This document shows, piece after piece, positions 1 through 64,000 of a stretch of DNA of 64,000 bases. Numbering within the stretch: the first letter of the stretch is position 1; every line of letters starts with the position of its first letter. The notes beneath the pieces are model-generated. The model ran no database searches. It was not told the DNA's origin and worked only from the letters and a program-made list of their open reading frames with translations. Source of the stretch: Comamonas terrae (GTDB lineage: Bacteria > Pseudomonadota > Gammaproteobacteria > Burkholderiales > Burkholderiaceae_C); assembly GCF_001544075.1 (NCBI RefSeq), contig NZ_BCNT01000003.1, positions 186,001 to 250,000 on the forward strand, read 5' to 3'. A program made the position numbers and the translations under genes.

Positions 1-1
1 G

Positions 2-1483
<1,482 letters not shown>

Positions 1484-1586
1484 TCCCACCCTCGGTCCTG
1501 AGTCCACTCACTGACCGCTTGCCGCCGCGCCGGCTCCGACAAGGGGTTGACGCGGCGTTCCTGCTCCTTCTGGCGGAAGAATTACC

Positions 1587-2711
1587 ATGTCCAAACGTGA
1601 CTACTACGAAGTCCTGGGCGTTGCCAAGAACGCTTCGGACGACGAACTGAAAAAAGCCTATCGCAAGCTGGCGATGAAATACCACCCTGACCGCAACCAG
1701 GGTGAAAAGGCCAAGGAAGCCGAAGAAAAATTCAAGGAGGCCAAGGAGGCCTACGAGATGCTTTCGGACGCCCAGAAACGCGCAGCCTACGACCAGTACG
1801 GCCATGCCGGCGTCGACCCCAACCGGGGCATGGGCGGCATGGGCGAAGGTTTTGGCGGCTTTGCCGAAGCCTTCGGCGACATCTTCGGCGACATGTTCAG
1901 CCAGGGCCGCCGCGGCGGCCGCCAGGTCTATCGCGGCAACGACCTCAGCTATTCCATGGAAATCACCCTGGAAGAAGCTGCCAAGGGCAAGGATGCGCAG
2001 ATCCGCATTCCGAGCTGGGACAACTGCGACACCTGCCACGGCAGCGGCGCCAAGCCCGGCACCAGCGCCAAGACCTGCTCCACCTGCAACGGCATGGGCA
2101 GCGTGCAGATGCGCCAGGGCTTCTTCAGCGTGCAGCAGACCTGCCCGCACTGCCGCGGCACCGGCAAGATCATTCCCGAGCCCTGCCCCTCCTGCGGCGG
2201 CCAGGGCAAGGTCAAGCGCCAGAAGACGCTGGAAGTCAAGATTCCGGCCGGCATCGACGACGGCATGCGCATCCGCTCGGCCGGCAACGGCGAGCCCGGC
2301 ACCAATGGCGGCCCGGCGGGCGATCTGTACATCGAGATCCGCATCAAGGACCACGACATCTTCGAGCGCGATGGCGACGACCTGCACTGCAACGTGCCGG
2401 TGAGCTTCATCACGGCCGCGCTTGGCGGCGAGATCGAAGTCCCCACCCTTTCGGGCAAGGCGGCCATCGACATCCCCGAAGGCACGCAGGCCGGCAAGCA
2501 GTTCCGCCTGCGCGGCAAGGGCATCAAGGGCATACGCTCCAGCTATCCGGGCGACCTGTACTGCCACATCGTGGTGGAAACGCCGGTCAAGCTCACCGAG
2601 CACCAGCGCAAGCTGCTCAAGGAACTGGACGAATCGCTCAAGAAGGGCGGCTCCAAGCACTCGCCCAGCGGCGAAAGCTGGACCGACCGCCTCAAGAGCT
2701 TCTTCAGCTGA
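1587..2711 (+). CDS. dnaJ: Chaperone protein DnaJ
   Basis: DnaJ (374 aa, normal length) stimulates the DnaK ATPase and delivers substrates to it. The J domain occupies about residues 4-70 and carries the essential HPD motif (KYHPDRNQG). A Gly/Phe-rich linker follows ([12 protein letters not shown]). Next come four CxxCxGxG-type zinc repeats at about residues 147-212 ([32 protein letters not shown]) and the C-terminal peptide-binding domains. It lies in the same direction as dnaK and is closed by an intrinsic terminator just after the stop, so dnaK-dnaJ probably ends one transcript here. Confidence 0.98.
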
Positions 2712-2716
2712 ACAAA

Positions 2717-2744
2717 AAACGCAGCCACTGGCTGCGTTTTTTTT
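2717..2744 (+). terminator. Intrinsic terminator after dnaJ
   Basis: A near-perfect stem (ACGCAGCCA paired with TGGCTGCGT around a single-base loop core) is flanked by A and T runs. It is followed by eight T residues, starting about eight bases past the dnaJ stop. Confidence 0.92.
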
Positions 2745-2754
2745 ATCAGGCCGC

Positions 2755-2823
2755 GCCAAGATGAAAGCGCCCCTCCCGGAGGGGCAGCGTCTACGCGCGG
2801 CGAGGAGCGGGGGAGCCATTTTT
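2755..2823. repeat. REP-like palindromic element, type B
   Basis: This GC-rich element begins with a palindrome around GCCCCTCCCGGAGGGGC and ends in GGGGGAGCCAT next to the end of the following minus-strand gene. The stretch GCAGCGTCTACGCGCGGCGA is clearly related to GCAGCGGCTACACGCAGTGA in the copy near position 33,970. Similar elements abut other gene ends in this window (see findings). Confidence 0.6.
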
Positions 2824-2843
2824 CATGGCCGGACGGCCCCGGC

Positions 2844-4196
2844 TCAGCCCGGCTCCCGGACAGGCTTCCAGCTTCGGGCTTCGCGCTGGATGCGCAGACG
2901 CTCCGCCGGCGTCAGGGCTTCGCCGGCCGCCTGGGTGCGGGCTTCCAGCGACGCATCCTTGTCCCTGGCGACCAGCAGCCAGAAATAGGCCTTCTGCGGA
3001 TTCTTGGCCACGCCCTGGCCGCTGGTGTAGAGCGATGCCAGATTGGACTGGGCCAGCGTATAGCCCTGCTTGGCCGAGCGCTCGAACCATTGCACGGCCC
3101 TGGCCGGGTCGGCAGCAACCCCCTGGCCGTTCGCATACAGAAAGCCCAGCGTGGACTGCGCCGAAGCCAGGCCCTGGTTCGCGGCCTTCTCGAACCACTG
3201 GGCCGCGCGCTGCATGTCCTGCTTGACCACGGCGCCCTCGGCATAGGTCATGCCCGCGTTGTACTGGGCATCCACATGGCCTTGCTCGCCGGCCTTCTCG
3301 AACCATTTGAGCGCGGCCTTGGCATCCTCCTTCACTCCGCGGCCGCTGGCGTACATCACGCCCAGGCTGTACTGCCCGGCGGCTTCGCCTTTCTCGGCGG
3401 AGCGCTGAAACCACTGCACGGCCTGCGCCTCGTCCTTGGGCACGCCGCGGCCTTCGGCGTACATCAGGCCCAGGTTGTTCTGGGCAATGGCGTCGCCCTG
3501 ATCGGCCGCCTTGCGGTACCACAGGGCCGCCTGGGCGTCGTCCTGGGCCACGCCCCGTCCATTCGCATACAGCACGCCCAGGTCCGACTGAGCCGGCGCA
3601 TAGCCCTGCTCGGCCGCGCGCCGGTACAGCTGCACCGTCTGGGACAGGTCCTGCTTCACGCCGTTGCCGAAGCGGTAGCGCGACCCCAGCAGGTATTGGG
3701 CCTTGGCATCGCCGGCCTGGGCCGACTCGCGCAGCGCCGCCAGCTCCTTGGCGTCGTCGGCACTGCCGGCCGCTGCATTGGGAGCCGGGCTCCAGTGCTC
3801 CAGGCCCATGGGGACGGCAGCCGCTGCGGCGCCAGCGGCTGCCGCCCGGCCGGTGCGGCCGTGGCGGGAAGGTGCTGCGCCCTTCCTGGCCGCGCCCTTG
3901 GCTGCCTTGCCCGCCTTGGCTGGTGCGGCCTTGGCCGCAGGTTTCGCGGCGCCGGCCGGAGAACGGGCGGGCGCCGGCTTGGAAGATTTGCTGGCGGCTG
4001 CGGTCTTGCCCTTGGCGGGCGCGGCGTGCACAGCAACAGAACCCAGTGCCAGAGCCAGGCTTGCCACAGCCGTCAGGCAGGCATGGCTCCAGCGCAAGGC
4101 ATGGGAAGAAGAAGGTGAGGACGAAGGCAAGGCGGTATCGAAAAAAAAGGCCGGAAAGCTTCCGGCAGTTGGAGGGACAAGTCTGTCGAGGCTCAT
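2844..4196 (-). CDS. Sel1-repeat (SLR/TPR-like) secreted or envelope protein
   Basis: This 450-residue protein has an N-terminal export signal (hydrophobic stretch LTAVASLALALGSVAVHA, about residues 41-58) and an Ala/Lys/Pro-rich linker. Seven Sel1-like repeats follow, each with the pattern AQ..LG..Y..G.GV..D...A..W...AA.QG (about residues 165-410). Such solenoids mediate protein-protein contacts and often act in envelope or regulatory assemblies. The exact role is unknown. The signal peptide sits unusually far from the ATG, so the true start may be an internal TTG (near position 4132). It is divergent from the LysR gene and not obviously in an operon. Confidence 0.85.
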   Translation of the reverse strand: MSLDRLVPPTAGSFPAFFFDTALPSSSPSSSHALRWSHACLTAVASLALALGSVAVHAAPAKGKTAAASKSSKPAPARSPAGAAKPAAKAAPAKAGKAAKGAARKGAAPSRHGRTGRAAAAGAAAAAVPMGLEHWSPAPNAAAGSADDAKELAALRESAQAGDAKAQYLLGSRYRFGNGVKQDLSQTVQLYRRAAEQGYAPAQSDLGVLYANGRGVAQDDAQAALWYRKAADQGDAIAQNNLGLMYAEGRGVPKDEAQAVQWFQRSAEKGEAAGQYSLGVMYASGRGVKEDAKAALKWFEKAGEQGHVDAQYNAGMTYAEGAVVKQDMQRAAQWFEKAANQGLASAQSTLGFLYANGQGVAADPARAVQWFERSAKQGYTLAQSNLASLYTSGQGVAKNPQKAYFWLLVARDKDASLEARTQAAGEALTPAERLRIQREARSWKPVREPG

Positions 4197-4385
4197 ATTT
4201 TTGCAGCATGCTCTCGAAGCGTCACGCCACTTTACTGTCTGTTAACAGCTGGAAAAAACTCCGGCAGCCCGGCCAGCACATCGCCAGCCGATAGCAGACC
4301 CATCGCAAAAGCATCACCCATCGCCAGCAAAGACATCTCATTCAAAGATGGTTAAGCAATGATTTATAGGTAAGAATGCAATCAA

Positions 4386-4402
4386 CTTCTCTAAACGAGA
4401 AG
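4386..4402. promoter_or_regulatory. Putative LysR-type operator (T-N11-A box)
   Basis: The inverted repeat CTTCTC-taaac-GAGAAG contains a T-N11-A core and ends 14 bases before the LysR start codon. This position would suit autorepression by the adjacent regulator. It rests on motif shape and location only. Confidence 0.45.
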
Positions 4403-4416
4403 ACAGAGTCTCCCCC

Positions 4417-5388
4417 ATGAAGAATTCCGAGCGTAGTTTTGCAAGGCGCATAGACCTCACCTCGCTGCAGCTGTTCGTGGCTGTCTGCGAGCTGGGCAGC
4501 ATTGGCCGCGCCGCAGAGCGCGAGTTCATCGCGGCTTCGGCCGTGAGCAAGCGCCTGTCCGATCTTGAAGCCACCGTCGATACCGCGCTGCTGTACCGCC
4601 ACAGCCGCGGCGTGACGCTGACACCTGCGGGCGAAAGCCTGCTGCACCATGCGCGCAACGTGCTCTATGGCCTGGAACGCATGCAGGGCGAGCTGTCCGA
4701 GTATGCCGACGGCGTGCGCGGCCATGTGCGCATGCACGCCAACATGTCGGCCATCGTGCAGTTCCTGCCCGAAGACCTGGGTGCCTTCGCCCGCGAGCAC
4801 AGCCAGATCAAGATCGACCTGCAGGAGCACCTGAGCCCCGACGTGCTGAGCGCCGTGGCCGAGGGCACGGCCGATATCGGTATCTGCACGCTGGGCAATG
4901 CGTTGCAGCCTGGCAGCAAGCAGGCCACCGTGCAGCTGACCCAGGGCAATGTGCCGCTGCAATACCGCCGCTACCGCGAGGACCGGCTGGTCGTCGTCGT
5001 GCCCGAGCGCCATGCGCTGGCCGAGCGCGAAAGCGTGGCCTTCGCCGAAGTGCTGGAGTGGGACATCGTCAGCCTGCATGCGGGATCTTCCATCAGCCTG
5101 GCCATGCGCGCGGCCGCAGCCCAGGCCGGCCATGCGCTGCACCAGCGCATCCAGGTCACCAGCCTGGATGCCATGTGCCGCATGATCGACAATGGCCTGG
5201 GCCTGGGCCTGCTGCCGGACCGGGCCTTCGAGCTCATGCACGGCGTGGGCCATCTGCGCGCCGTGCACCTGAGCGATGACTGGGCACGCCGCGAACTGTG
5301 CGTGGTGGCGCGCGACTTCGACGCCCTGCCCGTCACCACCCGCCTGCTGGTGGACCACCTATGCCCTGCCGGCAGCGCCCGGGCCTGA
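4417..5388 (+). CDS. LysR-family transcriptional regulator
   Basis: This 323-residue protein has an N-terminal winged helix-turn-helix (about residues 13-72: [20 protein letters not shown] and [11 protein letters not shown]). The effector-binding domain (about 95-300) is related to the LysR substrate-binding fold. It lies 71 bases upstream of leuC on the same strand, which suggests a role in leucine-gene control or co-transcription with it. The ligand is not predictable from sequence. The ATG start is supported by typical family spacing to the helix-turn-helix and by the operator-like repeat just upstream. Confidence 0.9.
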
Positions 5389-5459
5389 CGCCTGCTGACG
5401 GCCTGCCGCACGGCTTTACCGAATCCACACCCCGACAACCCCAACCTCACGAGACCGCC

Positions 5460-6881
5460 ATGGGACGCACCCTTTACGACAAGATTTTTGACGAGCACGT
5501 CGTTCACACCGAGGAAGACGGCACCTCCATCCTCTACATCGACCGCCACCTGGTGCACGAAGTGACCAGTCCCCAGGCCTTCGAGGGCCTGCGCATGGCC
5601 GGGCGCAAGCTGTGGCGCATCAGTTCCGTGGTGGCCACGGCCGACCACAATACGCCCACCGACGGCTGGGAGCGCGGCTACGACGGCATTGCCGATCCCA
5701 TCAGCAAGGAACAGATCACCACGCTCAACAGCAACATCGCCGAATTCGGCGCGGCCGCCTTCTTCCCCTTCATGGACAAGGGCCAGGGCATCGTCCACGT
5801 GATGGGCCCCGAGCAGGGCGCGACGCTGCCCGGCATGACCGTGGTCTGCGGCGACAGCCACACCTCCACGCACGGCGCCTTCGGCGCGCTGGCCCACGGC
5901 ATCGGCACCTCCGAGGTCGAGCATGTGATGGCCACGCAGACCCTGCTGGCCAAGAAGGCCAGGAACATGCTGGTCAAGGTCAACGGCAAGGTCGCCCCCG
6001 GCATCACGGCCAAGGACATCGTGCTGGCCATCATCGGCAAGATCGGCACGGCCGGCGGCACGGGCTACACCATCGAATTCGCGGGCGAAGCCATCCGCGA
6101 CCTGTCCATGGAGGGCCGCATGACCGTCTGCAACATGGCCATCGAAGGCGGCGCGCGCGCCGGTCTCGTAGCCGTGGATGACAAGACCATCAACTACATC
6201 AAGGGCCGCCCGCTGGCGCCCACCGGTGCCGAGTGGGATGCCGCCGTCGCCTATTGGAAAACGCTGCACTCCGACGCCGACGCCACGTTCGACCGCGTGG
6301 TCGAGCTCAACGCCGCCGAGATCGTGCCGCAGGTCACCTGGGGCACCTCGCCCGAGATGGTGCTGGGCGTGGATGCCACCGTACCCGATCCCGACAGGGA
6401 AAAGGACCCCAACAAGCGCGGCGCCATCGAGCGCGCCCTGACCTATATGGCCCTTACGCCCGGCAAGCCCATCAACGACATCTTCGTGGACAAGGTCTTC
6501 ATCGGCTCCTGCACCAACAGCCGCATCGAGGACATGCGCGAGGCCGCCGCCGTGGTCAGGAAGCTGGGCCAGAAGGTGGCCAGGAACATCAAGCTGGCCA
6601 TGGTCGTGCCCGGCTCCGGACTCGTGAAGGAACAGGCCGAGCGCGAAGGCCTGGACCAGATCTTCAAGGCCGCCGGCTTCGAATGGCGCGAGCCCGGCTG
6701 CTCCATGTGCCTGGCCATGAACGCCGACCGCCTGGAGCCCGGCGAGCGCTGCGCCTCCACCAGCAACCGCAACTTCGAAGGCCGCCAGGGCGCGGGAGGC
6801 CGCACCCACCTCGTCAGCCCGGCCATGGCCGCGGCCGCCGCCATCCACGGCCACTTCGTCGATATCCGCAAGTTCGCCTGA
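5460..6881 (+). CDS. leuC: 3-isopropylmalate dehydratase, large subunit
   Basis: LeuC (473 aa) is the [4Fe-4S] subunit of isopropylmalate isomerase, which converts 2- to 3-isopropylmalate in leucine synthesis together with LeuD. It is an aconitase-family protein. Cluster-ligand cysteines are visible in [12 protein letters not shown] and in [11 protein letters not shown], along with the conserved [15 protein letters not shown]. The start was placed at ATG 5460 ([15 protein letters not shown]) rather than further upstream, because this matches the family N-terminus. The genes for the small lipoprotein, leuD and leuB follow on the same strand. Confidence 0.98.
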
Positions 6882-6909
6882 ACACATCCTCTCTTCAGCG
6901 AGTCCGACC

Positions 6910-7035
6910 ATGAAGCCACCGTTTCCGATCCTCCTGATTGGCCTGGCCCTCACCCTGGCCGCCTGCAACACCGTCAAGGGCATTGGCCAGGACGTGCAAA
7001 GCGCAGGCAGCGCCATCGAGCGCGCCGCTCGCTGA
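6910..7035 (+). CDS. Entericidin A/B-like small lipoprotein
   Basis: This 41-residue open frame has a signal sequence and the lipobox LAAC (residues 16-19). The mature part is only 23 residues: [20 protein letters not shown] and three more. That matches the entericidin (EcnA/EcnB) pattern of CNT.KG.G.D....G. Entericidins are tiny membrane lipoproteins described as a toxin/antidote pair in enterobacteria. Here there is a single copy between leuC and leuD with gaps of 28 and 26 bases, so it is probably co-transcribed with leucine biosynthesis. Why it sits there is unknown. Confidence 0.85.
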
Positions 7036-7061
7036 TCCCCCAGAACATACGCCTTCAAGCC

Positions 7062-7718
7062 ATGCAAAAATTCACCGTGCACAAGGGCCTTGTCGCCCCC
7101 ATGGACCGCGAGAACGTCGACACCGACGCCATCATTCCCAAGCAGTTCCTGAAGTCCATCAAGAAGACGGGCTTCGGCCCCAACCTGTTCGACGAATGGC
7201 GCTACCTGGACCAGCCCGGCCAGCCCGGCGTGCCCGAGTCCGAACGCAAGCCCAACCCCGACTTCGTGCTCAACCAGCCGCGCTACAAAGGCGCCAGCAT
7301 CCTGATCGCACGCAAGAACTTCGGCTGCGGCTCCAGCCGCGAGCACGCCCCCTGGGCGCTGGATCAGTACGGCTTCCGCGCCATCCTGGCCCCCAGCTTT
7401 GCCGACATCTTCTTCAACAACAGCTTCAAGAACGGCCTGCTGCCCATCGTGCTGCCCGAGGCCACGATCGACCTGCTGTTCAACGAAGTGGCGGCCTTCC
7501 CCGGCTACGAGCTGACCATCGACCTGGAGCGCCAGGTGATCGTGCGCCCCCAGGGTGAGGAAATCCCCTTCGACGTGATCGCCTTCCGCAAGTACTGCCT
7601 GCTCAACGGCTTCGACGACATCGGCCTGACCATGCGCCATGCCGACAAGATCAAGGCCTTCGAGGCCGAGCGTCTGGCGCAAAAGCCCTGGCTGGCTCAC
7701 ACATTGATCCAGCGCTGA
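7062..7718 (+). CDS. leuD: 3-isopropylmalate dehydratase, small subunit
   Basis: LeuD (218 aa, normal length) forms the swivelling small subunit of isopropylmalate isomerase with LeuC. Diagnostic segments are the N-terminal [19 protein letters not shown], the [20 protein letters not shown] active-site loop (about residues 83-103) and [16 protein letters not shown]. It is separated from leuC only by the small lipoprotein gene. A palindromic repeat lies between it and leuB. Confidence 0.98.
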
Positions 7719-7726
7719 TTCATTTC

Positions 7727-7820
7727 TATCAATAAATGAGCTGCCAACGCTCTCCATTCATAGACTTCCAAGCAAATTCAATATGAAGTCTATGAATATC
7801 AAGCGCAAGCAGTTATCAAA
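7727..7820. repeat. Long palindromic element between leuD and leuB
   Basis: The centre is a perfect 12-base inverted repeat, ATTCATAGACTT (7756-7767) with AAGTCTATGAAT (7786-7797), around an 18-base loop. Outside it, degenerate arms resemble AGCTGCCaaCGCT on the left and, read on the other strand, AACTGCttGCGCT on the right. This is the core of a dispersed family of elements in this window (see findings). The structure would form in the leuD-leuB transcript. Confidence 0.65.
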
Positions 7821-7837
7821 TTAATCAAAGGAACATC

Positions 7838-8914
7838 ATGAAGATCGCAGTGTTGCCCGGAGACGGCATCGGCCCCGAAATCGTCGCGGAAGCCGTCAAG
7901 GTGCTCGAAGCCCTGAACCTGGGCCTGGAAATGCAGACAGCCCCCGTGGGCGGCGCCGGCTATGAAGCCGAAGGCCATCCGCTGCCGCCCGCCACGCTCA
8001 AGCTGGCGCAGGAAGCCGACGCCATCCTGTTCGGCGCCGTGGGCGACTGGAAATACGACACGCTGGACCGCCCCCTGCGCCCCGAACAGGCCATCCTGGG
8101 CCTGCGCAAGGCCCTGGGCCTGTTCGCCAACTTCCGCCCCGCCATCTGCTACAAGGAACTGACCCATGCCTCCAGCCTCAAGCCCGAGCTGGTCGCGGGC
8201 CTGGACATCCTCATCATCCGCGAGCTGACCGGCGACATCTACTTCGGCCAGCCGCGCGGCCGCCGCAGCGCTCCCGACGGCCACTTCCCCGGCGCCGAGG
8301 AAGCCTTCGACACCATGCGCTACACCCGTCCCGAGATCGAGCGCATCGCCCACGTCGCCTTCCAGGCCGCGCAAAAGCGCAGCAAGCGCGTGACCAGCGT
8401 GGACAAGGCCAACGTGCTCGAAACCTTCCAGCTGTGGAAGGACGTGGTCACCGAAGTCGGCAAGCAGTACCCCGACGTGGCGCTGGACCACATGTACGTG
8501 GACAACGCCGCCATGCAGCTGGTCAAGGAGCCCAAGCGCTTCGACGTGGTGGTCACCGGCAACATGTTCGGCGACATCCTGTCCGACGAGGCCTCGATGC
8601 TCACCGGCTCCATCGGCATGCTGCCCTCGGCCTCGCTCAACGACAGGAAGCAGGGCCTGTACGAACCCAGCCACGGCTCGGCGCCCGACATCGCCGGCAA
8701 GGGCATCGCCAACCCGCTGGCCACCATCCTGTCGGCCGCGATGATGCTGCGCTTCTCGCTGAACCAGGAAGCCGCCGCCCAGCGCATCGAAGCCGCCGTG
8801 CAGAAGGTGCTGGCCAAAGGGTTGCGCACCGCCGACATCTACAGCGAAGGCACGACCAAGGTTTCCACCCGCGAAATGGGTGACGCCGTGGTCCGGGCGC
8901 TGGCCGAAGTCTGA
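7838..8914 (+). CDS. leuB: 3-isopropylmalate dehydrogenase
   Basis: LeuB (358 aa) oxidatively decarboxylates 3-isopropylmalate to 2-oxoisocaproate with NAD, the third leucine-pathway step. Motifs include [16 protein letters not shown] at the N-terminus, [25 protein letters not shown], the metal-binding [12 protein letters not shown] (about residues 245-257) and [19 protein letters not shown] clear ribosome-binding site (AAAGGA) precedes the ATG. It ends the leuC-leuD-leuB group; a 10-bp stem-loop follows. Confidence 0.98.
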
Positions 8915-8926
8915 GCCACCGGCACC

Positions 8927-8957
8927 GCAAAGGCCGAGGCCAGCTCCCGGCCTTTGC
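8927..8957 (+). terminator. Stem-loop after leuB, possible terminator
   Basis: A perfect 10-bp stem (GCAAAGGCCG / CGGCCTTTGC) with an 11-base loop begins 13 bases past the leuB stop. It lacks a T run, so it may protect the 3' end or aid Rho-dependent termination rather than act as a classical terminator. Confidence 0.5.
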
Positions 8958-8974
8958 AGCAGATCATGTTTTCG

Positions 8975-8995
8975 GACGTTTTTGATCAAAACGTC
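8975..8995. promoter_or_regulatory. Inverted repeat upstream of the asd leader
   Basis: GACGTTTT (8975-8982) and AAAACGTC (8988-8995) flank TGATC, giving a near-perfect operator-like palindrome. It lies in an AT-rich island about 30-50 bases before the best promoter-like sequence. The cognate protein is unknown. Confidence 0.4.
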
Positions 8996-9021
8996 AAAAA
9001 TAAATCACAAATTTCGACGAT

Positions 9022-9078
9022 TTGACTATTGCATAAAGCACATTTAACAAACTGTGCTTTTACCGCAGTCGCTACAAT
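9022..9078 (+). promoter_or_regulatory. asd: Candidate asd promoter region
   Basis: TTGACT (9022-9027) and TAACAA (9045-9050) are 17 bases apart and resemble sigma-70 elements. A second -10-like hexamer, TACAAT, lies at 9073-9078, only ten bases before the ATG of the leader frame, without an obvious -35. An 8-bp stem (AAAGCACA 9035-9042 / TGTGCTTT 9053-9060) overlaps the first promoter. The region is markedly AT-rich for this genome. Confidence 0.4.
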
Positions 9079-9088
9079 CACAGCTCTT

Positions 9089-9196
9089 ATGTTTGCCGCC
9101 CGCCCTTTCCTCGCTGAAACCGCAGCACCCGCAGCCTCTGCCGGTGTGGACGTGCGCGCGCAAATCGTTAAGACCATTAAGACGATTACAGGCTGA
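9089..9196 (+). CDS. Putative asd leader peptide rich in Lys/Thr/Ile codons
   Basis: This 35-codon frame starts ATGTTTGCC and ends in QIVKTIKTITG followed by TGA. The last nine codons include two Lys, three Thr and two Ile, using ATT, ACA and ACG codons that look uncommon in this GC-rich genome. It lies 94 bases upstream of asd, whose enzyme serves the lysine, threonine, methionine and isoleucine branch. Alternative hairpins follow directly. The composition recalls the enterobacterial thr operon leader. No ribosome-binding site is evident, so a leaderless transcript or an internal GTG start (9146 or 9152) is possible. Peptide synthesis is inference. Confidence 0.5.
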   Translation: MFAARPFLAETAAPAASAGVDVRAQIVKTIKTITG

Positions 9197-9243
9197 CCCA
9201 GCCCGGTTCGTCGTGCGCCCCTGATCCGGCCAGACGAGCCGGA
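9191..9243 (+). promoter_or_regulatory. asd: Alternative hairpins (possible attenuator) before asd
   Basis: Three competing stems are visible. C is GGCTG/CAGCC (9191-9203), overlapping the leader stop codon. A is CCGGTTCGTC (9203-9212) with GACGAGCCGG (9233-9242), 10 bp with one G-U pair. B is TCCGGC (9225-9230) with GCCGGA (9238-9243). A and B share bases and exclude each other. There is no T run, so control could be Rho-dependent or act on translation. A small hairpin (9275-9289) also holds the asd ribosome-binding GGG in its loop. Confidence 0.45.
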
Positions 9244-9290
9244 CGAAGCAGTCTCAAGCTACTGTTTTCAAAACTGAAAGGGCGTTTCAA

Positions 9291-10403
9291 ATGAGCAAGC
9301 AACTGGTTGGTTTGGTAGGCTGGCGCGGCATGGTCGGTTCCGTGCTGATGGACCGCATGCAGGCCGAGGGCGACTTCGAGCTGATCGAGCCGGTCTTCTT
9401 CTCCACCTCCAATGCCGGCGGCAAGGCCCCGTCCATGGCCAAGACCCACACCCAGCTCAAGGATGCCAACGACATCGCCGAGCTGGCCAAGTGCGACATC
9501 ATCATCACCTGCCAGGGCGGCGACTACACCAAGGAAGTCTTCCCCAGGATCCGCGCCGCCGGCTGGAACGGCCACTGGATCGACGCCGCCTCCTCGCTGC
9601 GCATGGAGAGCGATGCCGTCATCGTGCTGGACCCCGTCAATGAAGACCTGATCAAGCAAAAGCTCGCCGCCGGCGGCAAGAACTGGATCGGCGGCAACTG
9701 CACCAACTCCATCCTGCTGATGGGCCTGGGCGGCCTGTTCAAGGCCGGCCTGGTCGAGTGGGTTTCCTCCATGACCTACCAGGCTGCCTCGGGCGGCGGC
9801 GCCAACCACATGCGCGAGCTGCTCAAGGGCATGGGCGTGGTGCACGCCGCCGTGGCCGATGAGCTGGCCACGCCTGCCTCCGCCATCCTGGAGATCGACC
9901 GCAAGGTGGCCGCCACCATCCGCGAGGACGTGCCCACCGAATTCTTCGGCGCCCCGCTGGCCGGCGGCCTGATCCCCTGGATCGACGCCCAGCTGGACAA
10001 CGGCCAGTCCAAGGAAGAATGGAAGGGCCAGGCCGAGGTCAACAAGATCCTGGGCACCGAAGCCACCATTCCCGTGGACGGCCTGTGCGTGCGCATCGGC
10101 GCCATGCGCTGCCACTCGCTGGCGCTGACACTCAAGCTCAAGAAGGACCTGCCGCTGGCCGAGATCGAGGCCCTGATCCGGAGCGGCAACCCCTGGGTCA
10201 AGTTCGTCGCCAACGAGCGTGCGCTCACCGTCAAGGAACTGACCCCTGCCGCCGTGACCGGCGGCCTCGAAGTGGCCGTGGGCCGCGTGCGCAAGCTCAA
10301 CATGGGCCCCGAGTACGTGTCCGCCTTCGTGATCGGCGACCAGCTGCTGTGGGGCGCCGCCGAACCGCTGCGCCGCATGCTGCGCATCCTGCTGGCCGCC
10401 TGA
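9291..10403 (+). CDS. asd: Aspartate-semialdehyde dehydrogenase
   Basis: Asd (370 aa) reduces beta-aspartyl phosphate to aspartate semialdehyde with NADPH, the branch point to lysine/diaminopimelate, threonine, methionine and isoleucine. The N-terminal dinucleotide-binding segment is [19 protein letters not shown]. The catalytic cysteine lies in [16 protein letters not shown] (about residue 135), and the dimerisation-domain segment [20 protein letters not shown] is present. It matches the gammaproteobacterial-type enzyme in length. The AAAGGG ribosome-binding site lies eight bases before ATG. A possible attenuation leader precedes it. Confidence 0.97.
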
Positions 10404-10445
10404 GCGGCGCCGGCCTGGCTCTTGAGCCAGCGCAACTCCCCCTGA

Positions 10446-10484
10446 AGCGCCATGCCATCCCTTGGATGGATGGCGCTTTTTTCG
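10446..10484 (+). terminator. Intrinsic terminator after asd
   Basis: The stem AGCGCCATgCCATCC pairs with GGATGGaTGGCGCT around a short CTT loop, with one internal mismatch. Six T residues follow. It begins about 40 bases after the asd stop. Confidence 0.9.
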
Positions 10485-10796
10485 CCTCTGCAGCACAGCC
10501 CAGGCGGCATGCATGGGGCACAATCGGGCGCCACCGATGCCGCTTTTCGGGCGTTTCGACAGTGGCCAACAGGGATACATTAGGTTTCATCTCGTTGCCA
10601 ATCGACAACATTGCGCAGGCTGGCCTGCCGCCTTATCGCTGGCAACGCAATAGCGTGGATGACAATGCAAGCCGTGTGCCCTGGGCCTTGAACCTGTTCA
10701 TGCGCCTTTGGTAAGTTTTATTTACATGTGTACCCGCCGGCATTCCCAGAAAAACAATAGGCGCCAGCGGAACGCACCCACAAAAGTTTGAGCTTT
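10485..10796 (+). other. Intergenic region upstream of fimV
   Basis: About 310 bases without a credible gene. It probably holds the fimV promoter and leader. The best promoter-like words (TTGAAC near 10,689 and an AT-rich stretch near 10,712) are weak, and no strong inverted repeat or ribosome-binding consensus stands out. Confidence 0.4.
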
Positions 10797-13616
10797 ATGC
10801 AACGCTGGAAACTCTCTGCGCTCGCCGCCGCGACCCTGGCCCTGACCGGCATGACGGCCACCAATGCGTGGGCCCTTGCCCTGGGCCGCATCACGGTGCA
10901 GTCGGCCCTTGGCGAGCCGCTGCGCGCCGAAGTGGAGATTCCGCAGCTCAGCGCCGCGGAGGCGGACAGCCTGCAGGCCGGCGTGGCTTCGCCGGAGGCC
11001 TTCCGCGCCCAGGGCGTGGAGTATTCGGGCACGGCCAACTCGATCCGCGTCAAGGTCGTCAGGAATGCCAACGGCTCGGCCGTGCTGCAGCTGAGCAGCT
11101 TCCAGCCTGTCAACGATCCCTTCCTCGATCTCGTCATCGATGCCAGCTGGGCTTCAGGCAAGCTCCAGCGCAACTACACGCTGCTGCTGGATCCGCCGGC
11201 CGCGCGCCGTGCCGCGCCCGGTGTGACGGCTGCGGCCCAGGCTTCGGCCCCCGAAGCCGCTCGGGCTCGCCCCGGCCGCCCGGCCGTCAATACCCCCACA
11301 GTCACGGCGCCCGCCCAGGACGACAGCAGCCCCACAGTGCCGCGCAAGCCCGCGCCGCCGGCGGTTGCCGCACGCCCGGCCCCGCCGGCCGCACCGGCAT
11401 CCGGCGAGGATGTGCGCGTCAGGACCGGCGACACGGCCGGCCGCCTGGCCGCGGCCCACCGCCCTGCCGGCGTTTCGCTGGACCAGATGCTGGTGGCCAT
11501 GCTGCGCGCCAATCCCCAGGCCTTCATCAACGGCAACGTCAACCGCATGCGCAGCGGCGTCGTGATCCAGATGCCCGATGAGGCCGCCGCCAAAGCCACG
11601 CCGCAGAACGAGGCGCGCCGCATCATGGCCGCGCAGTCGCGCGACTTCAACCAGTTCCGCCGCCAGCTGGCCGGTGCCGCCCCCGCCGCACCGGTGGAAG
11701 CGGCATCGCGCGCGGCTTCCGGCAAGATCCAGGCCCAGGTCGAAGAGGCCAAGCCCAGCACGGCAGCCCCCGACAAGCTCACGCTGTCCAAGGGTGCGGT
11801 CAAGGGTGTGGAAGCCGACGAAAAGCTGGCCCAGCAAAAGCAGTCGGCCGACCAGTCCTCGCGCATGGACGAACTCAAGCGCAACATGGCCGAGCTCAGC
11901 CAGATCGCCGCCGCCACCAAGCCCGAGGGTTCCGCTGCCAGTGCGGCCGGCACCGGCAGTGCCGCGACCGCGGCACCAGGGGTGGCCATACCCGCAGCGG
12001 CACCGGCAGCCGCAGCACCTGCAGCAGGCGAAACGCCGGCCGAGCCGGCCGCAGCCACCCCGGCAGCCGATGCCGCAGGCACGCCCGCCGCTGCGCCCGA
12101 ATCAGCCGCATCGCAGGCAGAACCTGCAGACAAGAGTACCGACGAAGCCAAGCCAGCCGAGGCTGCAGCCCCAGCGGCCGCACCGGCGCCCCAGCCCAGG
12201 CCGGCACCGGCGCCAGCTCCCGTGCCACAGGAGCCCAGCTTTATCGACAGCCTGATGGAAGACCCCACCATTCCGCTGGCCGGTGCCGCGATCCTTGCCT
12301 TGCTGCTCGGTTACGGCGGCTATCGCGTGGCGCAGCGCCGCAAGGCGGCAGCCGCCGTGGCGGACAGCACGCTGGGCGACAGCCAGCTGGCTGCCGATTC
12401 CTTCTTCGGCGCCAGCGGCGGCCAGCATGTGGATACCGGCACCAGCAGCCAGATGTCGGGCCATTCCATGCAGTATTCGCCCAGCCAGCTCGATGCCGGC
12501 GACGTGGATCCACTGGCCGAGGCGGACGTCTACCTGGCCTATGGCCGCGACCTGCAGGCCGAGGAAATCCTCAAGGAAGCCCTGCGCACCGATCCCAACC
12601 GCCTGGTGCTGCACCAGAAGCTGGCCGAAATCTATGCCAAGCGCCATGACCGCAAGGCCTTTGAAGCCACGGCCCAGACCCTGCGCAACCTGACCCAGGG
12701 CCAGGGTCCGGAATGGCAACGCCTTGCCGACCAGGGCCGCATCCTCGACCCCGAGAACGCCCTGTACCAGCAAGGCGGCAATACCTCCCTGCCCCAGGCC
12801 GGCAGCGCCAGCGCTCAGCCCGCTGCCGCAGAGCCCGCCGCAGACCTGGCTGGCGGTCTGGCCGCAGGCGCCGCCGCCATGGGCTTTGGCGCCGCGCTGG
12901 CCCAGTCGAAACTGGATGCCGACCGCGAAGGCCCCGCCACCCTGCCTGCGGGCCTGGACCTGAACATGGATCTGGACCTGCCCGGCGGCCTGGCCGACGC
13001 CGAGCCCGTGCACAAGCTCGACGAAGCACCGGCCATCCCCCAGCCCAGCGAACAGGACTTTGCCGATCTCGGCAGCTGGAGCGCCACGCCGGCAGCTCCC
13101 GCTGCGGCGCTTCCCGAAGCAGCTCCCGCCTCCGAGCACGACAACAGCCTGGACATGGATTTCGGCTCGGCCCTGGAAGCGCCCGCAGCCCAGCCCCACT
13201 CGGCTTCGCCGGGCGGCGTGATGGATACCGAGGCAGCGTCGGCCGTGCCCGCCACGCCCGAGGGCCTGGAGTTCGACCTGAGCGACTTCGCCCTGCCCTC
13301 GTCGACCCACGCAGAAGCAACCGACAGGCCTGTGGCTGCCGAGTCCCTGGCAGAAGACGATCCTGCCGACTCCAACGTCATGGAATTCGACCTGAGCGCC
13401 CTGTCGCTGGATCTGGGCAACAGCAACGCGCCGGCTTCCCCGTCGCCAGCCCCCGTGGCGCCGGAAGACCCGCTGGCCACCAAGCTGGCGCTGGCCGAGG
13501 AATTCAATGCCATCGGCGACAGCGACGGAGCACGTACACTGATAGAGGAAGTGATCGCCGAAGCCCAGGGCGATCTCAAGGCCCGGGCCCAGCGCCTGCT
13601 CTCTGAAATTGGTTGA
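10797..13616 (+). CDS. fimV: FimV-like cell-pole / motility hub protein
   Basis: FimV is an inner-membrane protein with a periplasmic LysM domain and a cytoplasmic TPR part. In relatives it organises type IV pili, twitching and pole-associated signalling. Here (939 aa) a signal peptide (about 1-28) leads into the conserved [21 protein letters not shown] LysM-like segment follows (about 203-265), then a Pro/Ala-rich linker, one membrane helix (492-511), TPR-like helices (about 570-660) and the C-terminal FimV motif (about 892-939). ATG 10797 is preferred over an upstream TTG. It is followed by truA, as in many Burkholderiales. Confidence 0.92.
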
Positions 13617-13654
13617 TATTTGATGCGTTTGAACTCCACGCCAGAGGCTTTGCC

Positions 13655-14506
13655 ATGCGCATAGCCCTCGGCGTCAGCTACAACGGACAGGCCTACAACG
13701 GCTGGCAGAGCCAGCCTTCGGGCAACACCGTACAAGATCACCTCGAAGCGGCCCTGGGCCGCTTTGCTGCTCAAGAAGTGTCCACGATCTGTGCCGGCCG
13801 CACCGATGCCGGCGTGCACGGCCTCATGCAGGTCGTGCACTTCGACACCGCACTGCAGCGTGCACCGTTTTCCTGGGTGCGTGGCACCAACACCTTTCTG
13901 CCGTCCGACATTGCCGTGCAGTGGGCCCAGCCGGTACCGGACGAGTTCCACTCGCGCGCCTGCGCCACGGGCCGCCGCTACGCCTATGTGCTGCTGCAGT
14001 CGCCCGTGCGCCCCAGCGTGGAAGCCGGCCGGGTGGGCTGGGTGTTCCATGCGCTGGACGGTCAGGCCATGCAGGAGGCGGCCCGCCACCTGATCGGCGA
14101 GCACGATTTCTCGTCCTTTCGCGCCTCGGGCTGCCAGGCCAAGACGCCGGTCAAGACGCTGTACGACATCCGCGTCAGCCGCCGCATGGCCGATGGCGGC
14201 TCCCGGCAGGCCGCCGCCAGCTCCATGCGCCCGGGCGACACCGAGCCCATGGAATGCTGCTACTGGCGCTTCGAATTCGACGGCAGCGCCTTTCTGCACC
14301 ACATGGTGCGCAACATCATGGGCTGCCTGATCGCCATCGGCCAGGGGCTGCACCCGCCCGAATGGATGCAGCAGGTGCTGGCGGTGCGCTCGCGCGATGC
14401 GGCAGCGCCCACCTTCGCCCCGGACGGCCTGTACTTTCTCGGCCCCATGTACGATGAGAAATGGGGCCTGCCCACGCGCACGGCCGCATTCGACTGGCTG
14501 CCATGA
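13655..14506 (+). CDS. truA: tRNA pseudouridine(38-40) synthase
   Basis: TruA (283 aa) isomerises uridines 38-40 in the anticodon arm of tRNAs. The catalytic aspartate lies in [11 protein letters not shown] (about residue 54), with the further signatures [12 protein letters not shown] and [12 protein letters not shown] short Ser/Ala-rich insert ([15 protein letters not shown]) separates the last two motifs. ATG 13655 ([11 protein letters not shown]) fits the family. The stop overlaps the trpF start as ATGA, implying translational coupling. Confidence 0.96.
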
Positions 14507-15208
14507 ACCACCCACAACGAACCCGTATCAAGATCTGCGGCCTGACGCGCGAGGAGGACGTGGATGCAGCCGTGGCCGCAGGCGCCGACGCCATCGGCTT
14601 CGTGCTCTATGCCAGGAGCCCGCGCGCCGTCAGCGTGGAGCGCGCGGCCGAGCTGGCCCGGCGCCTGCCGCCCTTTGTCACGCCGGTGCTGCTGTTCGTC
14701 AACGAAAGCGCTTCCAGCGTGATAGCAGCTTGCGCCCGCATACCGGGCGCTTGCGTGCAATTCCATGGCGACGAATCCCCCGAGGACTGCGCAGCGGCCA
14801 CGCTGGGCACCCGGCCCTATCTGCGGGCGGCACGCATACCCCTTGGAGACGGTGCCGCGCAGTTCGACCTCGTAGAATATGCGCAACGTTATTCGAAAGC
14901 CCAGGCCATACTGCTCGACGCCCATGTCGACGGCTATGGCGGTGGCGGAAAAGCATTCAATTGGTCACTCCTGCCAACAAGCGTCGCCTCTCACCTCGTT
15001 TTGTCTGGTGGACTCACGCCTGCAAACGTGACCGATGGCATCTTGCAAGTGCGCCCTCGCGGGCTGTCGCTGGCCGTTGATGTGAGCTCGGGAGTCGAGG
15101 CCGACGGCCCCGACGACAAGCCGCTCAAGGGCATCAAGGACGCCCACAAGATCCACCGCTTCGTTGCTGCCGTACGCGCAGCCGATGCCTCCTATTTGCA
15201 GACCACGC

Positions 15209-15216
<8 letters not shown>
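14503..15216 (+). CDS. trpF: Phosphoribosylanthranilate isomerase
   Basis: TrpF (237 aa, slightly longer than typical) performs the Amadori isomerisation of PRA to CdRP in tryptophan synthesis. The N-terminal [16 protein letters not shown] holds the catalytic cysteine. The catalytic aspartate lies in [19 protein letters not shown], and the phosphate-binding end is [13 protein letters not shown]. It overlaps truA by four bases and trpB by eight. Bases 14721-14760 inside the gene resemble the dispersed AGCTGC palindrome of this genome (see findings). Confidence 0.96.
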
Positions 15217-16509
<1,293 letters not shown>

Positions 16510-16513
<4 letters not shown>

Positions 16514-17319
16514 GCCGTATTGCCACCACTTTCAGCAAGCTCCAGGAAGAAGGCCGCAAGGCCCTGATTCCCTATGTGACCGCCGGCTTTCCGTTTGCCG
16601 CCATCACGCCCTCGCTCATGCACGGCATGGTGGAGGCCGGTGCCGACGTGATCGAGCTGGGCGTGCCCTTCTCCGACCCCATGGCCGACGGCCCCACCAT
16701 CCAGCGCGCGGGTGACAAGGCCATTGCCAACGGCGTGGGCCTCAGGCAGGTGCTGGCCTATGTGGCCGAATTCCGCAAGAAGGACGAGGCCACGCCCGTG
16801 GTGCTCATGGGCTACGCCAACCCCGTGGAACGCTACGACCAGATGCATGGCGAGGATGCCTTCGTCAACGACGCGGCCGCGGCCGGCGTGGACGGCGTGC
16901 TCATCGTGGACTACCCGCCCGAGGAATGCGAGGAATTCGCCGCCAAGCTGCGCGCGCGCGACATGGACCTGATCTTCCTGCTGGCCCCGACCAGCACGGA
17001 CGAGCGCATGCAACAGGTGGCCCGCGTGGCCAGCGGCTATGTGTACTACGTCTCGCTCAAGGGCGTGACGGGTTCGGGCGCCCTGGATACCTCGGCCGTG
17101 GAAGCCATGCTGCCGCGCATCCGCGCGCATGTGAGCATTCCCGTGGGCGTGGGCTTCGGCATCCGCGACGCCCAGACCGCCCACGCCATCAGCCGCGTGG
17201 CCGATGCAGTGGTCATCGGCAGCCGCATCATCGAAATGCTCGACGGCCAGCCCCACGAGAAGATTGTTCCGCTGACAATAGACTTTCTGCGTGGTGTGCG
17301 AAAGGCTCTCGACGCATAA
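16510..17319 (+). CDS. trpA: Tryptophan synthase alpha chain
   Basis: TrpA (269 aa) cleaves indole-3-glycerol phosphate and channels indole to TrpB. The catalytic Glu lies in [20 protein letters not shown] (about residue 50) and the catalytic Asp in [14 protein letters not shown]. The phosphate-binding GVTGSG and GFGIRDAQ motifs are present. It is coupled to trpB by an ATGA overlap. The trpE, G, D and C genes are not in the window, consistent with the split trp arrangement of Burkholderiales. Confidence 0.98.
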
Positions 17320-17335
17320 TGCAGCCCTGAAATCA

Positions 17336-17414
17336 GCCACCCCCTGAGCGGCTTTGCCGCTTCCCCCCTGAAGGGGGACGACCGCTTCGCAGCGGGGCGG
17401 CCCTTGCTCGCTGT
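17336..17414. repeat. REP-like palindromic element, type A
   Basis: A mosaic of small palindromes lies between trpA and accD: GCGGCTTTGCCGC, then CCCCCTGAAGGGGG, then CCGCTTCGCAGCGG. The same architecture, on the other strand, occurs at about 31,741-31,850 next to acpS. Confidence 0.65.
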
Positions 17415-17504
17415 CCCTGACGGGATTGCGCCAGTGCCTGCGCCGCGCCGCCCTCATGGGTTGCGGGTGGCGCGCAGTGCAGTGGAAACTGAAAAGGAAA
17501 CACC

Positions 17505-18380
17505 ATGTCCTGGCTCGAAAAACTTCTGCCTGCCAAGATCCAGCAGACCAATCCGACGGAGCGCCACCAGCAGATTCCCGAAGGCCTGTGGATCAAATGC
17601 CCCAGCTGCGAAACCGTTCTCTACAAGACCGATCTGGAGAAGAACCAGAACGTCTGCCCCAGCTGCGGTCACCACCACCGCATCGGCGCCCGCGCGCGCC
17701 TGAACCATTTCCTCGACGCCGAAGGCCGCTATGAAATCGGCCAGGAAGTCATTCCGGTCGACGCGCTCAAGTTCAAGGACAGCCGCAAGTACCCCGAGCG
17801 CCTGAAGGAAGCACTGGAGAACACCGGCGAGACCGATGCGCTGATCGTCATGGGCGGCGCCGTCAAGAGCGTCAACGTGGTCGTTGCCTGCTTCGAATTC
17901 GACTTCATGGGCGGCTCCATGGGTTCCGTGGTCGGCGAGCGCTTCGTGCGCGGCGTGGAAACCGCCATCGAGCAGAAGGTACCCTTCATCTGCTTCACCG
18001 CCACCGGCGGCGCGCGCATGCAGGAAGGCCTGCTGTCGCTGATGCAGATGGCCAAGACCAATGCCGCGCTCACGCGCCTGGCCAAGAAGGGCCTGCCCTA
18101 CATCTCCGTGCTGACCGATCCGACCATGGGCGGCGTCTCGGCCGGCTTCGCCTTCATGGGCGACATCGTCATGGCCGAGCCCAATGCGCTGATCGGCTTT
18201 GCCGGCCCGCGCGTGATCGAGACCACGGTGCGCGTGAAACTGCCCGAAGGCTTCCAGCGCGCCGAGTTCCTGCAGGACAAGGGCGCCGTGGACATGATCG
18301 TGGACCGCCGGGAACTGCGCGACCGCATTTCCAGCTCGCTGGCCATGCTGCAGCGCCTGCCGGCCGACGCCGTGCAATAA
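17505..18380 (+). CDS. accD: Acetyl-CoA carboxylase carboxyltransferase subunit beta
   Basis: AccD (291 aa) forms with AccA the carboxyltransferase that makes malonyl-CoA for fatty acid synthesis. An N-terminal zinc finger is visible (CPSCETVLY...NVCPSCGHH, about residues 27-49), followed by the crotonase-like core with [19 protein letters not shown] and the GFAGPRVIE motif. It is closed downstream by a strong bidirectional terminator. In many relatives folC follows accD; here yggT on the opposite strand does. Confidence 0.98.
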
Positions 18381-18415
18381 GCACAAGCACCCGGGCGCAT
18401 TCTGCGCCTGCCAGC

Positions 18416-18453
18416 AAAAAGCCCGTGCAGACCGAGATCTGCACGGGCTTTTT
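18416..18453. terminator. Bidirectional terminator between accD and yggT
   Basis: A perfect 11-bp stem (GCCCGTGCAGA / TCTGCACGGGC) with a 6-base loop is flanked by five A and five T residues. It can serve the converging accD and yggT transcripts. Confidence 0.95.
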
Positions 18454-18479
18454 ACCGGGCAATGCCGATCAGCCGGCGC

Positions 18480-19052
18480 TCACATCCCCATGGCTCCCAT
18501 GGCGATGGCACCCAGCCCCCAGGCCTGCACATGGGCCAGCACGATGAGCCCCACCTGCAGCACGATCATCCCGACCAGGGCGGAGAGATCCACATTGCCG
18601 ATCAGCGGCATGATCTTGCGGATGGGCACGAGCAGAGGGTCGGCCAGGCGCTGCAGCACGTTGTAGATTGGCGAGTACGGCTGCACCCAGGACAGGATGG
18701 CATAGGCCAGCAGGATGCCCATCATGCCCATCAGCGCGAGCTTGACCAGGCCGCACAACGCCAGCCAGGGCACGGCCAGCACCGACGCGGCAGCACCCAG
18801 CAGCCAGCCGATCACCATCTGCAGCAGCAGCAAAGCAGAAGCCGCCACCAGGCTGGGCACGTCCCAGCTGCCCCTGGTGGGCATCAGCTTGCGCAGCGGC
18901 AGCACGATCCAGTCGGACAGCGCAAACACCAGCTGGCCTATGGGATTGCCGAACGGAACGCGCTGCCTTTGCATGTACAGGCGCAGCAGGCAGGCGCCCC
19001 CGACCAGGCTGACCGCGACATCCAGCAGAAACCAAACGATTTGAAAAAGCAT
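18480..19052 (-). CDS. yggT: YggT-family integral membrane protein
   Basis: This 190-residue, mostly hydrophobic protein has two YggT repeats, each containing the hallmark of helix, short loop, then P(L/I)R(K/R)(L/I)MP. They are visible here as SDWIVLPLRKLMPTRG and ADPLLVPIRKIMPLIG. About four to five membrane helices are predicted by eye. YggT proteins are linked to osmotic shock or cell-division functions, but the biochemical role is not settled. ATG 19052 (MLFQIVWFLLDV) is chosen because the open frame further upstream is antisense shadow. Confidence 0.9.
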   Translation of the reverse strand: MLFQIVWFLLDVAVSLVGGACLLRLYMQRQRVPFGNPIGQLVFALSDWIVLPLRKLMPTRGSWDVPSLVAASALLLLQMVIGWLLGAAASVLAVPWLALCGLVKLALMGMMGILLAYAILSWVQPYSPIYNVLQRLADPLLVPIRKIMPLIGNVDLSALVGMIVLQVGLIVLAHVQAWGLGAIAMGAMGM

Positions 19053-19154
19053 GTAGTTGAATCTATCGGCAAGTTGGCAGACATGAAACCGGGCCGGCAC
19101 CGCAGACATTGCCGCGGCCATGCCCCACAGATCATGGGATGATAGCCGGGCACC

Positions 19155-19802
19155 ATGACCGAAGCCGCCACACTGCACTCCCTGCCCCTGTTTCCGCTGG
19201 GCACCGTCCTGTTCCCGCAAGGGCTTCTGAGCCTGAGGGTCTTCGAGGTGCGCTATCTCGACATGGTGCGCAAATGCCAGGCCGCGGACGCGCCATTCGG
19301 CGTGGTGGCGCTGCAGGCCGGCCACGAGGTGCGCAAGGCCGGCGCCCGGCCCGAGCAGCTGTATGCCGAAGGCACGCTGGCCCGGCTGACGCGGCTGGAG
19401 ACCGTGCAGCTGGGGCTGATGCATCTGCAATGCCGGGGCCAGCAGCGCTTTCGCATTCTCGGCAGCCGGCAGCTGCCCCACGGGCTCTGGGTGGCCGATG
19501 TGCAGATGCTGCCGGACGATGCCGAGATCGCGGTGCCCCAGCACCTGCGCAGCGTGGCCCATGCACTGGCCCAGGTACTGCTGCAGCTGCATGCGCGCGC
19601 CCAGGACCCCGACCATGCGCAACTGCCTACACCCGCCCAGATGGCCGATTGCGGATGGGTCGCCAACCGCTGGGCCGAGCTGCTGCCGCTGCCGCTGGCC
19701 GTCAAGCAGCAACTGATGACGCTGGACAGTCCGCTGCTGCGCCTGGAGCTGATCGCCGACCTGCTGGAGCGCAATGGCATCGGCCAAGCCCCCGCCACCT
19801 AG
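19155..19802 (+). CDS. LON substrate-binding-domain protein
   Basis: This 215-residue protein consists of a stand-alone N-terminal Lon domain. Typical features are LPLFPLGTVLFPQGLLSLRVFEVRY (residues 10-34) and a central beta barrel containing RFRILGSRQL. There is no AAA or protease module, so it is not a protease. Family members are thought to bind protein substrates or interact with Lon, but no function is proven. It is divergent from yggT and upstream of lysS. Confidence 0.88.
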   Translation: MTEAATLHSLPLFPLGTVLFPQGLLSLRVFEVRYLDMVRKCQAADAPFGVVALQAGHEVRKAGARPEQLYAEGTLARLTRLETVQLGLMHLQCRGQQRFRILGSRQLPHGLWVADVQMLPDDAEIAVPQHLRSVAHALAQVLLQLHARAQDPDHAQLPTPAQMADCGWVANRWAELLPLPLAVKQQLMTLDSPLLRLELIADLLERNGIGQAPAT

Positions 19803-19861
19803 CACCAGCGCCTTTCAAGGGGGCCATTTGGGGCTTGAGGTGCTCCCCTGGCAAAAAAAAC

Positions 19862-19897
19862 TAAAATCGCCGGTTCGGGCCGCAAGCCGTGCGGCCC
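19862..19897 (+). promoter_or_regulatory. lysS: Candidate lysS promoter element and leader hairpin
   Basis: TAAAAT (19862-19867) in an A-rich stretch could be a -10 element; no good -35 is seen. An 8-bp stem GGGCCGCA/TGCGGCCC (19877-19897) follows and is then followed by CATTTTCC. It could be a weak terminator for the upstream gene or a leader structure for lysS. Confidence 0.35.
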
Positions 19898-19952
19898 CAT
19901 TTTCCGGGCTTCCTGCCTTTATTTCCGGCGCCTGGCGCTGGCGCTCATTTTC

Positions 19953-21497
19953 ATGACTGAACAAAACACCTCTTTAGCGGCTGAAAACACCGCCCCTCAG
20001 GACGAAAACAAACTCATCGCCGAGCGCCGCGAAAAACTCAAAACCCTGCGCGAGCAGGCCAAGGCCAGCGGCAATGCGGCCTTCCCCAACGACTTCAAGC
20101 CCGAGCACCGCGCCGACGCGCTGATCGCCGCGCATTCCGGCAAGGAAGCCGAGGCCCTGGAAGCCGAGGCCATCGCCGTCAGCGTGGCCGGCCGCATGAT
20201 GCTCAAGCGCGTGATGGGCAAGGCCAGCTTCGCCACCATCCAGGACGCCACAGGCCGCATCCAGATCTATGTGACGCGCGATGCCGTGGGCGAGGACGTG
20301 TACGCCGACTTCAAGAAGTGGGACCTGGGCGACATCATCGCCGCCGAAGGCACGCTGATGAAGACCAAGACCGGCGAGCTGTCCATCAAGGCCACGCGCA
20401 TCCGCCTGCTGACCAAGAGCCTGCGACCCATGCCCGACAAGTTCCACGGCATGGCCGACCTCGAACAGAAGGTGCGCCAGCGCTATGTGGACCTGATGAT
20501 GGACGAAGAGGCCCGCAAGCGCTTCGTGGCCCGCAGCAAGGCCGTGGCCGGCATCCGCGAATTCATGGTCGAGCACGGCTTCCTCGAGGTCGAGACGCCC
20601 ATGCTGCACCCCATTCCGGGCGGCGCCAACGCCAAGCCCTTCATCACCCACCACAATGCGCTGGACCAGGACATGTACCTGCGCATCGCGCCCGAGCTCT
20701 ACCTCAAGCGCCTGATCGTGGGCGGCTTCGAGCGCGTGTTCGAGATCAACCGCAACTTCCGCAACGAAGGCATCTCGGTGCGCCACAACCCCGAGTTCAC
20801 GATGATGGAGTTCTACGCGGCCTACTGGAACTACCGCGACCTGATGGACTACACCGAGGCGCTGATCCGCGACGCGGCCATGAAGGCTGTGGGAACGCTT
20901 TCGCTGGCCTATGGCGGCAAGAGCGTGGACCTGGCCCAGCCCTTCGAGCGCCTGACCATCGTGGAAGCCATCGTCAAGTACACCGACGCCGGCGAGAACG
21001 TGGGCAACCGCGACTGGCTGATCAATGCCTTGAAGAAGCTGGGCATGAAGGAAGACAAGGACAAGCTGTCCACCCGAACGCTGGCCAGCCTGCAGGTGCT
21101 GTACTTCGAAGAAGTGGTCGAGGAAAAGCTCTGGAACCCCACCTTCATCATGGAGCACCCCACGGAGATCTCGCCGCTGGCCCGCGCCAACGATGAGCGT
21201 CCCGAGGTGACCGAGCGCTTCGAGCTGTACATCACCGGCCGCGAGTTCGGCAACGGCTTCTCCGAGCTCAACGACGCCGAAGACCAGGCCGCGCGCTTCA
21301 ACGCCCAGGTCGCCGCCAAGGACGGTGGTGACGACGAGGCCATGTACTTCGACCACGACTTCGTGCGCGCCCTGGAATACGGCATGCCTCCCACCGGCGG
21401 CTGCGGCATCGGCATCGACCGCTTCATGATGCTGCTGACCGACAGCGCCAGCATCCGCGACATCATCCTGTTCCCGGCACTGCGCCGCGAACAATAA
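19953..21497 (+). CDS. lysS: Lysyl-tRNA synthetase (class II)
   Basis: LysS (514 aa) charges tRNA-Lys. It has the N-terminal OB-fold anticodon-binding domain (about 70-190) and the class II catalytic core. Motif 1 lies around [19 protein letters not shown], motif 2 is [22 protein letters not shown], and motif 3 is [13 protein letters not shown] near the C-terminus. An 18-bp terminator closes the gene. It stands alone, in the same direction as its neighbours. Confidence 0.98.
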
Positions 21498-21516
21498 GCC
21501 TTATTGCCTCCAGATC

Positions 21517-21560
21517 AATAGCTGCCAGCCCTTTTACAGAAAGGGCTGGCAGCTATTTTC
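21517..21560 (+). terminator. Terminator after lysS (also an AGCTGC repeat copy)
   Basis: A perfect 18-bp stem, AATAGCTGCCAGCCCTTT / AAAGGGCTGGCAGCTATT, with a 5-base loop is followed by TTTC. Its sequence belongs to the dispersed AGCTGC palindrome family seen at several other places in the window, so the repeat appears to serve as the terminator here. Confidence 0.88.
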
Positions 21561-21613
21561 ATATAGGGAGCCTGCAACCGGCCGGTCACGGCCCGTGGCT
21601 ATACTGGCCCCCC

Positions 21614-22633
21614 ATGCATATCCCTCGATACTGGGCGCAAGCGCGGCTGCGCCATGAAACCGGCCAACGCCACGGCGCGACCGTCCAGCGTTGGGGTTGG
21701 TCCGACAGCAGCCCGCAGGAGGCCGAAGCCCATGCCCGGCAGCGGGCCCAGGAAGCGCTGAACGCCCTGCTGGCCGCTCCCGCGGCAAGCAACCTGGATG
21801 CAGGATTCGAGCGCATGGAATGGCGCGGCGAATACGGTCTGGACGGCGCCACGCCCATCCGCGAGGAAGTGCTGGAGCGCCGCGGCGACACGGTGCTCAC
21901 GCGCAACAGCTACGGTGCCCACTGCCTCAATACCGAGCAGGTGGCCATTGCCGACATGGATTTTCCCGAGCCCCGGCGGTCGCCGCGCTTTCCGCTGCTG
22001 TCCAGCCTGCTGCTGGCGGCCGCGCTGGGCTGGCTGGCCACCCAGCCTCAGGCCGTCAATGCCCTGATGCTGGCCGGCATCGTCGCGACGGCGCTGATAG
22101 GCCTGTATTGGCTGTCCAAGCTGCGCCAATGGCAGCATGCGCGTACGGCCCGGGCCCGTGCCGTACCGCCGCTGCAGGCGGCACTGGAGCGCGTGCACAC
22201 GCTGGCCAGCCAGCATCCGGACTGGAGCCTGCGCCTGTACCAGACGCCCAAGGGCCTGCGCGTCATCGTCACGCACGCCACCTTCGGCCCCGGATCTCCC
22301 GAAGTCCAGATCCTGTTCAATGCGCTGGCGGTGGATCCGCTCTACGCCATGCTGTGCGACAAGCAACAGTGCTTTCGCGCGCGCGTCACCGGCAAACCCT
22401 GGCGCATGGGCCTGAGCGGTCTTTCGTCGCAGGACCGGCAATGGCCGCTGCAGCCCAGGCATCTGCCGTCGCGCACCGCGTGGTGCCGCGATTACGACCG
22501 CAAGGCCGCCCAGTTCGCGGCCTGCCATTTCATCGAGCAACTGGGGCCGGGCGCCAGCTGTCCGCAGGCCCAGGCCTTTGTGCAATGGCATGACCAGGCC
22601 TGCAACGCCCGCACCGCGCTGCCGCTGGCCTGA
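21614..22633 (+). CDS. Hypothetical protein with two central membrane helices
   Basis: I do not recognise a named family in this 339-residue protein. It has an N-terminal soluble part (1-115) with an Ala/Gln-rich helix and the segment GDTVLTRNSYGAHCLNTEQV. Two closely spaced hydrophobic helices follow (about 127-160), then a basic stretch. The C-terminal cytoplasmic domain (about 185-335) contains RVIVTHATFGPGSPEVQILF and a cluster of Cys, Trp and Arg residues. It reads as one intact gene with normal codon use. It is not coupled to its neighbours and is probably inner-membrane. The function is unknown. Confidence 0.8.
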   Translation: MHIPRYWAQARLRHETGQRHGATVQRWGWSDSSPQEAEAHARQRAQEALNALLAAPAASNLDAGFERMEWRGEYGLDGATPIREEVLERRGDTVLTRNSYGAHCLNTEQVAIADMDFPEPRRSPRFPLLSSLLLAAALGWLATQPQAVNALMLAGIVATALIGLYWLSKLRQWQHARTARARAVPPLQAALERVHTLASQHPDWSLRLYQTPKGLRVIVTHATFGPGSPEVQILFNALAVDPLYAMLCDKQQCFRARVTGKPWRMGLSGLSSQDRQWPLQPRHLPSRTAWCRDYDRKAAQFAACHFIEQLGPGASCPQAQAFVQWHDQACNARTALPLA

Positions 22634-22662
22634 GTCGCCGTGTCGCCGCAAGCAGACATTGC

Positions 22663-22678
22663 TTTACATTGATGTAAA
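22663..22678. promoter_or_regulatory. Perfect inverted repeat upstream of the REC-GGDEF gene
   Basis: TTTACAT-TG-ATGTAAA is a perfect palindrome. The overlapping TTGAT-gtaa-ATGAA (22669-22682) is one base from the FNR/ANR consensus TTGAT-N4-ATCAA. It lies about 100 bases before the start codon and is a plausible operator. The regulator is unproven. Confidence 0.45.
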
Positions 22679-22779
22679 TGAAAGGCGGTTAAAGTAACAA
22701 AAAACTACACTCCCGGTATTCATTCCGGCCCGCCGCCCTGTTCCATGTGATCCCGCCGGATCAGCAGACCCGTACGCAC

Positions 22780-23838
22780 ATGTCCGTCATTCCGCCCCCG
22801 AGTTCCGAACGCTCAGCCATTGAATCGGACGCTGCGCGTTTCACGCCGCAGGATGCCAGCGCGCCGTTTTCCGTTCTCGTGGTGGAAGATCAGCCCTCCA
22901 TGCGCACGGCCCTGGTCAGGGAGCTGCACCAGGCGGGTGTGAGCGAGGTGCTGGAAGCAGAGAACGGCCGTGCAGCCCTGGCGCTGTTTCGCAGCCGCCG
23001 CCCGGACCTGGTGCTGCTGGACATCCGTCTACCCGGCGAGGATGGCTACTGGGTGGCGCGCCAGCTGCGCGAGACCGAGCGCGGCGAGTGGACGCCCATC
23101 ATCTTCCTGTCGGGACTGGACAATGACCTGGATGTCTGGCGCGGCATCGAGGCCGGCGGCGACGACTATCTGGTCAAGCCCGTCAAGCCCATCGTTCTGG
23201 TGGCCAAGCTGCGCGCCATGCGGCGCCTGCTGGACATGCGCCGCCGCCTCGTGACCCTGTCGGCCGAACTGCATCTGGCCAACCAGAAGCTCAACGAGAT
23301 GGTGGAGCTGGACTCGCTCACCAACCTGGTCAACCGCCGCGGCATGGACCGCATGCTGCATGCGGAGATCGCCGCAGCCCGCCGCGAGGGCAAGCCGCTG
23401 ACGCTGATGCTCTGCGACCTGGACCATTTCAAGCAGTTCAACGATACCTACGGCCATGTGCAGGGCGACGAATGCCTCAAGCACGTGGGACGGCTGCTGC
23501 GCGAGGTCTGCGTGCGCCCGCGCGACGTGGCGGCCCGCTACGGCGGCGAGGAATTCGCACTGATCCTGCCCAACACGCCGCGCTCCGGCGCGATGACGTT
23601 TGCCCGCGCGCTGGGCCAGATGCTCAAGAGCCTCAAGGTGCGGCCGCCCAATGCGCCCGGCGAGCTGCAGCTGACGCTCTCTGGCGGCATCACCACCTGC
23701 ATTCCCGACGAGCACACCAGCGCGGAAACCATGCTGATGCGCGCCGACGAAGCCCTGTACGCAGCCAAGTCCCAGGGACGCAACCGCTTCTTCAGCTTCG
23801 AGATGCAGATGGACACCATCGAGCAAAGGCAGCTCTAG
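22780..23838 (+). CDS. Response regulator diguanylate cyclase (REC-GGDEF)
   Basis: A PleD/WspR-type protein of 352 residues. It has a receiver domain (about 30-150; phosphoacceptor D81 in LLDIRLPGEDG, conserved Lys in YLVKPVKP), a short helical linker, and a GGDEF domain (about 180-340). The active-site motif is GGEEF at 255-259, and the inhibitory RxxD site is intact at 246-249 (RPRD). It is therefore expected to make c-di-GMP from GTP when phosphorylated and to be feedback inhibited. No partner kinase is adjacent. ATG 22780 is chosen; GTG 22747 is an in-frame alternative. An FNR-like palindrome lies upstream. Confidence 0.94.
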   Translation: MSVIPPPSSERSAIESDAARFTPQDASAPFSVLVVEDQPSMRTALVRELHQAGVSEVLEAENGRAALALFRSRRPDLVLLDIRLPGEDGYWVARQLRETERGEWTPIIFLSGLDNDLDVWRGIEAGGDDYLVKPVKPIVLVAKLRAMRRLLDMRRRLVTLSAELHLANQKLNEMVELDSLTNLVNRRGMDRMLHAEIAAARREGKPLTLMLCDLDHFKQFNDTYGHVQGDECLKHVGRLLREVCVRPRDVAARYGGEEFALILPNTPRSGAMTFARALGQMLKSLKVRPPNAPGELQLTLSGGITTCIPDEHTSAETMLMRADEALYAAKSQGRNRFFSFEMQMDTIEQRQL

Positions 23839-23965
23839 GGCTCTTCCTGCCCGCCCGGCGCACTGCGCGCCCGCCGACGCCGGCAGCGGCGATTAGGCGC
23901 TAGGATCAAGGCTCCGACCGGCCGCTGCTGCGGCCGGCGTTCTTGTTTCTCCCCATTGTTGGTTT

Positions 23966-24628
23966 ATGCGCCGTCTTCAAATGCACCTGCCGGAATGGAT
24001 GCAGGAATGGCTGGAAGTCCTGGTCCCGGGCATCCAGATTTTTCTCATCATCGTTGCCGCCTGGCTGCTCAACCGCCTTTGCAAGCGCATCGTCTCCCGC
24101 GTCGGCCAGCACTATGCGCTGCCGCATGAGCTGCTGCTGCCGATGCGCGGCGTACTGCGCTGGATCATCATTGCCGCCGCCGTGCTGCTGGTGCTGGAAC
24201 GCCTGGGCATGTCGGCCACGGTGCTGTGGACCGCCTTCACAGGCTTCGCCACCGTGGGTGCCGTCGCCTTCTTTGCCGCCTGGAGCGTGCTCTCCAACCT
24301 GTTCTGCGCCGTGCTGATCGTGACCGTCGGACCGTTCCGGCTCGGCGACCACATCGAGCTGCTCGATTCGGCCGACAAGCCCGGCGCCAAGGGCAAGGTG
24401 ATCGACCTCAACATGCTCTACACCACGCTGCAGGACGACAGCGCCCCCGAGGGCGTGCCCAATGTGGTGCAGATTCCCAATTCGCTGATCTTCCAGCGCG
24501 TGCTGCGGCGCTGGAAAGGCGGCATGCCCATGGCGACGGAAGCCGCGCCTGCCAGCAGCGGCGAGGAAGCCAGCGCCATTGCCCTGGCAACGCCCGCAGC
24601 CCGGAGTGCGGACCAAGCCGGTGCCTGA
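23966..24628 (+). CDS. Small MscS-type mechanosensitive channel
   Basis: This 220-residue protein has three hydrophobic segments. The pore helix is Ala/Gly-rich (FTGFATVGAVAFFAAWSVLSNLFC, about 90-115). A beta domain follows with the family motif PFRLGDHIEL and then VVQIPNSLIF. The C-terminal alpha/beta domain of full-length MscS is largely missing, and the protein ends in a short Ala-rich tail. It is likely a minimal osmotic release channel in the inner membrane. Start 23966 (MRRLQMHLPEW) is used; ATG 23981 is also possible. Confidence 0.88.
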   Translation: MRRLQMHLPEWMQEWLEVLVPGIQIFLIIVAAWLLNRLCKRIVSRVGQHYALPHELLLPMRGVLRWIIIAAAVLLVLERLGMSATVLWTAFTGFATVGAVAFFAAWSVLSNLFCAVLIVTVGPFRLGDHIELLDSADKPGAKGKVIDLNMLYTTLQDDSAPEGVPNVVQIPNSLIFQRVLRRWKGGMPMATEAAPASSGEEASAIALATPAARSADQAGA

Positions 24629-24650
24629 CTGCGCACGAACGCAAAAAGAA

Positions 24651-24675
24651 AAAGGGCTCCTTCCGGGAGCCCTTT
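24651..24675. terminator. Bidirectional terminator between mscS-like gene and purT
   Basis: AAAGGGCTCC and GGGAGCCCTTT form a stem around a short TTCC loop, with an A-rich stretch on the left that becomes a U-rich tail for the minus-strand purT transcript. Confidence 0.8.
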
Positions 24676-24694
24676 CGCATGGATGGCGCTGCCG

Positions 24695-25912
24695 TCAGGG
24701 CAGGCGTGGCGCCACCTTGCCGGCGGCCAGCTTGGCGTTGGCGCGGGCCGTCTCCACGTCGGCCGCGCGGGCCAGCGCCACGCCCATGCGGCGCTTGACG
24801 AAGCTCTCGGGCTTGCCGAACAGGCGCAGGTCGGTACCGGGGATGGCCAGGGCTTCATCCACGCCATCGAACACCAGGCCCGTGGCATCCTGGCCGCCAT
24901 AGATCACGGCGCTGGCACCGGGATTGCGCAGGCTGGCATCCACGGGCAGGCCCAGGATGGCGCGCGCATGCAGCTCGAACTCGCTCTGCCACTGGGTGGC
25001 CAACGTCACCAGACCCGTGTCGTGCGGGCGCGGCGAAACTTCGCTGAACCAGACCTGATCGCCCTTGACGAACAGCTCCACGCCGAACAGGCCCAGGCCG
25101 CCCAGGTCGTCGGTCACGGCCTTGGCGATCTGGCGGGACTTTTCAAGCGCCGCCGCCTGCATGGGCTGAGGCTGCCAGCTTTCCACATAGTCGCCGGCCT
25201 GCTGGATATGGCCGATGGGGTCGCAGAAATGTGTCCGGACCTGGCCGTCGGCGCCCCTGGCACGCACGGTCAGCTGGGTGATTTCGTAGTCGAAGGCTAT
25301 GAAGCCTTCGACGATGACGCGGCCCTTGGCCACGCGGCCGCCGGCCATGGCGTAGTCCCAGGCCTTGGCCACATCGGCCGGGCTGTCGATCTTGCTCTGG
25401 CCCTTGCCCGAGCTGCTCATCACGGGCTTGACCACGCAGGGATAGCCGATGGCCGGCCGGCCGTCCGTGCCGTCGATGGCGGCCTGCAGCTCGGCCAGCG
25501 AGTCGCAGAAGCGGTAGGGGCTGGTCGGCAGGCCCAGGGTCTCGGCGGCCAGGCGGCGGATGCCTTCGCGGTCCATGGTCAGGCGCGTGGCGCGGGCCGT
25601 GGGCACCACGGTGACCACGCCCGCGGCCTCCAGCTCTTCCAGCATGGGCGTGGCAATGGCCTCGATCTCGGGCACGACCAGATCCGGCTTGACCTCTTCG
25701 ATGAGCGCCTTGAGCTGGGCCGGATCGCTCATGGTGATGGTGCGCGCATGGTGGGCCACCTGGTGGCCGGGCGCGTTTTCGTAGCGGTCCACGGCAATGG
25801 TTTCGACGCCGAGGCGCTGCAGCGCGATCAGCACTTCCTTGCCCAGTTCGCCGCTGCCCAGCAGCATGACTTTGGTGGCATGGGGGGAGAGAGGGGTTCC
25901 TAGAGTGGTCAT
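24695..25912 (-). CDS. purT: Formate-dependent GAR transformylase
   Basis: PurT (405 aa) uses ATP and formate to formylate glycinamide ribonucleotide in purine synthesis, an alternative to the folate-dependent PurN. The ATP-grasp fold is visible: [14 protein letters not shown] at the N-terminus, then [16 protein letters not shown] (about 148-163), and [15 protein letters not shown] near the metal site. ATG 25912 gives the conserved [16 protein letters not shown] start. It is the last gene of a minus-strand run and is followed by a terminator. Confidence 0.97.
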
Positions 25913-25948
25913 GGAGCGGTCCGGCAAAGAATGAAAGAAATGTATGGC

Positions 25949-26380
25949 TCAGCGTGCGTCTGCCGCCGCGGGCAGCAGCGAATAGTGCTGGATGCGGCAG
26001 GGCCCGCGGTCCTTGCATTCGCCGTCCAGATAGCGGTAGCGCACCTTCACGGTCTGGCCCGGCTTCGGCCATTGGCGTCGCGGCACTTCGGCCTGGTAAT
26101 CGGGCGTCTCGGGCCTGAAGCTCAGGGCTGCGCCGGGCTGCGGGCATTCCGCATCGCCCCGGGCCTGGGTGCTGACCACGCGGGTCTGCAGCTGCCTGCT
26201 GGAAGTCTGCTTGTCGCGCACCTTCACGCCCAGCTCGCAGATCTGCCACTGCCCGGCCATGGCCGGTGCGCTGGCGAAAGCCAGCAGCAGCAAGGACAGG
26301 GCTCCCAGAATCGGGCCGGCAATGCGCCGGCCGAGCGGCGTGCAAAACGGCTTGCGGTGTGGTTTGTGGTCTTCAGTCAT
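25949..26380 (-). CDS. Hypothetical exported protein
   Basis: I do not recognise a family for this 143-residue protein. A positively charged N-terminus precedes a signal peptide (GPILGALSLLLLAFASAPAMAG, about residues 19-40). The mature part of about 100 residues has several cysteines (WQICELGVKV, GDAECPQPG, GECKDRGPC), suggesting a periplasmic, disulfide-bonded domain. The ATG overlaps the end of the tenA-like gene by eight bases, so translation is probably coupled. Confidence 0.75.
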   Translation of the reverse strand: MTEDHKPHRKPFCTPLGRRIAGPILGALSLLLLAFASAPAMAGQWQICELGVKVRDKQTSSRQLQTRVVSTQARGDAECPQPGAALSFRPETPDYQAEVPRRQWPKPGQTVKVRYRYLDGECKDRGPCRIQHYSLLPAAADAR

Positions 26381-27041
26381 AGATGTGGTCGAAGAACTGG
26401 CGCTCCAGCGCCACGGCCTGGCGGAAATACGCGGCGGCCTCGGCGCGCCGGACATCCGTGAGCTGCGGGCCCACGCGGTCCAGCTCGCGGCGCAGCCAGC
26501 CCACGAAGCCGCGGAAAAAATCGTTGGCATGCAGTCCTATCCATTCGGCATGCTCGAAGCGCGCGGGCAGCGGCACATGCTTTTTGCCGTCCTGGTCGGC
26601 CCAGTCCAGGTACAGGCCTTCGGCCACGGCCAGCACGGCAATGCAGTTGGCATAGCTCAGGCTTTGCGCAGCATCGTGCATGAGCTGCCGCAAGGCCTGT
26701 GTCGGCTGCGTGAGCGCGGGCGCCAGGCGCTGCGGCGGCGGCACGCCCAGGGCATCGAAGCTGCGCAAGAAATAGGTGTTCTCGTCGCTGGTGATCATGG
26801 CCGCGAACTGCGCCAGCCGCACACGCGGCGCGAATTCGTCGGCGCTCGCAATGGCCGCTCCCAGCAGGGCCACGAAGCGGTCGATGAACTGGTAGTCCTG
26901 CACCAGGTAGCGGCGCAGCACGGCGTCATCCAGCGTGCCGTCGAAGATCTCGTGCACGAAGCGATGGTCCACGCAGGCCTGCCAGTCCTCGCTGCAGGAC
27001 CGGCGCAGCTGTTGTGCAAACCCCTCGGCCAAAACATTCAT
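26373..27041 (-). CDS. TenA-family protein (thiaminase II-like, TenA_E type)
   Basis: This 222-residue all-helical protein belongs to the TenA/PQQC fold, which hydrolyses aminopyrimidine thiamine breakdown products for salvage. Conserved parts are RYLVQDYQFIDRF, the Tyr/Glu segment LAVAEGLYLDWA and the terminal LERQFFDHIYD with its catalytic Glu. The position that holds the active-site cysteine in TenA_C enzymes is replaced (AVAEGLY), as in the TenA_E subgroup. The start ATG 27041 has a good GGAAGG site; ATG 27071 in frame is less likely. There are no other thiamine genes nearby. Confidence 0.85.
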   Translation of the reverse strand: MNVLAEGFAQQLRRSCSEDWQACVDHRFVHEIFDGTLDDAVLRRYLVQDYQFIDRFVALLGAAIASADEFAPRVRLAQFAAMITSDENTYFLRSFDALGVPPPQRLAPALTQPTQALRQLMHDAAQSLSYANCIAVLAVAEGLYLDWADQDGKKHVPLPARFEHAEWIGLHANDFFRGFVGWLRRELDRVGPQLTDVRRAEAAAYFRQAVALERQFFDHIYD

Positions 27042-27065
27042 TCCGCTGCCTTCCAATACTCTTGA

Positions 27066-27104
27066 ATCCATAGCTGCCAGTGCTTGCCCATACTGCACTA
27101 CAGC
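27066..27104. repeat. AGCTGC palindromic element upstream of the tenA-like gene
   Basis: ATAGCTGCCAGTGCTTGCCC followed by atactGCACTACAGC forms an imperfect palindrome (AGTGC/GCACT core, AGCTG-like ends). It belongs to the same dispersed family as the lysS terminator. Confidence 0.5.
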
Positions 27105-27114
27105 CCGAATACCT

Positions 27115-27591
27115 TCAATGCGTGAGGCCGCCCGCCTTGGCGCCGCGCTGCGGAATCTCCTCGCGCGCAAAGTCGATGTCCGGCGTCCACACCGCATCGT
27201 CCCAGTTCCAGGGGCTGCTGGCCTGCTCCAGGCTCAGCACATGCACGCCGGACAGGTCCTTGATCCGTTCCTTGAGCCAGGCGATCTGGTCGTAGCGCAC
27301 GAAGACCAGACAGCTCACGCCCCAGTCGGGCGACACGATGCCATGGGCCTGCAACTGGGCCAGCAAGGGGCCGTACCAGCGCTCCACGCGCTCGTTGATG
27401 CGGTTGACCAGGGCCAGCGGATAGCCCGAGGCGGACACCTCCACCACGCAGACCTCGCGCCGCGCGGGGCGCAGCGCCACGAAGGCCGGGCATTGCCAGC
27501 CGTCGGCCACCTCGTACTTGGGCGCCACAAAGGTTTCGCCGTTGGCCGTGAGCAGCTGCATCACGGCTTCTTCATGCCGGTCCATGTCCAT
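27115..27591 (-). CDS. Hypothetical protein (mixed alpha/beta, cytoplasmic)
   Basis: This 158-residue soluble protein is one whose family I cannot name. Distinct segments are APKYEVADGWQCPAFVALRP, VCVVEVSASGYPLALVNRI and SCLVFVRYDQIAWLKERI, alternating beta and alpha. There is no signal peptide or membrane helix. A strong GAAGGAGG site precedes two possible starts; ATG 27585 has better spacing than 27591. It begins eight bases after the phosphofructokinase stop, so the two are almost surely co-transcribed. Confidence 0.75.
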   Translation of the reverse strand: MDMDRHEEAVMQLLTANGETFVAPKYEVADGWQCPAFVALRPARREVCVVEVSASGYPLALVNRINERVERWYGPLLAQLQAHGIVSPDWGVSCLVFVRYDQIAWLKERIKDLSGVHVLSLEQASSPWNWDDAVWTPDIDFAREEIPQRGAKAGGLTH

Positions 27592-27598
27592 TCCTCCT

Positions 27599-28663
27599 TC
27601 AGCCGGGCAGCCGATCGCCCAGGCAGATGCCGATGTCGCGCGCCATGGTGATGAGGTCGCTGGTAAGCGGCACGGTGCGCTGGGTGTTGGCCACATCGGC
27701 AATCGCCACGCTGCCGATCCTGCCGTCCTGCAGCGTCACCATATGGCCGAAGCGCCCTTCCATCACCAGCTGCGCCGCATGGTGGCCGAAGCGCGTGGCC
27801 AGCACGCGGTCGAACGGCGTCGGGTCGCCGCCGCGCTGCACATGGCCCAGCACCGTGGTGCGCACCTCGCTCTGGAGATGGGGCTGCAGCTGCGCGCGCA
27901 GCACATGGCCCACGCCGCCCAGGCGCACGGGATCGGGGCTGTGCTCTATGCGCTCGCGCACCGTGAGGCTGGCGCCGCTTTCCTTGGCGCCCTCGCCTAT
28001 GCAGATGATGGTGTAGCGCTGGCGCTGTTCGCGCTGGCGGCAGGCCTCGATGACGGTCTGCAGGTCGTAGTCGATCTCGGGCAGCAAGATGATGTCGGCC
28101 GCGCCGGCAATGCCGGACTCCAGCGCCAGCCAGCCCGCGTGGCGGCCCATGGTCTCCACGATCATCACGCGGTGGTGGCTCATGGCCGTGCTTTCGATGC
28201 GGCGCAGGCTCTCGGTCACCGTGGCCACCGCGGTGTCGAAGCCGAAGCTGCGCTCGCAGCTGGCGATGTCGTTGTCTATGGTCTTGGGCACGCCCACGCA
28301 GTGCAGGCCGATGTTCCGCAGTCCGTGGGCCAGGCTCATGGTGCCGTCGCCGCCGATGACCACGGCCACATCCAGGCCCAGCGCCTGCACATTGCGCTGC
28401 ACCTGGGCCAGCGTGGCCTCGTCGCGCAGCGGATTGGCGCTGTTGCTGGTGCCCAGGATGGTGCCGCCGATGTGCAGAATGCCCGAGACTTCGTCCCAGT
28501 CCAGGGGCTTGACGCGCGGCTGCGCGTCCATCAGGCCTTCGAAGCCGTCGGCAATGCCCAGCACCTCGCACTGGCCATGGTTGATCAGGGACTTGGTGAC
28601 CGCACGGATCACCGCATTGAGACCGGGGCAGTCGCCGCCGCCGGTCAGCACACCAACGCGCAT
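27599..28663 (-). CDS. 6-phosphofructokinase (mixed-substrate PFK group)
   Basis: This 354-residue enzyme phosphorylates fructose 6-phosphate at C1. The N-terminal TGGGDCPGLNAVIR, the mixed-type GTSNSANP segment, IGGDGT (104-108) and PKTIDND (126-132, catalytic Asp residues) are clear. Gly107 after the Asp is ATP-type, whereas Lys127 (Gly in E. coli PfkA) is typical of PPi-type enzymes. The phosphoryl donor is therefore uncertain, as in the mixed-substrate group. ATG 28663 is preferred over TTG 28678. It follows the ABC gene closely. Confidence 0.93.
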   Translation of the reverse strand: MRVGVLTGGGDCPGLNAVIRAVTKSLINHGQCEVLGIADGFEGLMDAQPRVKPLDWDEVSGILHIGGTILGTSNSANPLRDEATLAQVQRNVQALGLDVAVVIGGDGTMSLAHGLRNIGLHCVGVPKTIDNDIASCERSFGFDTAVATVTESLRRIESTAMSHHRVMIVETMGRHAGWLALESGIAGAADIILLPEIDYDLQTVIEACRQREQRQRYTIICIGEGAKESGASLTVRERIEHSPDPVRLGGVGHVLRAQLQPHLQSEVRTTVLGHVQRGGDPTPFDRVLATRFGHHAAQLVMEGRFGHMVTLQDGRIGSVAIADVANTQRTVPLTSDLITMARDIGICLGDRLPG

Positions 28664-28696
28664 TCGGGAGTTCTCCAAAAACAGGGCCGGCCTCTA

Positions 28697-30508
28697 TCAT
28701 CCCATGCCGCGGGCCGCTCCGAGCGCAGGCACCCCAGAGGAAATGCCGGCCGCGCGGATTTTTCCGTTGTCGGCATCGAGCACCCAGCGCCTGTCATGAA
28801 AGCGCGCCACGCTGTCGCGGTGGGCCACCGAGACCAGGGCCCCGCCCCGCTCGCGCACCAGCTGCACCAGGCGCGCATAGACCTCGGCCTCGGCCGCGCT
28901 GTCCAGTGCGCTGCTGGCCTCGTCGGCAAACACCCAGGCCGGGCGCTTGAGCAACACGCGCGCAATCGCCAGGCGCTGGCGCTCGCCGCCCGAGAGCAGC
29001 GCATTCCAGGCCGCCTGCCGGTCCAGCTGCCCGGCCAGCCGCGGCAGCTGCGCCTGGATCAGCGCCTGCTCCAACGCCGCATCGGCATAGCGCGAGGCCG
29101 GCTCGGGATAGGCCAGCGCATCGCGCAGGCTGCCATCGGGAAAATAGGGGCGCTGCGGAATGAACATGGCATCCGCGGGCCGCTGCACGCGCCCCCTGGC
29201 AAACGGCCAAATGCCCGCGAACACGCGCAGCAGGGTCGATTTGCCGCTGCCCGAGGGGCCGCTGATCAGCAGCCTGTCGCCGGGCTGCACGTCGAGCTCG
29301 CTGGGCTGCAGAATGCGCTCGCCGCTGGGCAGATCCACTTCCAGCGCGCTGGCATGCAGCTGCGCCCCGGCCTGCATGCTGACGCCTGCAGGTGCGGACT
29401 CCCGCGCGCGCAGGCAGGCCTCGAAGCCGCCCAGGCGGTTGGTGGTGGCGCGCCATGCCGCGATGTCGGCATAGTTGTTGACGACCCAGCTCAGCGATTC
29501 CTGCACCTGGTTGAAGGCCGAGGCGATCTGCATGAGCTGGCCCAGCTGGATGGCGCCGCTGAAAAAGCGCGGCGCCGCGATGATGAAGGGAAACACCACG
29601 GCCGCCTGGCCGAAGAAGTTGGTGAACCAGGTCAGGTTCTTCTGCTTGCGGATGAGCTGCAGGTAGTTGGCCAGCGCGTCCGCAAAGCGCAGCGACAGCT
29701 GTTGGCCCTCCACGCGCTCGCCGCCATCGAGCGCAATGGCTTCGGAATGCTCGCGCACGCGGATCATGTGGTGGCGGAAATCGGCCTCCAGCTGCTGCTG
29801 GCGGTTGTTGAGCCAGACCTGCGGCTTGCCGATCCAGAAGGTGATGGCGCTGCCCGCCAAGCAGTACAGCACGGCCATCCAGACCATGAAGCCGGGAATG
29901 TGCAGATCGCCCCCGCCCAGCAGCTGCGGCAGGCCCACGTCCATGGCCGCGCTCAGGCCCCAGAGGATGCCGACAAAGCTGGCGAAGGTGACGCAGGCAT
30001 TGAGCAGCCCCATGGAGAGCGAAACCATGTAGGTGGTGAAGAGGTTGAGGTCTTCCTGGATACGCTGGTCGGGGTTGTCAGGCACGCCCGCGCCTTCCCC
30101 ATAGCGACCCAGCTCCAGCCGGTAGAAGGCCTGGTGCGCCAGCCAGCGCCCCAGCATGTGCCGGGTCAGCCAGCGCCGCCAGTCCAGCTGCAGCAGCTGG
30201 GTCAGATAGAAGCGGTAGACCGCGATGACGATATAGGCCAGTGCCAACCAGAGGAAATGCCATAGCTGCTGCCAGAACACATTGGCCTGCTTGTTCTGCA
30301 ACGCATCGTAGAACACGCGGTTCCACTCGTTGATCTGCACCAGCATGAACACGGCCGCGAGGTTCAGCGCCACGATGGCGGCCAGCAGGCCCCAGGCCCT
30401 GGCTTTCTTGTCGGAGACGAAGTAAGGCCGGCTCAGGGCCAGGGCCTGCCCGAGGACTTGGATGCGGCTGTGCCCGGGGGCAGCCGTCGCTGGCGCTGTG
30501 GTGGTCAT
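28697..30508 (-). CDS. ABC transporter, fused membrane and ATPase (YddA/SbmA-related)
   Basis: A 603-residue half-transporter. The membrane domain (about 30-330) belongs to the SbmA/BacA-like and peroxisomal-type permease family, with INEWNRVFYDALQNK and NPDQRIQEDL as recognisable segments. The ATPase domain has Walker A GPSGSGKST (about residue 413), the signature LSGGERQR and Walker B WVFADEASSALD. It presumably works as a homodimer in the inner membrane. Relatives move peptides, cobalamin or acyl-CoA; the substrate here is unknown. ATG 30508 is used. It heads the ABC-pfk-hypothetical run. Confidence 0.9.
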   Translation of the reverse strand: MTTTAPATAAPGHSRIQVLGQALALSRPYFVSDKKARAWGLLAAIVALNLAAVFMLVQINEWNRVFYDALQNKQANVFWQQLWHFLWLALAYIVIAVYRFYLTQLLQLDWRRWLTRHMLGRWLAHQAFYRLELGRYGEGAGVPDNPDQRIQEDLNLFTTYMVSLSMGLLNACVTFASFVGILWGLSAAMDVGLPQLLGGGDLHIPGFMVWMAVLYCLAGSAITFWIGKPQVWLNNRQQQLEADFRHHMIRVREHSEAIALDGGERVEGQQLSLRFADALANYLQLIRKQKNLTWFTNFFGQAAVVFPFIIAAPRFFSGAIQLGQLMQIASAFNQVQESLSWVVNNYADIAAWRATTNRLGGFEACLRARESAPAGVSMQAGAQLHASALEVDLPSGERILQPSELDVQPGDRLLISGPSGSGKSTLLRVFAGIWPFARGRVQRPADAMFIPQRPYFPDGSLRDALAYPEPASRYADAALEQALIQAQLPRLAGQLDRQAAWNALLSGGERQRLAIARVLLKRPAWVFADEASSALDSAAEAEVYARLVQLVRERGGALVSVAHRDSVARFHDRRWVLDADNGKIRAAGISSGVPALGAARGMG

Positions 30509-30584
30509 GCGGCCTCTTCTTCTGAAGTGTTTGCCGACCACTTTACGCCCGCCGACTGAGGCGAGGCTTAAGTCGCAGGCTTTG

Positions 30585-31688
30585 CTAGGGCAGCAGGTCC
30601 AGCGCCTGCAGATACGCCGGCTGGCGCATCAGGTCGTCCCAGGCCTGCGGCGCGGTTTCGGGCAGCAGGGCCAGGCGGCGCGATTCGGAATCCTCGTCGG
30701 GCACCCAGCGGCCGCCCTGCAGGGCGGCATCCATGCCGTCCAGCAGCTCGTCCACATGCTCGCCCAGGCCCAGGCTCTGGTTGCACAGCAGCACCATGTC
30801 GCAGCCGGCATTGAGCGCGGCCAGGGCCGCCTCGGTATAGCTGATGAGCTTGCCGCCGATGCGGCGCGCGCCTTCCATGCTCAGGTCGTCGCTGAAGATG
30901 GCGCCGTCGTAGCGCAGGCGGCTGCGCAGCACATCCTTGAGCCATTTCTCGCTGAAGCCCGCGGGGCGCTTGTCCACCTTGGGGTAGATCACATGGGCCG
31001 GCATCACGGCCGTGAGCACGGAAGACAGCCAGGGATACGGCGCGGCGTCTTCGCTCAGGATGGCCGTGAGGCTGCGCGTGTCGACGGGGATGTCCACATG
31101 CGAGTCGGCCTTGACGAAGCCATGGCCCGGGAAATGCTTGCCGCAGTTGCCCATGCCCGCCTGCAGCAGGCCGTGCATCAGGCTCCTGGCCAGGGCTGCC
31201 ACCACGCGCGGGTCGCGGTGGAAGCTGCGGTCGCCGATGACCGAGGACTCGCCGTAGTCGAGGTCCAGCACCGGCGTGAAGCTGAAGTCCACGCCGCAGG
31301 CGCGCAGCTCGCTGCCCAGCACATAGCCGGCCGCGGTGGCTGCGTTCATGGCGGCCATGGCACCGCCGCCTTCCCGCGGCTTGCGGCCCTTGCCGCTGTG
31401 CATGCCATCCTCCATCCACATCCGGCCGAAGGCACGCATGGGCGGCAGGTGGGTGAAGCCGTCGGTGCGGAAGCGCTGCACGCGGCCGCCCTCTTGGTCC
31501 ACGCAGATCAGCAGATCGGGCTTGACGGCCTTGATGTCGGCGCACAGCTGCACCAGCGTGGCGCGGTCCTCCCAGTTGCGCTTGAAGAGAATGATGCCGC
31601 CCACCAGGGGATGGGCCAGGCGCGCGCGGTCCACATCGGTGAGCGTCGTGCCGGCAATGTCGATGATCAGGGGGGCGTGCAGGTTCAT
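30585..31688 (-). CDS. nagZ: Beta-N-acetylhexosaminidase
   Basis: NagZ (367 aa, GH3 family) removes N-acetylglucosamine from anhydromuropeptides during cytoplasmic peptidoglycan recycling. The catalytic-loop motif GNCGKHFPGHGFVKADSHVD and the nucleophile aspartate in GAIFSDDLSMEGA are present, with ICVDQEGGRVQR near the N-terminus. A Gly/Lys/Met-rich insertion of about 20 residues (HSGKGRKPREGGG region, about 107-125) makes it longer than the usual 340 residues. ATG 31688 is chosen. It closes the lepA-to-nagZ cluster. Confidence 0.95.
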   Translation of the reverse strand: MNLHAPLIIDIAGTTLTDVDRARLAHPLVGGIILFKRNWEDRATLVQLCADIKAVKPDLLICVDQEGGRVQRFRTDGFTHLPPMRAFGRMWMEDGMHSGKGRKPREGGGAMAAMNAATAAGYVLGSELRACGVDFSFTPVLDLDYGESSVIGDRSFHRDPRVVAALARSLMHGLLQAGMGNCGKHFPGHGFVKADSHVDIPVDTRSLTAILSEDAAPYPWLSSVLTAVMPAHVIYPKVDKRPAGFSEKWLKDVLRSRLRYDGAIFSDDLSMEGARRIGGKLISYTEAALAALNAGCDMVLLCNQSLGLGEHVDELLDGMDAALQGGRWVPDEDSESRRLALLPETAPQAWDDLMRQPAYLQALDLLP

Positions 31689-31734
31689 AAGGTCTTCAAG
31701 ATTTGGGAGAGTTCGACAAACAGCGCTTGCCGCA

Positions 31735-31850
31735 AGCCGGCCCCTGCAGCGAGGCCGCCAGCATGGGCCGAGGCCAGCCGCGCCGTCCCGCAGCAAAGGC
31801 GGCCGTCCCCCTCAGGGGGAAGGTGCGCAAGCGACTCAGGGGGAGCATTT
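31735..31850. repeat. REP-like palindromic element, type A (overlaps acpS end)
   Basis: Read on the minus strand this carries TCCCCCTGAGTCGC, TTCCCCCTGAGGGGGAC and further small palindromes, the same order as the copy at 17,336. The terminal CCCCCTGA supplies the acpS stop codon and last codons. Confidence 0.65.
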
Positions 31851-32234
31851 TTCTACGACACAGAAGCTGGCTGCGTATTCGGATTCGTCGGTCACCGTGA
31901 TGTGGGCCTGCAGGCCCCGGGCTTCGAACCATTCCTTGAGCTCGCCGTGCAGGCGGATCTCGGGCTTGCCCGAACGCAGATTGGCGATCTCGCAATGGCG
32001 CCAGGTCATGGGCATGCGCATGCCCAGGCCGATGGCCTTGCTGAAGGCCTCCTTGGCCGAAAAGCGCGTGGCCAGATAGCGTATGCCGCGCTCGGGCCAG
32101 CGCTGCGAGCGCGCGCGCCAGACGGCCAGCTCGCCCTCGGACAGCACCTTCTCGGCAAAGCGCTCGCCATGCCTTTCCAGGCTGGCGCGTATGCGGCGGA
32201 TATCGCAGATGTCGGTGCCTATGCCGTAGATCAT
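31836..32234 (-). CDS. acpS: Holo-[acyl-carrier-protein] synthase
   Basis: AcpS (132 aa) transfers the 4'-phosphopantetheine arm of CoA to the serine of [18 protein letters not shown] at the N-terminus carries the Mg-binding Asp, and [14 protein letters not shown] carries the catalytic Glu and Lys region. The final residues (about VEKCSP) and the TGA stop lie in a repeat element. It is 56 bases downstream of pdxJ, separated by another palindromic element. Confidence 0.96.
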
Positions 32235-32239
32235 GGTTT

Positions 32240-32286
32240 CAGTCCAAATGGCTTCAAGCGCTTGCCCAGCATGCGCCACCAGCTAC
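32240..32286. repeat. AGCTGC palindromic element between pdxJ and acpS
   Basis: On the minus strand the sequence is TAGCTGGTGGCGCATGCTGG followed by gcaAGCGCTTGAAGCC, an imperfect palindrome with GCGC/GCGC arms. It occupies nearly the whole gap between pdxJ and acpS. Confidence 0.55.
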
Positions 32287-32290
32287 AGAT

Positions 32291-33064
32291 TCAGGAGCAC
32301 CTGGCCACCATGCCCGCATCGATGGCCGCCTGGTAGGCGCGCACGGTTTCTGCGTAGCCCAGTTCCAGCGCATCGGCGATCAGCGCGTGGCCGATGGAGA
32401 CTTCGGCCAGGCCGGGCACGCGCGCCACGAAGGCGGGCAGATTGTCGCGGTTCAGGTCGTGGCCGGCATTGATGCCCAGGCCCGCATCCAGCGCGGCCTG
32501 CGCGGCGCTGGCATAGGCCTGCAGCTGATGCTCCTGCTCCGCCTTGCCCCAGGCGGCGGCATAGGGCTCGGTGTAGAGTTCCACCCGGTCGGCCCCCACG
32601 GCCCTGGCGGCGGCCATCTGCCCGGGGATGGGGTCCATGAACAGGCTCACGCGCACGCCCAGCGCCCGGCATTCGGCAACCAGTGGCTTCAGGCGCTCGG
32701 TATCCTGCGGGAAGCTCCAGCCGTGGTCGCTGGTGAACTGGTCTTCGCTGTCGGGCACGAAAGTGGCCTGGTGCGGGCGCGTGGCGCGGATGAACTTCAT
32801 CAGGTTCTGGGTGGGGTTGCCTTCGATGTTGAATTCGGCCTGCGGCCAGGCCTTGAGCAGCGCGTGCAGGTCGTGCACGTCCTGGGCGCGGATATGGCGC
32901 TCGTCGGGACGCGGATGGATGGTGATGCCCTGCGCCCCGGCCTGCAGGCAGATCTCGGCGGCGCGCGTCACGGACGGAATGCCCAGATGCCGGGTATTGC
33001 GCAGCAGCGCCACCTTGTTGACGTTGACCGACAGCGCCGTGCGCGAAGAGGCGGGAAGTTTCAT
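32291..33064 (-). CDS. pdxJ: Pyridoxine 5'-phosphate synthase
   Basis: PdxJ (257 aa) condenses 3-amino-2-oxopropyl phosphate with deoxyxylulose 5-phosphate to form pyridoxine phosphate. The TIM-barrel signatures are present: [42 protein letters not shown] and ELYTEPYA, and [10 protein letters not shown] and [14 protein letters not shown] at the phosphate site. ATG 33064 overlaps the recO stop (ATGA). The recO-pdxJ-acpS order is widespread in proteobacteria. Confidence 0.97.
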
Positions 33065-33840
33065 AGCGATTGCAAATCCATCATCAGCTGGCGGGTGCGC
33101 AGCATGGTTGAGCCGCAATGGTATTGCAGAAGATTGCGCAGCTGCGGCTTCAGGGCCTGCGCCACCTCGGGCTCGGCCAGGGCTTGGAGGGTCTGGGGAA
33201 AGGGCTGCGCCGACTGCAGGGCCAGCTCGATGGCCTGCCACTGCCGGCCGCCCAGCGCCGCGCGCTCGTGCGGGGCGGCCTGGCGCAAGCCGCCTTCGGC
33301 CACCAGCGTGTAGCGGGCCGCGGCCGCCACATCGCTCAGGGTGGTGCTTTCCTGGTCCAGCGCGGGCAGATGGCCCAGTTCGCGCAGCAGCACCAGCTCG
33401 AAGGCGCGCAACACGGGCTCGATGGCATCGGTGCTGGCGCCATGCTGTCCCGCCAGCACGCGCACCACGCCCGCATAGATGTCGAACAGCGCGGCATAGG
33501 GGTCGTCGCGCGCCAGCAGCCGCATCAGCAGCTCGTTCAGGTACATGCCCGACCACAGCGCATCGCCCTGCGGCATCACATGGCCGCCCACCCATTCGGC
33601 ACCCTTGAGCGTGTGGATCTCGGCATTGCCCTCGGCGCCCAGCGTGTAGTTCAGCTTCAGGGGCTGCAGCGGCAGCAGCACCGGGCGGAAATTGGAGGTA
33701 TGGCGCTTGACCCCTTTGGCCGCCAGCGCCACCCGCCCGCGGTGGCGCGTGAACACCTCCAGGATCAGGCTGGATTCGCTCCAGTCGTACTGGTGGAGGA
33801 TATAGGCGGGTTCGTCAGCAACCCTTTTGGCGCTAGCCAT
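33061..33840 (-). CDS. recO: DNA repair protein RecO
   Basis: RecO (259 aa) promotes RecFOR-mediated loading of RecA on SSB-coated single-stranded DNA. The N-terminal OB fold is recognisable ([35 protein letters not shown], about 12-46), followed by the helical domain with [14 protein letters not shown]. The usual zinc cysteines are not obvious, as is common in this group. It is coupled to pdxJ by a 4-base overlap and is preceded by a REP-like element and era. Confidence 0.94.
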
Positions 33841-33879
33841 GAGGCACTCCAGCTAGGGCTGCGGCACATGGCTGAGCCC

Positions 33880-34008
33880 GCCCCCCCCCGCGAAACCGAG
33901 AGGAAGGCGGTTTTGCCGCCGGGCCGCCCCAAGGCGAAACCCGGCGCAGCCGGTCAGGGCCCCCCTGAGGGGCAGCGGCTACACGCAGTGAGCAAGCGTG
34001 GGGGCCAT
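33880..34008. repeat. REP-like palindromic element, type B (composite)
   Basis: The gap between recO and era holds GCGGTTTTGCCGC, CCCCCTGAGGGG and GCAGCGGCTACACGCAGTGA and ends in GGGGGCCAT, abutting the era stop. The right half matches the copy at 2755-2823. Confidence 0.65.
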
Positions 34009-34010
34009 CA

Positions 34011-35117
34011 TTACTCATATCCAAAGGATTTGACACGGGCCTCGTCGTCGGCCCAGCCCGAACGGACCTTGACCCAGATCTCGAGGAACACCTTGGCGCC
34101 CATGAGCTTTTCGAGTTCCTGGCGCGCCTCGGTGGAGATGCGCTTCAAGCGCTCGCCGCCCTGGCCGATGACCATGGCCTTGTGGCCGTCGCGCTCGACC
34201 ACGATGGTGGCGGCAATGCGCATGAAGCGGCCGTGCTTGGGGCTGGGCTCTTCCTCGAACTTGTCGATGACCACGGTGGAGGTATAGGGCAGCTCGTCGC
34301 CCGTGAAGCGGAACAGCTTCTCGCGGATGGTCTCCGAGGCCAGGAACTTCTCGCTGCGGTCGGTCAGCTCGTCGGGGCTGTAGAACCAGGGCTGCTGCGG
34401 CAGGTACTTGGCGCAGATGCCGAACATGCGCTCGATGTCCTTCTTGTTCTTGGCCGACATGGGCACGAACTCGGCAAACGGGTGGCGCTCCTGCATGTCG
34501 CGCAGCCAGGGCGCGATCTCGGCGCGGCGGCCCACGGTATCGAGCTTGTTGGCGATCAGGAGCGTCGGAATGCCAGGCTTGAACAGCGACAGCACCTTGG
34601 CATCGGCCAAGGTGAAGCTGCCGGCCTCGACCACGAACAGGATCAGGTCCACGTCGCCGATGGCGCCCATCACCGTCTTGTTCAGCGACTTGTTCAGCGC
34701 CGTCGAATGCTTGGTCTGGAAGCCCGGCGTATCCACGAACACGAACTGGGTCTCGTCCTTGGTGCGGATGCCCGTGATGCGGTGGCGCGTGGTCTGGGCC
34801 TTGCGCGAGGTGATGGAGACCTTCTGTCCCACCAGCGCATTCATCAGCGTGGACTTGCCCACGTTGGGCTTGCCGACGATGGCGATCAGGCCGCAGCGCT
34901 GCTCCTCGGGCGCATAGACGCGCGCGGGCTGTTCCAGCTCCGGGGTCTCCTGGCGGACGGCCGCAGCGGCGCTGCCGGGCTTGGCCGCCGCCAGCATGGC
35001 GTCGATGTCGGCCAGGGTCTGGACGCCGGCATCTGCCGGCTTGCCCGCACTCTTTCTGGCTTTGGCGCTTGCCGCGCCAGCGGTGCTCGCTACTTTTTTC
35101 TTAGCAGCATCGGTCAT
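34011..35117 (-). CDS. era: GTPase Era
   Basis: Era (368 aa) binds 16S rRNA and helps assemble the 30S subunit. GTPase motifs are G1 GKPNVGKS (82-89), G3 DTPGF and G4 NKLD. The KH RNA-binding domain contains [12 protein letters not shown]. An unusual Ala/Lys-rich extension of about 70 residues precedes the GTPase domain, whereas the E. coli G1 motif begins near residue 15. The start ATG 35117 overlaps the rnc stop (ATGA). The extension may be disordered and RNA-binding. Confidence 0.96.
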
Positions 35118-35797
35118 AGGTGTTTGGCTTTCAATTGTTCCAGCACGGCAGCCGCCGCAGCCTGTTCGCCCGCACGGCGCGATCCGCCCGTGCCATGGGC
35201 CTTGATGTTCAACTCTGCCACAGCGCATTCGACCTTGAAAGTCTGGCGGTGCGCAGCGCCGGTGATTTCCACCACCTGGTACTGGGGCAGCTTCATGCGC
35301 CGGCCCTGCAGCAGTTCCTGCAGCGCGGTCTTGGGGTCCTTTTCCGCCGCGCGCATATGGGGATTGATGTCCACGCCTTCGAACAGGTGGTGGACCACTT
35401 TCTCGGCCGCAGCGAAGCCGGCGTCGAGATAGACGGCGCCGATCAGTGCTTCCACCGCATCGGCCAGGATGGAGGGGCGCTGTTTGCCGCCGGACTTGGA
35501 TTCCCCCTCGCCCAGGCGCAGCAGGCCCGGCAGCTGCAACTGCAGCGCGATCTTGTGCAGCGTCTCTTCCTTGACCAGATTCGCACGCACGCGCGACAGG
35601 TCGCCCTCGGGCATGGAAGCCAGCCGCGCATACAGCAGGCTGGAGATGGCCAGGCTCAGCACCGAGTCGCCGAGGAACTCCAGGCGTTCGTTGTTGTCCG
35701 CCGAGAAGCTGCGGTGCGTGACCGCACGCTGCAGCAGCGCCGGATTGGCAAAAAGATGTTGCAGCCGCTGCTGCAGTGCGTTGAGTGCAGGTTCCAC
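35114..35797 (-). CDS. rnc: Ribonuclease III
   Basis: RNase III (227 aa) cleaves double-stranded RNA in rRNA processing and regulation. The nuclease signature [13 protein letters not shown] (about 35-47) contains the Mg-binding residues, and a second acidic site is in [16 protein letters not shown]-terminal double-stranded-RNA-binding domain is present (about 155-225). The start is GTG at 35797. It is followed by era with overlap and preceded by the DUF4845 gene and lepB, the usual betaproteobacterial order. Confidence 0.97.
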
Positions 35798-35926
35798 CGG
35801 AATGGTTCCACGGCATGCGCTCCAGAACGGAGCCTGGCTGGCGCATGCCGCGGCCTTGTTGATAGGACTTGCGCGGGATTCGCCAGGGCCTGGCGCAATG
35901 CCTTGCCCTGCTTGCGCAAGTCGCGG

Positions 35927-36277
35927 TTATTTCTTGAAACGATAGACCAGGTAGGCCGGACCCGCCAGATGGATTTCTCGCGAATATTCGAAGCCCACGA
36001 CCACCTTGTCGTTCACCTTGGTCACGTGCAGCTCGCTGCCGCTGACGGACTTGATGTCGTCGATGGCCGCCGCGCGGTCGAAACTGGCCCGGACTTCGGC
36101 CACTGTGCTGCCTTCGGCTGCGGCCTTGTTCGCCGCCTTGACCGCCGCCTGGTATTCCAGGAAGACGGGCAGCGATTGTGAACCAATCCCGACCACGGCG
36201 ACCAGGACGGCCACGAGAAACACCAGTCCGATGAAGGACAGGCCTTTTTGACGCGAGCGGCTTGCAATGCTGTTCAT
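35927..36277 (-). CDS. DUF4845 membrane-anchored protein
   Basis: This 116-residue protein has a single N-terminal membrane helix ([20 protein letters not shown], about 11-30) resembling a pilin-like anchor. A small periplasmic alpha/beta domain follows ([28 protein letters not shown]). It is regularly found between lepB and rnc in betaproteobacteria. The function is undescribed; the location suggests a link to LepB or envelope assembly. Confidence 0.9.
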
Positions 36278-36356
36278 GCTTTTTCCCTCCTCAAAGGCGG
36301 GCTTGTATTTGCCCGCTCATTCCCAGAAAACGGCGTGATGGCGGCCGGCAGCCTGT

Positions 36357-37333
36357 TCAGTGGAAGCTGCCGATGCGCTTGAAGTCCCCGAAGTTCATCC
36401 AGACGAAGAACGCCTTGCCGACGATGTTGCGGTCCGGCACGAAGCCCCAGTAGCGCGAATCCAGCGAATTGTCGCGGTTGTCGCCCATGACGAAGTAATG
36501 CCCCTCGGGCACCTTGCAGGTCACGCCCTCGACGCTGTAGCGGCAGTTCTGGCGGAATTCGAAATTGCTGGCGCCCTGGATGAAGGCCGGCACATCGTTG
36601 TTGACGATGATGCGGTGCGGCTTGTCGCCCAGGGTTTCGTCGAACTGCTTGAAGTAGCGCATCACGTCGCGGTCCAGGAAGTCCGGCAATTCGGCCACCG
36701 GCAGTTCCTTGCCGTTGATCGTCAGGCGCTTGTTGAGGTAGGCGATCTCGTCGCCGGGCACGCCCACCACGCGCTTGATGTAGTCCAGGCTGGGCTGGGG
36801 CGGATAGCGGAACACCATCACGTCGCCGCGCTGCACGGGCGAGCCTTCGGTGATCTTCTTGTTGATCACGGGCAGGCGGATGCCGTAGGTGAACTTGTTC
36901 ACGAGAATCAGGTCGCCCACCAGCAGCGTGGGAATCATCGAGCCCGAGGGAATCTTGAAGGGCTCGAACAGGAAGGAGCGCAGGATGAACACGATGGCGA
37001 TGACCGGGAACAGGCCCGCCGTCCAGTCCAGCCACCAGGGCTGCATGAGGATGCGGCCCTTGGCCTCTTCCGAGACCTCGATGTCAGTCTTGGCGATGCC
37101 CATGCGGTCCAGCTCGGCGCGGCGCGCGATGGCCGACTGCTCCAGCGCCTGTGCCGCGGCGCGGCGCCGGGGCAGGAAATAGACGCGCTCGGCAATCCAG
37201 TACAGGCCCGTCACCACCGTGGCCAGGAACAGCAGCAGCGCGAAATTGCCCTCGATCGCGCCGGTGTACCAGGCGCCGATGTAACCGACAAAGGCCGCCA
37301 GGACGGCGGCCGTGAACCATTGCATGACTTGCA

Positions 37334-37334
<1 letters not shown>
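36357..37334 (-). CDS. lepB: Signal peptidase I
   Basis: LepB (325 aa) removes signal peptides from exported proteins at the periplasmic face of the inner membrane. Two N-terminal membrane segments flank a cytoplasmic loop, and a third hydrophobic stretch precedes the catalytic Ser132 (IPSGSMIPTL). The general-base Lys187 lies in YIKRVVGVPGD, and the Box E motif is MGDNRDNSLDSR. ATG 37334 with GGAGG is used; it overlaps the lepA stop by one base (TGATG). Confidence 0.97.
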
Positions 37335-39142
<1,808 letters not shown>

Positions 39143-39192
39143 CAACGAGAAAGACGACTATGGAATTGGAAAAAAGGGTGGCCGCACGCGCA

Positions 39193-39225
39193 AGAAAAAA
39201 GGGCGCGTCCATTGGCGGCGCGCCC
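39193..39225 (-). terminator. Intrinsic terminator upstream of lepA
   Basis: On the minus strand GGGCGCG pairs with CGCGCCC around an 11-base loop and is followed by TTTTTTC. It lies between degQ and lepA and so probably ends transcripts from the rpoE-rseA-degQ side. Confidence 0.82.
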
Positions 39226-39566
39226 GTAACCAACAATCTCTGGCAACTGCGATAGTTGGGACTTCATTGTAGGCAAAACGGGCCGCAAACCAAGACCCAG
39301 CAAGGCTTGACAAGCGATCCAATGTGTCTGCCGAAATCATTTATCAACAGTTTATCCACAGAGATATTTCGCTCGTTTGCCCATCAGTGGCCGGAAATTG
39401 CAAGGGCTTTTGCACCGCCTGGAAACCGCTGAAATCAGCCGTTTTTTTGCGTCCAACCACCATGCATTTGCGTGGGATTCTACCCAATGGCATAGGGACA
39501 CTACCCGAGAGGGGATGAACCCGCCTTGACAGCCGCCGGTTCATCCCGTTCGATAGCAGCGGAGGC
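39226..39566. other. lepA: Intergenic region between degQ and lepA
   Basis: About 340 bases without a gene. They hold the tandem DnaA-box-like sites (39341-39360) and a perfect 10-bp stem GGGATGAACC/GGTTCATCCC (39512-39521 with 39538-39547) just past the degQ stop. The lepA promoter should be here, but no convincing pair of hexamers is seen on the minus strand. Confidence 0.45.
39341..39360 (+). promoter_or_regulatory. Tandem DnaA-box-like sites
   Basis: TTATCAACA (39341-39349, one mismatch) and TTATCCACA (39352-39360, perfect match to TTATNCACA) are two bases apart in the same orientation. They could bind DnaA near the lepA promoter. Chance occurrence cannot be excluded. Confidence 0.5.
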
Positions 39567-41075
39567 TTACCTGGCGGGGCGGATCAGCACGTACTGCGCC
39601 CATTCGCCGCGGCGCACCAGCACGTTGACGGGCTTGGCCTTGTCGGCCTTGGCCCAGGCGGCCTCGAAGCTCTTGAGGTCGGTCACTTCCACATTGGCCA
39701 GCTGCAGGATGACATCGCCCTCGCGCAGGCCGGCGCGGGCGGCGGCGTCCGTGGCAGCCACCACCCTGACACCGCCCTTGATGGCCAGCTCTTTCCTCTG
39801 GGCTGCCGTCAGCTCGCCCAGCGTCAGGCCCAGAGGCTTGTTGATGATGGTGCCCTGGGGCGAGGACTTGCTGCCCGGTGCCTTGGCCTTGGCGGCATCG
39901 TCGGGCTCCACCTCGGCGATGACCAGGTTCAGGTCCTTGTTCTTGCCGCGGCGCAGCACGGACAGCGTGCTGTGCGTTCCCGGCTTGGTGTTGCCGACCA
40001 TGCGCGGCAGGTCCGAGACCTTGTCGATGGGCTTGCCGTCGAACTTGGTGATCACGTCGCCCGCTTCCACGCCCGCCTTGGCGGCCGGCGAATCCGGCTC
40101 CACGGCCGACACCAGCGCGCCCTGGGCCTTGCCCAGGCCGATGGACTCGGCGATTTCCTTGGTCACGGGGCCGATCTGCACGCCGATGCGCCCGCGCGTG
40201 ACCTTGCCTGTGGCGCGCAGCTGGTCGCTGACGCGGATTGCCTCGTCCACGGGAATGGCGAAGCTGATGCCCATGAAGCCGCCCGAGCGCGAATAGATCT
40301 GGCTGTTGATGCCCACCACCTCGCCGCGCATGTTGATCAGCGGGCCGCCCGAATTGCCGGGATTGATGGCCACATCGGTCTGGATGAAGGGCAGGTAGTC
40401 GCCCGTGTCGCGCTGCTTGGCCGAGACGATGCCGGCCGTGACCGAGTTCTCCAGGCCGAAAGGCGAGCCGATGGCCATCACCCACTCACCGACCTTGAGC
40501 CGGTTCACATCGCCGATTCTGACGGCCGGCAGGCCCTTGGCATCGATCTTGACCACGGCCACGTCGGTACGCTTGTCGCTGCCCACGATCTTGGCCTTGA
40601 ACTCGCGCTTGTCGGTCAGCGTCACGATGACCTCGTCCGCGCCTTCGACCACATGGGCGTTGGTCATCACATAGCCGTCGGGCGTGAGGATGAAGCCCGA
40701 GCCCACGCCGCGCGGCTGCTCTTCCTCGCTGGGCGGGGACTGGCGCGGCGAACGGCGCGGCATATTGGGCATGGGCAGGCCGAAGCGGCGGAAGAACTCC
40801 AGCATGTCCTCGTCCACGCCGAGGCTGTCGTCGCCGGGCGCGACCTTCTCCAGCGTGCGGATATTGACCACCGACGGGCCGACCTGGTCGACCAGATCGG
40901 TGAAATCAGGCAGACCGCGGGCCGTGGCAGCGCTCTGGGCCTGCGCCGTAGCGAACGGCAGCATGGCAGAGGCTCCGGTGGCGGCCACAGCCATGGTGCT
41001 GGCGAGCGCTGTTGCCGATGCAGCGGCCGACGCGCGGGTTTTGAGCGACTTCCAGGCAAATGTGGTCATGGTCAT
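39567..41075 (-). CDS. degQ: Periplasmic Do-family serine endoprotease (DegQ/MucD-like)
   Basis: This 502-residue periplasmic protease/chaperone degrades misfolded envelope proteins. A signal peptide ends near AQAQS (about residue 47). The catalytic triad is His141 (TNAHVV), Asp171 (RTDVAVV) and Ser242 (GNSGGP). Two PDZ domains follow (about 290-380 and 410-500). It sits downstream of rpoE-rseA as in Burkholderiales and Pseudomonas (mucD), consistent with an envelope-stress regulon. A double ATG (41075 and 41069) follows an AAGGAAAGG site; the exact start is uncertain by two codons. Confidence 0.95.
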   Translation of the reverse strand: MTMTTFAWKSLKTRASAAASATALASTMAVAATGASAMLPFATAQAQSAATARGLPDFTDLVDQVGPSVVNIRTLEKVAPGDDSLGVDEDMLEFFRRFGLPMPNMPRRSPRQSPPSEEEQPRGVGSGFILTPDGYVMTNAHVVEGADEVIVTLTDKREFKAKIVGSDKRTDVAVVKIDAKGLPAVRIGDVNRLKVGEWVMAIGSPFGLENSVTAGIVSAKQRDTGDYLPFIQTDVAINPGNSGGPLINMRGEVVGINSQIYSRSGGFMGISFAIPVDEAIRVSDQLRATGKVTRGRIGVQIGPVTKEIAESIGLGKAQGALVSAVEPDSPAAKAGVEAGDVITKFDGKPIDKVSDLPRMVGNTKPGTHSTLSVLRRGKNKDLNLVIAEVEPDDAAKAKAPGSKSSPQGTIINKPLGLTLGELTAAQRKELAIKGGVRVVAATDAAARAGLREGDVILQLANVEVTDLKSFEAAWAKADKAKPVNVLVRRGEWAQYVLIRPAR

Positions 41076-41434
41076 CCTTTCCTTGTTCGAACCTCGAAAC
41101 CGGCCTGTCCGCGCCGCGCGCGCCACCGGCTGATGCAGTCTTGCCGACACCCATTCTGGCAAAGCCCGGGCCCGCTACAAAGCGCAGAAGCGTCAGCCAT
41201 GGCGCCTGTGGTTGCGGACCGATCGGCCACGGCGGCGAAACGTCCCGCCCACAGCCGGCAAGCCGGCCGCCTGCCACGACCAGGGAATCAACAAAAAGAT
41301 AGCTTCTTGCGCCGGGAATTCAAGCACTTGAAGCACAAAACATGGTGAAAATTTTACAGATCAAGCGCCAGCTGCTCTTTTTTTAAAAGCAACCGGACGC
41401 CGGTCAGTGCAGGCGCTTGGCCTCACCCCCTGCC
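41076..41434 (-). other. Intergenic region between rseA and degQ; no rseB
   Basis: About 360 bases with no gene. In many relatives rseB/mucB lies here. The region contains copies of the AGCTGC palindrome (about 41,284-41,325 and 41,366-41,385, for example GATAGCTTCTTGCGCCGGGA) and an AT-rich stretch near 41,340-41,395. It probably carries the degQ promoter. No remnant of RseB coding sequence is apparent. Confidence 0.55.
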
Positions 41435-42205
41435 TCAGGGACGCTGCGCGGGCCGCATGCTGGCAAAGTTGGCATTGCGCAGAAAGCTGGCCGGCATCTG
41501 GAGATTGGGGGCGCTGCTGTACTGCGGATGCGAGGCCAGCAGCTCGTCAAGACGCGGATCGCGCAGCATCACGCTCTGGCCATAGGGGCCGGCCACGGCC
41601 ACCACGGAGGAGGACTGCGCCTGCTCGCCCAGCGGCAGCTCGCTCGCGCCGGCATTGCCGGGCGCCGCCGGAGCTGCGGCCATCAGCGCCGAAGCCTGGG
41701 GAGCACCCAGGCCTGCCAGCTGCACAGGCGGTTGCTGGCCGGGGCTGCCGAGCATCACGCTCCAGCCGATGGCCGCCACGGCCGCCACCGAGGCCACGCC
41801 GGCCGCCATCTTCCAGCGAAACACCGAGGCATTGGCCGCAGAGCGCACCGGGAATGCCACCACGGGCGCACCATTGCTCACCAGCCGCTCCGAGGCATGA
41901 TCGCCGGAGGGCGGCACCACCTGCTCCAGCTGCCCCAGGGGCAGGCCATCGGCCAGGCCGGACACGGCCTGGCCGGGGCGTGGCTCGCGCGCCATGAGCG
42001 CACGCACGCCCGGGAGCACGTCGTGCTGGCTGTGGTGCGCCAGTTCGGGGGAGCGCAGCACGTCGCCGATCAGATGGTACATGCGCCAGGATTGCTGGCC
42101 CTCGTCGCTTTCGGCATAGGCCAGCACGGCCTGCATCTGCGACGCGGATGTTTCCCCATCGACCAGGGCGGAGAGCTGTTCACGTTGGATCAGATCGTCG
42201 TTCAT
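41435..42205 (-). CDS. rseA: Anti-sigma-E factor RseA
   Basis: This 256-residue membrane anti-sigma factor has an N-terminal sigma-binding domain (REQLSALVDGETSASQMQAVL and SWRMYHLIGDVLRSPEL, about 7-60). One membrane helix follows (AAGVASVAAVAAIGWSVML, about 138-156), then a Gln/Ala/Pro-rich periplasmic part. It should hold RpoE inactive until regulated proteolysis. ATG 42205 is chosen for its AGGTG site; ATG 42250, seven bases past rpoE, would add 15 residues. The usual partner rseB does not follow. Confidence 0.9.
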   Translation of the reverse strand: MNDDLIQREQLSALVDGETSASQMQAVLAYAESDEGQQSWRMYHLIGDVLRSPELAHHSQHDVLPGVRALMAREPRPGQAVSGLADGLPLGQLEQVVPPSGDHASERLVSNGAPVVAFPVRSAANASVFRWKMAAGVASVAAVAAIGWSVMLGSPGQQPPVQLAGLGAPQASALMAAAPAAPGNAGASELPLGEQAQSSSVVAVAGPYGQSVMLRDPRLDELLASHPQYSSAPNLQMPASFLRNANFASMRPAQRP

Positions 42206-42256
42206 GGAATTCACCTGCTCATCTTGCTTGCCCGCTTCACGCGCACTCATGCATGT

Positions 42257-42886
42257 TTACCAGCGCTTGCCGCTCTGGCGCTCCAGCAAAGGCTTGACCC
42301 TGGCTGAAATCGCCTCGCGCGCCCGGAAAATGCGCGAACGCACCGTGCCGATAGGGCAATTCATGGCTGTGGCAATCTCTTCATAGCTCAGGCCCTCGAT
42401 CTCGCGCAGCGTCACCGCCTGGCGCAGATCCTCGGGCAAAGCCTCCATCGCCGCATTGACCGCCTGCGCAATTTCCTGGGCGGCCAGCACGGTTTCCGGA
42501 GTTTCTTCGGTGGTTAGTTCCTGTCCGAAGCGAGAAGTTTCATCCTCGTCATCCCCAGTGTGTAACGCGCTCTCGGTCAGCACGGGCGAGCGCTTGATGT
42601 CCTGCAGCGCCTTCTTGGCCGTGTTGACCGCAATGCGGTACAGCCAGGTATAGAACTTGGCCTCGCCGCGGAACTGGTGCAGCGCCCGGTAGGCGCGGAT
42701 GAAGGTTTCCTGCGTAACATCCTGCACCTGGTCCTGGTCGCGCACCATGCGTCCCACGAGCCGCTCTATGCGGCGCTGGTATTTGATGACCAGCAACTCG
42801 AAGGCCCGCGTATCGCCGGCGTTGGCACGCTCGACCAGGGCCAGATCGCTGTCTGCAGAAGGGGTCGGGAAGTCGGGAGGTGTCAT
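42257..42886 (-). CDS. rpoE: RNA polymerase sigma-E factor
   Basis: This 209-residue ECF sigma factor controls the envelope-stress response. Region 2 contains RIERLVGRMVRDQDQVQDVTQETF and AKFYTWLYRIAVNTAKK. Region 4 contains LPEDLRQAVTLREIEGLSYE and GTVRSRIFRARE. An acidic linker (GDDEDETSRF) separates them. It is followed by rseA. ATG 42886 gives the normal length. I did not find a convincing sigma-E promoter upstream. Confidence 0.97.
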   Translation of the reverse strand: MTPPDFPTPSADSDLALVERANAGDTRAFELLVIKYQRRIERLVGRMVRDQDQVQDVTQETFIRAYRALHQFRGEAKFYTWLYRIAVNTAKKALQDIKRSPVLTESALHTGDDEDETSRFGQELTTEETPETVLAAQEIAQAVNAAMEALPEDLRQAVTLREIEGLSYEEIATAMNCPIGTVRSRIFRAREAISARVKPLLERQSGKRW

Positions 42887-42998
42887 GAATGCCTGTGCAG
42901 CGCGCCGCCGCCAGGCGCAGAACCCATCAGACGCCTCAGCCATCCCACCGGATTCCGTGAAGAGTCCCGGCGGCAGGCCCCGCGTTCGCAGCAGCTGC

Positions 42999-43484
42999 TC
43001 ATCCAGGCTCCGGCATCGGCGCAACTGGCGAATATACCGCACGCCGCAAATCGCCCCAGCGCCCGGGATTCTGGCTTTCGCACAAATACAGCCGATATAC
43101 CTTGCGCCGCAACCCTTTTCCCGGCCCATCCCCGATGGCGCAAGCTTCTATCCATAGCCAGGAGCCGCCATCCAAGGCCACATGCAGCAGCACGCCTGCC
43201 GGCTCCGCGGCTCCCTCCGAAGCGTCCAGCCCCAGCGTCCAGCACTCGCCGTCCCAGAGCAGGCACCCTGCGGGCCAGAGCCGGTGCTGGTGCCGCAACG
43301 CCAGGGAGGCCCACAGCAAGCAAAGCCCCGCCAGGCCTTGCTGCAGTGCGCTGGCCTGTGGCTGCGCGGCCCAGCCCAGCATGACGGCGGCCAGCCCCAG
43401 CCAGCAGACGATGGCGGCCTTTCCTGCCCAGTGCGGGCGCTGCGCGGCATAAGCCACTGCCGGTGGCCGGTAACGTGTCGTCAT
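42999..43484 (-). CDS. Hypothetical protein with two membrane helices upstream of rpoE
   Basis: A 161-residue protein with no family I can name. Two hydrophobic helices lie near the N-terminus (AAIVCWLGLAAVMLGWA and GLAGLCLLWASLAL, about 22-65). A soluble C-terminal domain rich in Trp, Leu and Cys follows (LLWDGECWTLGLDASEGA). It ends 112 bases before rpoE and may be co-transcribed with it. The arrangement fabF-small membrane protein-rpoE recurs in relatives, suggesting an envelope role. Confidence 0.75.
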   Translation of the reverse strand: MTTRYRPPAVAYAAQRPHWAGKAAIVCWLGLAAVMLGWAAQPQASALQQGLAGLCLLWASLALRHQHRLWPAGCLLWDGECWTLGLDASEGAAEPAGVLLHVALDGGSWLWIEACAIGDGPGKGLRRKVYRLYLCESQNPGRWGDLRRAVYSPVAPMPEPG

Positions 43485-43639
43485 GGCTGCAGTGTGCAGC
43501 CCGCCGCCACCTGGGACGACCAGGCAAACCCGTGAGGCGTCGACACAACAGAAAATGCATCGCCCTGCCCCCTTTCATGCAGCCGCCGCTCCCACACCGG
43601 CCCTCCCGGGGGACACTTCGGCCTTGGGGCAGGCGCAAC

Positions 43640-43671
43640 AAAAAAGCCCGCCTCTTTCGAGAGCGGGCTTT
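43640..43671 (-). terminator. Intrinsic terminator after fabF
   Basis: On the minus strand AAAGCCCGCTCT pairs with AGAGGCGGGCTTT around a short loop and continues into TTTTTT. It starts 17 bases past the fabF stop. Confidence 0.92.
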
Positions 43672-43688
43672 GAATTGTCCAAACGATT

Positions 43689-44933
43689 TCAGATGCGCTT
43701 GAAGACCAGCGTGCCGTTGGTGCCACCGAAGCCGAAGTTGTTCTTCACGGCCACATCCAGCTTGGCATCGCGTGCGATGTTGGCGCAATAGTCCAGATCG
43801 CACTCGGGATCCTGGTTGTCCAGGTTGATCGTCGGCGGAATCTTCTGGTCATGCAGAGCCATGACGGTGAACACGCTCTCGATGCCGCCGGCCCCGCCCA
43901 GCAGGTGGCCGGTCATGGACTTGGTCGAGCTGACCACCAGCTTCCTGGCGTGGTCGCCCATGGCCGCCTTGATGGCGTTGGACTCGTTCACGTCGCCCAG
44001 AGGGGTGGAGGTGCCGTGCGCATTCAGGTAGTTGACCTGATCCTGGTTCACACCGGCGTTGCGCAAGGCATTGAGCATGGCGCGGCGCGGGCCGTCCATG
44101 TTGGGAGCCGTCATATGGCCGGCATCGGCACTCATGCCGAAGCCTGCGAGCTCCGCGTAAATCTTGGCGCCACGGGCCTTGGCGTGTTCGTACTCCTCGA
44201 GCACCATCACACCGGCGCCTTCGCCGAGCACAAAGCCGTCGCGGTCCTTGTCCCAGGGGCGCGAGGCAGCCTTGGGGTCGTCGTTGCGCGTGGAGAGCGC
44301 ACGCATGGCAGCAAAGCCGCCCACGCCCAAGGGGGACACTGTGGCTTCAGTGCCGCCGGCAACGACGATGTCGGCGTCGCCATATTCAATCATGCGTCCC
44401 GCTTCGCCGATGCAGTGCAGGCCCGTGGTGCAGGCAGTCACGATCGACAGGTTCGGCCCCTTGAAGCCGAAGCGCATGGACACATGCCCGGCCACCATGT
44501 TGATGATGGAGGCAGGCACGAAGAACGGCGTGATGCGGCGAGGGCCGCGCGCCGCCAGTTCTGCGTGGGTGTTTTCGATCAGCGGCAGACCGCCGATGCC
44601 CGAGCCGATCACGCAGGCGATGCGTGTCGCCAGGTCTTCGGACAAGGCTTCGCCCGTGGGCAGGCCTGCATCCAGGACCGCTTGCTCCGCAGCCGCTATG
44701 CCGTAATGAATGAAGGTATCCATGGAGCGCGCATCCTTGGCGCTCATGTATTTCTCCACATCAAATCCCTTGACCTCACCTGCAATTTTGCAGGAGAAGT
44801 TCGACGCATCGAACTTGGTGATGAGGTCAATGCCGGACTGGCCGGCCAAAAGATTGGCCCAGGCTTCGCCCACCGTGTTGCCCACGGGGGAAATGCAGCC
44901 CAGGCCGGTCACGACAACGCGACGACGGCTCAT
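43689..44933 (-). CDS. fabF: 3-oxoacyl-ACP synthase II
   Basis: FabF (414 aa) elongates acyl-ACP with malonyl-ACP. The Cys nucleophile lies in [14 protein letters not shown] (about residue 165), the two catalytic His in [11 protein letters not shown] and [13 protein letters not shown], and the C-terminus has [10 protein letters not shown]. It is the last gene of the plsX-fabHDG-acpP-fabF cluster, which ends in a terminator. Confidence 0.98.
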
Positions 44934-44971
44934 GCGTTCAAACCTTTAACTGATCGCTCGGAAAAGACCTG

Positions 44972-45247
<276 letters not shown>

Positions 45248-45368
45248 CTAGCCGTTTCGGGCAAATACCCGTGGCGGCTGGCCGTCGCGAGGAAACGGCC
45301 TGTGAACTTGCAAAATTGCAATGGATCTGGCAGTGGCGGCAAAATCGCCTCCCGGCTGCCCGATGGAA

Positions 45369-46112
45369 TTACATGTACATGCCGCCGTTGACGTGCAGTT
45401 CCTGCCCCGTCACATAGCCTGCGCCCGCAGATGCCAGATAGGCGACCGCATGGGCGATGTCGCTGGGCTGACCCAGGTCGCCCATGGCGATCTGCGCCTT
45501 GAGCGCTGCCTTCTGCGCCTCGGGCAGGTCGGCCGTCATGTCGGTGGCGATGAAGCCGGGGGCCACGCAGTTGACAGTGATGCCGCGGCTGCCCAGTTCC
45601 TTGGCCAGCGCCCGGGTCATGCCAGCCACGCCGGCCTTGGCGGCCGCGTAGTTGGCCTGGCCGGCATTGCCCGAAGCACCGACCACGCTGGTGATGCTGA
45701 TGATGCGGCCGAAGCGCTGCTTCATCATGGGGCGAATAGCCGCACGGCTGACTCGGAAAACCGCCTTCAGATTGGTATCGGTGACGGCATCCCAGTCGTC
45801 ATCCTTCATGCGCATGGCCAGGGTGTCGCGGGTGATGCCGGCGTTGTTGACGAGCACGTGCAGGCCGCCGTCGTTCTTGACGATGGAGTCGACCAGCGCA
45901 TCCACGGCAGCGCCGTCGGTCACGTTGAGCGTGACGCCGCGGCCACCGAAAGGCGCCAGTGCCTGGGAGATCTTTTCGGCGCCGGAATCGGTGGTGGCCG
46001 TGCCGATCACCTGATAGCCGCGCGAGGCCAGCTCCTGCGCGATGGCAGCGCCGATGCCGCGGGTGGCGCCGGTCACCAGGGCAACTTGAGGCTTGGTCTG
46101 GTTGTCAGTCAT
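45369..46112 (-). CDS. fabG: 3-oxoacyl-ACP reductase
   Basis: FabG (247 aa) is the NADPH-dependent short-chain dehydrogenase of fatty acid elongation. The cofactor motif is VTGATRGIGAAIA (about 14-26), with NNAGI, the catalytic Ser in ISITSVVGASG, and YAAAKAGV. It ends VTGQELHVNGGMYM. ATG overlaps the fabD stop (ATGA). Confidence 0.98.
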   Translation of the reverse strand: MTDNQTKPQVALVTGATRGIGAAIAQELASRGYQVIGTATTDSGAEKISQALAPFGGRGVTLNVTDGAAVDALVDSIVKNDGGLHVLVNNAGITRDTLAMRMKDDDWDAVTDTNLKAVFRVSRAAIRPMMKQRFGRIISITSVVGASGNAGQANYAAAKAGVAGMTRALAKELGSRGITVNCVAPGFIATDMTADLPEAQKAALKAQIAMGDLGQPSDIAHAVAYLASAGAGYVTGQELHVNGGMYM

Positions 46113-47053
46113 GCGAGCAATTCTTTCACGTCGGCCAGCGTGGCCGGGTCATACAGGGCGGCACCCGTCAGGTCCGCGTCAATGCGCTTGGTCATGCCGG
46201 CCAGCACCTTGCCGGGGCCGCACTCGACCAGATGGCTCACGCCACGGGCCTTGATGGCCTGCACGCATTCCACCCAGCGCACGGGGCCGAAGGCCTGGCG
46301 GTACAGCGCATCGCGGATGGCATCGGCATCCGTCTGGACAGCGACGTCGATGTTGTTGACGACCGGAATCTGGGGCGCGGCCAGCTGGAGCCCGGCCAGT
46401 GCAGCCTTGAGCTTCTCGGCCGCAGGCTTCATCAGGCTGGAGTGGAAAGGCGCGGACACGGGCAGCGGCAGTGCGCGCTTGGCACCGGCAGCCTTCACGG
46501 CTTCGCAGGCCTTTTCAACGGCCAGCTTGCTGCCGGCGATCACGGTCTGCGAGGGGTCGTTGAAATTCACAGCTTCCACGACTTCGGCGCCGCCGAGCTG
46601 GGCCGTCACCTCGGCGCAGACGGCCTTGACCTTTTCGGCCTCCAGACCCAGCACGGCAGCCATGCCGCCGGTGCCCACGGGCACGGCATCCTGCATGGCG
46701 GCAGCACGCAGGCGCACCAGGGGAGCAGCCTGGGCCAGCGTCAGCACGCCAGAAGCCACCAGGGCCGAATATTCGCCCAACGAGTGGCCGGCCACGGCCT
46801 CGGGCACGGCGCCGCCTTCCGAACGCCAAACGCGCCAGGCGGCCACGCCGGCCACCAGCATCACGGGCTGGGTATTGGTTGTCAGCGCCAGGGCTTCCTT
46901 GGGACCTTCCTTGATCAGCTGGCCGATGTTCTCGCCCAGGGCATCCGAAGCTTCGGCCAGGGTCTGGGCAACGACGGGATGGTCGCCCCAGCCGTCCAGC
47001 ATGCCCACGGACTGCGAGCCCTGCCCGGGAAACACAAATGCGAACTTCTTCAT
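46109..47053 (-). CDS. fabD: Malonyl-CoA:ACP transacylase
   Basis: FabD (314 aa) loads malonyl groups on ACP. N-terminal FVFPGQGSQSVGM, the active-site serine in VAGHSLGEYSALVASG (about residue 96) and the catalytic His in VSAPFHSSLM are present. It is translationally coupled to fabG. A palindromic repeat separates it from fabH. Confidence 0.98.
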   Translation of the reverse strand: MKKFAFVFPGQGSQSVGMLDGWGDHPVVAQTLAEASDALGENIGQLIKEGPKEALALTTNTQPVMLVAGVAAWRVWRSEGGAVPEAVAGHSLGEYSALVASGVLTLAQAAPLVRLRAAAMQDAVPVGTGGMAAVLGLEAEKVKAVCAEVTAQLGGAEVVEAVNFNDPSQTVIAGSKLAVEKACEAVKAAGAKRALPLPVSAPFHSSLMKPAAEKLKAALAGLQLAAPQIPVVNNIDVAVQTDADAIRDALYRQAFGPVRWVECVQAIKARGVSHLVECGPGKVLAGMTKRIDADLTGAALYDPATLADVKELLA

Positions 47054-47067
47054 ATTTCTTGGTATTG

Positions 47068-47104
47068 AAAGTACTTGAACCGCTTGTCCATCAAGCGCCT
47101 GAAG
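47068..47104. repeat. AGCTGC palindromic element between fabH and fabD
   Basis: On the minus strand TAGCTTCAGGCGCTTGATGG is followed by acAAGCGGTTCAAG. The core GCGCTTGatggaCAAGCG is the clearest copy of this repeat family in the window. It fills the gap between fabH and fabD. Confidence 0.7.
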
Positions 47105-48085
47105 CTACATCTTGAGGAGCACTGCACCCCAGGTGAAGCCACCTCCAACGCCTTCCAGCAACACGGTCTGGCCAGGCTTGACCTGGCCGGACCGCACGCC
47201 GTGGTCCAGCGCCAGCGGAATCGAGGCCGCCGAGGTGTTGCCGTGCTGATCCACGGTCACCACCACCTTGTCCATGGACAGCTTGAGCTTGCGCGCCGTG
47301 CTCTGCATGATGCGGATATTGGCCTGGTGGGGAATCAGCCAGTCGATGTCGGCATCGGTCAGCCCCGCCTTTTCCAGCGTGGCGCGCGCCGCCTTGTCCA
47401 GCACGCCCACGGCCAGCTTGAACACGGCCTGGCCATCCATCTTGAGCAGGGGATCGCCCAGCACATTGCCACCCGAGACATTGCCCGGAACGCACAGAAT
47501 GCCCACATGGCTGCCGTCGGCATGCAGCTCCGTGGCCAGGATGCCCGGAGTTTCCGAGGCTTCCAGCACCACGGCGCCGGCGCCGTCGCCGAACAGCACG
47601 CAGGTCGTGCGGTCGTTGAAGTCGAGGATGCGGCTGAACACCTCGGACCCCACCACCAGCGCGCGTTTGGCCACGCCGGTCTGGATCATGGAATCCGCCA
47701 CGGACAGCGCATAGACGAAGCCGCTGCACACGGCCTGCACGTCGAATGCCGGGCAGCCATTGGCAATGCCCAGCTTGTGCTGCAGGATGGCCGCTGTCGA
47801 GGGGAAGACCATGTCCGGCGTGGAGGTGGCCACGATGATCAGGTCGATGTCCTGCGCATTGATGCCGGCGGCCTCGATGGCCTTGCGGCTGGCCTGCAGC
47901 GCCAGATCGCTGCTGGCCACGTCGGGCTCGGCAAAGTGGCGCGCCCGGATGCCGGTGCGCTCGACAATCCACTCGTCCGAGGTTTCGATGCCGCGCTGGG
48001 CCAGCTCGGCAGCCAGGTCGTTGTTGGTGAGGCGGCGGGGAGGCAGGTAGCTGCCGGTGCCGATGATGCGTGCGTAACGTCTCAT
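47105..48085 (-). CDS. fabH: 3-oxoacyl-ACP synthase III
   Basis: FabH (326 aa) starts fatty acid synthesis by condensing acetyl-CoA with malonyl-ACP. The catalytic Cys is in [13 protein letters not shown] (about residue 112), His in [13 protein letters not shown] and Asn in [12 protein letters not shown]. It begins nine bases after the plsX stop. Confidence 0.98.
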
Positions 48086-48094
48086 GTCTTCTAA

Positions 48095-49135
48095 TTAGGG
48101 CGCCGACGTCTCTTGTTCCGTCTGCGCAGCCAGCAGCAAAGGTGCGGCGACGGCAATACGGCTGCGGACACGGTCAAGCAGGTTGTTGCGTGCCGCATCA
48201 TACGCGCGGTTGAGCGCATGCTCGAAAGCGATGGCATCCGCCGATCCATGGCTTTTGAACACCAGGCCGCGCAGGCCCAGCAAGGCCGCGCCGTTGTAGC
48301 GGCGGTGGTCCACGCGCTTCATCAGCGCAGTTAGGACCGGATAGGAAATGATGGCTGCGATTTTCGTGAAGATGTTGCGCTTGAATTCCTGCTTCAGGAT
48401 GCCAGAGATCATCGAGGCCACACCTTCGGTGGACTTCAGCGCCACGTTGCCGACAAAGCCGTCGCAGACCACGATATCCACCGTGCCCTTGAAGATGTCG
48501 TCGCCTTCCACGTTGCCGTAGAAATTCAGCGCCTTGGCTTCTCCGGCCGTGCGCAGCAGCTCGCCAGCACGCTTGATGACTTCGCTGCCCTTGATCAGCT
48601 CCTCGCCGATATTGAGCAGACCCACGCTGGGCGCCTCGTCGTTCTTGAGCGCAGCGACCAGGGCCGACCCCATGACCGCGAACTGCAGCAGGTGTTCTGC
48701 CGTGCAATCCACATTGGCCCCCAGATCCAGCATGGTGGTGTCGCCGCCCTTGGCATTGGGCAGGCCGAACGCGATCGCGGGGCGGTCGATGCCGTCCAGC
48801 GTCTTGAGCAGGTAGCGCGAGATCGCCATCAGCGCACCCGTGTTGCCGGCCGACACCGCCGCACTGGCAGCGCCGTCCTTGACCTGGGCAATGGCCACGC
48901 GCATGGAGGAATCCTTTTTCTTGCGCAGCGCAACTTCCACCGGGTCGTCCATGCCGACGACTTCGCTCGCGGCAACAATGCTGGCGCGCTCGTGCCTGAA
49001 GGCACCCAGTTCGTCCGGCTTGCCTACCAGCAGCAGGTGGGCATCGGAATGGGAATCCAGAAACTGACGGCACGCAGCCAGCGTGACGCGGGGGCCATGG
49101 TCGCCCCCCATGCAGTCAACAGCCAAAGTGATCAT
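48095..49135 (-). CDS. plsX: Phosphate acyltransferase PlsX
   Basis: PlsX (346 aa) makes acyl-phosphate from acyl-ACP for phospholipid synthesis. Hallmarks are [13 protein letters not shown] at the N-terminus, [31 protein letters not shown] and [19 protein letters not shown]. It leads the fab cluster and follows rpmF and yceD, the common proteobacterial order. Confidence 0.98.
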
Positions 49136-49270
49136 GGGCGACTGACAGATCCATTAAGTCCAATAGGGCTTGGGGTGAAAGACAGGCAGGCCGCAAGGCC
49201 GCCAGGATACTCACAAGACGCCTGCCCCGCCTGCGGCGGCCAAAAATCTTGTGGGTATCCCTTAAACACG

Positions 49271-49305
49271 AAAGCCCGCGCTACAAATTTTGTAGCCGCG
49301 GGCCT
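49271..49305 (-). terminator. Stem-loop (partial terminator) after rpmF
   Basis: On the minus strand GCCCGCGG-CTACAAA pairs with TTTGTAG-CGCGGGC with a one-base bulge, followed by TTTCGTGTTT. It lies between rpmF and plsX and may reduce read-through or protect the rpmF mRNA. Confidence 0.7.
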
Positions 49306-49323
49306 TGCGAGATCTGTCGTCGC

Positions 49324-49506
49324 TTAGGCTTCGGACTTGTTCTTCAGCACCTGGCGGCCACGGTACACGCCGTTGGGGCTGATGTGGTGGCGCAGGTGGG
49401 TTTCGCCGGTGGTGGGCTCCACAGCGATGCCGGGCACATTCAGTGCATTGTGCGAACGGTGCATGCCGCGCTTGGAGGGAGACTTCTTGTTTTGCTGAAC
49501 AGCCAT
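49324..49506 (-). CDS. rpmF: 50S ribosomal protein L32
   Basis: L32 (60 aa) starts [20 protein letters not shown], a diagnostic signature, and ends in a basic tail ([12 protein letters not shown]). ATG 49506 is the true start; the open frame upstream is leader. It sits between yceD and plsX. Confidence 0.98.
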
Positions 49507-49673
49507 GATGGCTCCTGTGTATCTTGAAAGGGTTGGTAACACGACCCACGCAAAACAGGTCAGGCAGATGCTTGCCCTGAGGACACCACCACTGGCGCAT
49601 CCTTGTTTACGTAAATCCTAAAAAAACGCGATCAGCCCATTAAAGACACGAGGGGATTCGCGCGAAGCTCACG

Positions 49674-49679
49674 ATTATA
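49674..49679 (-). promoter_or_regulatory. rpmF: Candidate -10 element for rpmF-plsX
   Basis: The minus-strand hexamer TATAAT lies about 170 bases upstream of rpmF, preceded by TTTGCGC. No clear -35 is seen. It lies within the 245-base gap between yceD and rpmF. Confidence 0.45.
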
Positions 49680-49751
49680 GCGCAAACGCTTTTCGCGGCT
49701 TTCGGCAATCCGATTTCCCCCACTTATCTCCTTGGGACCTGCCCGCAGCCA

Positions 49752-50306
49752 TCAGTCGGCAGACTTGCCCACATCCAGGGAGCGCAGCACGGCAAACGGA
49801 TTTTCCTTCTGCTCGTTGGCCTGCTCGAAATCGGCATCGCTGGACTCCAGCTTGACGGGCACGGGGCAGACGTCATGGCGCGGCACCACGGGCACCTCCA
49901 TCAGCAGCTCATCCTCGATCAGCTCCAGCAGATCGAATTCGCGGCTCATGGCCAGCACGTCCTCCTCGCTGTCGTCGTCTTCCTGCTCCGCCAGGGCCTC
50001 GTTGGCCACGAAGCGAAAGGACCGGTCCACCAGCAGCGGGATCGATGCCGCCGTCAGGCAGCGCTGGCAGACCATGGGCAGATCCACCTCGGCCGTCACA
50101 TGCAGCCATACCTGGCCGGCGCCGCCGGTTTCGGGGACGAACTCGCCCTCGGCCTGCCAGCGCACTTCGGGCTGCGCGCCACCGTGCGGCTGTGCATCTT
50201 CGGCCAGCCGCTTGAACGCCGACAATGGCGCCTGACCTTGCAAATGGCCTTCGGCTTGCGCAAATGCGCGCACATCCAGCCGGGTCGCAGAAAAATCCTT
50301 GCTCAT
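49752..50306 (-). CDS. yceD: YceD-family (DUF177) protein
   Basis: This 184-residue protein shows the YceD pattern: VTAEVDLPMVCQRCLTAASIPL in the middle (two cysteines, about 80-100), an acidic stretch (EQEDDDSEEDV), and the C-terminal NPFAVLRSLD. YceD is implicated in 23S rRNA or ribosome biogenesis, consistent with the adjacent rpmF. ATG 50306. It is divergent from the Maf-like gene, 25 bases apart. Confidence 0.93.
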   Translation of the reverse strand: MSKDFSATRLDVRAFAQAEGHLQGQAPLSAFKRLAEDAQPHGGAQPEVRWQAEGEFVPETGGAGQVWLHVTAEVDLPMVCQRCLTAASIPLLVDRSFRFVANEALAEQEDDDSEEDVLAMSREFDLLELIEDELLMEVPVVPRHDVCPVPVKLESSDADFEQANEQKENPFAVLRSLDVGKSAD

Positions 50307-50331
50307 GCAGCCAGTGTAAGAGAATCCCGAT

Positions 50332-50940
50332 ATGCCTGATTCCTTCATTGCCGAGCGCCTGCCGCGCGCTCTGATCCTGGGCTCCACTTCGCGCTACCGC
50401 CGGGAACTGCTGAGCCGCCTTCAATTGCCGTTCGAAACGGTATCGCCCGAGGTCGACGAAACGCCGCTGCCCGGCGAGACGCCGTACGACCTGTCCCTGC
50501 GGCTGGCCCGCGCCAAGGCCCAGGCCGTCGCGAAGCTCCACCCCGGAGCCCTGGTGATAGGTTCCGACCAGGTTCCGGAAATCGACGGCCAGCCGCTGTC
50601 CAAGCCCGGCACCCATGAGCGCGCCACCGAGCAGCTGCGCCTGATGAGCGGCCGCCAGATGAATTTCCACACCGGCGTCTGCGTGGCGTGCGCCGAGACC
50701 GGTTTTCTGCAGGCCGACGTGGTGACCGTGCAGGTGCGCTTGCGCACGCTGGACGATGCCGCCATCGAGCGCTATCTGCGCGCCGAGCAGCCCTACGACT
50801 GCGCGGGCTCCGCCAAGAGCGAAGGACTGGGCATTGCCCTGCTCGACGCCCTGACCAGCGACGACCCGACGGCCCTGGTCGGCCTGCCCCTGATCCGCAC
50901 CTGCCAGATGCTGCGCACCGCCGGAGTGGTGCTGCCATGA
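50332..50940 (+). CDS. Maf-family nucleotide pyrophosphatase (YceF-like)
   Basis: This 202-residue protein has the Maf signature ILGSTSRYRRELL (about 15-27) near the N-terminus, the catalytic Asp in VIGSDQVPEIDGQPLSKPG, and YDCAGSAKSEGLGIALLDAL. Maf proteins hydrolyse non-canonical nucleotides; the YceF branch prefers 7-methyl-GTP. The branch assignment is by resemblance and by its neighbourhood near yceD-rpmF-plsX. The stop overlaps the next gene (ATGA). Confidence 0.92.
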   Translation: MPDSFIAERLPRALILGSTSRYRRELLSRLQLPFETVSPEVDETPLPGETPYDLSLRLARAKAQAVAKLHPGALVIGSDQVPEIDGQPLSKPGTHERATEQLRLMSGRQMNFHTGVCVACAETGFLQADVVTVQVRLRTLDDAAIERYLRAEQPYDCAGSAKSEGLGIALLDALTSDDPTALVGLPLIRTCQMLRTAGVVLP

Positions 50941-51728
50941 GCGGTACCGCCACGACAGTGCCGGCAGGCACGCTCTACCTGGTCCCCGCACCGCTGGATT
51001 TCGGCTGCGACAGCCAGGCGCCGCTGACCGAGGTGCTGCCCGAAGGCACGCTGCGCACGGCTGCCGGCCTCACGCACTGGATCAGCGAGAACGCCAAGAG
51101 CGCGCGCGCCTACCTCAAGCGCATCGACACCCTGCATCCGCTGGCGGCGCCGCTGCAGGCGCAGAACATTGCCGAGCTGCCACGCGAAGCCCACAAGAAG
51201 GGCGACCATGGCAACAAGGGCGCAGCCGTCTTCGATCCCAAGCCGCTGCTGGCGCCGCTGCTGGCCGGGCATGACCTGGGCCTGATCAGCGAGGCCGGCA
51301 TGCCCGCCGTGGCCGACCCGGGCAGCTCCGTCGTGCGCTGCGCCCACGACCTGGGCATCCGGGTGGTGCCGCTGATCGGCCCCGTGTCGCTGCTGCTGGC
51401 TCTGGCGGCCAGCGGCCTGAACGGCCAGAACTATGCTTTTGTGGGCTATCTGCCCCAGGACGCCGGCGAGCGCGCCAGCCGCATCAAGGAGCTGGAAGCC
51501 CTGGCCCTGCGCCAGGGCCAGACCCAGCAGTTCATTGAGACGCCCTATCGCAACGCCGCACTGTGGCAGGCCCTGCTACAGACCCTGCAGCCCAGCACCC
51601 GGCTGGCCATCGCTGGCGGCCTGACCCTGGCGACGGCGCGCATAGAAAGCCGTCTGGTACGCGAGTGGCGCCAGCGCAACGCTCCGCCCGACAACCGCAT
51701 GCCGACGGTGTTCTGCATCGGCCGCTGA
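50937..51728 (+). CDS. SAM-dependent methyltransferase, RsmI/tetrapyrrole-methylase type
   Basis: This 263-residue protein belongs to the fold shared by RsmI and cobalamin methylases. LYLVPAPLDFG at the N-terminus, GLISEAGMPAVADPGSSVVRCAHDLGIRVVPLIGP (about 118-152) with the SAM-binding glycines, and FVGYLPQDAGERASR are characteristic. It is related to 16S rRNA methyltransferase RsmI but forms a separate branch common near maf and sppA in betaproteobacteria. The target is uncertain. It is coupled to the Maf-like gene by ATGA. Confidence 0.9.
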   Translation: MSGTATTVPAGTLYLVPAPLDFGCDSQAPLTEVLPEGTLRTAAGLTHWISENAKSARAYLKRIDTLHPLAAPLQAQNIAELPREAHKKGDHGNKGAAVFDPKPLLAPLLAGHDLGLISEAGMPAVADPGSSVVRCAHDLGIRVVPLIGPVSLLLALAASGLNGQNYAFVGYLPQDAGERASRIKELEALALRQGQTQQFIETPYRNAALWQALLQTLQPSTRLAIAGGLTLATARIESRLVREWRQRNAPPDNRMPTVFCIGR

Positions 51729-51740
51729 ACATCCTCCAGC

Positions 51741-51775
51741 AAAAAAATCCCGTGGCATGGCACACGGGATTTTTT
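51741..51775. terminator. Bidirectional terminator
   Basis: Seven A residues, then ATCCCGTG paired with CACGGGAT around an 8-base loop, then six T residues. It separates the converging methyltransferase and S49 peptidase genes. Confidence 0.93.
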
Positions 51776-51828
51776 CATAGCATTCTTCGCTTGGCCTGCC
51801 TGGCCTGGAGGCACTTTCTGCAGGGAAT

Positions 51829-52872
51829 CTAGCGAATCTGCGGCATCAGATTGCGCATGGCCTGGACCGAACCTTCGCCCACGGCGGCACCAAAGCGCTT
51901 GGCCAGGCGCTCGGCCACGTTGTCGCGGCGCGTGTAGTCCACCACTTCCTCGGCCTTGACCACTTCGCGGGCGACATAGTCCACGCTGCCCAGCTTGTCC
52001 GCCAGCCCCAGCGCGATGGCCTGCTGGCCGGTCCAGAAAAGGCCGCTGAAAAGCTCGGGCGTCTCATGCAAACGGTCGCCGCGGCCTTTCTTGACCACGC
52101 CGATGAATTGCTCATGGATCTGGTCGAGCATCTGCTGCGCATATTCATGCTGCTTTGCAGACATGGGACTGAAAGGATCCAGGAAGCCCTTGTTCTCGCC
52201 GGCAGTCAGCAGGCGGCGTTCCACGCCTACCTTGTCCATCACGCCCGTGAAGCCGAAGCCGTCCATGAGCACGCCGATGCTGCCCACGATGCTGGCCTTG
52301 TCCACGAAGATCTCGTCGGCCGCCGATGCGATGTAGTAGGCGGCCGAAGCGCAGCTTTCCTCCACCACGGCATAAAGCGGCTTGTTGTACTTGGCCTTGA
52401 GGCGCACCATCTCGTCGTTGATGATGCCGGCCTGCACGGGACTGCCGCCAGGGGAGTTGATCAGCAGCACCACGGCGCGCGAACCCGAGTCCTCGAAGGC
52501 GCTGCGCATGGCCGCCACGATGAGCTCGGCGCTGGCATTGGAGCCCGAGGCGATCTCGCCCTTGATCTCCACCACCGCCGTGTGGGCGGAAGTGCTGGTG
52601 GTCGTGGTCGCATCCTTGAAAAAGATCAGCCACAGCGCCAGCAGGACCACGACGGACCACAGCAGGCGCCCCCAGAAGCGCCAGCGGCGCGCGGCGCGCT
52701 GCTCCTTGATGGTTGCGAACACCAGCTTTTCCAGCACCTCGCGCTCCCAGCCGGGATTGGCTGCCGAAGCAGCTGCAGGCGCGGGCGCCGCCGAGGCTTT
52801 GGACCACAGGTCCGCGCCCGGCGTCATCGAAGCGCCGGAGCCGTGGTCGTCCGGTGTGTTTGGAGCACTCAT
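51829..52872 (-). CDS. S49 family peptidase (SppA/SohB-like)
   Basis: This 347-residue inner-membrane peptidase probably degrades cleaved signal peptides or membrane protein fragments. A soluble N-terminal stretch precedes one membrane helix (LLWSVVVLLALWLIFF, 70-85). The catalytic dyad is Ser176 (ESCASAAYYIA) and Lys228 (GENKGFLDPFSP), with INSPGGSPVQAG as the oxyanion region. It starts one base after the Rieske gene stop, in the operon rluC-HAD-Rieske-S49. Confidence 0.95.
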   Translation of the reverse strand: MSAPNTPDDHGSGASMTPGADLWSKASAAPAPAAASAANPGWEREVLEKLVFATIKEQRAARRWRFWGRLLWSVVVLLALWLIFFKDATTTTSTSAHTAVVEIKGEIASGSNASAELIVAAMRSAFEDSGSRAVVLLINSPGGSPVQAGIINDEMVRLKAKYNKPLYAVVEESCASAAYYIASAADEIFVDKASIVGSIGVLMDGFGFTGVMDKVGVERRLLTAGENKGFLDPFSPMSAKQHEYAQQMLDQIHEQFIGVVKKGRGDRLHETPELFSGLFWTGQQAIALGLADKLGSVDYVAREVVKAEEVVDYTRRDNVAERLAKRFGAAVGEGSVQAMRNLMPQIR

Positions 52873-52873
52873 C

Positions 52874-53251
52874 TCAAAATTCCAAAGGTTTCAACTGGGG
52901 ACCAGTATGCCAGCGCACCATGCCGCCGCTCTCGCTGAGCGCGATTTTCACCAGGCCACCGCGACAGGGGCCGCCCACGCAGGCGCCCGAGTCCGGCGCA
53001 TAGGCTGCCCCATGGGTGGAGCACAGCAGCCAGTTTCCGCTGTCGTCGAAGAACTGCCCTTCCTGGTAGTCCATTTCCATGGGCACATGCGTGCAGCGGT
53101 TCAGGTAGGCGTGGGGCCGGCCTTCGAAGCGGATGGCAAAGGCCCGCGCCGCCTGCCCCGCATAGACCACATCGAAGCCATGGGCGCGCCCGCCCTCCAC
53201 CAGCGCGCTGCTGGGGCACAGCTCGACGGCTTCGCTGGTGAATTCAGGCAT
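52874..53251 (-). CDS. Rieske [2Fe-2S] domain protein
   Basis: This 125-residue single-domain Rieske protein has cluster ligands Cys53 and His55 (NRCTHVPME) and Cys77 and His80 (WLLCSTHGAAYAP). It resembles ferredoxins that accompany aromatic dioxygenases or NirD-like proteins, but no oxygenase is nearby. It is regularly found between the HAD phosphatase and S49 peptidase in Burkholderiales. The role is unknown. It is spaced only eight bases from the upstream gene and one base from the downstream gene. Confidence 0.93.
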   Translation of the reverse strand: MPEFTSEAVELCPSSALVEGGRAHGFDVVYAGQAARAFAIRFEGRPHAYLNRCTHVPMEMDYQEGQFFDDSGNWLLCSTHGAAYAPDSGACVGGPCRGGLVKIALSESGGMVRWHTGPQLKPLEF

Positions 53252-53259
53252 GACCAGAC

Positions 53260-53952
53260 TCAGGCATTTTCCAGCAGCCAGCGGTGCAGCTCGGCCACCG
53301 ATTCCGCAATGAACAGCGGTCCCAGCGCGCCGAACTGGTCCGGCGCATGCGCGCCATAGGACACGCCGACCGAAGCGCAGCCCGCGTTCACAGCCATCTG
53401 CAGATCGTGCGTGGTGTCGCCGATCATCAGCACGCGCTCGGGCTCGACGCCGAACTCGGCCATCAGCTCCTGCAGCATCAGCGGGCTGGGCTTGCCGGCC
53501 GTCTCGTCGGCCGTGCGCGAGCCGTCGAACATGCCGCGCAGCTGCTCGTCCTGGAATGCATGGTTGAGTCCCATGCGGCTCTTTCCGGTGGCCACCGCCA
53601 GCCAGTGGCCGCGCGTGCGCAGCTCCGTCAGCAAAGGCAGAATGCCCTTGAACAGGCAGATGTCGTTCTGGTGCTTGAAGAAGTGGTAGCGGTAGCGGTT
53701 GCCCAGCTCCGCATGCTTTTCCGGCGGCACGTCGGGGGCCGCATGCGCCAGCGCCGGCATCAGCGCCATGCCGATCACATACGAGGCCTGCTCGTCGCTG
53801 GGCACGGTGCCGCCGACATCGCGCACCGCCTCCTGGATGCTGCGCGTGATGATGGCCGTGGAATCGGCCACCGTTCCATCCCAGTCGAACGCGATCAAAT
53901 CGAAGCGGCGCGGTCGCTGGGCGCTATCTTTTTCCATAAAAAACAAACTCAT
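53260..53952 (-). CDS. HAD-family phosphatase (phosphoglycolate phosphatase-like)
   Basis: This 230-residue hydrolase has motif I FDWDGTVADS (nucleophile Asp, about residue 22), motif II VATGKSR, a motif III Lys in AGKPSP, and motif IV MIGDTTHDLQMA. A helical cap is inserted after motif I. The substrate is unknown; phosphoglycolate-type is only a family guess. ATG 53952 lies nine bases after the rluC stop; an in-frame ATG at 53937 would remove five residues. Confidence 0.92.
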   Translation of the reverse strand: MSLFFMEKDSAQRPRRFDLIAFDWDGTVADSTAIITRSIQEAVRDVGGTVPSDEQASYVIGMALMPALAHAAPDVPPEKHAELGNRYRYHFFKHQNDICLFKGILPLLTELRTRGHWLAVATGKSRMGLNHAFQDEQLRGMFDGSRTADETAGKPSPLMLQELMAEFGVEPERVLMIGDTTHDLQMAVNAGCASVGVSYGAHAPDQFGALGPLFIAESVAELHRWLLENA

Positions 53953-53960
53953 GCGGTCTT

Positions 53961-54965
53961 TCAGGCCACGAAATCGGCCAGCTCCGGCGGCAGCTCGGCC
54001 CGGAGCTCCAGGCGCTCGCCGCTGGCGGGATGCATGAACTGTAACCGCCACGCATGCAAAAACATGCGCTTGAGCCCCTGCTTTTGCACACGGCGGTTGA
54101 GATCGAAATCGCCGTATTTGTCGTCGCCCACGATGGGATGGCCCTGCGAGGACAGGTGCACGCGGATCTGGTGCGTGCGCCCGGTCTTGATCGTGACCTC
54201 CAGCAGGCTCATGGCCGGCAGGCCCTGCAGCGGGCGCGGTTCGATCAGCTTGCGCACCTTGACCAGCGTGATCGAGCGCATGCCCTCGGGGTCGTCGGCC
54301 GTGGTCACGCGCACGCGGCGCTCGCCGTCGGCCTGAAGATACTTGTGCAGCGGCAGGTCGATCACCTTCTTGTTGGCCGGCCAGGTGCCCTGGACCAGGG
54401 CCAGATAGGTCTTGCCGGTCTCGCGCTCGCGGAACTGGTCCTGCAGGTGGACCAGGGCCGAGCGCTTCTTGGCCACCAGCAGAATGCCCGAGGTCTCGCG
54501 GTCCAGCCGGTGCACGAGCTCGAGAAAGCGCGCCTCGGGACGGGCCTGGCGCAGCTGTTCGATCACGCCGAAGTTCACGCCCGAGCCGCCATGCACGGCC
54601 ACGCCCGCAGGCTTGTCGATGGCGATCATGGACTCGTCGTCGAGCAATGCGGGAAAGTCCTTGGCCGGCGCAGGGCGTTGCGCCTTCTCGGCCACTTTTT
54701 CGGAAATCCGCACGGGCGGCACGCGCACCATGTCGCCGGCCTGCACGCGCGTTTCCGCACTGGCGCGGCCCTTGTTGACGCGTACTTCGCCACTGCGGAT
54801 GATGCGGTAGACATGGGTCTTGGGCACGCCCTTTAGATGGCGCAGAAGAAAGTTGTCCAGACGCTGTCCCGCGGAATCGGCATCGACTTCGATCAGCCGC
54901 ACGGAAGCTGCGGCTGCATGCTGGGACCGGCTCGTTGCCGGTTTGCCCTCTATAATGTGTTTCAC
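53961..54965 (-). CDS. rluC: 23S rRNA pseudouridine(955/2504/2580) synthase
   Basis: RluC modifies three uridines in 23S rRNA. An S4 domain (RLDNFLLRHLKGVPKTHVYRI) precedes the catalytic Asp motif ELVHRLDRETSGILLVAKK, and TGRTHQIRVHLSSQGHPIVGD completes the core. The start is uncertain. GTG 54965 (334 aa) is preferred because the extension to ATG 55022 uses A/T-rich codons unlike the gene. The divergent rne promoter would lie inside the first codons. It is divergent from rne, as in many proteobacteria. Confidence 0.93.
   Translation of the reverse strand: MKHIIEGKPATSRSQHAAAASVRLIEVDADSAGQRLDNFLLRHLKGVPKTHVYRIIRSGEVRVNKGRASAETRVQAGDMVRVPPVRISEKVAEKAQRPAPAKDFPALLDDESMIAIDKPAGVAVHGGSGVNFGVIEQLRQARPEARFLELVHRLDRETSGILLVAKKRSALVHLQDQFRERETGKTYLALVQGTWPANKKVIDLPLHKYLQADGERRVRVTTADDPEGMRSITLVKVRKLIEPRPLQGLPAMSLLEVTIKTGRTHQIRVHLSSQGHPIVGDDKYGDFDLNRRVQKQGLKRMFLHAWRLQFMHPASGERLELRAELPPELADFVA
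54951..54956 (+). promoter_or_regulatory. rne: Candidate -10 element for rne
   Basis: A perfect TATAAT on the plus strand, about 610 bases upstream of rne. A good -35 is not visible at normal spacing, so it may depend on an activator. It overlaps the 5' end of rluC. Confidence 0.45.
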
Positions 54966-55569
54966 CTGTGCCGAGATAGTTGTAAGTGGTTGATTCGCAT
55001 GGAGTTTAGTCCAATCAGCCATTTCCCGCCGCACAGGCAGGTCGATGCCCGCCGGTTTTGCACACACAAATTGCAGTAAAGATGGACTGCAAAAGTCGGT
55101 GAAATGCTGGCAAAGGCTGACAAATCGAAACACTGATACGGAATCTCATCACCGGCAGTTGCAGCAGGCCTGGCGCCACCGACTGCCGGTAGTCAAAGCG
55201 AGCATGTGGATCTTCTGGACATGGATGATTGAACTGTGGAGCAGCGCGATGCTTGCTCCCGGAGTTCGTCGTGTCCAAAAGCGACCACCCACCTCCTTCG
55301 CACGTGCAAAAGCTCCGGGGGTGACGCCCTGGATCACGCGTTTGTCTGCACGTCCCCCCTCGCTCGTTCCCCGGCCTGTGCCCCTGCGACTGACTTGAGA
55401 CAAGCCAGTCGCACTGCAGCACCCCGCAGATTCCCTTCCGTTTCGACGCGTCCGTCTGGCATCTCGGCTCCCATGAGAGCCTGTCTTTGATTACCAGTCA
55501 AAGGCACGTCGGTCGACGGCATGAGCCCGCAGACCGGCGTGCCCCCAAAACGATTAGAGGAAATGCATC
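54966..55569 (+). other. rne: Long leader / intergenic region upstream of rne
   Basis: About 600 bases between rluC and rne with no credible gene. If the TATAAT at 54951 is used, most of it is rne 5' untranslated RNA. Hairpins include GGAGCA/TGCTCC (about 55,238-55,260) and a 9-bp stem TGTCTTTGA/TCAAAGGCA (55482-55506) ending about 60 bases before the ATG. In E. coli a long rne leader mediates RNase E autoregulation. By analogy this may do the same; no sequence homology is claimed. Confidence 0.5.
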
Positions 55570-58560
55570 ATGAAACGGATGCTGATTAACGCCACACAGT
55601 CCGAAGAACGCCGCCTGGCGATTGTGGACGGCCAGAAGCTGCTGGACTACGAGATCGAGATCGAGGGCCGCGAGCAGCGCAAGGGCAATATCTACAAGGC
55701 GGTCGTGACCCGCGTGGAGCCCTCCCTGGAAGCCTGCTTCGTGGACTACGGCGAGGACCGCCACGGCTTCCTGCCCTTCAAGGAAATCTCCAAGCAGTAC
55801 TTTGCCGAAGGCGTCTCCCCCAGCCAGGCCCGCATCAACGACGTGATCCGCGAAGGCCAGGAGCTGATCGTCCAGGTCGAGAAGGAAGAGCGCGGCAACA
55901 AGGGCGCAGCTCTGACCACCTTCATCTCGCTGGCCGGCCGCTACGTGGTGCTGATGCCCAACAATCCGCGCGGCGGCGGTGTCTCGCGCCGCATCGAGGG
56001 CGAGGACCGGGCCGAGCTCAAGGAGGCCATGGACCAGCTCGAATACCCCAAGGGCATGTCCATCATTGCGCGCACCGCCGGCATCGGCCGCACCGCGCCC
56101 GAGCTGCAGTGGGACCTGAACTACCTGCTCAAGCTGTGGAACGCCATCGACGGCGCCGCCAAGGGCGCCAAGGGCGCCTTCCTGATCTACCAGGAATCGA
56201 GCCTGGTGATCCGCGCCATCCGCGACTACTTCAACAGCGACATCGGCGACATCCTGATCGACACCGACGACATCTACGAGCAGGCGCAGCAATTCATGGC
56301 GCACGTCATGCCCGAGCACGCCGCCCGCGTCAAGCGCTACCGCGACGACGCGCCGCTGTTCAGCCGCTTCCAGATCGAGCACCAGATCGAGTCGGCCTAC
56401 TCGCGCACCGTGACTCTGCCTTCGGGCGGCGCCATCGTGATCGACCATACCGAGGCCCTGGTGTCGGTGGACGTGAACTCGGCCCGCGCCATCAAGGGCG
56501 GCGACATCGAGGAAACTGCGACCCGCACCAACCTGGAAGCCGCCGACGAAGTGGCACGCCAGATGCGCCTGCGCGACCTGGGCGGCCTGATCGTGATCGA
56601 CTTCATCGACATGGAGGAGAGCAAGAACCGCCGCGAAGTGGAAAACCGCTTGCGCGACGCGCTGCGCCAGGACCGCGCCCGCGTGCAGTTCGGCACCATC
56701 AGCAAGTTCGGCCTGATGGAGATGAGCCGACAGCGCCTCAAGCCCGCCCTCTCCGAAGGCGCGCACATCAACTGCCCGCGCTGCGGCGGCTCCGGCCACA
56801 TCCGCGACACGGAAAGCTCGGCGCTGCAGATCCTGCGCATCATCCAGGAAGAGTCCATGAAGGACAACACGGCCGCCGTGCACTGCCAGGTGCCCGTGGA
56901 GGTGGCGTCCTTCCTGCTCAACGAAAAGCGCAGCGAAATCACCAAGATCGAGCTCAAGCAGCGCGTCAACGTGATCATGGTGCCCAACAAGTCCATGGAC
57001 ACGCCGCACTACAAGCTCGAGCGCCTCAAGCATGACGATGCGCGCCTGGAATCCATGGAAGCCAGCTACAAGCTGGCCGAGGAAGCCGAGGACGTGACCA
57101 CCGTCACGCGCCGCTCGCAGGAACCCACCAACAAGCAGACGCCGGTGATCAAGGGCGTGCTGCCCGATGCTCCCGCGCCGGTGGCCGAGCCCCGTCCGCC
57201 GCGCCAGCCGCGACCCCAGGCCGGTGCGGCTGCGACCGCTCCTGCGGCCGCGCGCCCCGTGGTGCGCGAGCAGGGCTTCTTCGCCTGGCTCAAGAACCTG
57301 TTCGGCTTCGGCACGCCGGCACCCGTGGCCGCCCCGCAGCCCGTGGCGGAAACCCCGGCCCGTGAAAGCCGCGAAGGCCGCCGCGGCGACCGCAACGAAC
57401 GCTCCGATGGCCGCCGCCGCAACGGTGAACGCACTGGCGAGCGTGCGGAACGCGGCGAGCGCAGCAATGAACGCGGCGGCGAGCGCCAGGACCGCAACCG
57501 CCGCAACGGCGCCGGCCGCGACGCCGAGGTGCAACGTGGCGAACGCCCTGAACGCAGCGAGCGCAGCAATGAACGCAGCAGCGAGCGCAACGAGCGTGGC
57601 AACAACCGCCGTGGCAGTGAGCGTCGCGAGCGCGAGGACCGACGCGAACAGGTAGCCGAATCCGCGCTGAACACCGGCGAGGAGCTCAACCAGCAGGCCG
57701 GCGAAGGCCGCGGCGAACGCAGCCGCCAGGAACGCGGTGAAAACCGCCGTGAGCGCCAGCAGGACCGTCAGGAACGCCAACCGCGCTCCGCGGAGCAGCA
57801 GCCCACCCAGCAGCCGGCCGATGAAGCGGCCGTGAATGCGGGCAATGCACAGCCCGGCGACATTGCAGGCGAAGGCGAGCAGACCCGCGAGCCGCGCCAG
57901 CGCCGCTCGCGCGACCGCTACGGCCGCGACCGCCGCGACCGTGCCGAGCGCGGCGACCGCATCCCTCGCGACGCAGAGGCGCAGGCCGGCCTTGCGCCCG
58001 AGCAGGGCGAGCCGATCCCGCAGCCTGTAGCCGCCGTGGACGATACCGCCCAGGAGCAGCCGGCACGCCGCAGCTATTTCGACACGGCTTCGGCCCAGCC
58101 CATTGCCGTACCTGCGCAAGACGCCATCGAAGTGCAAGCACCCGCACTGGCCCCGGCCGCTACGGAGCAAGCTGCTGCTGCGGCGGCGGTGCCTGCCCAG
58201 GCTGCCGAGCCTGTCGTGGCGGCCGAACAGGCGCCCGCCCCGGCCGTGGAAGCCGTGGCCGAGCCGGCACCGACGCAGCCCGCTGCGCCTGCGGTCTACG
58301 CGCTGCCGATGGCCGAGCTGCAATCGCTGGCATCGGCCTCGGGCCTGCAGTGGATCAACTCCGATCCGGAAAAGGTCGCGGCCGTGCAAGCCGCCATCGC
58401 TGCCGAACCCAGGCCCGTGCACATTCCGCGCGAGCGTCCCCCGGCCATCGTGCTGGACGAAGGCCCGCTGATCCTGGTCGAGACCCGCAAGGACCTGAGC
58501 CATATGCCGCTGCCATTCGAGCAGGCGGCCGTCGCCAGCTCCATCGGCGCAGCCCGCTGA
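55570..58560 (+). CDS. rne: Ribonuclease E
   Basis: RNase E (996 aa) is the main mRNA-decay and rRNA-processing endonuclease. An S1 domain lies at about 36-120. The catalytic Asp301 ([13 protein letters not shown]) and Asp344 (VIDFIDME) and the zinc-link Cys402/Cys405 ([13 protein letters not shown]) are intact. The C-terminal half is disordered: an Arg/Glu/Asn/Gly-rich stretch with RNER/GERS-like repeats (about 595-800), then an Ala/Pro-rich linker and a conserved end ([17 protein letters not shown]). This half probably scaffolds RNA and degradosome partners. The rne leader is long and structured. Confidence 0.97.
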
Positions 58561-58634
58561 TTGCATGGACCGGTCGGGCGAAGCCTGCAAGGCATCGCTC
58601 GGCATGGACATGGCATAAAACGCCGCTGCCGCAC

Positions 58635-58690
58635 CGGGGCCAATGGCCTTGTCCGACCCCGGGCAAGGCCATTGGCCCCGTTTCTTTTCC
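58635..58690 (+). terminator. Intrinsic terminator after rne
   Basis: A perfect 17-bp stem (CGGGGCCAATGGCCTTG / CAAGGCCATTGGCCCCG) with a 12-base loop is followed by TTTCTTTTCC. It ends about 30 bases before yaaA. Confidence 0.95.
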
Positions 58691-58720
58691 CCCGAAACAT
58701 CAACGTCCACAGCCCCCGCC

Positions 58721-59506
58721 ATGCTGTTCCTGATCTCCCCCGCCAAGTCCCTGGACTATGAAACGCCGCTGCCCAAGGACCTGCCGCATACCCTGCCCGT
58801 CTTCAAGCAGCAGCCGCTGGAGCTGATCGAGGTTCTGCGCGGCAAGTCGCCGCAGGAGCTGTCCGAGCTCATGGGCATCAGCGACAAGCTGGCCGTGCTC
58901 AACGTGGCGCGTTACGAAGCCTTCAGCGCCCGCTTCACCGCCGGCAACGCGCGCCAGGCCGTGCTGGCCTTCAACGGCGACGTGTACGAAGGGCTGGATG
59001 CGCATTCGCTCAAGCCCCGCGAGCTGGACTGGGCCCAGGAGCATGTGGTGATCCTCAGCGGCCTGTACGGCGTGCTGCGCCCGCTGGACTGGCTGCAGCC
59101 CTACCGCCTGGAAATGGGCACCCGCCTGGCCACGGACAAGGGCAGCAATCTCTACCAGTTCTGGGGCTCGCAGATCGCCGACTACCTCAACGAACGCAGC
59201 GCGGCCCAGCCCGAGGCCGAGCGCGTGGTCGTCAACCTCGCCTCGCAGGAATACTTCAAGTCCGTGGACCTCAAGACGCTCAAGGCGCCCGTGGTCGAGT
59301 GCGTGTTCGAGGATTTCAAGGGCGGCCAGTACAAGATCATCAGCTTCTACGCCAAGCGTGCGCGCGGGCTGATGGTGCGCTGGGCCGTGCAGCACAAGGC
59401 CAGGCGCGTGGCCGATCTGCGCAAGTTCGATCTGGACGGCTATGCCTATGCCGCCACGGCATCCACGCCCGAGCGCCTGGTGTTCCGCCGCAAGGTGGCG
59501 GGCTGA
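58721..59506 (+). CDS. yaaA: Peroxide stress protein YaaA
   Basis: YaaA (261 aa) of the UPF0246/DUF328 family lowers intracellular iron damage during peroxide stress in E. coli and has a DNA-binding fold. The family motifs are LFLISPAKSLDYETPLP (2-18), NGDVYEGLDAHSL, ILSGLYGVLRPLDWLQPYRLEMGTR and ISFYAKRARGLMVRW. ATG 58721 is the conserved start; the open frame upstream crosses the rne terminator and is not coding. Confidence 0.96.
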   Translation: MLFLISPAKSLDYETPLPKDLPHTLPVFKQQPLELIEVLRGKSPQELSELMGISDKLAVLNVARYEAFSARFTAGNARQAVLAFNGDVYEGLDAHSLKPRELDWAQEHVVILSGLYGVLRPLDWLQPYRLEMGTRLATDKGSNLYQFWGSQIADYLNERSAAQPEAERVVVNLASQEYFKSVDLKTLKAPVVECVFEDFKGGQYKIISFYAKRARGLMVRWAVQHKARRVADLRKFDLDGYAYAATASTPERLVFRRKVAG

Positions 59507-59579
59507 TGCCCGAGAGGGTTCTGCCCGCAGAACACCCCCAGGTTTGAGTTTCCACGGCACGCGCACTAGCATCAAGGCC

Positions 59580-60476
59580 ATGAGCTCCACCACCAATGCC
59601 GCTTCCTCCGTTCCCGCCGGACTGACGCCCGAGCTGATGCAATGGGTGCAAAGCCAGAGCGCTGCGGGCGTGCCGCTGCCGGCCCTGCTGCAGTCCATGC
59701 GCGACGTGGGCTGGCGCGAGAACCTGGCGCGCCGTGCGCTGGGCCTGCCCGAGGAAGGCGAGCTGCCGCCGCCGTTCACGGCCGCGGCCCGGCCGCACGG
59801 CGCCACGGCCTCCCAGGCAGGCAGCGTGCCCGAGCCCGGCCTGCAAGGCGATCCCTGCTGCATACAGGTGGACGGCCACGAGGTCCATGTGCTCATGAGC
59901 CTGCACAACCCGCGCATCGTGGTCTTCGGCAATCTGCTCACGGCACAGGAGTGCGAGGCCATCATCGAGGCCGCGCGTCCGCGCATGCAGCGCTCGCTGA
60001 CGGTGGACAACTTGAGCGGCGGCGAAGCCGTCAACGACGACCGCACCAGCAACGGCATGTTCTTCCAGCGCGGCGAAAACGAGGTGGTGCGCCGGCTGGA
60101 GGAGCGCATCGCCCGATTGCTGAACTGGCCCGTGGAAAACGGCGAAGGCCTGCAGGTGCTGCACTACCGGCCCGGCGCCGAATACAAGCCCCACCATGAT
60201 TACTTCGCGCCCAACGAGCCGGGCACGCCCAGCATTCTCAAGCGCGGCGGCCAGCGCGTGGGCACCCTGGTCATGTACCTGAACGAGCCTGCGCGCGGCG
60301 GCGGCACCACCTTCCCCGAAGTGCCGCTGCAGGTCATGCCGCGCCGCGGCAATGCCGTGTTCTTCAGCTACGACCGGCCCGATCCCGCCACGCGCACCCT
60401 GCACGGCGGCGCCCCCGTGCTCGAAGGCGAGAAATGGATTGCCACCAAGTGGCTGCGCGAGCGCGAATTCAGATAA
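59580..60476 (+). CDS. 2OG-Fe(II) oxygenase, prolyl 4-hydroxylase-like
   Basis: This 298-residue protein has a C-terminal double-stranded beta-helix domain. The iron ligands His/Asp are in YKPHHDYF and the second His is in RTLHGGAPV; the 2-oxoglutarate Lys is in EGEKWIATKW. The N-terminal part (1-100) is helical and resembles a peptide-binding extension (QSMRDVGWRENLARRALG). It probably hydroxylates proline in a protein, but the substrate is unknown. The start ATG 59580 is the first good one after yaaA. Confidence 0.9.
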   Translation: MSSTTNAASSVPAGLTPELMQWVQSQSAAGVPLPALLQSMRDVGWRENLARRALGLPEEGELPPPFTAAARPHGATASQAGSVPEPGLQGDPCCIQVDGHEVHVLMSLHNPRIVVFGNLLTAQECEAIIEAARPRMQRSLTVDNLSGGEAVNDDRTSNGMFFQRGENEVVRRLEERIARLLNWPVENGEGLQVLHYRPGAEYKPHHDYFAPNEPGTPSILKRGGQRVGTLVMYLNEPARGGGTTFPEVPLQVMPRRGNAVFFSYDRPDPATRTLHGGAPVLEGEKWIATKWLREREFR

Positions 60477-60551
60477 AAAGCCAGTCCAACCCAATACAGT
60501 CCTGCGCTGGCAGCTACTTTTTTTGCCAGCCTTTTGTTGCCCCCGAATACC

Positions 60552-61397
60552 ATGAACACTCCTGAGCAATCCCAGCTGGGCAAGGCCTCGGCCTATGTCG
60601 ACCAGTACGACGCCACCCTGCTCTTCCCGCTGCCGCGCCTGGCCAAGCGCGAGGAAATCGGCGCCGGCGCCCGGCCGCCCTTCTTCGGCGCCGACCTCTG
60701 GACGGCCTTCGAGCTGTCCTGGCTCAACCTGCGCGGCAAGCCCCAGGTGGCGCTGGTGCACTTCACCATTCCCTGCGAGACGCCCAATCTCATCGAGAGC
60801 AAGTCCTTCAAGCTCTACCTGAACAGCTTCAACAACAGCCGCTTTGCCGATGCCGGCGAGGTGCAGGCGCGGCTGCGCACCGACCTGTCCGAAGCCGTGT
60901 GGCGCGGCAGCGAGCAAAAAGGCAGCGTGGGCGTGCAGCTGCTGGGGGTGGACCGCTTCGATCAGCAGCAGGTCCAGGAGCTCGACGGCCTGCTGCTGGA
61001 CCGCCTGGACGTCGAATGCACGCAATACACGCCTGCGCCCCAGCTGCTGCGGGCCGCCCAGGAGGAAACGCCGGTCACCGAGACCCTGGTCAGCCACCTC
61101 CTCAAGAGCAACTGCCTGGTCACGGGCCAGCCCGACTGGGGCAGCGTCCAGATCCGCTACAGCGGCGCGCCCATCGACCAGGAAGGCCTGTTGCAGTACC
61201 TGGTGAGCTTTCGCAACCACAACGAATTCCATGAGCAATGCGTGGAACGCATCTTCATGGACATCTGGACGCGCTGCCAGCCGATCAAGCTGGCCGTCTA
61301 TGCGCGCTACACCCGCCGCGGCGGGCTGGACATCAACCCCTACCGCACCAGCCATCCCGGCGCACTGCCGCCGAACGTGCGCACGGCACGCCAGTGA
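60552..61397 (+). CDS. queF: 7-cyano-7-deazaguanine reductase
   Basis: QueF (281 aa, long bimodular type) reduces preQ0 to preQ1 with NADPH in queuosine tRNA modification. The QueF motif [12 protein letters not shown] lies at 82-93. The catalytic Cys188 is in [13 protein letters not shown] with Asp195, and the substrate-recognition Glu lies in [15 protein letters not shown] 60552 ([11 protein letters not shown]) is chosen. A remnant of the AGCTGC palindrome (about 60,500-60,538) lies in front of it. Confidence 0.97.
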
Positions 61398-61418
61398 TGG
61401 CCGCCGATGCCCATGTCC

Positions 61419-62744
61419 TTATGTCCCTGCATCGTCCGCTTTCAGGGACCATTGGGCGTCAATGGCCAGGCTGCCGCCGGCGCAGCTGATCTGGCGTGCA
61501 CCCTCCAGGCGGCTTGGGTCTGCGCCATATGAAGGCAGGGCGGTGCCGTCCATCACCGCTTTCTCGGGACAGGCGTTGAACAGCCCCATCACGGAGAACC
61601 AGTAACGGCCTGAGAACGATGCGTAGGGGCCTTCGAGCACGGGGTCATGGACGGTCAGCACGCTTCCGTCGCCCTCCAGGTTCACCAGCCGGGTGGTGAC
61701 ATCGCCGCCCGGATGGTAGGTGGTCATGGTGAGGCTGCCGCGCGCCGCGTAATTGGTCGGCGGCACCTCCAGCGGAACAAAGCGCAGGTTGGCGGACTGG
61801 TAGGTGATCCTCGTGCCGTCCGCCGTTTCGGTGACGGTGCCGGAAATGCTGCCTGCATAGCCCGCGGTTTCATCCCCCTTGACCGTGATGTTCGAGACCA
61901 CCAGCACCTTGCCCCCGGCGCCCTGTATCTCGGCCGAGACCGCTACCGGATTGGTCGGCGGCACCTGCGCCGGCGCCGTATAGGTGGCGCCGCCCTTGCT
62001 GCCGGCCACGGTGCCTGCGCTGCCGTTGCCGCCGGGGATGCCGTTGACGGACCAGTTGACGGCCTGACTGGGCGCGGGCGCATTTTCGGCCTCGCAGTCG
62101 AAGCCCAGCGGCTCGAGCAGGTCGTTGTCCAGCGCGGGCGCGAAGCAGTACGCCAGCTTCAGCGACACGCTGGCGCGGGTCTTGACGGTGGCGCTGGGAG
62201 GACGCAGCTGCAGGCCCTTGACCAGCGACCAGTCGCTGAAATGCGTGGCGCTGGCGGTCACGGTGCGGGCCTGCGCGTCCAGCGTGCCGCCCTGCCACCG
62301 CCAGGTGCCATCGGCCTGCTGGGTGGCCACGCCCAGCAGTTCGGCGCTGCTGCCTGCGACATCGCTCTCGTCGTAGGCAAAGCTCAGCTGCACCGGCCTG
62401 GCAAACGTGATGCCCTCCGGCAGCAGGTGGTAGCCAGACCCCACACGGCCGGGCGCGCCGTTGCTGACGGGCTGGATGCTGATCGTGGTGGGTGCGCTCA
62501 GCGCGCCTTCGGGCACCACGAGCTGGAGCCTGCCGTCGGCGCTGCTCAGCGTGCCGCCCGCGCTGCCCAGGCTGGCGCTGACCGGCGTGCCCTGTGCAGT
62601 GCCGGCAGGCGTCACCACGGGCGGTGGCCCTGGAGGCACAGGTGCCGGAGCCGGGGCAGGGGTGGAGTCGCCGCCGCCGCAGGCCGCCAGGGCCATCAGC
62701 ACGGGGGCAATGCAAACCAGCTTGCGGATCAATGTGTATCGCAT
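61419..62744 (-). CDS. Surface or periplasmic lipoprotein with ZU5-like beta domain
   Basis: This 441-residue lipoprotein has a lipobox LAAC at 19-22, followed by a Pro/Ala linker. A ZU5-like segment follows (GGTLSSADGRLQLVVPEGAL, about 63-82, with TISIQPV), then Ig-like beta-rich repeats (SVSLKLAYCF, VNWSVNGIPGGNGSAG) and a C-terminal region of unknown fold. ATG 62744 has a strong AAGGAG site. No function is known; it may be an envelope-attached protein. It lies downstream of the LuxR-type gene on the same strand, with a 331-base gap between. Confidence 0.8.
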   Translation of the reverse strand: MRYTLIRKLVCIAPVLMALAACGGGDSTPAPAPAPVPPGPPPVVTPAGTAQGTPVSASLGSAGGTLSSADGRLQLVVPEGALSAPTTISIQPVSNGAPGRVGSGYHLLPEGITFARPVQLSFAYDESDVAGSSAELLGVATQQADGTWRWQGGTLDAQARTVTASATHFSDWSLVKGLQLRPPSATVKTRASVSLKLAYCFAPALDNDLLEPLGFDCEAENAPAPSQAVNWSVNGIPGGNGSAGTVAGSKGGATYTAPAQVPPTNPVAVSAEIQGAGGKVLVVSNITVKGDETAGYAGSISGTVTETADGTRITYQSANLRFVPLEVPPTNYAARGSLTMTTYHPGGDVTTRLVNLEGDGSVLTVHDPVLEGPYASFSGRYWFSVMGLFNACPEKAVMDGTALPSYGADPSRLEGARQISCAGGSLAIDAQWSLKADDAGT

Positions 62745-63075
62745 GGAAATGCTCCTTGGGAGTGCAGAAAAGGCAGGCCGGCAGGTGGGACGCCTGTGCC
62801 GCCAGGGATCGCGCCGACTTCGGGACACAGGCTGCGTGCCAGTGAGAGCAGGCGAAGAGGATTCGCCCACGGGATGAAGTGCGGACCGAGGCGGCAGCCC
62901 AGACCGGCCGGCGCGAGAAGGCCGGCGGCAGGAAGGGAAAGGGCTCCGACATGCATGGGAAGGTTTTCCAGGAATGGACATCCGCCTGCCAAAGCAGGAC
63001 GGTGGCGGCATTTTTGGAAAACCGGATGGCGCGCGCCATCCCCCTAGGGATACCGTCTCAATGCCTGTTCATGCG
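62745..63075 (-). other. Intergenic region upstream of the lipoprotein gene
   Basis: About 330 bases without a gene. It holds a CCGGCC...GGCCGG palindrome near 62,910-62,935 and the perfect 18-base palindrome at 63024-63041. It is probably the lipoprotein promoter region; no clear hexamer pair is seen. Confidence 0.4.
63024..63041. promoter_or_regulatory. Perfect 18-base palindrome GGATGGCGCGCGCCATCC
   Basis: It could be an operator or a hairpin terminator of the LuxR-type gene. On the minus strand a short GGTTTTCC follows. CCCTAGGG, another palindrome, is adjacent. Confidence 0.45.
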
Positions 63076-64000
63076 TCAGCCGCGCAGGCTGCGCCCCAGC
63101 TCGTCCCAGTTGCCGACATTGGCGACTTCGAGGATGGCGCCCAGGTGCTTCTTGAGCGCCGCATTGCTCACCCCGGTCAGCGCCAGGCTGTCGGCCCGGG
63201 CGTGGCCCAGCCCGGCCAGCACGGCGATCTCGCGCTGCAGCGGCGTCAGCGGCAGCTCCACCACGCGGCGCACCACGTCGATCTGGCGCGGTCGCTGCAG
63301 CTGCAGCGTCAGCAACCAGTGGGCGGCATCTTGCGCCGTGGGCTGCGTGCCGGCGTGCAGCGGACTGATGTGCAGCGCCAGCAGCCCCCGGGGCACGGGC
63401 AGCAGCCGGCTCTGGCCGGGCAGCAGTCCCAGCAAGGCGAGCAGATTGGCCGGCAGCGCAGCGGCGCCGGCACCGTACAGGCCCAGGCCCGGCACATGGG
63501 CCGCCTGCAACAGCTGCAGCGCCGGTGCGTCGGCCGACAAGGGGCGCAGGCGGGCGCCATCCAGCAGCACATGGCCGGTGGCGCCATGGGCGCTGAGGTG
63601 AGAGGGAGCGGCCTGCGGCTGGAAGGCGCGCTGCAGGCTGGCACAGGCCCGGTCCAGCAGGGACGCCTCGGCAGCGCTGAAGCCATGGCAGAAGCCGGCG
63701 CTGTGCGCACGGAACAGGGCAGCGACCGCCCGGGTCACGGGTCCCCTGGGCCCCTGCACTTCCACCCGCAAATCCAGCGTGTAGTGGTGGCCGTTGGGCC
63801 GCATCAGCAGATTGTGGCTGTTCGATCGGTAATACGCGGCGCCCGGCGACAGCAGCCGCCCCACGCGCGGCCCCTCGGGACGGGCCAGGATATGGATGTT
63901 GGTCTCTCCCGGGCCTGTGAACAGGTGGAACTCGTTGAGAAAGAGGTTGCGCACACTGGCCGGAGAGTCCTCGTGGTGAAAGCCCTCGGGACGCCCCTGT
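63076..64000 (-). CDS. LuxR-type transcriptional regulator, 5' end outside window
   Basis: At least 308 residues are in the window and the frame is still open at the edge, so the N-terminus lies beyond it. The C-terminal LuxR-type helix-turn-helix is visible (LPLTPLQREIAVLAGLGHAR and ALTGVSNAALKKHLGAIL). The N-terminal domain has no autoinducer-binding signature that I can see. No LuxI homologue is nearby, so it is more likely a solo regulator. It lies upstream of the lipoprotein gene and could control it. Confidence 0.82.
   Translation of the reverse strand, partial: QGRPEGFHHEDSPASVRNLFLNEFHLFTGPGETNIHILARPEGPRVGRLLSPGAAYYRSNSHNLLMRPNGHHYTLDLRVEVQGPRGPVTRAVAALFRAHSAGFCHGFSAAEASLLDRACASLQRAFQPQAAPSHLSAHGATGHVLLDGARLRPLSADAPALQLLQAAHVPGLGLYGAGAAALPANLLALLGLLPGQSRLLPVPRGLLALHISPLHAGTQPTAQDAAHWLLTLQLQRPRQIDVVRRVVELPLTPLQREIAVLAGLGHARADSLALTGVSNAALKKHLGAILEVANVGNWDELGRSLRG

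Follow-up and report, generated by a model that had tools for sequence, protein, structure and literature searches.

The gap between leuB and asd in Comamonas terrae contains a 35-codon frame (9089-9196) that, by sequence comparison, is one case of a family-wide element. This element is probably a ribosome-mediated attenuator of asd, a candidate whose control codons would read the supply of threonine, isoleucine, and lysine. We examined the locus within a 64,000-nucleotide stretch of DNA, hereafter the window. The gene upstream of the gap we take to be leuB, and the one downstream, placed by its position and relatives, presumably encodes aspartate-semialdehyde dehydrogenase (asd), whose pathway feeds lysine, threonine, isoleucine, and methionine. 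The gap is 376 bases long, as originally reported, and its description as AT-rich is correct in a relative sense only (52.7% GC versus 66% for the window). The original prediction read it as an attenuation leader for asd, and the codon run and competing stems described below support that reading. Features beyond that prediction are a -10 box just before the leader ATG, a form in which the codons lie on the tail of LeuB, and the spread across the family. Farther upstream, between genes that we presume to be leuC and leuD, a 41-codon ORF (6910-7035) has a lipoprotein-type start and is presumably entericidin-like.

Table 1. Features of the leuB-asd region, in window coordinates
Feature	Position	Strand	Description	Basis
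leuB (assumed)	7838..8914	+	358 aa; in other genera the control codons sit on the LeuB C-terminal tail	
-10 box	9073..9078	+	TACAAT, 10 nt before leader ATG	predicted RNA start within a few nt of ATG
Leader ORF	9089..9196	+	35 codons + TGA, probably leaderless	translation MFAARPFLAETAAPAASAGVDVRAQIVKTIKTITG
Control codons	9164..9190	+	I V K T I K T I T	T/I/K run of relatives
P0	9191..9203	+	hairpin around stop codon, GGCTG 9191-9195 with CAGCC 9199-9203	swap test not significant
Strand A	9202..9212	+	5' arm of H1, CCCGGTTCGTC	pairing and covariation
Anti-Shine-Dalgarno strand	9216..9220	+	CGCCC	complementary to GGGCG 9280-9284
Strand B	9226..9230	+	5' arm of H2, CCGGC	pairing and covariation
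Strand C	9233..9242	+	GACGAGCCGG, 3' arm common to H1 and H2	pairing and covariation
H3	9245..9269	+	A/T-rich spacer hairpin, 9245-9252 with 9261-9269	window fold
asd Shine-Dalgarno region	9276..9284	+	GAAAGGGCG, including GGGCG 9280-9284	complementary to 9216-9220
asd (assumed)	9291..10403	+	370 aa	position and relatives

asd loci were collected from contigs of named genomes (the best 80 of 595) and from further genomes of the genus and family; the asd start could not be placed in 6/231 loci. A leader was scored where an ORF ending 40-190 nt before asd has at least six T/K/I among its last 12 residues. Of 203 distinct pre-asd stretches, 156 pass, 47 score 4 or less (3 of them having no ORF end in range), and none scores 5; other families are included here, hence these counts give no prevalence figure. 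With a Ralstonia case set aside, the 155 remaining loci comprise 110 free-standing small ORFs, typically MFAARPFALNTATAALAGVAVRAITTKTTTIKG, and 45 C-terminal tails of LeuB. The median distance from leader stop to asd is 94 nt. Ten loci were dropped by hand beforehand because the sequence preceding asd was too long or doubtful or the locus was truncated or odd, and the non-redundant set used below contains 105 leaders, 70 free-standing and 35 LeuB-fused.

A covariance model of the tail, the stop codon, and stem H1 has a single strong hit in the window's genome, located at asd (7e-15); the three that follow are at 0.29 or worse. Across the family it matches 243/299 genomes at an E value of 0.01 or better (118/141 genera; 225/267 good genomes), and for the 40 matches set against asd coordinates by eye, the position is always upstream of the gene and on its strand. 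A search of 300 genomes across the order gave nine matches below 1e-12, all in the Comamonas family. Weak matches outside it (8 sites, 7 genomes) were rejected and are taken as chance, since the flanks fetched for these 8 loci contain no asd gene. As a negative control, 41/41 loci from the order search (40 genomes) score 5 T/K/I or less in the last 12 residues; the control began with 47 loci, from which three pairs were removed, belonging to the window's family, to the small family f14, and to the leader-bearing Burkholderiaceae-type genomes. The same leader was also sought at hom in the window's genome and rejected, the 3.5 kb around homoserine dehydrogenase holding no Thr/Lys/Ile-tailed ORF of at least 18 residues. 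This absence at hom, like the lack of Met among the control codons, counts against the attenuator reading.

The leader frame closes with ...QIVKTIKTITG followed by TGA, exactly as first described, and provides an upstream short ORF with codons for end products of the regulated pathway, a defining mark of an attenuator. The codons ATT and ACA, suspected of being rare, are indeed so in five neighboring genes (6.4% of Ile and 5.3% of Thr codons, respectively), as is AAA (7.8% of Lys). The codon run is kept among relatives: over the eight codons before the last codon in the 105 leaders, T/I/K account for 770/840 (Thr 410, Ile 180, Lys 180, all others 70). Selection of leaders for T/K/I tails inflates these totals, Lys and Ile being part of the rule, and still leaves room for Asn or Met elsewhere in the tail. 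The first base is A in 775/840 tail codons. A nucleotide constraint of this kind alone would also admit Asn, Ser, Arg, and Met, and these are nearly absent (Asn 0, Ser (AGY) 2, and Met 3 of 840, though Met is itself a product of the asd pathway), which argues that the amino acid itself matters. On this comparison of sequences, the control codons are selected as amino acids, with Lys 180 versus Asn 0 and Ile 180 versus Met 3.

Substitution patterns separate the tail from the rest of the leader. Over 605 leader pairs, tail differences fall on codon positions 1/2/3 in 423/927/397 of 1747 cases and are mostly T/K/I exchanges. Because T, I, and K swap, the tail pN/pS is 1.33 in frame, with 1.58 and 0.19 in the other frames. 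For the leader body the values are 0.84 in frame and 0.87 and 0.80 in the other two. dN/dS as proof of coding thus failed for the body, where the wrong frames give about the same value, so the argument for coding rests on Lys versus Asn and Ile versus Met. The combination of a constrained tail and an unconstrained body indicates conservation of the control codons without conservation of the peptide itself; the expected conservation of the open frame therefore holds for the frame and fails for its body as a peptide.

These patterns bear on two readings in which the leader product, or the act of its translation, would matter in other ways. A conserved small protein, or an ORF that merely couples starts and senses no amino acid, would account for the MFAARPF start seen again across genera; with body pN/pS at 0.80-0.87 in all three frames and the body missing from the LeuB-fused form, we consider it very improbable. 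Somewhat less remote, and still improbable, is a nascent-chain arrest peptide in the manner of SecM-secA, by which the peptide rather than missing charged tRNA would halt the ribosome. The C-terminal position of the tail, a position common to LeuB tails, and the Gly or Ser that is the last residue in most copies would suit such a peptide. However, an arrest motif would not be expected to exchange T, I, and K for one another at a given position, as the tail does, or to follow an unconstrained body, and P0 pairing may be what keeps the last codon (judged by eye; the P0 swap test was not significant).

Between the leader stop and asd, strand C can pair with either strand A (H1) or strand B (H2), and the two stems are mutually exclusive. 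The hairpins originally proposed at 9191-9203 and at 9203-9212 with 9233-9242 are found at those places, and the third is present as 9226-9230 with 9238-9242, one pair shorter than in the proposed version (9225-9230/9238-9243). H1 was recovered unaided by RNAalifold from 60 sequences. In H1, 96.4% of cells are paired, versus 33%-63% in slid versions, and 0/500 shuffles are as high in pairing or covariation score; weaker measures are that pair types are no higher than in shuffles (307/500) and that sliding by +2 raises the both-side changes from 9 cells to 11. H2 is likewise paired in 96.4% of cells (slid versions, 2%-69%), with 0/500 shuffles as high for both scores, and all its both-side changes fall in one pair (464/500 shuffles as high). 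Both stems are thus kept and covary beyond shuffles, as the conservation of stems foreseen in the original prediction would have it, with the caveat that kinship among sequences can by itself produce scores above every shuffle, even where no structure exists.

When partners were exchanged between genomes, pairing weakened for A:C (z = -7.4; free-standing -6.4; fused -2.0, a weak signal reached by 52/2000 permutations) and for B:C (z = -2.6). For loop:SD the value is -3.0 over all sequences and -1.7 and -1.6 within the two layouts, with the control pairing A:SD at -1.5; for P0 it is -1.4 (105 sequences), not significant. The cuts used for these swaps were checked by eye in the 105 sequences: strand A is right in all, and six mis-cuts of strand C were kept (L025, L027, L064, L073, L182, and L199). 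The second mark of an attenuator, mutually exclusive RNA structures between leader and gene, is thereby present, with the weaker measures given above. That the frame, codon run, and hairpins recur across genera, with 0/500 shuffles matching H1, makes the element more than chance. A chance ORF in an intergenic gap, which has its small size and nothing else to recommend it, is left with practically no probability by the model matches in 118/141 genera, the covariation of H1 and H2, and the 41/41 control loci at 5 T/K/I or less; we regard it as already refuted.

A further pairing is possible between the CGCCC strand and GGGCG in the asd ribosome site. Here, 80.3% of cells are paired versus 33%-71% in slid versions, and 6/500 shuffles are as high. 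Covariation is weak (score reached by 25/500 shuffles), the outermost pair is absent in 42/104, and the register of the anti-SD strand is shifted by one base in 36/105 (column 67). Some fused copies have a longer, different complement to the SD (by eye; loop-to-tail swap z = -5.9 in the fused set). GAAAGG is the part of the site expected to pair with the 16S end, so the GCG behind it is free of that duty, which fits the anti-SD pairing. A small hairpin that had been proposed to expose the GGG of the ribosome site is predicted in the window as TGAAA/TTTCA, either unbound or with a ribosome six codons before the stop; by eye, most other genera have not retained its 3' arm.

From the computed conservation, codon make-up, -10 placement, H1/H2 pairing and covariation, and mean opening-cost shift, we infer a leaderless start, ribosome stalling, and a direction of control, with an effect on translation rather than on termination. 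In this model, transcription would start at or just before the leader ATG, as placed by the -10 box, and in LeuB-fused genomes the ribosome finishing leuB would read the same codons. With charged Thr-, Ile-, and Lys-tRNA plentiful, the ribosome would reach the stop codon and cover the 5' part of strand A, leaving C to pair with B; with H2 formed, free CGCCC could pair with GGGCG of the asd ribosome site and little asd would be translated. If any of the three amino acids were short, the ribosome would wait upstream on the codon run and A would pair with C, locking part of the anti-SD strand inside H1 and allowing translation of asd. Ribosomes slowed by shortage of Thr, Ile, or Lys would thus probably turn asd on.

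We modeled this switch by folding the 105 RNAs with the bases under the ribosome forced open. The cost of opening the asd start with the stop codon in the A site, minus that with the ribosome six codons upstream, has a mean of +1.44 kcal/mol. The gain exceeds 0.3 kcal/mol in 68/105 (49/70 free-standing, 19/35 fused) and is at or below 0.3, or negative, in 37/105; when the RNA from stop to ribosome site is shuffled, the mean gain is -0.01, with eight replicate means from -0.12 to 0.14. Mean costs for free-standing copies are 8.83 at the stop, 6.76-7.14 upstream, and 7.49 without a ribosome, and for fused copies 10.09, 8.62-9.55, and 9.52, respectively; the window gives 8.4 at the stop, 4.6 at six codons upstream, and 6.0 naked. 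The mean unpaired probability of the ribosome site in the fused set scarcely changes, being 0.46 at the stop and 0.46-0.47 upstream.

Best folds of 13 chosen RNAs were also inspected for a clean switch, defined as a ribosome site masked at the stop and H1 formed with the ribosome six codons upstream. Three show it (L089, L143, and L207), and L203 switches only at three codons upstream. Five have a closed fold in every state (L060, L063, L205, L213, and L220). Four keep half of H1 at the stop, with the site masked otherwise or not (L001, L002, L117, and L122, the window included), and with the ribosome nine codons upstream the best fold of the window pairs the anti-SD strand again. The naked RNA is closed in some copies and open in others. 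The modeled effect on opening cost is, on average, beyond chance, and the off state described above is tentative in its details.

The same element could instead act on transcription, the ribosome position setting a terminator (H3 plus a T run) or a stop by Rho on the untranslated RNA before asd. The classical thr, trp, and his leaders use transcription attenuation, and a clean switch of the ribosome site appears in only the three of 13 single folds. Of the 70 free-standing copies, moreover, 25 have 5-7 consecutive T as their longest run from strand C to asd, and 20 have a hairpin at or below -8 kcal/mol ahead of T4+, where it could be a terminator; by eye, many free-standing copies have a hairpin at the place of H3. 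However, window positions 8900-9330 hold no terminator-like site (shuffles, mean 0.8) and so lack the intrinsic terminator before the gene that marks a transcription attenuator, and LeuB-fused copies are mostly devoid of terminator-like hairpins (2/35 at -8). In the window, H3 lies outside both H1 and H2 and would not be reached directly by the switch, which counts against termination. We therefore judge termination to be rather unlikely, yet a live rival at least in some relatives, and SD masking to be the best-supported output. Of the two options first suggested, Rho-dependent or translational control, the latter fits the anti-SD/SD complementarity and the lack of a terminator in the window, and is weakened by a clear site switch in only part of the sequences and by the terminator-like hairpins of the 20/70 free-standing relatives.

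The leader probably also has an unusual start. A hexamer matching TATAAT at five or more of six positions lies within 3-17 nt of the ATG in 67/70 free-standing leaders (TACAAT in 46), compared with a mean of 3.2 and a maximum of 9 in 200 composition shuffles. Its spacing to the ATG is 6-10 nt in 65/70, with a mode of 8. Given the usual distance from a -10 box to the RNA start, this near-fixed spacing suggests that the RNA begins within a few nucleotides of the ATG and that the leader ORF is probably leaderless. A scan of the window for paired -35 and -10 elements found none.

In 35/105 non-redundant copies (45/155 loci), LeuB itself ends in the codon run, typically ...MGDAVVAAITKKTITG, and the leader body is absent. 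On a LeuB tree of 64 rows, in which Comamonas testosteroni is closest to the window (97% identical), assigning a fused, a free-standing, or no leader to the rows takes 8 changes, and the fused state by itself takes 4, of which at least two are forced by well-supported branches. By this tree, the two layouts interchange. Three Aquabacterium loci (L070, L076, and L078), where LeuB ends ...LKAQ, ...MKSQG, or ...LKAQG with no codon run, appear to have lost the leader. Two types of Asd, about 90% and 70% identical to that of the window, stand behind the same leader in one bacterial family. Compared with the window, Hydrogenophaga L063 is 86% identical in LeuB and only 71% in Asd, and Ralstonia L059 is 79% identical in LeuB and 84% in Asd. 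This discord suggests that a different asd gene took the place of the old one behind a leader that persisted.

T/K/I-rich ORFs, scored here over 15 residues, also precede asd outside the family. In the Burkholderiaceae-type family f32, such an ORF ends 81-90 nt before asd in 31/48 loci and is missing from 17, with a tail such as ...ITIKTITPKTITKR; Ralstonia L059 and 3/3 genomes of f14 have one 74-82 nt before asd. The RNA that follows these ORFs differs from that of the Comamonas family, f32 showing one hairpin at the stop codon and another, large one formed by CUUCCCCGC/GCGGGGAAG. This second, differently folded T/K/I leader upstream of asd is seen in L283, L284, L299-L315, L262, L263, and L329 (Burkholderiaceae-type and f14). 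One reduced genome of about 1.2 Mb (L347) has an asd leader tail TATIILTRKTIKT and a hairpin at the Burkholderia-type place with a quite different sequence. The f32-type and Comamonas-family leaders may share ancestry or may have converged.

Rfam covariance models at gathering score gave no match in the window or in 10 related loci, and identity with the thr operon leader (thrL-thrABC, which we take to be RF00506) was rejected on that search. The asd leader resembles the enterobacterial threonine operon leader in having a short Thr/Ile-rich ORF, an aspartate-family gene, and alternative hairpins after the ORF. It differs in the gene controlled (asd), the added Lys codons, the SD-masking partner, and a probably leaderless start, as well as in having neither a terminator in the window nor an Rfam match. 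In erm-type translational attenuators, a ribosome on the leader frees the masked SD of the next gene, as proposed here for asd; unlike the asd leader, these depend on antibiotic-induced arrest and have no amino-acid codon run. In SecM-secA, a ribosome held at the C-terminal codons of the upstream gene alters a hairpin masking the SD of the next, a layout shared by the LeuB-fused form. SecM, however, is an arrest peptide sensing export, whereas the codons of the asd leader suggest sensing of charged tRNA.

The trpL leader of Sinorhizobium meliloti differs from the asd leader in its Trp codons, and we know of no fusion of trpL-trpE(G) to an upstream enzyme. In this system the first bases of the RNA are reported to be the ATG of the leader sORF, so that it may be a leaderless mRNA, and control is by transcription attenuation, a further difference (PMC7298713). 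The asd leader is similar in its probable RNA start at the leader ATG. Among the papers listed by searches of a literature collection that covers subscription journals poorly, none concerns an asd leader peptide by title or abstract start, and we found no description of asd control in Burkholderiales.

Considered as a whole, the comparison allows a broader proposal, to which we give roughly even credence. In this proposal, asd is governed by an attenuator with three control amino acids and an interchangeable sensor, either a leaderless mini-ORF or the LeuB tail. The tail would have no enzymatic role and would serve only as a gauge of ribosome speed, tying asd to leuB translation and to Thr/Ile/Lys supply; it would have outlasted a replacement of the asd gene downstream, and would have arisen or diverged separately, with a different RNA fold, in Burkholderiaceae-type genomes. 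If true, two things would be unusual: an enzyme whose tail bears the control codons of an unrelated gene, and a leader probably starting at about the first base of its RNA. The routes to lysine, threonine, isoleucine, methionine, and the cell-wall precursor diaminopimelate part at asd, and the element makes the control of asd in Burkholderiales directly testable.
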